Source of the DNA: Planctomycetota bacterium
Lineage (GTDB): Bacteria > Planctomycetota > Phycisphaerae > Tepidisphaerales > Tepidisphaeraceae
Assembly: GCA_039182125.1 (NCBI GenBank)
Contig: JBCDCH010000044.1
Span: 1 to 33,885 of the forward strand
DNA: 33,885 nucleotides
Direction: 5' to 3'
Part shown: in pieces, positions 1 through 33,885 of the stretch
Position numbering within the stretch: position 1 is the stretch's first letter
Layout: the number at the start of each line of letters is the position of its first letter
The notes under the pieces: generated by a model
What the model saw: the letters and a program-made list of their open reading frames with translations, nothing else
Databases searched by the model: none
What the model was told of the DNA's origin: nothing
Made by a program: the position numbers and the translations under genes

Positions 1-585
1 CCCCCTCCCACCGCCGCTCCCCAGCCGCCGCCGGCCACGCCGCCCCCCCCCATCCACAGCACCACCGGCTACACGTCCCGCTTTGCCGCCGGCGTTTTTT
101 CGGTCGATTTCGGCCCCAAACTCGACACCGGGTTGGCCCGTCAGGCCGAGGAGACCGAGGCCGAGGTTGTTGCCGCCGGGAAGAAAAAGCGTGGCCGCAA
201 CGCCGCCGGCTTCACCGCCACCGAGCTTCGCAACTTCCGCACCCTGCTCATCCGTAAGCGTGCCGAACTACTCGGCGACGTGACGAGCATGGAGTCCGAA
301 GCCCTGCGGACCGAGGAAACCAACCTGGCCAACCTGACCGAGCACATGGCCGACCGCGGCACCGACAACTACGAACAGGAGTTCACGCTCGACCTCGTTC
401 AGAAAGACCGCGAACTGCTCGCCGAGATCAACCACGCGTTGGCCAAGATCGACGGTAAGGAAGACCCGCCCTACGGCATCTGCGAAGGCACAGGCCAACC
501 GATCAAGAAAGAGCGTCTGGAAGTCCAGCCTTGGGCCCGATTCAGCGTCGACTACGCCCGCAAACTCGAACGTTCCGGACGCTGA
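1..585 (+). CDS. DksA/TraR-family protein with degenerate zinc finger (5' partial)
   Basis: The frame is open from base 1, so the start lies outside the window; an internal TTG at 133 is a less likely start. The visible N-terminus is rich in Pro and Ala, followed by a basic Lys/Arg patch and a long helical, charged region (TATELRNFRTLLIRKRAELL onward). The C-terminus follows the DksA/TraR layout (YGICEGTGQPI, then KERLEVQPWARFSVDYARKLE). Family members that bind zinc carry CxxC twice here; this protein keeps only the first Cys, with Gly, Asp and Ala at the other positions. The family modulates RNA polymerase through the secondary channel; whether this one does is inference. The coiled-coil plus C-terminal match makes the family call firm and the activity open. 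Confidence 0.8.
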   Translation, partial: PPPTAAPQPPPATPPPPIHSTTGYTSRFAAGVFSVDFGPKLDTGLARQAEETEAEVVAAGKKKRGRNAAGFTATELRNFRTLLIRKRAELLGDVTSMESEALRTEETNLANLTEHMADRGTDNYEQEFTLDLVQKDRELLAEINHALAKIDGKEDPPYGICEGTGQPIKKERLEVQPWARFSVDYARKLERSGR

Positions 586-673
586 ACCAGCGCGAGTTGC
601 CCGCGTAACCGCCTGAATTTCGACGGGCTGCCACACGAAAAATTGTTTGGATTGCGTTAATATCGCGGGCGAG

Positions 674-1435
674 ATGCTCGCGATGCTGCAAGAGTTGGGA
701 CTTTCGTGGACGGCGTTGGACGAGCGCATCTCGGCGTACTTTGCCGTTTTCGGCATCGGCGGTGAAATGCTGGTCCGGCTGGTTCTGGCAGCGTTCCTCG
801 GTGCGATCGTCGGAATCGAACGGGAGTTACGCGGTCACCAGGCGGGCATGCGAACGTTCATGCTCGTGACCGTCGGGGCAACGATCGCGATGCTGGTGAG
901 CTGGTCCTTCGCGTATCAGCAGTGGCCGAGCGTTGGTGAGAGCAACCAAATCACCATCGACCCGGCCCGCGTGGCTTACGGGGTGATGACGGGCGTCGGC
1001 TTCCTCGGTGCCGGGAACATCCTCCAGAACCGCAGCCAGGTTCGCGGCCTCACGACGGCGGCGGGAATCTGGGCCACCGCCGCGATCGGGCTCGCCGTCG
1101 GCAACGGGCTTTACCTGCTCGCGGCCACCGCAACGGTGCTCATGCTCGTCGTCTTCTCGGGCCTGCATTTCGCGGAACGACACCTTGGTCCCGGGCAGCG
1201 CGGCGAAATGACATTCCTGGTCCCGTGGAACAACGAGGTCGACCAATCCATCCGCGACAAACTCAAGGCTTCCGGTGCACGCATCACCAGTTCGCGCATC
1301 TCCCGAAAGCCTGGCGGTAGCGAAGCCGAACTCGAGCTTCGAATCGTGTTCAAACGCCACCGCCGGATCAGTCAAATGCTGGCCGCCCTAGAGAAGCAGC
1401 CGGACATCGAGCTCATCACATGGCGACGGACGTAA
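674..1435 (+). CDS. MgtC/SapB family inner-membrane protein
   Basis: The protein has 253 residues from the ATG at 674; the frame also offers a TTG at 647 and ATGs at 683 and 767, and none has a strong Shine-Dalgarno. The N-terminal half is hydrophobic with several membrane helices and carries the MgtC family signatures: LAAFLGAIVGIERELRG (about 39-55), AGMRTFMLVTVGA (57-69), and DPARVAYGVMTGVGFLGAG (97-115) with its conserved Asp and Gly run. The soluble C-terminal part (about 178-253) looks like the small ACT-like domain of longer MgtC members. The family is linked to survival at low magnesium and to modulation of the F-ATPase in pathogens; here only the family is certain. It stands alone between the DksA-like gene and nuoH. 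Confidence 0.88.
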   Translation: MLAMLQELGLSWTALDERISAYFAVFGIGGEMLVRLVLAAFLGAIVGIERELRGHQAGMRTFMLVTVGATIAMLVSWSFAYQQWPSVGESNQITIDPARVAYGVMTGVGFLGAGNILQNRSQVRGLTTAAGIWATAAIGLAVGNGLYLLAATATVLMLVVFSGLHFAERHLGPGQRGEMTFLVPWNNEVDQSIRDKLKASGARITSSRISRKPGGSEAELELRIVFKRHRRISQMLAALEKQPDIELITWRRT

Positions 1436-1510
1436 ACCGTTGTCCGCGAGGCGGTTTTTCAGCCATCGCGCCGCTGGAACAACGGGCTGACATCGCTATC
1501 CTCCGCCACC

Positions 1511-3175
1511 GTGATCGAGTTCTACCAGTCCCTCTACGAACTGCCCTTCATTGACAACGATCTTGTGGGACCCATCGCGGGCTTTGTCCTGGACAACCTG
1601 CACTGGATCATCCTGCTGTTCGTCACGCACTTCACCGTGCTCGGGATGGTGGCGTACCTGATCCTGCTGGAACGCAAGACGGCGAGTTGGGTGCAGGACC
1701 GCGTCGGACCCAACCGCGTGGGCTTCGACTTCGGGCTCGACTTCATGCCGAAGTTTCACTTCTGGGGACTCGGGCAACCGTTGGCCGACGGGCTGAAGTT
1801 CATCGTCAAAGAGGACTACGCGTCGAAGCACACCGACAAGGTGCTCTTCACCCTCGCCCCGATGGCGATGGTCATCACGGTGATCATCTCGATCGCGGTG
1901 ATCCCTTGGGGCGGCACGGTTGGCGAACGGGTCGAGGCGGTGGACGTCAAGCAGGCCGTGTTCACCGCCATGAACAACGACGTACCGGTCGGGCAGGCGG
2001 TGGTAGAGACGATCACCGGCCCCGAGCGTGCCGCCTACGGCTTCCGGCGTGGCAACGACATCATCGGTGACGTCGAGGTCGCGTTCGTCCCCGCCGGCGT
2101 GACGATCACCGATGAGGCCGTCCAGGTTGTTCGCTTCGATGCCCAGGGTCGCCTCGAGCCGGGCACGGTGTTGCCGGAAACGATTGCGGTGACCGACCGC
2201 GTTGTCGCGACCTTCATCCAGGGCTGGCACTTCCAGATCGCGAACCTGAACATCGGTGTGTTGTTCGTGCTTGCCGCCCTTTCGCTCGCCGTCTACGGCA
2301 TTGTCGTCGGCGGCTGGGCGTCCAACAACAAATACAGCTTCCTCGGTGGCCTGCGTGCGACAGCCAACATGATCTCCTACGAGATCCCGCTCGGACTTTC
2401 GGTGCTCATCGTCGTGATCATGTTCGCGACGCTCGATCTGGGCGTGATGGTGTCGAATCAGGCCGACTATTGGTTCGGGATCATCCCCGCGTGGAACGTC
2501 TTCGCCCACCCGTTGGCGTTCTTCATGTTCCTGATCTGTATCCACGCCGAGGCCAACCGGGCACCGTTCGACAATGCCGAGGCGGAGCAGGAACTGGTCG
2601 GCGGGTACCACACCGAGTACTCCTCGATGCGGTTCGCGATCTTCTTCCTCGCCGAATACGCGGGCATGGTCACGACGTCGGCCGTCTGCGTCGCACTGTT
2701 CTTCGGCGGCTGGCACATCCCATACCTCGACTACCTCTTCCCGTCGCTGCTCGGCGGCGCGATCGACCCGGCCGACCGGAGCATCATCTCCGCCGAGTTC
2801 TGGTACATCGCCATACTCCGCATGGGCGTGTTCATGGTGAAGACGGTGCTGATCCTCTTCATCTTCATGTGGGTCCGCTGGTCATTGCCGCGGTTCCGCT
2901 TCGACCAGATCATGCAGATCGCCTGGCGGTCGATGATCCCGATCGGTTTGCTGCTGGTCATCGGCACCACCGTGGTCGTCGTCGCCTCCGGCGGCAACAC
3001 CGTCGACGGGCTCAGCGGCTGGGAAGCATTGGCGATGCTCGGCATGAACGTCGTCGTCCTCGGCCTTCTCGTCGTCGGCCGCAAGATCGTCCCGACCGCC
3101 CCGGACGTGAACAAGAAAGTCCGCGTCCCCGGCTCCCGCTTCGCCCGAACCCCGCTGCCCAAGGCCACGGCTTAA
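1511..3175 (+). CDS. nuoH: NADH-quinone oxidoreductase subunit H with long insertion
   Basis: This is the membrane subunit of complex I that helps form the quinone site and couples electron transfer to proton pumping. Family hallmarks are present: ERKTASWVQDRVGPNRVG (54-71), GGWASNNKYSFLGGLR (267-282) and EANRAPFDNAEAEQELVGGY (347-366). At 554 residues it is much longer than the usual 320-430. The extra length is a hydrophilic, mostly non-helical block at about 136-238, between the helix ending IAVIPWGG and the helix starting QIANLNIGVLF, plus a basic C-terminal tail. The start is GTG at 1511, after a purine-poor leader with no Shine-Dalgarno. nuoI follows 48 bases downstream on the same strand, so co-transcription is likely. 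Identity is secure. Confidence 0.95.
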   Translation: MIEFYQSLYELPFIDNDLVGPIAGFVLDNLHWIILLFVTHFTVLGMVAYLILLERKTASWVQDRVGPNRVGFDFGLDFMPKFHFWGLGQPLADGLKFIVKEDYASKHTDKVLFTLAPMAMVITVIISIAVIPWGGTVGERVEAVDVKQAVFTAMNNDVPVGQAVVETITGPERAAYGFRRGNDIIGDVEVAFVPAGVTITDEAVQVVRFDAQGRLEPGTVLPETIAVTDRVVATFIQGWHFQIANLNIGVLFVLAALSLAVYGIVVGGWASNNKYSFLGGLRATANMISYEIPLGLSVLIVVIMFATLDLGVMVSNQADYWFGIIPAWNVFAHPLAFFMFLICIHAEANRAPFDNAEAEQELVGGYHTEYSSMRFAIFFLAEYAGMVTTSAVCVALFFGGWHIPYLDYLFPSLLGGAIDPADRSIISAEFWYIAILRMGVFMVKTVLILFIFMWVRWSLPRFRFDQIMQIAWRSMIPIGLLLVIGTTVVVVASGGNTVDGLSGWEALAMLGMNVVVLGLLVVGRKIVPTAPDVNKKVRVPGSRFARTPLPKATA

Positions 3176-3223
3176 TCTCGCCGGTTCCGAAAACTCCCCG
3201 CACTACCCTTCGTATCATCTCCC

Positions 3224-3760
3224 ATGGCCAACGCTGACTACATCACGCTGACCGAGCCGAAGTTGACCACCAGCGACAACTTCTACATTCCGCAGGTGCT
3301 TGCCGGACTGGGGACCACGGCTAAGCACATGTTCGACGTCGTGGTAAAGGGGAAGGATCGCGTGATCCAGTACCCCGAGGAGCGACGCGAGGACATGCCC
3401 GTCGCCGAGGGCGGGATCAATCTCAAGACCTACCGCGGCACCCACCGGCTCAACCGCGACGAGGGCGGACGGGTGAAATGCGTCGCCTGCTTCATGTGTT
3501 CCACGGCCTGCCCGGCCCACTGCATCCACATCGAGGCCGGCGAATCCCCCTGGGAGGACCGCGAGAAGTACCCGATCAAGTTCGACATCGACGAACTCCG
3601 CTGCATCTACTGCGGCATGTGCGAGGAAGCCTGCCCCGTCGACGCCATCGAGCTGACGAGCATCTACGACCTCGTGGGGCTTACCCGCCAGGAGATGATC
3701 TTCGATAAGGAAAAGCTCCTGGAGATGTACGATCGCACGGCCGAGCAAGAGCCGATGTGA
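3224..3760 (+). CDS. nuoI: NADH-quinone oxidoreductase subunit I (2x[4Fe-4S] ferredoxin-like)
   Basis: This 178-residue peripheral-arm subunit of complex I carries two [4Fe-4S] clusters that pass electrons towards the quinone site. The two cluster motifs are intact: C86xxC89xxC92xxxCP and C127xxC130xxC133xxxCP, each supplying its fourth cluster ligand to the other site as in 8Fe ferredoxins. YRGTHRLNRDE (about 70-80) just before the first motif matches the family's conserved lead-in. Length is typical. The ATG at 3224 has no Shine-Dalgarno. It lies directly downstream of nuoH and is closed by a perfect hairpin at 3801-3826, so the transcript probably ends here. The order H-I agrees with standard nuo clusters, but nuoG upstream and nuoJ downstream are absent. 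Confidence 0.96.
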   Translation: MANADYITLTEPKLTTSDNFYIPQVLAGLGTTAKHMFDVVVKGKDRVIQYPEERREDMPVAEGGINLKTYRGTHRLNRDEGGRVKCVACFMCSTACPAHCIHIEAGESPWEDREKYPIKFDIDELRCIYCGMCEEACPVDAIELTSIYDLVGLTRQEMIFDKEKLLEMYDRTAEQEPM

Positions 3761-3800
3761 CGGTTGTACGGGCTGGATAATCCAGAAAACTTGTCGAGCA

Positions 3801-3826
3801 AAAGGTCCGGATTTAACCGGACCTTT
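3801..3826 (+). terminator. Hairpin after nuoI
   Basis: A perfect 10-base inverted repeat (AAAGGTCCGG and CCGGACCTTT) surrounds a 6-base loop ATTTAA. The right arm ends in TTT and is followed by CGCGTT, so the U-tract is short. It sits 40 bases after the nuoI stop and ahead of a new transcription unit, which suits an intrinsic terminator. Confidence 0.65.
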
Positions 3827-3830
3827 CGCG

Positions 3831-3859
3831 TTGCATGCCGGATCGTTACCGATTACGAT
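3831..3859 (+). promoter_or_regulatory. Weak candidate sigma-70-like promoter for first PEP-CTERM gene
   Basis: TTGCAT (3831-3836) and TACGAT (3854-3859) are separated by 17 bases and lie directly after the nuoI hairpin. The -35 matches consensus at 3 of 6 positions and the -10 at 4 of 6, so this is only a candidate. The gene it would serve must start its own transcript because a terminator precedes it. Confidence 0.25.
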
Positions 3860-3910
3860 TCTTATGCACGTGGAACGTTCGCCAACGTCTGGCGATGCAC
3901 GTGTGCATCT

Positions 3911-3915
3911 GGAGG
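3911..3915 (+). promoter_or_regulatory. Shine-Dalgarno that fixes the start at 3924
   Basis: GGAGG ends 8 bases before the ATG at 3924. The frame is open further upstream to an ATG at 3831, but this site together with the signal peptide that begins at 3924 decides for the shorter protein. Confidence 0.75.
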
Positions 3916-3923
3916 AAATTTCC

Positions 3924-4571
3924 ATGGAACGATTATCTCTTCTCGCCGCTGGTGCGGCGATCGCGTTTGCTGCCAGTGGCGCTTCTGCTGCTGCGTTTTT
4001 CGAGTCATTCGAGAGTGGCACGACCGGAATCTTCGGTCCCGCTGAAGACGGCGACCCGGGCACGCCTCTACCGAGCCTGACTGTCAGCACGCTCAATGCA
4101 ACCGACGGCACCAACAGCGTGCTTGCAACACAGGCTGCGGACGGGTTCAACCAGTATCTTCGCAGCCTCGACCTGTTTGAGATTGACGACGCCGGAACCA
4201 CACTCAGTGATGCCTTCAAGGTCGGCGGTACGTTGACCGGTGACGTGTTCCTCGTTGCCGGAGCAGGCTCGGCGGCTCCCGAAGTGTTCATGGCCCGTCA
4301 AGGCGGCAGTGTTGGGTTCGATCTGACTGATGGTGACGGGAACTTCAACTTCGCACCTCTCACTGATGGAGCAAGTGCTTCCTTCTCGTTCGGCGTCCCC
4401 GCGCTGCCCGGTGAAACGGGTGTGATTGGCTTCTCCCTCGGTGCGCAGAACGTTGGACCCGATGCGCAGTTGTTCTTCGACAACATCGTTTTCACCCCGA
4501 TTCCGGAGCCCGCTTCGGTCGGTCTGCTGGGTATGGGTCTGCTCGGCCTCGTCGCCCGTCGGCGTCGCTAA
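3924..4571 (+). CDS. Secreted PEP-CTERM sorting-domain protein 1
   Basis: The 215-residue protein starts with a signal peptide (MERLSLLAAGAAIAFAASGA, cleavage probably near SASA-A). The mature part opens with FFESFESG and is rich in Gly, Asp, Thr and Ser with few charged clusters, like a beta-rich extracellular domain. A FFDNIVFTP segment comes just before the tail. The C-terminus is a complete PEP-CTERM signal: IPEPASVGLLGMGLLGL followed by VARRRR. In known systems such tails are processed by an exosortase during export to the cell surface or matrix; no exosortase gene lies in this window. A strong Shine-Dalgarno and flanking terminators mark a single-gene unit. The neighbouring 4789-5469 gene has the same architecture. 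The specific function of the mature domain is not recognised. Confidence 0.88.
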   Translation: MERLSLLAAGAAIAFAASGASAAAFFESFESGTTGIFGPAEDGDPGTPLPSLTVSTLNATDGTNSVLATQAADGFNQYLRSLDLFEIDDAGTTLSDAFKVGGTLTGDVFLVAGAGSAAPEVFMARQGGSVGFDLTDGDGNFNFAPLTDGASASFSFGVPALPGETGVIGFSLGAQNVGPDAQLFFDNIVFTPIPEPASVGLLGMGLLGLVARRRR

Positions 4572-4602
4572 GCCGTTCACCCGACGACGTGAACTGTTAC
4601 AC

Positions 4603-4635
4603 GCCCGCCGTGCATCGCACGGCGGGCATTTTGCG
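4603..4635 (+). terminator. Intrinsic terminator after PEP-CTERM gene 1
   Basis: A perfect 11-base stem (GCCCGCCGTGC and GCACGGCGGGC) with a 3-base loop ATC is followed by ATTTTGCG. It begins 31 bases after the stop codon. GC-rich stem plus T-run is the classical Rho-independent form. Confidence 0.85.
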
Positions 4636-4657
4636 TAGTAAGCGGTGAAGATTCGTA

Positions 4658-4686
4658 TTGCAAGCGCTTTCAGATGGAGTTATATT
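4658..4686 (+). promoter_or_regulatory. Sigma-70-like promoter for PEP-CTERM gene 2
   Basis: TTGCAA (4658-4663) and TATATT (4681-4686) are 17 bases apart, matching consensus at 4 and 5 of 6 positions. It lies between the terminator of the previous gene and the start at 4789, leaving a leader of roughly 95 bases. Confidence 0.55.
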
Positions 4687-4788
4687 GATGGTGAATGTAA
4701 ACCCCGCGCAGCGCGTGCTGCCGGGATTTTCGACTCACCATGGCAACCACTTTGACCGGCTGCCATTCTCTACCGAGGAGGAGACACT

Positions 4789-5469
4789 ATGTCCCGCACA
4801 TTTTTGACTGCTACTTTTGCCGGCCTTGCATTAACGAGCGCTGCGTCGGCGCAAGTCCTGATTCACTCGTTCGAAGATGGCGATCTTACGACGCCGACCA
4901 TGGCGGCTTTGCTTGGCGATGCCGCATCGAGCGGGTTTAGCACCACGGGTGTGACCGACGGCTCGAGCAGTATCGAAATCACGACCGCGCCTGTCGTGGT
5001 CGGCGATACTGCGACGTTCCTCATCGAGTTCGCGCTCACCGAGGAGATTATCGCGGCACTGCAAGTCGATCCCGTGATTCTCTACGACATCACGCTCGGA
5101 GCAGACCCCGACCCGACCGATGGCGTTACCGGTGGCGGAGCCTTCGAATCGACCTTCAGCACTGACGGCGGCTTCGCCACCACCGCCGGTGGTTTCTTCA
5201 ACGAGTTTGTTTCCTACGGCGACTCGGAAACGGTAGTGGCCACCCTCGACCCGGGTGTCGTTGATGCCCTCGACTCGTCGCTGGCCAACGGCACGGTCGC
5301 CGTTTTCCAGCTCAACTTCAACGTTCTCGTCGAGGACACCACTGATCCGACCAATGCCACGGTCTTTTTCGACAATGTTCGCACACAGTCCTCGGTTGTC
5401 ATCCCCGAGCCGGCCAGTCTTGGCCTGTTGGGCATGGCCGGCCTCGGCCTGATGCGTCGTCGTAAGTGA
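4789..5469 (+). CDS. Secreted PEP-CTERM sorting-domain protein 2
   Basis: The protein has 226 residues. A signal peptide (MSRTFLTATFAGLALTSAAS, then AQV) leads into a mature domain beginning IHSFEDGD. The acidic, Gly/Thr-rich body ends in FFDNVRTQS, and the tail IPEPASLGLLGMAGLGL plus MRRRK is a full PEP-CTERM signal. The ATG at 4789 is set by AGGAGG at 4776-4781, 7 bases upstream. The SFEDG/SFESG opening, the FFDN segment and the tail are shared with the preceding gene, so the two are probably an old tandem duplication, though the central parts differ. Export and surface sorting follow from the family; the molecular role of the mature domain is not recognised. Confidence 0.87.
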   Translation: MSRTFLTATFAGLALTSAASAQVLIHSFEDGDLTTPTMAALLGDAASSGFSTTGVTDGSSSIEITTAPVVVGDTATFLIEFALTEEIIAALQVDPVILYDITLGADPDPTDGVTGGGAFESTFSTDGGFATTAGGFFNEFVSYGDSETVVATLDPGVVDALDSSLANGTVAVFQLNFNVLVEDTTDPTNATVFFDNVRTQSSVVIPEPASLGLLGMAGLGLMRRRK

Positions 5470-5497
5470 TCAGTTCGACTTCGAATCTCCAAATGCA

Positions 5498-5535
5498 AAA
5501 ACCGCCGGGCTCCCGTACAGGAGCCCGGCGGTTTT
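5498..5535. terminator. Bidirectional intrinsic terminator
   Basis: A perfect 16-base stem (AAAACCGCCGGGCTCC and its complement) with a 6-base loop CGTACA ends in TTTT on either strand. It lies between the convergent PEP-CTERM gene 2 (plus) and the aldolase gene (minus) and can serve both. Confidence 0.93.
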
Positions 5536-5555
5536 GTGCATTGAGGTAAAGCCGT

Positions 5556-6626
5556 TCAGGCGATCGTGATGTTCTCGTCAAGGTAGACGTCCTGGATCGT
5601 GTTGAGCAGCTTGACGCCCTCGTCCATCGGACGCTGGAATGCCTTGCGGCCGGAGATCAGGCCCATGCCGCCGGCACGCTTGTTGACCACGGCGGTGTAG
5701 ACCGCATCACCGAAGTCGTTGGCACCGCTCGCACCGCCGGAGTTGATCAGCGGTGCCCGGCCCATGTAGCAGTTGGCCAGCTGGTAGCGGGTCAGTTCGA
5801 TCGGGTGGTCGCCGGGCATGAGCTCGGAGTAGATCCGCTCGTCGAACTTGCCGTAGGACGAATCGCCCATGTTGAGCATCTTGTAGCCGCCGTTGTTCTC
5901 GGGCAGCTTTTGCTTGATGATGTCGGCTTCGATCGTGACGCCGAGGTGGTTGGCCTGGCCGGTGAGGTCGGCGCTGACGTGGTAGTCGACGCCGTCCTTC
6001 TTGAAGGCGTTGTTGCGGAGGTAGCACCAGAGCACGGTGACCATGCCGAGCTGGTGGGCACGGGCGAAGGCTTCGGAGACTTCCTGCAACTGCCTGCCGC
6101 TCTCCTCGCTGCCCCAATAGATGGTCGCACCGACGCTGGTCGCGCCCATGTCGAACGCCTGCTCGACCTGAGCGAACATGACTTCGTCGGCCTTGTTCGG
6201 ATAGGTCAACAGCTCGTTGTGGTTGAGCTTGACCATGAACGGGATCTTGTGGGCCCACTTACGGCTGCACATGCCCAGCACGCCGAGCGTCGAGCAGACC
6301 GCGTTACAGCCGCCCTCGTAAGCAAGGCGGACGATGTTCTCGGGGTCGAAGTAGATCGGGTTCTTGGCAAAGCTCGCACCGGCCGAGTGCTCGATGCCTT
6401 GGTCGACCGGGAGGATCGAGACATAACCGGTGCCGGCAAGCCGGCCGTTGTTGACCATGCCCTGGAAGTTGCGGAGCACTTGCGGGTTGCGGTCGGTGTG
6501 GGCGACGACACGGTCGACGAAGTCCGGGCCGGGCAGGTGGAGGTCGGCTTTCTTGACGCCCTTCGCCTCGTAACTCAGGAGTGCGTCCGCGTCTTTGCCG
6601 AGATGTTCTTGAATGTTCGATGCCAT
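5556..6626 (-). CDS. fbaB: Class I fructose-bisphosphate aldolase (FbaB/DhnA type)
   Basis: The enzyme cleaves fructose-1,6-bisphosphate into glyceraldehyde-3-phosphate and dihydroxyacetone phosphate, in glycolysis and gluconeogenesis, through a Schiff base. The 356-residue protein follows the E. coli FbaB pattern closely: [19 protein letters not shown] (about 72-90), [20 protein letters not shown] (220-239), NSGGAS, and the end [20 protein letters not shown] (313-332) with [15 protein letters not shown]. The lysines in ADIIKQKLP (near 238-240) are where the family's Schiff-base lysine is expected; this is from memory of the family, not proven here. The frame is open to 6752, but the family start is [10 protein letters not shown] at 6626. 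No Shine-Dalgarno is seen. It is a stand-alone gene, convergent with PEP-CTERM gene 2. Confidence 0.95.
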
Positions 6627-6702
6627 GGTGGTTGCGTGTGTGAGGATCGGGCAACGGTACCCGTTTGCCCGCAGCGTAGGAGGTTCGGCATCGAATGAGA
6701 AG

Positions 6703-6730
6703 CGGCCGCGACGACGTGTCGCCGCGGCCG
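6703..6730 (-). terminator. Hairpin between membrane protein and aldolase genes
   Basis: CGGCCGCG and CGCGGCCG form an 8-base stem around 12 bases that can pair further. On the minus strand it follows the stop of the 6753-7166 gene and is trailed by CTTCTCATT, a weak T-rich tail. It may end that transcript or sit in the aldolase leader. Confidence 0.45.
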
Positions 6731-6752
6731 TTCGACCGAAACGGGCAGGCAC

Positions 6753-7166
6753 TCAATCCTGCTTGTTCACGATCGGCCCGATGCCGGGCATGAGCCACTT
6801 TTCGCCGCTGCAGGCCTTGATGATGCCCATGATCGTCAGCACCAACCAGCCCACGGCCGCGGCAAGAAGCAGAAGGTTGGCCAACAAAGCCAGGATGCCG
6901 CTGATCAACGCCAAGATGACCGCGAAGATCACGATCACGAAAAAGACGGCAAACATGGCGATGGTCAGCCCAATGCCTTGCCTCGCGTGCCACTGGATAA
7001 ACGGGTCATCCTTCTTCGCCAACAGCGGCACCAACGACAGGATGCCGAGATAGCTCAACACGCACATGACCGTGTCCTGCTGGCCTACCGGGGCCGATGC
7101 GGGCGTTGCGGCGGGGTCTGCCGGCGGGGTGGCCGGGTCCGGCGGGGGCGGGGTTGCGTCACTCAT
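6753..7166 (-). CDS. Small DUF4870/Tic20-like membrane protein
   Basis: The 137-residue protein starts with about 28 residues of Pro, Ala and Asp (low-complexity, probably cytoplasmic). A hydrophobic helix (VMCVLSYLGILSLVPLL) is followed by AKKDDPFIQWHARQGIGLT, a motif seen in DUF4870/Tic20-like membrane proteins where a HARQG loop precedes the next helix. Two further long hydrophobic segments cover about 70-115. The ending LMPGIGPIVNKQD is short and polar. The ATG at 7166 has GGGAG a few bases upstream. The family has no settled function in bacteria, and I infer only that this is an inner-membrane protein. It is divergent from motA. Confidence 0.75.
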   Translation of the reverse strand: MSDATPPPPDPATPPADPAATPASAPVGQQDTVMCVLSYLGILSLVPLLAKKDDPFIQWHARQGIGLTIAMFAVFFVIVIFAVILALISGILALLANLLLLAAAVGWLVLTIMGIIKACSGEKWLMPGIGPIVNKQD

Positions 7167-7307
7167 GAAGTCTCCCTGGTTCGAGTTTGCTTTTGCGAGC
7201 GGCCTTCCCGTCCGCTCGTATCGAGTTTAACCGACATGATCGGCATCTTGAAGCGCAAGACTTGCGCGTCGTCCGGTAATGCTCATCCGTCGCACCGACG
7301 CTGACCG

Positions 7308-8111
7308 ATGTCCATGGTGGAGACCGCATTACCTATGGACTTCGGAACTCTCATTGGATATGGCGTCGCCTGGGGCTCCATGCTGTTCGGCATGTGGCAC
7401 CTCACCCACTCGCTCGGGCCGTATTGGAAACCGACCGAGGTGGTTCTCGTGGGTGGCCTGGCTGTCGGCGCTGCCATTGCCTCGACCCCCCTGCACATCG
7501 TGACTGGCTCCTTCAAGTCGGCGTTGAAGATGCTCTTCAACAAGACCGCGCACATCGACCACACCATCAAGGAAATGGTCGAGTTCGCCGAGACCGCCCG
7601 CCGGGACGGCGTGCTCGCCCTCGAGCAGCAGGCCAAGGGGCATGACGATCCGTTCCTTCGCCGCGGCCTTCAACTCACCATCGACGGCACCGATCCCGAA
7701 GTCGTCAAATCGACGCTCGAACTCGAACTGGCTGCCATGGGCGAACGCCACAAACACGGCAAACACATGTGGCACACGATCGCGAAGTTCGGCCCGGGCT
7801 GTGGTTTGATCGCGTGTCTGGTCGCGCAGGTCGCGATGTTCCAGAACCTCTCCGGCGACGCGGCCGCGATCGGTGCCGCCCTCTCGGTCGCACTCACCGG
7901 CACGCTCTACGGGGCGATCATCCAGAACGTCATGGCCGGCCCGATCGCCGACAAACTCGGTGCGCTTTCCAAGGACGAACTCTTCGCCAAGGAGGTCGTC
8001 ATGCAAGGCATCCTCAGCATCCAGGCCGGCAACAACCCGCGCGTGGTGGAGATGCAGTTGCTCTCGTTCGTCAGTGCGGGCAAGCAGGGAGCTTTGGCTC
8101 AGGCGGCGTAG
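7308..8111 (+). CDS. motA: MotA-family stator protein
   Basis: MotA forms the pentameric ring of the proton- or sodium-driven stator that turns the flagellar rotor. The 267-residue protein has four membrane segments (about 14-31, 44-66, 162-181, 187-210). A cytoplasmic loop carries AETARRDGVLALE (94-106), DDPFLRRGLQLTIDGTDPE (113-131) and ELAAMGERHKHG (140-151), the most characteristic MotA region. Pro163 in KFGPGCG and Pro212 in AGPIADKL occupy the positions of the two conserved prolines near the channel. The start at 7308 has no clear ribosome-binding site; ATG 7335 (MDFGTLIGYG) is a plausible alternative. The MotB partner lies 119 bases downstream, after a large hairpin. There is no long ZorA-like C-terminal tail, so an ordinary motor stator is favoured. 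Confidence 0.9.
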   Translation: MSMVETALPMDFGTLIGYGVAWGSMLFGMWHLTHSLGPYWKPTEVVLVGGLAVGAAIASTPLHIVTGSFKSALKMLFNKTAHIDHTIKEMVEFAETARRDGVLALEQQAKGHDDPFLRRGLQLTIDGTDPEVVKSTLELELAAMGERHKHGKHMWHTIAKFGPGCGLIACLVAQVAMFQNLSGDAAAIGAALSVALTGTLYGAIIQNVMAGPIADKLGALSKDELFAKEVVMQGILSIQAGNNPRVVEMQLLSFVSAGKQGALAQAA

Positions 8112-8128
8112 TTTCTTGGTCGATTGGC

Positions 8129-8218
8129 AGGCGCTAGGCGCTAGAAGTTAGGCGCTAGGGCTTGAGTTCGAATCTTCGCGGCGGGCCCTAGCGCCTAGCC
8201 CCTAACCCCTAGCGCCTT
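8129..8218. repeat. Heptad-built long inverted repeat
   Basis: Two 33-base arms (8129-8161 and 8186-8218) face each other across a 24-base spacer and match at 28 of 33 positions. Each arm is made of 7-base units of the type GCGCTAG with variants GGGTTAG, AAGTTAG and GGGCTAG. The unit is therefore repeated directly within an arm and inverted between arms. It fills nearly all of the motA-motB gap and could fold into one long stem. No other copy was noticed in this window. Confidence 0.85.
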
Positions 8219-8230
8219 TTCCCCTCCCCC

Positions 8231-9046
8231 ATGTCTTGCAAAAAGTGCGACGAAGAAGAACTGTGTGAGGAATGTCCCGAGTGGATCTTCACGCTCGCGG
8301 ACTTGCTGATGTGCATGATGGGCTTGTTCGTGCTCATGTGGGTGCTCAAGCCCGATGGTGCCGGCGGCGCGAGCGGTGCGGGCGCGGTCGAGGCCGAGGA
8401 AGAGCGGCAAGTCGAGGTCATCGCCTCCATCCGTGAGAAGTTCGGCTACGTGCCCGACTCCGACAGCCACGATCCCATCGACCTGTTCCTGCTCAAGAAA
8501 GAGATGGAACGCCAAGCTCGCAACGGTCCCGGCGAACGGGGCAACACCAAGCGGGCGCCCGACGGCGCGGAAGGCACCGAGCACGAGGTCACCACGATTC
8601 GCCCCGGTCAGCACTACACCAAGGGCGGCGCGGTCGGGTTCGCAGCCGGCGAGCACATCGTCTCGCTTGGTGCGATCGACCTCATCGACCAGATCGCGGA
8701 GGAGATCAAAGGGCACCGCAACATCATCATGGTTCGCGGGCATGCGGCGCTTGACGATGGCGGTGACGACGATGAGAAAATGATGCTCAGCCTCCGACGG
8801 GCCGAGCAGGTTGCCAGACTCTTGGTGGAGCGTGGCGTCTCGCGTGACGTCATCCGCGTTCAGGGCAGCGGCACCTATGAACCGATCCGCCGACAGGCCT
8901 ACTTCGACGACACGCCGACGACCAACCGACGCGTCGAGATCGAAGTCACCGACCAACTCGTGCGTGACCGGCAAGCCGAGGAGTTGACCACGCCCGTCGA
9001 CGGAACCCGCCCCCTACCAAACAAACCCGCGAGTATCGAAGAATAA
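8231..9046 (+). CDS. motB: MotB-like stator protein with OmpA domain and N-terminal Cys4 motif
   Basis: MotB anchors the stator to peptidoglycan and supplies the ion-carrying aspartate. The 271-residue protein has the MotB plug-and-helix layout: W18IFTLAD24LLMCMMGLFV, with Asp24 at the position of the essential ion-binding Asp, then a flexible acidic and Gly-rich linker. The OmpA-like domain covers about 125-240 (IIMVRGHAAL, LSLRRAEQVARLLVERGV, VQGSGTYEPI, TTNRRVEIEV). The usual GHTD is GHAA here, while the NRR motif is intact. Before the helix lie Cys3, Cys6, Cys12 and Cys15, arranged CxxC-x5-CxxC, which is unusual for MotB. The ATG at 8231 follows a C-rich stretch with no Shine-Dalgarno. 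A terminator follows the stop. Pairing with motA supports the call. Confidence 0.87.
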   Translation: MSCKKCDEEELCEECPEWIFTLADLLMCMMGLFVLMWVLKPDGAGGASGAGAVEAEEERQVEVIASIREKFGYVPDSDSHDPIDLFLLKKEMERQARNGPGERGNTKRAPDGAEGTEHEVTTIRPGQHYTKGGAVGFAAGEHIVSLGAIDLIDQIAEEIKGHRNIIMVRGHAALDDGGDDDEKMMLSLRRAEQVARLLVERGVSRDVIRVQGSGTYEPIRRQAYFDDTPTTNRRVEIEVTDQLVRDRQAEELTTPVDGTRPLPNKPASIEE

Positions 9047-9080
9047 AAAACGCCCCGACGGATTCGTCGGGGCGCTTTTT
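9045..9080. terminator. Bidirectional intrinsic terminator
   Basis: A 10-base perfect stem (CGCCCCGACG and CGTCGGGGCG) with loop GATT is flanked by an A6 run on the left and CTTTTT on the right. It ends motB on the plus strand and, read on the minus strand, ends the tRNA-Tyr transcript with a T6 run. Confidence 0.92.
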
Positions 9081-9085
9081 GTTGA

Positions 9086-9167
9086 TGGGAGCGGAGGGAT
9101 TCGAACCCCCGAAGGCGAAGCCATCTGATTTACAGTCAGACCCGTTTGACCACTTCGGTACACTCCC
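9086..9167 (-). tRNA. tRNA-Tyr (GTA anticodon)
   Basis: Read on the minus strand, the gene starts GGGAGTG and ends CGCTCCC plus A, a 7-pair acceptor stem with one G-T wobble. The anticodon stem TCTGA/TCAGA holds the loop CTGTAAA, giving anticodon GTA for tyrosine. A long variable arm (TGGCTTCGCC), as expected for bacterial tRNA-Tyr, and the T-arm GGGGGTTCGAATCCC follow. CCA is not encoded. Confidence 0.95.
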
Positions 9168-9179
9168 TTGCGGGAAAGG

Positions 9180-9208
9180 AGAATAGGCGTCGGCAATCAA
9201 GGCGGCAA
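9180..9208 (-). promoter_or_regulatory. Sigma-70-like promoter of tRNA-Tyr
   Basis: On the minus strand TTGCCG (9203-9208) and TATTCT (9180-9185) are 17 bases apart, each matching consensus at 4 of 6 positions. The -10 ends 12 bases before the tRNA 5' end, leaving a short 5' leader. Confidence 0.45.
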
Positions 9209-9226
9209 GCGGTATCGTTCGCAGCC

Positions 9227-9784
9227 ATGCCCACGGACGAACAACCCATTCTCGTGATCGCCGGCACCAACCGGCCCGATGCCAACGCGCTCAAAGTCGC
9301 CAGGCTCGTGCTTGCCAAGTACCAAAGCGCAGGCGTTCCGGCGTCGCTCTACTCGCTTAGCGAAATGCCGGCCGAGATTTTCAATCCGTCGTGCTACGCC
9401 AAGAAACCCGCCGGCTGGTCGGACACCACGGACCGAGTCGTCAATGCCGCGGGGCTGCATGTCGTCACGCCGGAATACAACGGCAGCTTTCCCGGCGTGC
9501 TGAAGTACTTCATCGACATGCTGCCTTTCCCGGAGGCGTTTGACGACAAGCCGGTGACCTTCACCGGCGAGGCGGCCGGCGACTGGGGTGCCTTCCGTTC
9601 CATCGAGCAGCTCATGGGCATCTTCGGTTACCGCAACGCCCGCATCTATGCGACACACGTCTACATCCCCGGCATCATGCAGGCGTTTGCTGAGAGCGGT
9701 GCGTTGAAGGATGAAGGCACCGACGGCCGACTCGGCAAGCAATGCTTCGGCTTTGCCAAGTTCTGCAAGGCGCTGGGCGAGTGA
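9227..9784 (+). CDS. NADPH-dependent FMN reductase-family flavoprotein
   Basis: The 185-residue protein has the flavodoxin-like fold of the NADPH-dependent FMN reductase family. ILVIAGTNRPDANALKVARL near the N-terminus is the phosphate-binding loop for FMN, and TPEYNGSFPGVLKYFIDMLP (about 82-101) is the second family signature next to the isoalloxazine ring. Such proteins reduce flavins, quinones or azo compounds with NAD(P)H; the substrate here is not predictable. The frame runs open back to 9146, but that would overlap the tRNA gene, and ATG 9227 places the beta-1 strand at the usual distance. The gene is convergent with the TauE/SafE-like permease gene, whose stop is only 16 bases away. 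Confidence 0.88.
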   Translation: MPTDEQPILVIAGTNRPDANALKVARLVLAKYQSAGVPASLYSLSEMPAEIFNPSCYAKKPAGWSDTTDRVVNAAGLHVVTPEYNGSFPGVLKYFIDMLPFPEAFDDKPVTFTGEAAGDWGAFRSIEQLMGIFGYRNARIYATHVYIPGIMQAFAESGALKDEGTDGRLGKQCFGFAKFCKALGE

Positions 9785-9800
9785 CAAGCCAAGGGAAAGA

Positions 9801-10598
9801 TCAGGACAGCAACTTGGCAACCCCGTCGATCAGCAGCCCCCAGCCGAGCATGAACGTGACGACGTAGACGAGCTTCATGAACAGCGCGTCGGTCATGCGT
9901 TTCTTCAACGCAAAGCCGAACAGCGCGCCGACGAGCACGAGTGGCGCCAGCGCAGCCCCGCCGATCCAGTTCACGTCCGCGAACTGTCCGGCCATGATGT
10001 ATGCCGGGATCTTGGCGTTGTTGAGCATGAAGAAGTACAGCGCCGACGTGCCGACGAACGCATCGCGGGTCTTCTTCAACGGCAGCACATACATCGCGAA
10101 GATCGGCCCGGCGGCGTGGGCGAGTGTGCTGCTGATCGCGATGAACATGCCCGTCACCAATCCGCGCGCCGGCTCGGGCATGAGCTTCTCCTGCGTGCCC
10201 TTCCACTGTCGCCACCAATGCAGACTCACGAGCACGACACACTCGATGCCGATCTCGATGCGAATCAGCGCTTCGACCAATCCGGCCTGTTGCTTGATCA
10301 GGAACAGCACCGCCCCGCCGACGACCACGCCGACTGCCGTGCCCGGTAACAATCGTTTGAGCAAATCCCACGCGAAATGCTTGTGGTGCTGCGCGATCGC
10401 GATGATGTCGCCGACGATGAGCAGCGGTAGCAATAGCCCAAGCGCCGACTCCGATCCGGCCGGCGTAAACCCCAACGCGATCGCCGTCATCGGCACGACC
10501 AGCAAGCCCATTCCCGCCCCGAAGCCGGACTTGGTCACGCCGATGAGTGCGACCGCGATCGCCACGCCGGCATAACCGAGAAGGTGAACAGGCTCCAT
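9801..10598 (-). CDS. TauE/SafE (TSUP) family membrane permease
   Basis: The 265-residue protein is almost wholly hydrophobic with about 7-8 predicted membrane segments. The TSUP repeat motif appears near the N-terminus as VALIGVTKSGFGAGMGLLVV and is echoed in the second half by GTSALYFFMLNNAKIPAYIM. Family members export or import sulfite, sulfonates or related anions; the substrate cannot be told from sequence. The frame extends to 10724, but that would cross the start of the divergent potassium channel gene, and the residues before MEPVHLLGYAG are polar and Arg-rich. The start is therefore placed at 10598, without a visible Shine-Dalgarno. No sulfur-metabolism gene is adjacent. Confidence 0.85.
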   Translation of the reverse strand: MEPVHLLGYAGVAIAVALIGVTKSGFGAGMGLLVVPMTAIALGFTPAGSESALGLLLPLLIVGDIIAIAQHHKHFAWDLLKRLLPGTAVGVVVGGAVLFLIKQQAGLVEALIRIEIGIECVVLVSLHWWRQWKGTQEKLMPEPARGLVTGMFIAISSTLAHAAGPIFAMYVLPLKKTRDAFVGTSALYFFMLNNAKIPAYIMAGQFADVNWIGGAALAPLVLVGALFGFALKKRMTDALFMKLVYVVTFMLGWGLLIDGVAKLLS

Positions 10599-10697
10599 CA
10601 AGGAAGACCGTAGGCGTGTGGCACGTGCATGCGCCGGTTGAGTTGACTTCAACATCCTGCCACTTGGGTAGCCCGTGGTTTTCAGGCGGGTACGCTC

Positions 10698-12407
10698 ATG
10701 CGAGTGAAGTCGATCGTCACCCAACTCGCACTATTCATCCGGCAGCGGCCCGGGAAGCCCAACGTCCGGACGTTGTTGCGTTTCATCGCCCTGCTCATCG
10801 GGATGATCTTCATCTTCAGCGTGCTGTTCCACTACATCATGCTCCGCGAGGGACAGGAGCACAGTTGGGTGACGGGGTTCTATTGGACGCTGACTGTGAT
10901 GAGCACGTTGGGGTTCGGCGACATCACGTTCGAGTCGGACCTGGGCCGGGCGTTCTCGATGTTCGTCTTGCTCAGCGGCGTGCTGTTCATGTTGGTGCTG
11001 CTGCCGTTCACGGTGATCCAGTTTTTCTACGCCCCGTGGATCGAGGCCCGACGGCAGGCTCGCGCGCCCGACGAGTTGCCCGTCGACCTGCGCGATCATG
11101 TCATCATCACGCGACACGATCCGGTCACCGCGGCACTGATCAACCGCCTGCGGCGACAGCGGATCGACTACGTCTTGCTGGTGCCGGACCGCCAGGAAGC
11201 ACTGCGGCTTCATGACGAGGGGCTGCGTGTCATGGTCGGCCAGCTCGACATGCCCGAGACCTATCGCAACGCCCGGCTCGACCAGGCCGCCCTGCTCGTG
11301 ACCACCGCCGATGACGCGACCGACACCAAGGTCATCTTCGTTGCCAGGGAAGTCGCGGGTAAGACGCCGATGATCGCGACCGTCGACAACCCACGCAGCC
11401 GGTCGGTCCTGTCGCTGGCCGGGGCGCAACATGCGTTGAATCTCACCGAACTCGTCGGCGAATCGCTCGCTCACCGCACCATCGGCGGCGACGCGATGAC
11501 CCACGTCATCGACCGCCTCGGCAACCTACAGATCGCCGAAGCTAATGCGCTGCGCACGCCGCTGGTTGGGAACACGATCGCCGAGAACCGCATCGCCGAT
11601 CTGGGCGTGGCGGTGTTGGGCGTGTGGGAGCGTGGAGAGTTCGAAGTAGCGCAACCGGATACCGTGATCGGCAACAACGCTGTACTCGTGCTGGGCGGGA
11701 CGGCCGAGCAGTTGCTCAACTACGACGAAGCGTTTGCGATCTACAACGTGAGTGGCGCGCCGGTCGTGCTCATCGGTTGCGGCCGGGTTGGTAAAGCCAC
11801 CGCGCGTGCCCTGTCCAACCGCGGCATCCAGTGGTGCATGATCGACCGAGACCCGAGCCGACAGGCCGACTGGATGACCGACGAGCAGTTCCTGCACGGC
11901 GACGCGGCCGATGTCGATGTGCTCAAGAAAGCCGGCATCGAGAAAGCACCGACCGTCCTCATCACGACGCACGACGACTCGACCAACGTGTACCTGACTC
12001 TGTTGCTACGCGACCTTCGGCCGGACATACAGATCATCAGCCGGGCGACGCTGGAACAAAACGTCCGCACGCTCCACCGAGCGGGAGCAGACTTCGTGAT
12101 GAGCACGGCTACGCTTGGCGCGAGCCGAATCATGAACCTGCTGCGTCACGGGAGCATCGTGCCGATCGCCGAGGGGCTCAACATCGTCCGCGTGGCCATC
12201 CCCAGTGCGTTGGCCGGCTCGAGACTCACCGAAGTCCCGGTCCGCAAAGAAACCGGCGCGACCGTCATCGCGACCGTCGTCAACGGGGACATGCGCATCA
12301 ACCCCAACCCGGCCGACCCGCTACCGACCGACGGAGACCTCGTCCTCATTGGCGACGAGCAAACCGAACAACGCTTCGCGGAGTTGTACGGAGATAGCCC
12401 GGCGTAA
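10698..12407 (+). CDS. Potassium channel with two RCK (TrkA-N/TrkA-C) modules
   Basis: The 569-residue protein has a two-helix pore (about 28-48 and 86-110) with the filter T70-L-G-F-G-D75, a TVGYGD variant, so it should conduct K+. Two cytoplasmic RCK modules follow. The first (about 133-345) has a Rossmann-like beta-alpha pattern but reads HVIITRHDPV where a glycine-rich loop is expected. The second (about 354-565) has an intact nucleotide loop, VVLIGCGRVGKATA (356-369), and an acidic end of strand 2 (MIDRD). Each module ends in a TrkA-C-like part (NTIAENRIADLGVAVLG; SRLTEVPVRKETGATVIATV). In related channels RCK rings gate the pore upon binding nucleotides or Ca2+. The ATG at 10698 is 99 bases from the divergent permease start. 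Confidence 0.9.
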   Translation: MRVKSIVTQLALFIRQRPGKPNVRTLLRFIALLIGMIFIFSVLFHYIMLREGQEHSWVTGFYWTLTVMSTLGFGDITFESDLGRAFSMFVLLSGVLFMLVLLPFTVIQFFYAPWIEARRQARAPDELPVDLRDHVIITRHDPVTAALINRLRRQRIDYVLLVPDRQEALRLHDEGLRVMVGQLDMPETYRNARLDQAALLVTTADDATDTKVIFVAREVAGKTPMIATVDNPRSRSVLSLAGAQHALNLTELVGESLAHRTIGGDAMTHVIDRLGNLQIAEANALRTPLVGNTIAENRIADLGVAVLGVWERGEFEVAQPDTVIGNNAVLVLGGTAEQLLNYDEAFAIYNVSGAPVVLIGCGRVGKATARALSNRGIQWCMIDRDPSRQADWMTDEQFLHGDAADVDVLKKAGIEKAPTVLITTHDDSTNVYLTLLLRDLRPDIQIISRATLEQNVRTLHRAGADFVMSTATLGASRIMNLLRHGSIVPIAEGLNIVRVAIPSALAGSRLTEVPVRKETGATVIATVVNGDMRINPNPADPLPTDGDLVLIGDEQTEQRFAELYGDSPA

Positions 12408-12409
12408 AC

Positions 12410-12455
12410 ACACGAATGACCATGCCGTCGAGATCAACGGCGTGGTCATTCGTGT
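12410..12455. terminator. Convergent-gene hairpin
   Basis: Two 19-base arms pair perfectly except for one A-to-G change that still allows a G-T wobble; the loop is CGAGATCA. It lies between the potassium channel gene (plus) and the Fe-S carrier gene (minus), 2 bases after the first and 14 from the second. There is no T-run, so it may act as a Rho-independent terminator only weakly or protect 3' ends. Confidence 0.6.
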
Positions 12456-12469
12456 ACCAGGGAAGAAAA

Positions 12470-12844
12470 CTACGCGGTGAAGCTGCTGCCGCAGCCGCAG
12501 GTGCTGGTGGCGTTGGGGTTGTTGAACACGAACCCACGGCCCATCACCTCGTCTTTGAAGTCGATCTGCACGCCGCCGAGGTAGAGCAGCGATTTCATGT
12601 CAGCGACAACGCGGATGCCCTTTTCCTCGAAGACCTCATCGGAATCGGCGGGCTCTTCCTGGATCAGGTCGAGCATGTAGGAGAAGCCCGAGCAGCCGCC
12701 GCCCTTGACGCCGACGCGGAGGTAAACCTTGTCAGCTTCGAGTTCGCCAGCTTCGACCTGCTGGTTGACGATGTCGGTGATTTCCTTGGCCGCGCCCTCA
12801 GTGAGGGTAACGGGGTTGTCGGTGGCGGTATCGGTGGTGGCCAT
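12470..12844 (-). CDS. erpA: A-type iron-sulfur carrier (ErpA/IscA/HesB family)
   Basis: The protein hands [Fe-S] clusters to apo-enzymes. It has 124 residues and all three family cysteines: Cys51 in GGGCSGFSY, and Cys116 and Cys118 in STCGCGSSF. Between them lie the typical KGIRVVADMKSLLYL and GVQIDFKDEVMGRGFVFNNP segments. The start at 12844 (MATTDTAT) is backed by AGGAG at 12855-12859, 10 bases upstream; the open frame runs 10 codons further. IscA, ErpA, SufA and HesB cannot be separated reliably by eye; ErpA is favoured because no isc or suf gene is adjacent. A possible promoter with dyads lies upstream (12868-12923). Confidence 0.92.
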   Translation of the reverse strand: MATTDTATDNPVTLTEGAAKEITDIVNQQVEAGELEADKVYLRVGVKGGGCSGFSYMLDLIQEEPADSDEVFEEKGIRVVADMKSLLYLGGVQIDFKDEVMGRGFVFNNPNATSTCGCGSSFTA

Positions 12845-12895
12845 GTTTAGGTAACTCCTGGGTTGGCATCGCATCCGCTGCGATCTGTTCTCAAC

Positions 12896-12923
12896 AGTAT
12901 GTAGTACGAATCGCGGGGGTCAA
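12896..12923 (-). promoter_or_regulatory. Promoter of the Fe-S carrier gene
   Basis: On the minus strand TTGACC (12918-12923, 5 of 6 consensus) and CATACT (12896-12901, 4 of 6) are 16 bases apart, about 55 bases upstream of the start codon. The dyad CTGTT-CTC-AACAG (12885-12897) overlaps the -10 region and could be an operator. Confidence 0.45.
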
Positions 12924-12927
12924 TCGT

Positions 12928-15900
12928 TCAGTCCGCCGCACGCACCAACTGAAAGGTCACCTCGTCGGCGAGCTTGGTGCCTGGCTGGGTGATGAGCACG
13001 TCAGCGCGGAGGGATTTGACCAGGTGGAACTCGGTGCCGCCGTTGTGGTGGTAGGAGATCTGGAGCATGCGTCGGTCGCGGTCGGCGATGGCCTGGGCGT
13101 GCTTGTCGCCGTCGGCGAGAGCGCGGAGACCGACGGTACCGTCGGAGATCGTGAACTGCCGGAAGTCGAAGCGGGTGGCGCGGAAATCCTTGGTGGACTC
13201 CATGCCGTCGACTGTGAGCAGGTCATGGTTCCACGGCCAGGTTTTCGGCACGTCCGGCTTACCGAGCTTGCCGTCGCGGTACGGCGTGGCCGGTTCCCAG
13301 GCGCGGCGGGCGGCGAGGGTGTCGTCGGGGCCGAGGCGGGTGGCGGTACCGACGGGTCGGCCGATTTCGTCGGGGCCGTAGGTGTGCCAGAAGCCGTCAG
13401 TCCGCCAGTCGATGCGGTCGAAGTCGTCCGGCACCGGCATCATCACGCCGACGTTGAACGCGTCGACCTTCTCGAAGTGCGTCCAGGTCAGGTCATAGGC
13501 AACGGTGAACTCGCCGGTGGGCGCGATGGTGTAGGTGAAGCTGCCCTTGGCCCGGCTGTACGCCCCGATGATGGTCGCGACGATGTTGTCGCCGTCCTGC
13601 TCGACGGTGACGTTGTCGGTGATCCACTCGTGGACCATGTTTTCGATCGGCCGCTTGTTCGCCGGCCAGCGTTCGAGGCCGGAGCGGCGTACGGCGAGCG
13701 TCGGTGTGCCGGTGAGGACCGGGGTGTCGTCGACGGTGGCAGTGAGCGCCCCGTCGGCGCTGAGCGTGAAGGTAAAGCCATCGCCAACGATGGTGTGTGT
13801 GCCGCCCGCAGCGTTGAGTTCGAGGCCATTCGCGTCTTGAGCAACGGGAGCTGCCGTCGGAACTCCATCCTCTGGTCGCCGCTCAAAGTAGAGTCGCTGA
13901 ACAACGACATCACGTTCGTCGACGAAAGCCAAACCGGTTGATCCGTGGTGGTCGTAAACAAACTCGATAGTGTCACCCACGTTCGCTTGAGGCAACGAAC
14001 CTACGGACTCAACTGGGCGATGCGGATTCTCAACAATCGGATACACACGAACGCCGTTGAGATCTTGTGAGTCGAATCGATTTTTGATGCGGATCGTGTG
14101 TCGGTACTCCTGTTGATAGTCTGTCGGACCGCTCATCACCTCCTGCTCCACCGCCTCAATCCACACCGGCGAGTACGCCTGGTACACCGCCCATGCCGAC
14201 GCGTTCGGGCGACGGAAGACGTCGTAGTAGCCAAAGTCGTAGTGGCGGCCGAGGCCGCGCAGTGGCGTTGACGAAAACACGTATCCCCCCGCCACGTGCG
14301 GGTGCAGCCACGTTTGCTTCATGTGCCCGAGCATGATCCGGCTGAAGAACTCGTGGATCGCCGGGTCCCAGGCGCGTTCGGTCGTGTTGTTCCACGGGAC
14401 GTGGGCCCATTCGGTGAAGATGTTCGGCTCGTCGGTCGGAAACTCCCACGCCCCGCCGACGATGCCGGCCGGATCGTCGAGCGCGAGCCGGCCGCGCAGC
14501 GGGTAGTGATCGTCGTTGACATTGGTGCCGGGGATGGAGATGCCGATGCGCATGTCCGAGCCGAAGAACACCGGGCGGTTCGGGTCGGCGTTGCGGAAGC
14601 CGAAGGCACCCATCTCGAAGTAGTCGTAGTACGGCGCTTCGTTCGCCAGGCCCCAGAGGATGTTGCTCGGATAGCTGCGATAGGTCTCGAACACCCGCCC
14701 GGCGAACTCGAGGAACGGTTCGGTCATCGCCGGGTCGTTGCCCTTCTGACCCTCGCCAAACCCGCGCCCGTAGATCATCTCGTTCATCGGCACCTCCATC
14801 GTCGTCGTCATCCCCAGTTCGTCGCAAGCGTCCATGTACGCAGAGCTTGGCGTCTGCCAGACGCGCAGGGAGTTGTGGTTGAGGGCGACGAGGTTTTCGA
14901 TGTCGGCACGGTACTGCTCGGGGGTCGGGTGATGGCCGGAGCCGGGGTAGGTGGTGTGGTAGTTGGTGCCTTTGACGGTGAAAGGGATGCCGTTGATTTT
15001 GAGGACGCCGTCCTCGGCGGTGACCGTGCGGAAGCCGACGCGGCGACCGACCGTCATCAGTGGCTCATCGTCGAGCATAAGCGTAAGCGTCGCGTCGTAG
15101 AGGTTGGGTGACTCCGGGTGCCACGGCTTGATGGGCTTGTCCAACGCGAAAGTCGTTTTGCTTGAACCGGAGTTGCTCTCTCTGGCAGGTATCGCCGTCA
15201 GTGTTGAGCCTGCGTCCAATACCACGCCGGGAATATCCAGCCGAAGCTCGACACCTTCGACGGCTTGGTCAGTGTGATTCTCGACCTTGCGGATCACCTC
15301 CAACTGCCAGCGCCCGTCTTCGGTCCGTGTCGTGTCCACATGAAATCGCGACACGTGTACCGTCGGCAAACTCTGCAGCCACACCGGCCGCGCGACGTTG
15401 CCCATCTCGCGGCGGATCCAACTGCTCAGCAGCGATAGCTCGATCGTCACCACAAGCTCGTTCGTCTCGCCCGGCTTGATCGCATCGGTGACATCGAACT
15501 CCGACGGGATGTACCCGCCGTCAACCTCGCCGACCTTCTGGCCGTTGACGTAGATCTTGCTGTACCCGTCGAGCGACTCGAACTGCAGCGCGAAGTACCG
15601 CCCGTCCCACTCCGGTGACACTTCAAACGTTCGCGTGAACGCACACGGCACGTGCAGCTCTTTCACTTCCATCAACGGCAGCTCCTGCAGCCACGTCTGG
15701 CCCGGCACCTGCGCGTCCATCGTCTCGCCCAGACTCGCTGCGGTTCCGTCGAATCCCTCCGGTACGCGCGGCGTGTACTGCCACGTTCCGTTGAGCGACT
15801 GGCGATGCCCTTCTTCACCGAACACCGTCTTCACCGGCGGCGTGAGGCGCACCTCCGGCAGTTGCGTGTCTTTGTACGGCGACGACGCGTCATCGGGCCG

Positions 15901-16005
15901 TTTGGTCGGCGGGATGTCCGCGACGTCGGTACTGAACCCCGTGTTGTTCTGTCCCGGCTGAAACATGAAAAGTCCGGCCAACATGAGCGAAGCGATCATC
16001 GACAC
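12928..16005 (-). CDS. Exported glycoside hydrolase family 2 enzyme
   Basis: The 1025-residue protein has an N-terminal export signal (MSMIASLMLAGLFMF), then a jelly-roll sugar-binding domain (about 65-215, including LNGTWQYTPRVP and YSKIYVNGQKVGEVDGGYIP). A beta-sandwich (about 215-325) and the GH2 TIM barrel (about 325-610) follow. The acid/base is Glu456 in WGLANEAPYYD, with the Asn-Glu pair of clan GH-A; the nucleophile is expected to be Glu532 in PNIFTEWAHVPW. Beta-rich domains of about 400 residues complete it. Specificity (beta-galactosidase, glucuronidase, mannosidase) cannot be told. The first codon in frame is GTG 16005; ATG 15999 is equally plausible, and neither has a Shine-Dalgarno. 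It is divergent from another glycoside hydrolase, and the two probably act on one polymer. Base composition shifts sharply inside the gene. Confidence 0.9.
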   Translation of the reverse strand: MSMIASLMLAGLFMFQPGQNNTGFSTDVADIPPTKRPDDASSPYKDTQLPEVRLTPPVKTVFGEEGHRQSLNGTWQYTPRVPEGFDGTAASLGETMDAQVPGQTWLQELPLMEVKELHVPCAFTRTFEVSPEWDGRYFALQFESLDGYSKIYVNGQKVGEVDGGYIPSEFDVTDAIKPGETNELVVTIELSLLSSWIRREMGNVARPVWLQSLPTVHVSRFHVDTTRTEDGRWQLEVIRKVENHTDQAVEGVELRLDIPGVVLDAGSTLTAIPARESNSGSSKTTFALDKPIKPWHPESPNLYDATLTLMLDDEPLMTVGRRVGFRTVTAEDGVLKINGIPFTVKGTNYHTTYPGSGHHPTPEQYRADIENLVALNHNSLRVWQTPSSAYMDACDELGMTTTMEVPMNEMIYGRGFGEGQKGNDPAMTEPFLEFAGRVFETYRSYPSNILWGLANEAPYYDYFEMGAFGFRNADPNRPVFFGSDMRIGISIPGTNVNDDHYPLRGRLALDDPAGIVGGAWEFPTDEPNIFTEWAHVPWNNTTERAWDPAIHEFFSRIMLGHMKQTWLHPHVAGGYVFSSTPLRGLGRHYDFGYYDVFRRPNASAWAVYQAYSPVWIEAVEQEVMSGPTDYQQEYRHTIRIKNRFDSQDLNGVRVYPIVENPHRPVESVGSLPQANVGDTIEFVYDHHGSTGLAFVDERDVVVQRLYFERRPEDGVPTAAPVAQDANGLELNAAGGTHTIVGDGFTFTLSADGALTATVDDTPVLTGTPTLAVRRSGLERWPANKRPIENMVHEWITDNVTVEQDGDNIVATIIGAYSRAKGSFTYTIAPTGEFTVAYDLTWTHFEKVDAFNVGVMMPVPDDFDRIDWRTDGFWHTYGPDEIGRPVGTATRLGPDDTLAARRAWEPATPYRDGKLGKPDVPKTWPWNHDLLTVDGMESTKDFRATRFDFRQFTISDGTVGLRALADGDKHAQAIADRDRRMLQISYHHNGGTEFHLVKSLRADVLITQPGTKLADEVTFQLVRAAD

Positions 16006-16083
16006 GTTTTACCGCGCCCTCCGCCCGCTCACACCCCTTGCCCCGGCTCCTGTCACGCAGCGACACGCGTTATCACAACATCT

Positions 16084-16097
16084 GACGTTCCAACGTC
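16084..16097. promoter_or_regulatory. Candidate operator between the divergent glycosidase genes
   Basis: GACGTT-CC-AACGTC is a perfect 6-base dyad with a 2-base centre, 39 bases before the start at 16136 and about 80 bases before the divergent GH2 start. Its position would suit a local sugar-responsive repressor, but no regulator gene is nearby and no clear -35/-10 pair could be assigned. Confidence 0.3.
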
Positions 16098-16135
16098 GAC
16101 GCGACATGCGGTACTCTTTATTTATGAGGAGCTCC

Positions 16136-17440
16136 ATGAAATCACTTTTCGCTACCGCCTGCGCACTGCTGCTGGCCACAACCGCTTACAACGTGAACGC
16201 AGAGGAACACAACCCCGCCGGGCCGTCGGTTGTCGAGATTCAACAAACCGACGACGGTTGGCAGCTGATCCGTAACGGCGAGCCGTTTTACATCAAGGGC
16301 ATGGGCGGCACCGGCAACCGCATGGGTGACCTCGCGGCCATCGGCGGCAACGCGCTACGTACCTGGGGCGTCGGGCCCAACACGGGTAAGCTGCTCGACG
16401 ACGCGCACGCCAACGGGATCGCCGTCATCCTCAACATCTGGCTTCCCCACTCGCGCGGCGAAAACCCTGAGGAGGTCTACACCGACCCGCAGCTTCTCGA
16501 TCGCCTTCGCAACGAAACACGCAGCGCCGTCGAAGCCCACAAGAACCACCCGGCCCTGCTCGCGTGGTCGCTGGGCAACGAATCCGAAGCCGAGAACGTT
16601 CACCCAGCAGAGTACTGGGCTTTCCTCGAAGAACTTGCCGCGCTAGTGCAAGACCTTGATCCGAACCATCCGGTGATGACCACCACCAGCGAACTTGCCC
16701 GCCCTGATGAACCGTTCGGCCAGCGCATCCGCGAAAACTGTCCGTCGATCGACATCTGGGGCATCAATAGTTATGGCGGCATGTTTAGCATCAGCCAGCG
16801 CCTCGCCGAGCAGCGCGAGACCGGCTGGAATGGCCCGCACATCATCATGGAGTTCGGGCCGTTGGGCCAATGGGAAGTACCCAAGAAGTTCGACGTCGCC
16901 CCCATCGAACAATCATCCACCGAGAAAGCCCTACAAGTCGCGCAGCTCTGGAACGACCAAATCGTCGGCGACCCCAACTGCCTAGGCGGCTTCGGCTTCC
17001 TTTGGGGACAGAAGCAGGAAGAAACCCACACATGGTTCGGCATCTTCGTCGAGACGCGACCCACCGGCATCTTCGACACCTACCAACGCCTGTGGACCGG
17101 CAGTTGGCCCGACGATCGCGCGCCCTCGATCCTCGACATCACGCCGAACTTCGACGAGCCCATCGCACCGGGCAGCACGCACCAAGCGGAGGTCACCGCC
17201 TTCGACCCAGAGGGCAAGACGCTCAAGTTCGGCTGGCACCTCGAACTCCGCCAGCCCAACGCCCTGAGCTACGGGAAGTCCGAAAAGCGCCCGCAAGACC
17301 TCTCGACGCTACTCCATTACGACGGTGACGCGGTGACGATGACCGCGCCGAGCGAACCGGGCGTGTACCGCCTGTTCATCCTCGTCGAGGATCCCGGCGG
17401 CAAGGTTGCCACCGCGAACACGATCTTCAAGGTCGAGTAG
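16136..17440 (+). CDS. Exported clan GH-A glycoside hydrolase
   Basis: The 434-residue protein starts with a signal peptide (MKSLFATACALLLATTAYNV, then NAEE). The barrel begins with LIRNGEPFYIKGMGGTGNR, as in the catalytic modules of GH2 and GH5-like enzymes. Asn148-Glu149 in AWSLGNES supply the acid/base pair, and Glu239 in IIMEFGPLG is the likely nucleophile; WGINSYGG (208-215) lies between them. The C-terminal 100 residues (from about 340, PSILDITPNFDEPIAPGS) form an Ig-like beta-sandwich domain. AGGAG at 16127-16131 lies 4 bases before ATG 16136 and fixes the start over upstream ATGs in the frame. The exact GH family is not assigned; beta-1,3-glucan or beta-mannan type substrates are possible. 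It is divergent from the GH2 gene. Confidence 0.85.
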   Translation: MKSLFATACALLLATTAYNVNAEEHNPAGPSVVEIQQTDDGWQLIRNGEPFYIKGMGGTGNRMGDLAAIGGNALRTWGVGPNTGKLLDDAHANGIAVILNIWLPHSRGENPEEVYTDPQLLDRLRNETRSAVEAHKNHPALLAWSLGNESEAENVHPAEYWAFLEELAALVQDLDPNHPVMTTTSELARPDEPFGQRIRENCPSIDIWGINSYGGMFSISQRLAEQRETGWNGPHIIMEFGPLGQWEVPKKFDVAPIEQSSTEKALQVAQLWNDQIVGDPNCLGGFGFLWGQKQEETHTWFGIFVETRPTGIFDTYQRLWTGSWPDDRAPSILDITPNFDEPIAPGSTHQAEVTAFDPEGKTLKFGWHLELRQPNALSYGKSEKRPQDLSTLLHYDGDAVTMTAPSEPGVYRLFILVEDPGGKVATANTIFKVE

Positions 17441-17463
17441 CTTGACGACACGTCCCGCAAGGG

Positions 17464-18288
17464 TCAGGCGTAGATCCATCCCTCACGTGCCGCACGCTCA
17501 TGGCCGGCCACCTCGTCGTGGTCGGCCGTTTTGTAGCCATGCCAACTGCCGACCGCCGCGATGATGGCGTCGAGTGCATCGCCGCCAGGATCGGTCATCG
17601 CCTTGCGGCGTTGGTGCGGCGGGATATCGATCAGACCCTTGAGCCCGGCGAAAATCGCACGGCGTGTCGCGCGGCGTTTATCGTCGACCGGCTTGCCGCC
17701 CGGCTGTTTGTAGTTCTGGTGCGGCAGATCAAGACGCTTGAGCGTGCTGCTCGGGCAGGTTTCGACGACGATCCGATCGGCTGGGGTTGCCGGTTCGAAC
17801 GGCAGAATAGCCGTCCTCGGCGTGCCGCGCAGCGGACGCAGAACATCACGCATGCCGTGAAATGTCTGGTAGATGATGCGGTAGTGATAGCAGTCGAACG
17901 GGGTTTTCGTGAGCACGTCGGTGGTGCGGCGGACGTGCCCCTTGCCCTGCTCGGCGAGGCTCCGCTTGTAAAGCATCCGGCCGTATTCCTGGGCACCGTC
18001 TTCCCATGCGGCGATGGCGGCGAGCTGCGCGGGCCAACCGTCCGAAGCCATTTCGACTGGTAGACCGAACGGAAAGTCCATGCCCCACAACGCACGTTGC
18101 GACTCTGCAATCACATCGACCAGATGCGCTAGCGCCGGGTCACGATCACGCGTTCCGGCGAGGGTTTCGAGACGCTGCAACGCGCGGAGCTTGAGTCGCG
18201 GACCGACCTCGGCCGTTGCGAGCCAGATCGCTCGGCCGGCATGTTTGCCGCCCGAAAAATCAACGCCGACGACCGTTTCGACCTTCAT
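17464..18288 (-). CDS. DUF429-like RNase H-fold protein
   Basis: The 274-residue protein opens MKVETVVGVDFSGGKHAGRA, where Asp10 in GVDFSG matches the first acidic residue of the DUF429/RNase H-like fold. A second acidic motif is GMDFPFGLPVEM (69-80, Asp71). Near the end come GGDALDAIIAAVGSW, a helix with the Asp typical of this fold. DUF429 members are predicted nucleases of unknown target. The open frame continues to 18471, but the ATG at 18288 overlaps the stop of the upstream M48 gene in an ATGA arrangement, which strongly supports this start and translational coupling. No Shine-Dalgarno is needed in that case. It is convergent with the glycosidase gene, 23 bases apart. Confidence 0.72.
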   Translation of the reverse strand: MKVETVVGVDFSGGKHAGRAIWLATAEVGPRLKLRALQRLETLAGTRDRDPALAHLVDVIAESQRALWGMDFPFGLPVEMASDGWPAQLAAIAAWEDGAQEYGRMLYKRSLAEQGKGHVRRTTDVLTKTPFDCYHYRIIYQTFHGMRDVLRPLRGTPRTAILPFEPATPADRIVVETCPSSTLKRLDLPHQNYKQPGGKPVDDKRRATRRAIFAGLKGLIDIPPHQRRKAMTDPGGDALDAIIAAVGSWHGYKTADHDEVAGHERAAREGWIYA

Positions 18289-19718
18289 GACGGTGCCATC
18301 CAGAGCCAAAACCCTCCAGCCGCCAACAGCACCAACAACAACGCCCGCACGAAGAACATTCGCTGATCGAACCGTCGTGCCCTGCCCGAGTCGCTGGCGA
18401 TTTCCTGGACGGCGTCCATACGTTGACGAATTGTGCCGTGCATGAAACTGCCGGCGTGGCCAAGCAACCACGCCACGGTTCCGGTCGGCGTCGCCCGCAG
18501 CGGCGGCACCGTCATCGGCATGCCGTTGATCTGTGCCACACGCCGCAGCGCGGTCGAGAAAACCATCGCTCCCATGACTTCCGGCGCATCGGGCTCGCGT
18601 GTGACGTTGCGGGCGGCGAAGACATCGGCCTGCTGCTCAAACTGCCGCGAGAGCAAGCCAAGCAGGAAAAGGAAGGACGCGATCGTGACACCCACGATGG
18701 CGAACGCAATCGCATCGCCGCCGTCGACCCACACGCTCCGCAGCCACCGCTCGGCATCGGTCCCCGGCCCGGCGAGGATCAGCATCAACACCGCGACGAA
18801 CACGACATACCACACCATATGACGATGCCGAACATGCCCGACTTCGTGGGCAAACACCGCCTCGATCTGGCGATCGGTCATCGTTTCGATCAACAGATCA
18901 CTCAACAGCACGTACCGTACCTGCGGGAACAGGCCCATGACCGCCGCATTGGCGACGGCGTTGTCGGTGTGCCAGATCAGGATGTCGCGGAACTTCAGAC
19001 CGGTCTTGCGTGCGACGTGTTCAAGTCGGTCACGCAACGGGCCTTCGGCCATCGACGACGTCGGCAAGACACGACGCAGCAGCACCGGCGCACCTAGAAA
19101 GATCACCGCGATACCGCCGAAGCTGATGGCCGTTTCAGCCGTGGGGGTCGCGGTGTCGATCCCCGACCGCTCGAGCAACCACACGGCCGCGTCACGCAAC
19201 AACAGCACGCCGCCGACCGGCACCATCGCGAACAGCACCCCCACCCGCATCTGACCCGACACGTAACCCCAGAGCGTTGGCGGCTTGTGGACCGGCGCTC
19301 CGTTGGCCAACCGATCCGCGAGCGACTGCTCCCACATCTGCCGCTCCACCGGAAAACGCGTCGCGTGCAGCGCGGCCCAACACGCGTATGCCGGCAACGT
19401 CGCAACGATCGCCGGCAAGGCGGTTCCCGGGAGGCCGAGCCGTTCGATCGCGGCGGGGAAGCCGAGTTGGTAGAGCCCGAACACGAACCAAGCCACGCTC
19501 AGCCCGCGCGCGATGGACATGCCCCTTCGTGCCGAACCGGTCGCGCCCCAACCGCCGTCACGCCGACCGAGCAAGACCCGCACGAGCCCCCAGTACATCA
19601 AGACGATCAGGGCAAAACCACTCAGAAACATACCCGTATCGACCGCGCCGTACGCCGACTCACGCTCCGGCATCGTCAGCCAGAAGATGATCGGCAGAAG
19701 GACGAGGAGGCGCGTCAT
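18285..19718 (-). CDS. M48-family membrane zinc metalloprotease
   Basis: The 477-residue protein has N-terminal hydrophobic segments (about 1-15, 27-48, 72-88, 98-118, 160-180, 198-215). A catalytic region holds the zinc motif H291EVGH295 and the third ligand Glu361 in FEQQADVFAARN. Further membrane helices lie at about 303-320, 337-358 and at the C-terminus (FFVRALLLVLLAAGGFWLWM). This is the layout of Ste24/HtpX-like proteases, which degrade or process membrane proteins. The ATG at 19718 has no Shine-Dalgarno. The stop overlaps the DUF429 start by four bases, so the two are co-translated; the functional link is unknown. Substrate is not predictable. Confidence 0.9.
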   Translation of the reverse strand: MTRLLVLLPIIFWLTMPERESAYGAVDTGMFLSGFALIVLMYWGLVRVLLGRRDGGWGATGSARRGMSIARGLSVAWFVFGLYQLGFPAAIERLGLPGTALPAIVATLPAYACWAALHATRFPVERQMWEQSLADRLANGAPVHKPPTLWGYVSGQMRVGVLFAMVPVGGVLLLRDAAVWLLERSGIDTATPTAETAISFGGIAVIFLGAPVLLRRVLPTSSMAEGPLRDRLEHVARKTGLKFRDILIWHTDNAVANAAVMGLFPQVRYVLLSDLLIETMTDRQIEAVFAHEVGHVRHRHMVWYVVFVAVLMLILAGPGTDAERWLRSVWVDGGDAIAFAIVGVTIASFLFLLGLLSRQFEQQADVFAARNVTREPDAPEVMGAMVFSTALRRVAQINGMPMTVPPLRATPTGTVAWLLGHAGSFMHGTIRQRMDAVQEIASDSGRARRFDQRMFFVRALLLVLLAAGGFWLWMAPS

Positions 19719-19782
19719 GGGTCAGGGCTTGCGGATGAGCCGGCACCATGCCGGACACGGCCGGGGAGAGTGTAACGCAAGA

Positions 19783-20982
19783 TCACAACGCATGACCCAT
19801 TCGGTCGCGTTTGGTTTTGAGGTACGCCGCGTTGTGCTTGTTCTCGGGCGCGGCGACCGGCAGTTGCTCGACGATCTCCAAGCCGAAGCCGTCGATGCCG
19901 TGGATCTTCTTGGGGTTGTTGGTGAGGATGCGGAGCTTCTTGAGCCCGAGGTCGCGAAGGATCTGCGAGCCGATGCCGTAGTCGCGCTTGTCCGCCGGCA
20001 GGCCGAGCTTTTCGTTTGCTTCGATCGTGTCCAGACCCTGCTCCTGGAGCTTGTAGGCGTGGAGCTTGTTCAGCAGACCGATGCCGCGACCTTCCTGGCG
20101 GAGGTACAACAACACGCCTTTCCCCTCGGCCTCGATCATCGCCATCGCCTGCGCGAGTTGGTCGCCACAGTCACACCGCCGACTGCCGAAGACGTCGCCC
20201 GTCAGGCATTCGCTATGCACCCGCACCAGCGTCGGCTCGCCATCGGTCACGTCGCCTTTAACCAACGCAAGGTGTGGCTCCTGATCGACGTCGGTCGCGA
20301 AGGCGTGCAATGTGAAGTTGCCCCAAGCGTTCGGCATCTCCACGGTTTCGACACGGCGGACCAGCGAGTCTTGGCGCAAGCGGTAGCTGATCAGGTCCGC
20401 GACCGAGCACATCTTCATGTCGTGCTTCTCGCAGAAGACCTCCAACTCCGGCCGGCGCGCCATCGTGCCGTCGTCGTTCATGATCTCGCAGATGACGGCG
20501 GCCGGCCTGAAGCCCGCGAGCCGAGCCAGATCGACCGCACCCTCGGTCTGCCCGGCACGAACGAGAACGCCACCGGTTCGCGCGCGCAGCGGGAAGATGT
20601 GCCCCGGCCGCAGCAGGTCGGTCGGCTGCGCGTCGGGCGCGATGGCGACCTGAATCGTTCGGCTGCGATCGTGTGCGCTCACGCCGGTGGTCACGCCGAA
20701 CTTCGGATGGGCATCGACGCTCACGGTAAACGCGGTGCCGAGCTGGGCCGTGTTGCGGTGGGCCTGCGGCTCGAGTTGAAGCTGATCACAGGCCTCGCCG
20801 GTGAGCGAAAGACAGATCAAGCCGCGCGCGTCGCGGGCCATGAAGTTCACGGCCTCGGGCGTGGCGTGTTCGGCAACCGCCACCAAGTCCCCCTCGTTCT
20901 CGCGCGACTCGTCGTCGACCAGAACGATCATCTTGCCGGCACGCAACTCGTCGAGAATCTCCGGAATGGGGGAAAGCGGCAT
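19783..20982 (-). CDS. ribBA: Bifunctional DHBP synthase / GTP cyclohydrolase II
   Basis: This riboflavin-pathway fusion makes 3,4-dihydroxy-2-butanone-4-phosphate from ribulose-5-phosphate (N-terminal half) and opens the imidazole ring of GTP (C-terminal half). In the 399-residue protein the RibB part shows VDDESRENEGDL (22-33), RPGHIFPLRA (125-134) and GQTEGAVDL. The RibA part shows HSECLTGDVFGSRRCDCGDQ (256-275) with zinc ligands Cys259, Cys270 and Cys272, then LRQEGRGIGL (294-303) and LTNNPKKIHGI. Both active sites look intact, although the C-terminal half is sometimes inactive in other species. No FMN riboswitch is recognisable in the 67 bases upstream. The GNAT gene precedes it on the same strand; no other rib gene is in the window. 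Confidence 0.96.
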   Translation of the reverse strand: MPLSPIPEILDELRAGKMIVLVDDESRENEGDLVAVAEHATPEAVNFMARDARGLICLSLTGEACDQLQLEPQAHRNTAQLGTAFTVSVDAHPKFGVTTGVSAHDRSRTIQVAIAPDAQPTDLLRPGHIFPLRARTGGVLVRAGQTEGAVDLARLAGFRPAAVICEIMNDDGTMARRPELEVFCEKHDMKMCSVADLISYRLRQDSLVRRVETVEMPNAWGNFTLHAFATDVDQEPHLALVKGDVTDGEPTLVRVHSECLTGDVFGSRRCDCGDQLAQAMAMIEAEGKGVLLYLRQEGRGIGLLNKLHAYKLQEQGLDTIEANEKLGLPADKRDYGIGSQILRDLGLKKLRILTNNPKKIHGIDGFGLEIVEQLPVAAPENKHNAAYLKTKRDRMGHAL

Positions 20983-21049
20983 GATTGATCGTATGCAACG
21001 ACTGGCGCAGATCGTTTCAAACTGCTGCGGCGACGAGCCGAGGAAATCG

Positions 21050-21640
21050 TCAAAGGTCGATGCGATAGCGTGCTTTACGCTTCTCCCCGGCCCGATAAAG
21101 TGGGTGCGCCTTGGGCACGTCGACGATCTCGAGAAACTCGCCGCCGAGCTTTTCGATGGTGCGACGGCTCGGCGCGTTCTCCGGGTTGGCGGTGATGAAC
21201 AACGTCTGCATGCCTGCCGATCGAGCGACCGGCAGGATCAGCCGAACCGACCGCTCGGCATAATTGCGACCCCGCGCGGGCTTGTGAACGTGGTAGCCGA
21301 CGTGACCCGCGTACATCCGCAGGTCTTCGTTGTCACCGATCCGCAGACCGACGGCACCGGCGATCGGGACAGGGTCGTCGTTTTGAAGCCGCATCAGAAA
21401 GTGCAACGCCGGCACCGTCCCCGCGAGCCAGTTGGCCTTCTCGACACCGCCCGGCGCCCGGGCCAGCAGGTCGGCCATCCGCGCCCTTGTCACCTCGGTG
21501 GGCGTATCCGGATCGCTCGCGGCCATCGGCTCAATCAAGGTCGCGGTCGGCGGGGCAAGCACCAACTCGCGGTCCACCAACGGCTCGGTCGGCCACCTCA
21601 GCGTGGAGCGCGACGCGAACAATCGGTGGAGCAAACCCAT
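21050..21640 (-). CDS. GNAT-family N-acetyltransferase
   Basis: The 196-residue protein belongs to the GCN5-related acetyltransferases. The middle contains IAGAVGLRIGDN (beta strands 2-3). The acetyl-CoA region reads HVGYHVHKPARGRNYAERSV, where RGRNYA stands for the Q/RxxGxG/A loop. LFITANPENAPSRRTIEKLG is the RimJ-like motif in which an Asn and the SRR turn contact the substrate side. This resembles ribosomal-protein or RimJ/RimL-like enzymes; the substrate is unknown. The ATG at 21640 has no Shine-Dalgarno. It lies between ribBA (67 bases downstream) and terC (62 bases upstream), all on the minus strand, possibly as one transcript. Confidence 0.85.
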   Translation of the reverse strand: MGLLHRLFASRSTLRWPTEPLVDRELVLAPPTATLIEPMAASDPDTPTEVTRARMADLLARAPGGVEKANWLAGTVPALHFLMRLQNDDPVPIAGAVGLRIGDNEDLRMYAGHVGYHVHKPARGRNYAERSVRLILPVARSAGMQTLFITANPENAPSRRTIEKLGGEFLEIVDVPKAHPLYRAGEKRKARYRIDL

Positions 21641-21702
21641 CGGCCGATCCTACGAGCTTGGCGGAGACGTTCGAGGCGATTTCGCACGGCATCCACCTGG
21701 CG

Positions 21703-22635
21703 CTACTCGCCCTTGGTGAACAGTCGCAACTGATTCGGGTTGGCGATATCGCCGTATCCGTCGGGCGAATCGCTCTCGACGTAGCTTTGGTGCAGCGTGA
21801 CCGCTTTGCCCTTCTTGCCGCGGATGCGGATGTTGAGCATCTCCAGCGTGAAGGCGAACGCCATTGCGAAGTAAATGTAGCCCTTGGGCACATGCACCTC
21901 GAACGCCTCGACCAACAGCATCACGCCGATGAGAATCAAGAACGCCAGAGCGAGTAGCTTCATCGATGGATGCTTCTCGACGAATCGGCTGATCGGCTGC
22001 GCGAACGTGATCATGACGATCACCGCGATGACGACGGCGATGACCATGACCTCGATATGCTGCGCGATACCGACGGCGGTGATGACACTGTCGACGCTGA
22101 ACACCGCGTCGAGCAAGAGGATTTGAACGATGATCGCACCGAAGCTCGCCACGGCCTTGCCGGCCGACGGACCGTGGGCATGGCCTTCGAGTTTATCGTG
22201 AATCTCGAACGACGCCTTGCCGACGAGGAACGCGCCGCCGAGGAACAGGATCAGCTCCTTGCCGGTGATCCCAAGCGGTCCGTGCGGCGTTGCGTGAGCC
22301 GTGTCGGCTGCGCCGTTGAAGAGCTTGCCGAACACATCGGCCAGAAACTCCGGCATCGGGATCGTGAACAGCGCGGTCTTGTCGAGCGACAGCACCCATG
22401 TCGCAGCGAACAGCAACGCGATCCGCATGAGCATCGCGAGACCGAGCCCGATGTACCACGCCTTCTTTCGCTGGCTCTCGGGCAGCTTGCCGGTGAGGAT
22501 TGCGATGAACACGACGTTGTCGATCCCGAGCACGACTTCCAGCAACGTCAGTGTCAGCAGCGACACCAGCGCGGCGGTGGAAAAAAGCTCGTAGGACCCG
22601 GCAACGGTTTCCGAGGCGGCAAGCAGTTCGAACAC
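21703..22635 (-). CDS. TerC-family integral membrane protein
   Basis: The 310-residue protein has about eight membrane segments. The family signature is present twice: LLEVVLGIDNVVFIAIL (31-47), with Glu33, Asp39 and Asn40, and LLDAVFSVDSVITAVG (174-189), with Asp176 and Asp182. These acidic residues in the membrane suggest metal-ion transport; several TerC homologues export Mn2+ and help metalate exported proteins. A His-rich loop (EGHAHGPSAG, about 150-159) between helices fits a metal link. The start is GTG at 22635, and an ATG at 22479 lies inside the first conserved region and is rejected. Tellurium resistance should not be assumed from the name. A hairpin upstream separates it from the HEAT-repeat gene. 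Confidence 0.93.
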   Translation of the reverse strand: MFELLAASETVAGSYELFSTAALVSLLTLTLLEVVLGIDNVVFIAILTGKLPESQRKKAWYIGLGLAMLMRIALLFAATWVLSLDKTALFTIPMPEFLADVFGKLFNGAADTAHATPHGPLGITGKELILFLGGAFLVGKASFEIHDKLEGHAHGPSAGKAVASFGAIIVQILLLDAVFSVDSVITAVGIAQHIEVMVIAVVIAVIVMITFAQPISRFVEKHPSMKLLALAFLILIGVMLLVEAFEVHVPKGYIYFAMAFAFTLEMLNIRIRGKKGKAVTLHQSYVESDSPDGYGDIANPNQLRLFTKGE

Positions 22636-22692
22636 GGTTTGGTTGTACCCGGCACCGCGTCAACTGCAAACGACGCCGAAAACCACAACGCA

Positions 22693-22725
22693 AGGAAGCC
22701 GCGGTTTAATCAACCGCGGCTTCCT
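22693..22725 (-). terminator. Hairpin terminator after the HEAT-repeat gene
   Basis: A perfect 14-base inverted repeat (AGGAAGCCGCGGTT and AACCGCGGCTTCCT) encloses a 5-base loop. It lies 17 bases past the stop of the 22743-24929 gene on the minus strand; the T-rich tail is only TTG. Confidence 0.72.
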
Positions 22726-22742
22726 CGGGAAATGCAATGAAC

Positions 22743-24929
22743 TTACTGCCCGATGATGATCTGTTTGGCTTGTTCGGCCGGCAGGTTCAGGGCACCGTAC
22801 GCCTTCGCGGCCGCGGTGCGAACTTCGAGGTTGGGCTCGGAAACGACCGTACCACGCAGGGCGTTGACGGCGTCACCGCTGAGCTTGTTGCCGAAGTTGC
22901 GGGCATTCTTGGCCAGTGCTTCGTAGAGGCCTGACCGAACGTCCGCGTCCGCGCCGGTCTCGCCGGCACTGCTGGCGAGGGCGAGTTGCGCGTCGGCGTC
23001 GTCGAGGCCACCGAGCACATCCGCGGCGAGCAGCACGACGGCCTCACGCTCGTCATCAAGCGCGTCGAGCAGTGGCCCCTTGGCCGGGGCGAGGTTGAAG
23101 ACGTTCGATTGCGATTCAGAGATGTCCTTGAGCAGTTCGCCGGCGCGGAGGCTGTACTCGGTGGCCAGTTGCTCGTCGAGCGGCAACGAGCCGGCTGCGG
23201 CGCGGCCTTCCTCGATCGCCGCCGCGAGGCCTGCTCCGCCCTCGGCGGTCGTCGTTGTCATCAGCGGGTTGTCCTCGGCATCGGCCGCGTAGCTCGACTG
23301 CGGATTGGCGAGGATGATGCGGGCACTGCCGGCAGTCTTGTCGCTGGCGTTGAGGAAGGTCAGCAGGCGGTCGATCTCGCCAGCCGGAATGTTGACGTCA
23401 TCCACGGCCAGCACGGCATCCACGGCCGCGAGGCCCTGCGCCGTTTGCACCGCTTCGCTCGCGCTGGTCACGCCGGCAACCTGATAGCCCTGACCACGCA
23501 AGTCCTCGGCCATCGCGTTGACCATGTCACGATTGGGGCCGAGTACCACCAACTGGGGCTGGCCCGTCTGGCTCAACGCTTCGCCCAGGAGCGGAACGAC
23601 CTGTGAACTGTTCTCGAAATCGCTGCTCGGAAGCGCGCCCGCAAGTGCCATGGCGGCTTCGAAGCGAACACGGCGGTCGGGGTAGCTCATCGCATCGATC
23701 AGCGGGGCCGATTCGGCCGAGCCGGACAATGCCGTGTCGCCGAGCGTCGACTGGAGCGACTCGATCGCGGACAGCGCGACCGCCGGTTTCTTGTCGGCCA
23801 ACGCACGGGCGAGTGCCCGGCTGGTGTACTTCGAGCCAGCGGTGACGCCGTAGTACTGGACGCCGGGATCATCGGCCGGGCGGGAGGCGTCGGTGCCGTC
23901 ACCGAGTTCGGCGGCCCGCTTGTAGTTCGCCGCGATCCACAACGAGAGCGCGTCGTCCATGGACTTACCGGCTTCGAGTGCCGACGCCGAAGCACGCATC
24001 GCCATGATCTCGTTGAAGATCACCGGCGGCACGCGCTCAGCCGACAAACGGTTGTCGGTGTAACTCCAGACAAACGCCTCGGGGTAACGGCTGTCGGCGG
24101 TGATGCTGGAACGGTCGTAGTAGAGCCGCTCGGCGAGTTGGTAGAAGAGATCGCCGGCCGAGCCGGACACGCCGAGCTCGGCGAGGGCTTCGTTGGCGGC
24201 TTCCTTGGCCGAGGGGGCGGCGTCGGATTCGGCCACCGCTTTGAGATACGGCGCGGCGTCGCCGTAGCCGATGTCACCCAACGCACTCACGACATCAGTC
24301 AGAAGGTTCGCATCATCGGTCTGCGTCGCGGCGACCAGCGGGTTGAGCACGAGCCGACCCATGTCACGCAACGCACGGCGGATCGGATTGTGAAACTCGC
24401 TGCGGTCAGGATCGCCGAGGTACTGGAGCATCAGCGGCACCGCGAGCTCGCCGGAGGTCCGCAGGTTCTGCAGGCCGTTGCGGTAACCGAACTCGTTGAC
24501 GGCGAGCCGCTCGATCTGCCGACGAATCTCGGCCGGATCGGAAGCGACCGCCTGCCGGCCTTCGTTGATGACCTCGACAAGTCGGCTGGTCACGTCGACC
24601 ATCTCCGCATCGTCGACGCCCTGCCAGACGGCAAGCCACTGGTCGAGCTGATCGCCACGAGCGGCGGCGGCATCGCGGAAAGCCTTGAGCACGGCCGCCG
24701 GCTCACCGCCCATGTCGAGAACTGCGGTGCCCTTGGCGACGGCAAGGTCGTAGCGGCCGAGCTTGCCGAAGTGGAAGAAGTCTTCGACGCCCTGAGCGAG
24801 TTCTTCGCTGGGCTCGGCCATGGCCGGACCGTCCTGCGCGAAGGCGGGCGCGGCGTAAGCAACGGGCATGGCAAGGGCCACGGCAAGGGCGGCACGACGC
24901 AACAACGGGGATACTTCGGTTCGATTCAT
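22743..24929 (-). CDS. Exported HEAT-repeat-like protein
   Basis: The 728-residue protein starts with a signal peptide (VALAMPVAYAAPAFAQDGPA). The body is a series of helical repeats, many with HEAT/PBS-lyase-like spacing: VPLMLQYLGDPDRSEFHNPI, VSALGDIGYGDAAPYLKAVA, ALSAIESLQSTLGDTA, and near the end VVLLAADVLGGLDDADAQLA and VSEPNLEVRTAAAKAYGALN. A middle part (about 470-575) with LVVLGPNRDMVNAMAEDLRG and AVDAVLAVDDVN looks like a receiver-type alpha/beta fold inserted between repeats; this is tentative. The ATG at 24929 is set by GGAGG at 24939-24943; the frame continues to a TTG at 24968. Function is unknown; such proteins usually act as binding scaffolds in the periplasm or at the surface. 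Confidence 0.78.
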   Translation of the reverse strand: MNRTEVSPLLRRAALAVALAMPVAYAAPAFAQDGPAMAEPSEELAQGVEDFFHFGKLGRYDLAVAKGTAVLDMGGEPAAVLKAFRDAAAARGDQLDQWLAVWQGVDDAEMVDVTSRLVEVINEGRQAVASDPAEIRRQIERLAVNEFGYRNGLQNLRTSGELAVPLMLQYLGDPDRSEFHNPIRRALRDMGRLVLNPLVAATQTDDANLLTDVVSALGDIGYGDAAPYLKAVAESDAAPSAKEAANEALAELGVSGSAGDLFYQLAERLYYDRSSITADSRYPEAFVWSYTDNRLSAERVPPVIFNEIMAMRASASALEAGKSMDDALSLWIAANYKRAAELGDGTDASRPADDPGVQYYGVTAGSKYTSRALARALADKKPAVALSAIESLQSTLGDTALSGSAESAPLIDAMSYPDRRVRFEAAMALAGALPSSDFENSSQVVPLLGEALSQTGQPQLVVLGPNRDMVNAMAEDLRGQGYQVAGVTSASEAVQTAQGLAAVDAVLAVDDVNIPAGEIDRLLTFLNASDKTAGSARIILANPQSSYAADAEDNPLMTTTTAEGGAGLAAAIEEGRAAAGSLPLDEQLATEYSLRAGELLKDISESQSNVFNLAPAKGPLLDALDDEREAVVLLAADVLGGLDDADAQLALASSAGETGADADVRSGLYEALAKNARNFGNKLSGDAVNALRGTVVSEPNLEVRTAAAKAYGALNLPAEQAKQIIIGQ

Positions 24930-25081
24930 GGGATCAGGCCTCCGCGGACGCGGGAATGGGGTGGGCAATGCATCATCGACCGGGAGGCGTCCGTGTCAAG
25001 AAAGCCGGACGAAACACACCGACGGCCGATCCACACCACCCGTGGTGCACCATCGGTCGGGCGGGACTACCATCGCCACCC

Positions 25082-25846
25082 ATGGACGCAGAAACCCGTG
25101 CACAGCTGGAACGCAACTCGCTGGCGATGGCCTTGGCCGAGACGCCGGCATTTCTGGCCCGCCACGGCACCAAAATTCTCATCGGGCTCTGCGTCCTGCT
25201 GCTGATCATCACGCTCGTCCAACGCCGCAACCGTGCGGCGAGTTCCCAGGCACAGAATCAGGTGATCTACCTGAGCAACGCCCGCGAGATGGTCCAACGC
25301 CTCACCCGGCTGCCGGATATCGTCGTCGATGACAACGATCGCACCAACCGTGTCGCGATGGCCACCGACGCCGTCACCGCGTTGGACGCGCTCCGGGACG
25401 ACGGCGACGACGCCGCGAAAATCGAGGCATTGCTCATCCGGGGTGATCTGTACCGACAGCTCAGCCGTCAGCCCAAGCTCGGCGACGCGTTCAACGAGCC
25501 GGCGGTGTACGGCGAGTTGGCCATCCAGTCCTACCTCGCCGTCCTTGCCGACGCCGGTTCCGAGACGGGCCCACAAGCCCAGCAGCGGATCTCAGCCCGC
25601 ATGGGACTCGCTGCCGCGTATGAAGATGCCGGCATGCTCGACAAAGCCGACGAGCAGTACGCCGCCATCCAGGAAGAGTCCGCCGCGACGGGTTATCAGC
25701 GGCTCATCGCCGAGCAGCGCGTGGAGATGAACGCCGAACTGACCGGCGGCCGCCCGATGCCCGCGCCCAACTTCCTGAGCCCGACCACGCAGCCGGCCGA
25801 AGTCGACGAGCCAATGCTCGGCGAGTTCGGCATGCCGGACGAGTAA
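25082..25846 (+). CDS. Membrane-anchored TPR-like protein
   Basis: The 254-residue protein has a short N-terminal cytoplasmic part, one membrane helix (about 32-46, ILIGLCVLLLIITLV) and a helical, Ala-rich soluble domain. Pairs of helices such as AKIEALLIRGDLYRQLSRQP and ARMGLAAAYEDAGMLDKADE have TPR-like spacing. The arrangement resembles YfgM-like proteins, which face the periplasm and work near the Sec translocon; that is inference. The C-terminus is a Pro-rich tail. The frame is open back to 24956, but the upstream residues are polar and a clean N-terminus begins at ATG 25082. No Shine-Dalgarno is visible. The pseudouridine synthase gene starts 10 bases after the stop, so the two are co-transcribed. 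Confidence 0.72.
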   Translation: MDAETRAQLERNSLAMALAETPAFLARHGTKILIGLCVLLLIITLVQRRNRAASSQAQNQVIYLSNAREMVQRLTRLPDIVVDDNDRTNRVAMATDAVTALDALRDDGDDAAKIEALLIRGDLYRQLSRQPKLGDAFNEPAVYGELAIQSYLAVLADAGSETGPQAQQRISARMGLAAAYEDAGMLDKADEQYAAIQEESAATGYQRLIAEQRVEMNAELTGGRPMPAPNFLSPTTQPAEVDEPMLGEFGMPDE

Positions 25847-25856
25847 CATCCGGCCC

Positions 25857-26957
25857 GTGAGCCACGCCGAAGACATCCCGGACGACAACGACAGCCCGGT
25901 CGATGACGAGGACTATGCCGCCCCGCGGGAGTTCGAATGGCGTGTCGGCAAGGATCTCGACCGCCGACTCGATCAGTACATCGTCGACCGCGTCGGTTAC
26001 CTGAGCCGGGCAGAGGTTCAGCGTTGTTTCAAGGAAGGCTGCGTCACGATCAACGGCCGAAAGGCCAAGGCGTCGAACCACGCCAAGGACGGCGACATGG
26101 TCCGCATGACCGCCCCGCCGCCGAAAGTTTCCCAGCTACGCCCCGAGCCGATCCCGCTCGATGTCGTCTACGAAGACGATCATATGATGGCCCTCAACAA
26201 GCAGGCGGACCTGATCATCCACCCCGCCCGCGGCGTCTGGACCGGAACCCTCGTCAACGGCCTGCTCCATTACGGCAAGCGCTGGTCTCACGTCAACGGC
26301 GAACGCCGGCCGGGCATCCTGCACCGCCTCGACCGACACACCACCGGCATCATCCTCGTCGCCAAGTCTGACGAGGCCCACTGGCGGCTCGCCCGACAGT
26401 TCGAACGCCGCACGATGCAGAAGACCTACCGCGCCATCGTCCACGGCATCCCGCAGCTCAAGGCCGACGTCATCGACAAGCCGATCGGCAAGGACAACAC
26501 CGTCCGCGAGCGGCAGGCGATCGTCTCGGAGAAAAACGGCGGCAAGCCGGCAACGACGACCTACCAAGTCGAAGCCACCCTCGACGCCAAGTCCGACGAT
26601 GTGACTTGGAGCTTCGGCGACCATCCCAACGACCGCTTCCACCGCCAACCGCCGCCGGGGATCTCGCTGGTCAAGCTCATGCCCAAGACCGGCCGGACGC
26701 ACCAGCTTCGCATCCACATGGCCAGCGTCCTCCACCCGCTCGTCGGCGACACGATGTACGGCGGACAGAAGGCGGTGCAAGGCGACCCGGACAGCGGGGG
26801 CTGGACCTTCGGCAGGCAGGCCCTGCACGCCCACGGCATCACGTTCGTTCACCCGATCAGCCTGAAAGAGATGACGCTCTTCGCGCCCCTGCCGGCCGAT
26901 TTTCGCGAACTGTGGCAGCACCTCGGCGGCGACCCCGCGGAGCTGCCCGAAGGCTGA
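25857..26957 (+). CDS. RluA-family 23S rRNA pseudouridine synthase
   Basis: The enzyme converts uridines of rRNA (or tRNA) to pseudouridine. The 366-residue protein has an acidic N-terminal tail, an S4 RNA-binding domain (about 35-85, DRRLDQYIVDRVGYLSRAEV and GCVTINGRKAK) and the RluA catalytic domain. The catalytic aspartate is Asp159 in GILHRLDRHTTGIILVAKSD; PKTGRTHQLRIHMASVLHPL near 280 is the other signature. A stretch of about 40 residues (ATLDAKSDDVTWSFGDHPND onward) interrupts the strand before it. The start is GTG 25857, right after the TPR-like gene. RluC, RluD and similar members cannot be told apart here. Confidence 0.92.
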   Translation: MSHAEDIPDDNDSPVDDEDYAAPREFEWRVGKDLDRRLDQYIVDRVGYLSRAEVQRCFKEGCVTINGRKAKASNHAKDGDMVRMTAPPPKVSQLRPEPIPLDVVYEDDHMMALNKQADLIIHPARGVWTGTLVNGLLHYGKRWSHVNGERRPGILHRLDRHTTGIILVAKSDEAHWRLARQFERRTMQKTYRAIVHGIPQLKADVIDKPIGKDNTVRERQAIVSEKNGGKPATTTYQVEATLDAKSDDVTWSFGDHPNDRFHRQPPPGISLVKLMPKTGRTHQLRIHMASVLHPLVGDTMYGGQKAVQGDPDSGGWTFGRQALHAHGITFVHPISLKEMTLFAPLPADFRELWQHLGGDPAELPEG

Positions 26958-26963
26958 GCGGCT

Positions 26964-26984
26964 TCGGGGGAATGCCACCCCCGA
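26964..26984 (+). terminator. Hairpin after the pseudouridine synthase gene
   Basis: TCGGGGG and CCCCCGA form a perfect 7-base stem with a 7-base loop, starting 7 bases after the stop. The sequence after it is GAATTT, so the T-run is weak. Confidence 0.45.
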
Positions 26985-27043
26985 GAATTTCCAAAACAAC
27001 TTTCTTCCTCATGCGTTGTATGATGGAAGGAACTTCCCCCACC

Positions 27044-27049
27044 GAAGGA
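27044..27049 (+). promoter_or_regulatory. Shine-Dalgarno of tatA
   Basis: GAAGGA ends 8 bases before ATG 27058 and overlaps an upstream in-frame ATG at 27049, which it therefore argues against as the start. Confidence 0.6.
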
Positions 27050-27057
27050 TGTCCAAC

Positions 27058-27300
27058 ATGTTGAACCTGATGCCGTCCACCCTCGCTTTGTTCTCCCTCG
27101 GCCCTGCCGAGATGATCGCCCTCGCCGGGCTCGGCTTGCTACTTTTCGGCAAGCGTTTGCCCGAAGTAGGCCGTGGCGTCGGCCAAGCGATCGTGCAGTT
27201 CAAGAAGGGTCTCAAGGACGTCGAGGACGACGTCAACGACGCGTCGAAAAAGGCCGCCCTGACCGACGAGGACAAGCCCAAAGCCGCCCTCGACGCCTAG
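27058..27300 (+). CDS. tatA: Twin-arginine translocase subunit TatA/E family
   Basis: The 80-residue protein has the standard TatA design: a short N-terminus, a membrane helix (AEMIALAGLGLLLFG, about 17-31) and the hinge FGKRLPEVGRGVGQA. An amphipathic helix (IVQFKKGLKDVEDDV) and a charged tail complete it. TatA forms the protein-conducting assembly that exports folded proteins with TatBC. The LFGKRLPEVGR stretch separates it from TatB-type proteins, though the two can be confused. The frame is open to 27016; GAAGGA and the family start support ATG 27058. tatC is not in the window. The next gene starts 20 bases on. Confidence 0.92.
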   Translation: MLNLMPSTLALFSLGPAEMIALAGLGLLLFGKRLPEVGRGVGQAIVQFKKGLKDVEDDVNDASKKAALTDEDKPKAALDA

Positions 27301-27320
27301 AACACTTCACGGAGCCCGCC

Positions 27321-27968
27321 ATGCGTGCATTGCCGATCCTGCTGCTCGTCCTTCTCGTCGCCGCGGCCGACCTGACGGTCAAGCAAGCGCTGCAACGACG
27401 CATCCCGCGGGTCGAACTCGTCGATGTGCCGGTCAACGAAGCCATCGACTTCTACCGCGATGTGACCGGGCTCAACGTCGTGGTCAACTGGAACGCGATC
27501 GAACTCATCGGCATCGACCGCAACACCCCGGTGACGCTCAAAGTAAGCAACGTCACCTCACGCCAGATGCTCAACCTCATCCTCCGCGATGCGGGTCAGG
27601 GCGAGCTTGCTTATCTGATCGACGACAACGTCATCACCGTCACCACACGCGAGCAAGCGTCGCGGACGATGGTGACCAAGGTCTACGACATCCGCGACCT
27701 GATCATGCCGGTGCCGAACTTCACGCCTGACTTCGACATTGGCGACTTCGGCGGCGGCGGTGGCGGTTTCGGAGGGGGAGGCGACTTCGGTGACAACGGC
27801 GAGGAGATGTCTCCCGAGGACATGGCCGAACTCATCATCGACATCATCCGCGAGACCGTCCGCCCCGACGTCTGGCAGGAAAACGGCGGCTTCGCCTCCA
27901 TCCGCTACTTCGACGGCACCCTCATCATCACCGCCCCGCAGGACGTCCACGAGCTGATCGGCGGTTGA
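27321..27968 (+). CDS. Exported STN/secretin N-domain-like protein
   Basis: The 215-residue protein has a hydrophobic N-terminal signal (MRALPILLLVLLVAAADLTV). A domain at about 30-118 reads VELVDVPVNEAIDFYRDVTG, VNWNAIELIGIDRNTPVTLK and ILRDAGQGELAYLIDDNVIT, the fold found at the N-terminus of secretins and TonB-dependent receptors (STN/N0-type). A VYDIRDLI motif (121-128) leads into a Gly-rich linker (about 144-157), followed by a helix and a final beta strand segment (VWQENGGFASIRYFDGTLII, APQDVHELIGG). The secretin pore domain is missing. A secretion-system or pilus adaptor role is inferred. CGGAG lies 6 bases before the ATG. It is convergent with the type II secretion F gene, 12 bases apart. 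Confidence 0.72.
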   Translation: MRALPILLLVLLVAAADLTVKQALQRRIPRVELVDVPVNEAIDFYRDVTGLNVVVNWNAIELIGIDRNTPVTLKVSNVTSRQMLNLILRDAGQGELAYLIDDNVITVTTREQASRTMVTKVYDIRDLIMPVPNFTPDFDIGDFGGGGGGFGGGGDFGDNGEEMSPEDMAELIIDIIRETVRPDVWQENGGFASIRYFDGTLIITAPQDVHELIGG

Positions 27969-27980
27969 GGGTGATCGCCG

Positions 27981-29132
27981 CTAACTCGACATCACGCGCG
28001 AGATGTTGAACACCGGCAACAGCATCGCCATCGCCACGCCACCAATGAGCGCGCCCATGCCGACAATCATGGCCGGTTCGATGTAACGAGTGAGTTGGGC
28101 GATTCGTTCCTTGAGTTGTTCCTCGCTCGACTCGGCGATGTGTTCGAGCACGACGCCGAGCTTGCCGCCAACTTCACCCGCTTTGACCATTTCCGCCACC
28201 CCCGCCGGTACGAGCGGGTGTCGGGTCAGCGGCGCACTGAAGGCCGCGCCCTGTTCGATCTCGTCGTGGGTCTTGTCCCACAGTTGCTGGAATTTCGTGT
28301 TCTCGGTCAGGTCACGAGCCATGCCAACGCACTCGAGCAGCGGCACACCCGCAGCCGCCGTGGTACCGACCACTCGCAGACCACGCGAGAGGTGCAGGTC
28401 GCGAAACATCGGGCCGAGCATGGGTAGCTTCAGTTGCACGCCATGCCAGACCGCTTTGCCGCCGTCACTCTTGAGCCAGACCCACGACAACACTGCCGCG
28501 ACGATGCTGCCGATCAGCAGCATCAGCCAGTTGCCGACGACGAAGTCGCTCATGCCCATGAGGATCTTGGTCGGACGGGGGAGGGCGGCCTCCTTGCCGG
28601 CATAAATCTTGGTGAACCGGGGCAACACGAACGCCAGCAGGAACACGGTCGTGAGGATCGCGAAACTGAACATGATGCTCGGGTACGTCAACGCACCGCG
28701 CACCTTCTGCATGATCTCGCGTTCGTTCTTGAGATAGGTCGTTGCACGCCTGAGCATCAACGGCATCATCCCGGCCTTCTCGCTGGCCTTGATCAACGCG
28801 ATAAACAGGCGGGGGAAACTCCGAGGATGCTGTTCCAGCGCCGATGACAGGTCGGCACCGCAACTCACGCGCTGGGCGATGTCGCCCATGACCTGTTGGG
28901 CCTGTGGCCGTTGGAGCTGCGCGCCGACACATTCCAGCGCTTCGGACAACTGCACCCCCGCGTCGAGCATGACCGAAAGCTGGCTGCTGATGTTGATCAG
29001 TTCCTGACGCTGAAGCTTGGGCTGCGCGAACTCCGACGTTGGTGCGGCGGCCGGTTTGGCCGGTGTGGCTTCGGCCACCTTGACCGGCTTGGTCGGTTTG
29101 CCGAACTGCCCGCTGACGCTGATGCCTGCCAT
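27981..29132 (-). CDS. Type II secretion / type IV pilus assembly protein F (GspF/PilC)
   Basis: This inner-membrane platform protein binds the assembly ATPase. The 383-residue protein carries two T2SF domains. The first (about 43-165) has LINISSQLSVMLDAGVQLSE and LFIALIKASEKAGMMPLML, and the second (about 250-370) has SRGLRVVGTTAAAGVPLLEC and GVAEMVKAGEVGGKLGVVLE. Three membrane segments follow the usual places: YPSIMFSFAILTTVFLLAFV, LMLLIGSIVAAVLSWVWL and PAMIVGMGALIGGVAMAMLL. The N-terminal 40 residues are a Lys/Ala/Pro-rich spacer. ATG 29132 is preferred to the TTG at 29162. xseA lies 64 bases upstream on the same strand. No gspE, pilB or pilin gene is nearby. Confidence 0.9.
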   Translation of the reverse strand: MAGISVSGQFGKPTKPVKVAEATPAKPAAAPTSEFAQPKLQRQELINISSQLSVMLDAGVQLSEALECVGAQLQRPQAQQVMGDIAQRVSCGADLSSALEQHPRSFPRLFIALIKASEKAGMMPLMLRRATTYLKNEREIMQKVRGALTYPSIMFSFAILTTVFLLAFVLPRFTKIYAGKEAALPRPTKILMGMSDFVVGNWLMLLIGSIVAAVLSWVWLKSDGGKAVWHGVQLKLPMLGPMFRDLHLSRGLRVVGTTAAAGVPLLECVGMARDLTENTKFQQLWDKTHDEIEQGAAFSAPLTRHPLVPAGVAEMVKAGEVGGKLGVVLEHIAESSEEQLKERIAQLTRYIEPAMIVGMGALIGGVAMAMLLPVFNISRVMSS

Positions 29133-29196
29133 GTCCACCGCATCGGTCCGATCGACCGACAACGCGGGCGCGGTCGTGACGCCCCAGGTCCGAGAA

Positions 29197-30708
29197 CTAT
29201 GCTTTGCTGCGGGATTGTTCCGACTGTGCGGACGGTGCCGGCTCGACGCGCGAGCGGATCTCGCCGCCAGCGGTTCGGGTGGTCAAGACCGCACCCACAT
29301 CGGCGTCTCCAGGCCGGCGCACGAGCCGGCCGGCATCGTCGAACGTGATCGAAAAGCCACGCGCCAGGACGGCCTCGGGATCGACGGCAGAGGCGCGGGC
29401 GCGCAGCGTGGCGAGATTGCCGCGCAGCCGCTCCGAACGAAGCGCCATCGCATCGGCAAGCCGCTCGGTAAGTCGGGCGGTGTGCTGCCGGCGTAACACC
29501 ACCGTTGACCGAGGATCGTGGCCCGCCGCCCGGCGTTCGAGCGCGTTGAGCCGATCACGGTCATGTCGCAGCCGGCCCCGCAAAGCCTCGCGCAGCCGTT
29601 CCCGGTGATCAGCGAGCCCTTCGCGGCGTCTGGCGAGACGGTTGCGCGGGTGAGCGTTTGCGAGACGCTCACGCAATGAGGCGACCTTGCGCTGCACGTT
29701 CCGCAACCGCTCGCGGAGTCGGGCGATGAGTTCGGCTTCGAGTTGGTCGGCCCGCTGACGACGTTGCTCGACAATCTCGGCCGGACGACGGACGACACGA
29801 TGCCGGGCCACCGGTGCAAGCGCGTTGCGGCGATCGCCAACCGCACGACGGACGGCGACTCGCAGGCGGGTCCGCTGCTGGTCGATCGCGGACGCAATGC
29901 CGGCCCAGTGCCGCGTCAAGTACTCGGCGGCAGCGGTGGGCGTGTGGGCGTGGTGGTCGGCGGCGAGGTCGGCGAGCGTCGTGTCGGTCTCGTGGCCGAT
30001 GCCCGTCACGATCGGGACTCGGCAGGCCGCCACCGCCTGTGCGACCGGCTCCTCGTTGAACGCCCAGAGGTCTTCCAGCGAGCCGCCGCCCCGGCCGAGC
30101 AACACCGCGTCGACGTAATGGGCAACGCCTGAAAGTGCTTCCAAAGCCTCCGCGATCTGCACCGCCGCGCCGTTGCCTTGCACCGCGACCGGGTACACCA
30201 GCTTGCGAATGTGCGGATGGCGATCGAAGACTTTGAGCACATCCTGGAAGCCGGCCGCCTGTGGGCTGGTCACGATCACGACCACGCGGGGATAGTTCGG
30301 TACCGACTGCTTCTGGGCAGGTTCGAACAACCCCTCGGCGGCAAGTTTTTCGCGCAGCTGTCGAAATGCCGCGTCGAGCGCTCCGACGCCAACCGGCTCG
30401 AGTGACAACGCCTTGAGCTGGTAGCGACCGAAGCCGGCGTACACGTCGATCTCGCCGGTGGCGACGACCTCCATCCCGTCGGTCGGGCGGAACGGCAGCT
30501 TGGCCGCCGCGCCTTTCCACATCACCGCGCTCAGCGACGCGCTGTCGTCCTTGAGATTGAAGTACACGTTGCCGCTGCGGTGGAGTGTGACGTTGCTCGT
30601 TTCGCCGCGCACCGCGATGCGTTTCGGGAACGCTTCGCGCAGGGCCGACTTCACCTGCCTGGTCAACTCGCCCACGGTGAGGATGTCATCGCCGAAGAGT
30701 TCGGGCAT
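29197..30708 (-). CDS. xseA: Exodeoxyribonuclease VII large subunit
   Basis: XseA is the catalytic subunit of the bidirectional single-strand exonuclease VII. The 503-residue protein starts with an OB-fold domain (ILTVGELTRQVKSALREAFP, RGETSNVTLHRSGNVYFNLK, GEIDVYAGFGRYQLKAL). The catalytic region has VVVIVTSPQAAGFQDVLKVF, LLGRGGGSLEDLWAFNEEPV and GIGHETDTTLADLAADHHAH. A very Arg-rich helical section (about 280-430) follows, replacing the usual coiled coil, then the closing domain with VLARGFSITFDD. ATG 30708 (MPELFGDD) matches the family start; ATG 30747 is also in frame. The small subunit XseB is not in this window. The gene is divergent from a small hypothetical gene. Confidence 0.95.
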   Translation of the reverse strand: MPELFGDDILTVGELTRQVKSALREAFPKRIAVRGETSNVTLHRSGNVYFNLKDDSASLSAVMWKGAAAKLPFRPTDGMEVVATGEIDVYAGFGRYQLKALSLEPVGVGALDAAFRQLREKLAAEGLFEPAQKQSVPNYPRVVVIVTSPQAAGFQDVLKVFDRHPHIRKLVYPVAVQGNGAAVQIAEALEALSGVAHYVDAVLLGRGGGSLEDLWAFNEEPVAQAVAACRVPIVTGIGHETDTTLADLAADHHAHTPTAAAEYLTRHWAGIASAIDQQRTRLRVAVRRAVGDRRNALAPVARHRVVRRPAEIVEQRRQRADQLEAELIARLRERLRNVQRKVASLRERLANAHPRNRLARRREGLADHRERLREALRGRLRHDRDRLNALERRAAGHDPRSTVVLRRQHTARLTERLADAMALRSERLRGNLATLRARASAVDPEAVLARGFSITFDDAGRLVRRPGDADVGAVLTTRTAGGEIRSRVEPAPSAQSEQSRSKA

Positions 30709-30775
30709 GTCGACAAGCGTACGCGGCTGGGTGATTTGTCTTGCCATCCAGGCGTGTGAATTCGACATCAGTCAC

Positions 30776-31021
30776 ATGACGATTTCACCTGCCGCGGGGA
30801 TGCAGGCGTACAGCGCCTACGCCCGAGAGCAACGGCCGACACTCGCCGCCAATCCGCCCGCCCCCCCGCCACCGCGCGAAACAGTGGCCGAGATGAACGC
30901 GAAGTACCAAGCCGCAGCCAAGGAAGTCAGCAACTTCCTCGCGTCGGACCGCGGCAAAGCCCTCGGGGACTTCAGCAGACTCCAATCGCATCTGGGCACG
31001 CGATTGGACGTGCAGGCGTAA
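30776..31021 (+). CDS. Small hypothetical protein
   Basis: The 81-residue frame has coding-like high GC at third positions and begins MTISPAAGMQAYSAYAREQR, followed by a short Pro-rich part (NPPAPPPPRE) and a helical C-terminus (AEMNAKYQAAAKEVSNFLAS, RGKALGDFSRLQSHLG). No signal peptide or known motif is recognised. The open frame continues upstream into the antisense of xseA, but that part has unlikely composition. The start at 30776 is 67 bases from the divergent xseA start. Function unknown; it could be a small adaptor or a fragment. Confidence 0.5.
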   Translation: MTISPAAGMQAYSAYAREQRPTLAANPPAPPPPRETVAEMNAKYQAAAKEVSNFLASDRGKALGDFSRLQSHLGTRLDVQA

Positions 31022-31127
31022 TGGCATAGCGCTTTATGTGCAACGACGCCGCACCTTGAGCAGTTGGTGTGCCCGCAGTGCGGCTTCGCCGCCGTCCCCT
31101 GAGAGTGAACGTAGCAGTGGCGGCGGG

Positions 31128-33237
<2,110 letters not shown>

Positions 33238-33831
33238 TTATGCGGTCTCCAGTTGGTCGAGCGCTTCGAGACTTTCCTGAACCAGGCGCTGCTGGTCCTC
33301 GGCATTGATCTCGCGGCGAAGAATCTTCTCGGCGACCATCGTCGCGAGAGTGGCGGCTTCGGCACGGACCGACGAGACGGCCGCGACGCGGCTGTCTTCC
33401 AGCTCGCGATTGGTGCGGTCCTTGATCGCGTCGGCTTCGGTCTGGGCGTCGGTCTTGGCTTTGGCGACGACGTTCTCGGCGTTCTTCTGCGCCTCGGCCA
33501 TCAACTCACGAACCTTGGCTTCGGCGGTGGCGAGTTGCTCGGCGTACTCGGCCTGTTTCTTCTCGGCTTCGATGCGAGTCTGCTCGGCGGCGGCGATGTC
33601 GTCGCGGATGCGGTCCTCACGTTCCTGCAAACCCTTGGCAATCGGGCCGAACGCGAACTTTCCGAGGATCGCGACCACGACTGTGAACACGATCAAGGTG
33701 AACACCGCGGGGATGATCTTCGACGGCACGTCGGTGATCATCTTCGACGGGTCTTCGCCGGCTTCGGCGGCAAGCGCCATGGCCGGCAGCGCGAGGGTCG
33801 TAACGGCAACGAAGGGCAAGAGGCGTTTCAT
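33238..33831 (-). CDS. atpF: F1F0 ATP synthase subunit b with signal-peptide-like N-terminus
   Basis: Subunit b is the peripheral stalk of the ATP synthase. The 197-residue protein has a membrane helix (about 38-60, IIPAVFTLIVFTVVVAILGK) followed by a long charged coiled coil rich in Ala, Glu, Arg and Lys (about 66-165), and a C-terminal part that binds delta. It is longer than the usual 155-170 because of an additional N-terminus, MKRLLPFVAVTTLALPAMAL, which ends AAEAG and looks like a cleavable signal peptide. The ATG at 33831 has no Shine-Dalgarno. atpE and atpB, expected upstream, would lie beyond the window's right end. Confidence 0.93.
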   Translation of the reverse strand: MKRLLPFVAVTTLALPAMALAAEAGEDPSKMITDVPSKIIPAVFTLIVFTVVVAILGKFAFGPIAKGLQEREDRIRDDIAAAEQTRIEAEKKQAEYAEQLATAEAKVRELMAEAQKNAENVVAKAKTDAQTEADAIKDRTNRELEDSRVAAVSSVRAEAATLATMVAEKILRREINAEDQQRLVQESLEALDQLETA

Positions 33832-33885
33832 GAGGTGGGGTTGGGTCGGAGCCGGGTGCAGTCTGGAGGGAAGGATACCGCCGGG

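Follow-up and report, generated by a model that had tools for sequence, protein, structure and literature searches.

The locus analysed here raises the question of what the long inverted repeat between motA and motB is, and how it came to lie there. The DNA examined, referred to as the window, is a stretch of 33,885 nt from a Planctomycetota bacterium of the family Tepidisphaeraceae (GenBank assembly GCA_039182125.1, contig JBCDCH010000044.1, positions 1 to 33,885, forward strand). A first-pass annotation, made from the letters alone, had suggested that the repeat sets the ratio of the two proteins, serves as a processing site or belongs to a mobile intergenic repeat family.

The hairpin between motA and motB

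The locus comprises the following features:

7308–8111, + strand: motA (Pfam MotA_ExbB PF01618, 1.9e-19; MotA_N PF20560, 1.2e-7)
8129–8161, + strand: left (5′) arm, A-GGCGCTA-GGCGCTA-GAAGTTA-GGCGCTA-GGGC (four 7-nt units, then GGGC)
8162–8184, no strand: spacer or loop of 23 nt, with no resemblance to the loops of other copies apparent by eye
8185–8217, + strand: right (3′) arm, GCCC-TAGCGCC-TAGCCCC-TAACCCC-TAGCGCC-T
8231–9046, + strand: motB (Pfam MotB_plug PF13677, 1.2e-5; OmpA PF00691, 6.7e-12)

The analysis showed that the inverted repeat noticed in the first-pass annotation is real: two arms of 33 nt, built from 7-nt units and matching at 28 of 33 positions, lie between Pfam-confirmed motA and motB, although the spacer, previously given as 24 bases, measures 23 nt. 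The hairpin begins 17 nt past the motA stop codon and leaves 13 nt between its right arm and the motB ATG, thereby taking up most of the 119-nt gap. Its inverted-repeat score was 20.5; when the whole window was shuffled 30 times with a second-order Markov model, the highest score was 14.5. The predicted RNA fold of the hairpin had an energy of −63.1 kcal/mol (z = −5.3 relative to 200 dinucleotide shuffles). A pattern search for an intrinsic terminator (a GC stem followed by a T run) found no site. The hairpin is not located in a 23S rRNA helix, the sole Rfam match in the window being a tRNA. Immediately downstream of motB, a tRNA-Tyr gene (anticodon GTA; 9086–9167) is encoded on the opposite (−) strand. 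Slippage yields heptad phasing, and the arrays may have grown by unit slippage, as first proposed; however, a chance palindrome or slippage product limited to the motA–motB gap is extremely improbable in view of the shuffle control, the dispersed copies and the association with S23 genes described below.

Dispersed copies, S23 genes and heptad arms

A pattern search of the 4.13-Mb genome recovered about nine clear GGCGCTA-type inverted-repeat elements, whose heptads are GGCGCTA, GGAGTTA, GGGGTTA and GGGGCTA, whose inner ends are mostly GGGC/GCCC, and whose loops (20–43 nt) have no evident similarity to each other. An extra copy, on contig C4, forms a weak inverted repeat and is built from other heptads. 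The GGCGCTA-type elements adjoin gene ends, and the heptad TAG forms the stop codon of cysD and of several other genes. The first-pass annotation held that absence from relatives together with a lack of copies elsewhere would indicate a chance local event; this does not apply, because other copies exist in the genome.

One copy, on contig C25 between cysD and cysN, is longer. Its arms are 389 nt apart and enclose a gene of the S23 family (PF05635, 23S_rRNA_IVP, E = 1e-33; TIGR02436, 'four helix bundle protein', 1.8e-33), and it shares the heptad family of the motA–motB hairpin (GGCGCTA/GGGGTTA), in which the 23-nt spacer holds no S23 gene. The only other PF05635 gene of the genome, on contig C10, is enclosed by GAATGAC heptad arms, and at least six gene-less GAATGAC hairpins occur elsewhere in the genome. 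The genome thus has two heptad families and two S23 genes, one gene per family. The S23 protein has a PDB relative, 2gsc (E = 7e-20), and has been described as a homopentameric ring (PMC4990558). The own-genome S23 protein matched Avd, the accessory protein of diversity-generating retroelements, only weakly (NF033474, 6e-4, far below the cut-off), and no sign of such a retroelement was seen among the genes neighbouring the two S23 genes, which are ordinary (e.g., cysD/cysN).

For decades, S23/IVP proteins have been familiar as the products of open reading frames (ORFs) in rRNA intervening sequences (IVSs), with no known function; in Leptospira and Coxiella, 23S rRNA IVSs with an S23 ORF are bounded by complementary arms (PMC4990558). 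For 110 PF05635 loci, representing the best-scoring matches, the upstream flank was aligned to the reverse complement of the downstream flank, and the threshold was set at the 99th percentile of 418 shifted controls, so that about 1% of control flanks lay above it. The results showed that 93 of the 110 loci had flanking inverted repeats above this threshold. Flank autocorrelation peaked at lags 7 and 14, and the best unit length among the 93 loci was 7 nt in 71 and 8 nt in 18. The hosts include Planctomycetota, Bacteroidota, Clostridia, Chloroflexi, Proteobacteria, Acidobacteria and others. With weak matches included, 27 of 30 S23 loci in ten family genomes were armed, as were 14 of 15 on cyanobacterial plasmids and viral contigs; a search of phage GenBank records for S23 gave no match. 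None of 19 S23 loci without scored heptad arms was located in rRNA.

The heptad sequence varies by lineage, yet it is polar: half of the arms have AG, read inwards, in at least 75% of their heptads, and 11% of the arms have CT at this level. Heptad similarity drops fast with S23 protein divergence but remains correlated with it (r = 0.106 for pairs below 60% identity; 0 of 2000 permutations). The heptad families are numerous and lineage-limited; AGTAGGC, for example, gave 188 matches in genome G013, 167 in G010 and 0 in G000, and AGTTGCC gave 180 in G022 and none in G000. In the GGCGCTA-type family, TAG recurs every 7 nt so that no reading frame stays open, and some neighbouring genes end on a stop codon provided by an arm. 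Stop-codon design as a general rule was rejected, inward and outward stops occurring at 0.064 and 0.053 per nt in the 93 S23 loci and many families being stop-free.

On plasmid pANA02 of Anabaena sp. 90, cas6 and cas4 of a type I-D CRISPR operon are separated by an S23 gene whose arms consist of GGTGACA heptads, with a very long array upstream. In viral contigs L391 and L392, an S23 element sits between two terminase genes; the small subunit apparently gains a C-terminal extension encoded by the heptads, and the start of the large-subunit gene directly adjoins the other arm.

A second gene family was found in a similar arrangement. In one relative (G015), the motA–motB gap contains a GxxExxY gene (TIGR04256; PF13366, PD-(D/E)XK) between similar arms. 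All 30 PF13366 loci examined were flanked by inverted repeats, compared to 4 of 118 controls, and where a period was visible the units were 8–10 nt and never 7 nt (for example, ACCACAGAG-GCACAGAG). GxxExxY (PDDEXK_3) genes with arms of 8–10-nt units apparently represent a second class of small unit-repeat elements.

Mobility of the elements and candidate movers

Filled and empty sites were found for related elements. The phage gpD–gpE junction (PF02924/PF03864) is plain in close relatives (AAAGGAGTATAACCATCATG) and carries an arm–S23–arm unit in others. In plasmid pNsp_a of Nostoc sp. ATCC 53789, the 3′ end of one gene contains a nested heptad hairpin that encloses no gene and measures about 230 nt, and the homologous site in pC052_D of Nostoc sp. 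C052, with flanks about 92% identical to those of pNsp_a, is plain. In one phage contig, a gene-less hairpin replaces a gene present in its relatives; an exact-pattern search of viral contigs for gene-less AGTTGCC hairpins found none. Target-site duplication was imperfect (AAGGA-type) at the phage site, and none was clear at the Nostoc plasmid site. An unrelated phage, with a Mu-like gpT major head gene, likewise carries an S23 element immediately before the major capsid gene, the position found in the gpD–gpE phages, but with other heptads. For the motA–motB copy itself there is no filled/empty pair, because the relatives compared all belong to other genera, some without a hairpin and others with different heptads, and the gap has turned over. 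Taken together, the dispersal, the S23-bearing copies of the same heptad family and the filled and empty sites elsewhere make it most likely that the motA–motB hairpin is a short, gene-less (non-autonomous, MITE-like) and mobilisable derivative of an S23 element family. Of the options raised at first, it is thus membership of a mobile intergenic repeat family that gains support.

No transposase, recombinase or reverse transcriptase was found travelling with the heptad element, so that S23 may be cargo, or a passenger settling in heptad hairpins. It is conceivable, though unlikely, that S23 is not the mover at all and that heptad hairpins spread by slippage, hairpin copying or gene conversion, S23 genes merely preferring to insert into them. 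This would fit the greater number of gene-less than S23-bearing copies, the unrelated loops and the heptad turnover, which is fast relative to the S23 protein. However, S23 genes lie almost always within such arms (in both own-genome families and across phyla), the unit length follows the resident gene (7–8 nt for S23, 8–10 nt for GxxExxY), and arm–gene–arm units have inserted at otherwise plain sites.

The hairpin could also be a REP/BIME element moved by a Y1 tyrosine transposase (RAYT), since Y1_Tnp genes are present in all 26 family genomes and REPs, palindromes scattered between genes, are believed to be miniature transposons, non-autonomous relatives of a gene-bearing parent (REPtrons; PMC3733652), features that the hairpin family resembles. 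Such an origin is nevertheless very improbable: the hairpin has no GTAG-tagged 20–40-nt palindrome, its heptads and loops are variable, and the heptad arms go with S23 genes rather than with Y1_Tnp genes. The inverted repeats flanking 17 Y1_Tnp loci, including both own-genome genes, were non-heptad (none with a convincing period of 7), and RAYT was rejected as the mover on this ground. Reverse transcriptase was not supported as a mover either, RVT_1 being found in only 15 of the 26 family genomes, some of those lacking it being incomplete.

The motA–motB hairpin resembles MITEs in being short, gene-less and bounded by inverted repeats shared with a gene-bearing element (here the putatively autonomous S23 copy on C25), but its family differs in having no recognised transposase or clean target-site duplication, unconserved loops and arms that are heptad arrays. 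The 23S rRNA IVSs likewise have complementary, stem-forming arms around an S23-family ORF and are sporadically present (PMC4990558); by comparison of descriptions, however, they lie in rRNA helices and heptad arms are not described for them, whereas the heptad elements are found between protein-coding genes and mostly lack an ORF.

Occupancy of the motA–motB gap and a proposed mechanism

Under a fixed criterion, heptad hairpins of six types were found in the motA–motB gap of 7 of 20 relatives (GGCAGTC, AAAATGA, AGTTGCC, GGTCTGA, AGTAGGC (twice) and GAATGAT). In at least 7 of the 20, the gap is plain, 15–60 nt long and without a hairpin; additional occupants are imperfect hairpins, a nested hairpin (G025) and the GxxExxY carrier (G015). 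The nested one consists of outer GGGGAAG-type arms around inner AGTAGGC arms, and its congener G013 has AGTAGGC arms only. In G013 and G010, the heptad family at motA–motB is an S23-arm family of the same genome. Only six other hairpins in the same 338 kb were found by this criterion, about 2% of the other gaps; the enrichment at motA–motB was significant (Fisher p = 1.7e-6, own genome excluded, with about 300 other gaps assumed at one per kb). The occupancy of 7 in 20 against about 2% elsewhere suggests that the motA–motB gap is a preferred or retained site whose occupant turns over.

This recurrent filling by unrelated heptad hairpins could come about if the elements preferentially insert where operon genes are closely spaced, or if the motA/motB message is under selection. 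The stoichiometry of the motor is about 5 MotA to 2 MotB, and the hairpin may set the ratio of the two proteins, as first suggested. The hairpin may therefore have been kept or re-recruited as an RNA regulator that stabilises the end of the motA message or is cut by RNase III, giving more MotA than MotB, its mobile origin being incidental. We regard this as rather unlikely, although it would accord with the occupancy by six heptad families, the very stable RNA fold and the absence of the terminator pattern. The same pattern is expected from insertion preference, and at least seven relatives have a plain gap. Furthermore, arms within one own-genome copy were no more alike than arms across copies (p = 0.58 and 0.13; free registration); the arm comparison thus gave no support to selection for an RNA stem, and compensatory evolution of the arms was rejected.

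On the preferred reading, that of a gene-less S23-element derivative, the full-length form consists of an arm of about four to five 7-nt units, an S23/IVP four-helix-bundle gene (about 125 aa) and a second arm. Such elements occupy the junctions between genes, as a rule abutting a stop codon and ending shortly ahead of the next start, where they do least harm, some of them providing the stop of the abutting gene. The S23 protein may bind the arms, whether in RNA or in DNA form, and act in mobility alongside an enzyme of the host or of the element. In the mot mRNA, the arms would pair into a long stem, a plausible processing site by analogy with the 23S rRNA IVSs excised by RNase III (PMC4990558); a cut by RNase III here would uncouple motA from motB, possibly favouring MotA.

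Cyanobacterial STRRs are intergenic repeats of 7-nt units with many copies. Heptameric intergenic repeats have been reported in Xanthomonas (GGGAATC, with 70–75 convergent pairs forming inverted repeats) and Nostoc (GGGGAYT), no general association with mobile elements being found (PMC4692102), and TAACTGA repeats in Beggiatoaceae (PMC4679880). These repeats share with the hairpin family 7-nt units, intergenic location and high copy number, but S23 is unmentioned there and the heptad sequence of the hairpin family is different. In the published open-access papers searched, nothing connected S23 genes to heptad repeats, and the novelty of the link is provisional.

We tentatively propose, as a possibility that we hold less firmly than the origin of the hairpin itself, that S23/IVP proteins are the hallmark of a class of very small mobile elements, spread across the bacteria and lacking a classical transposase, in which a ring-shaped RNA/DNA-binding protein would recognise arms of 7-nt units, the specificities of arm and protein would co-evolve, and gene-less offspring would explain the heptamer repeats of Nostoc, Xanthomonas, Beggiatoaceae and Planctomycetota, with GxxExxY PD-(D/E)XK nucleases forming a parallel class with 8–10-nt units. 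The S23–heptad link provides a concrete hypothesis for S23/IVP proteins, namely that a widespread mobile element uses them for binding or for its mobility, and points to a common origin of several heptamer repeat families so far described independently. The motA–motB gap, with its many heptad types, amounts to a natural experiment on the fate of such insertions in operons, whether tolerated or put to use.
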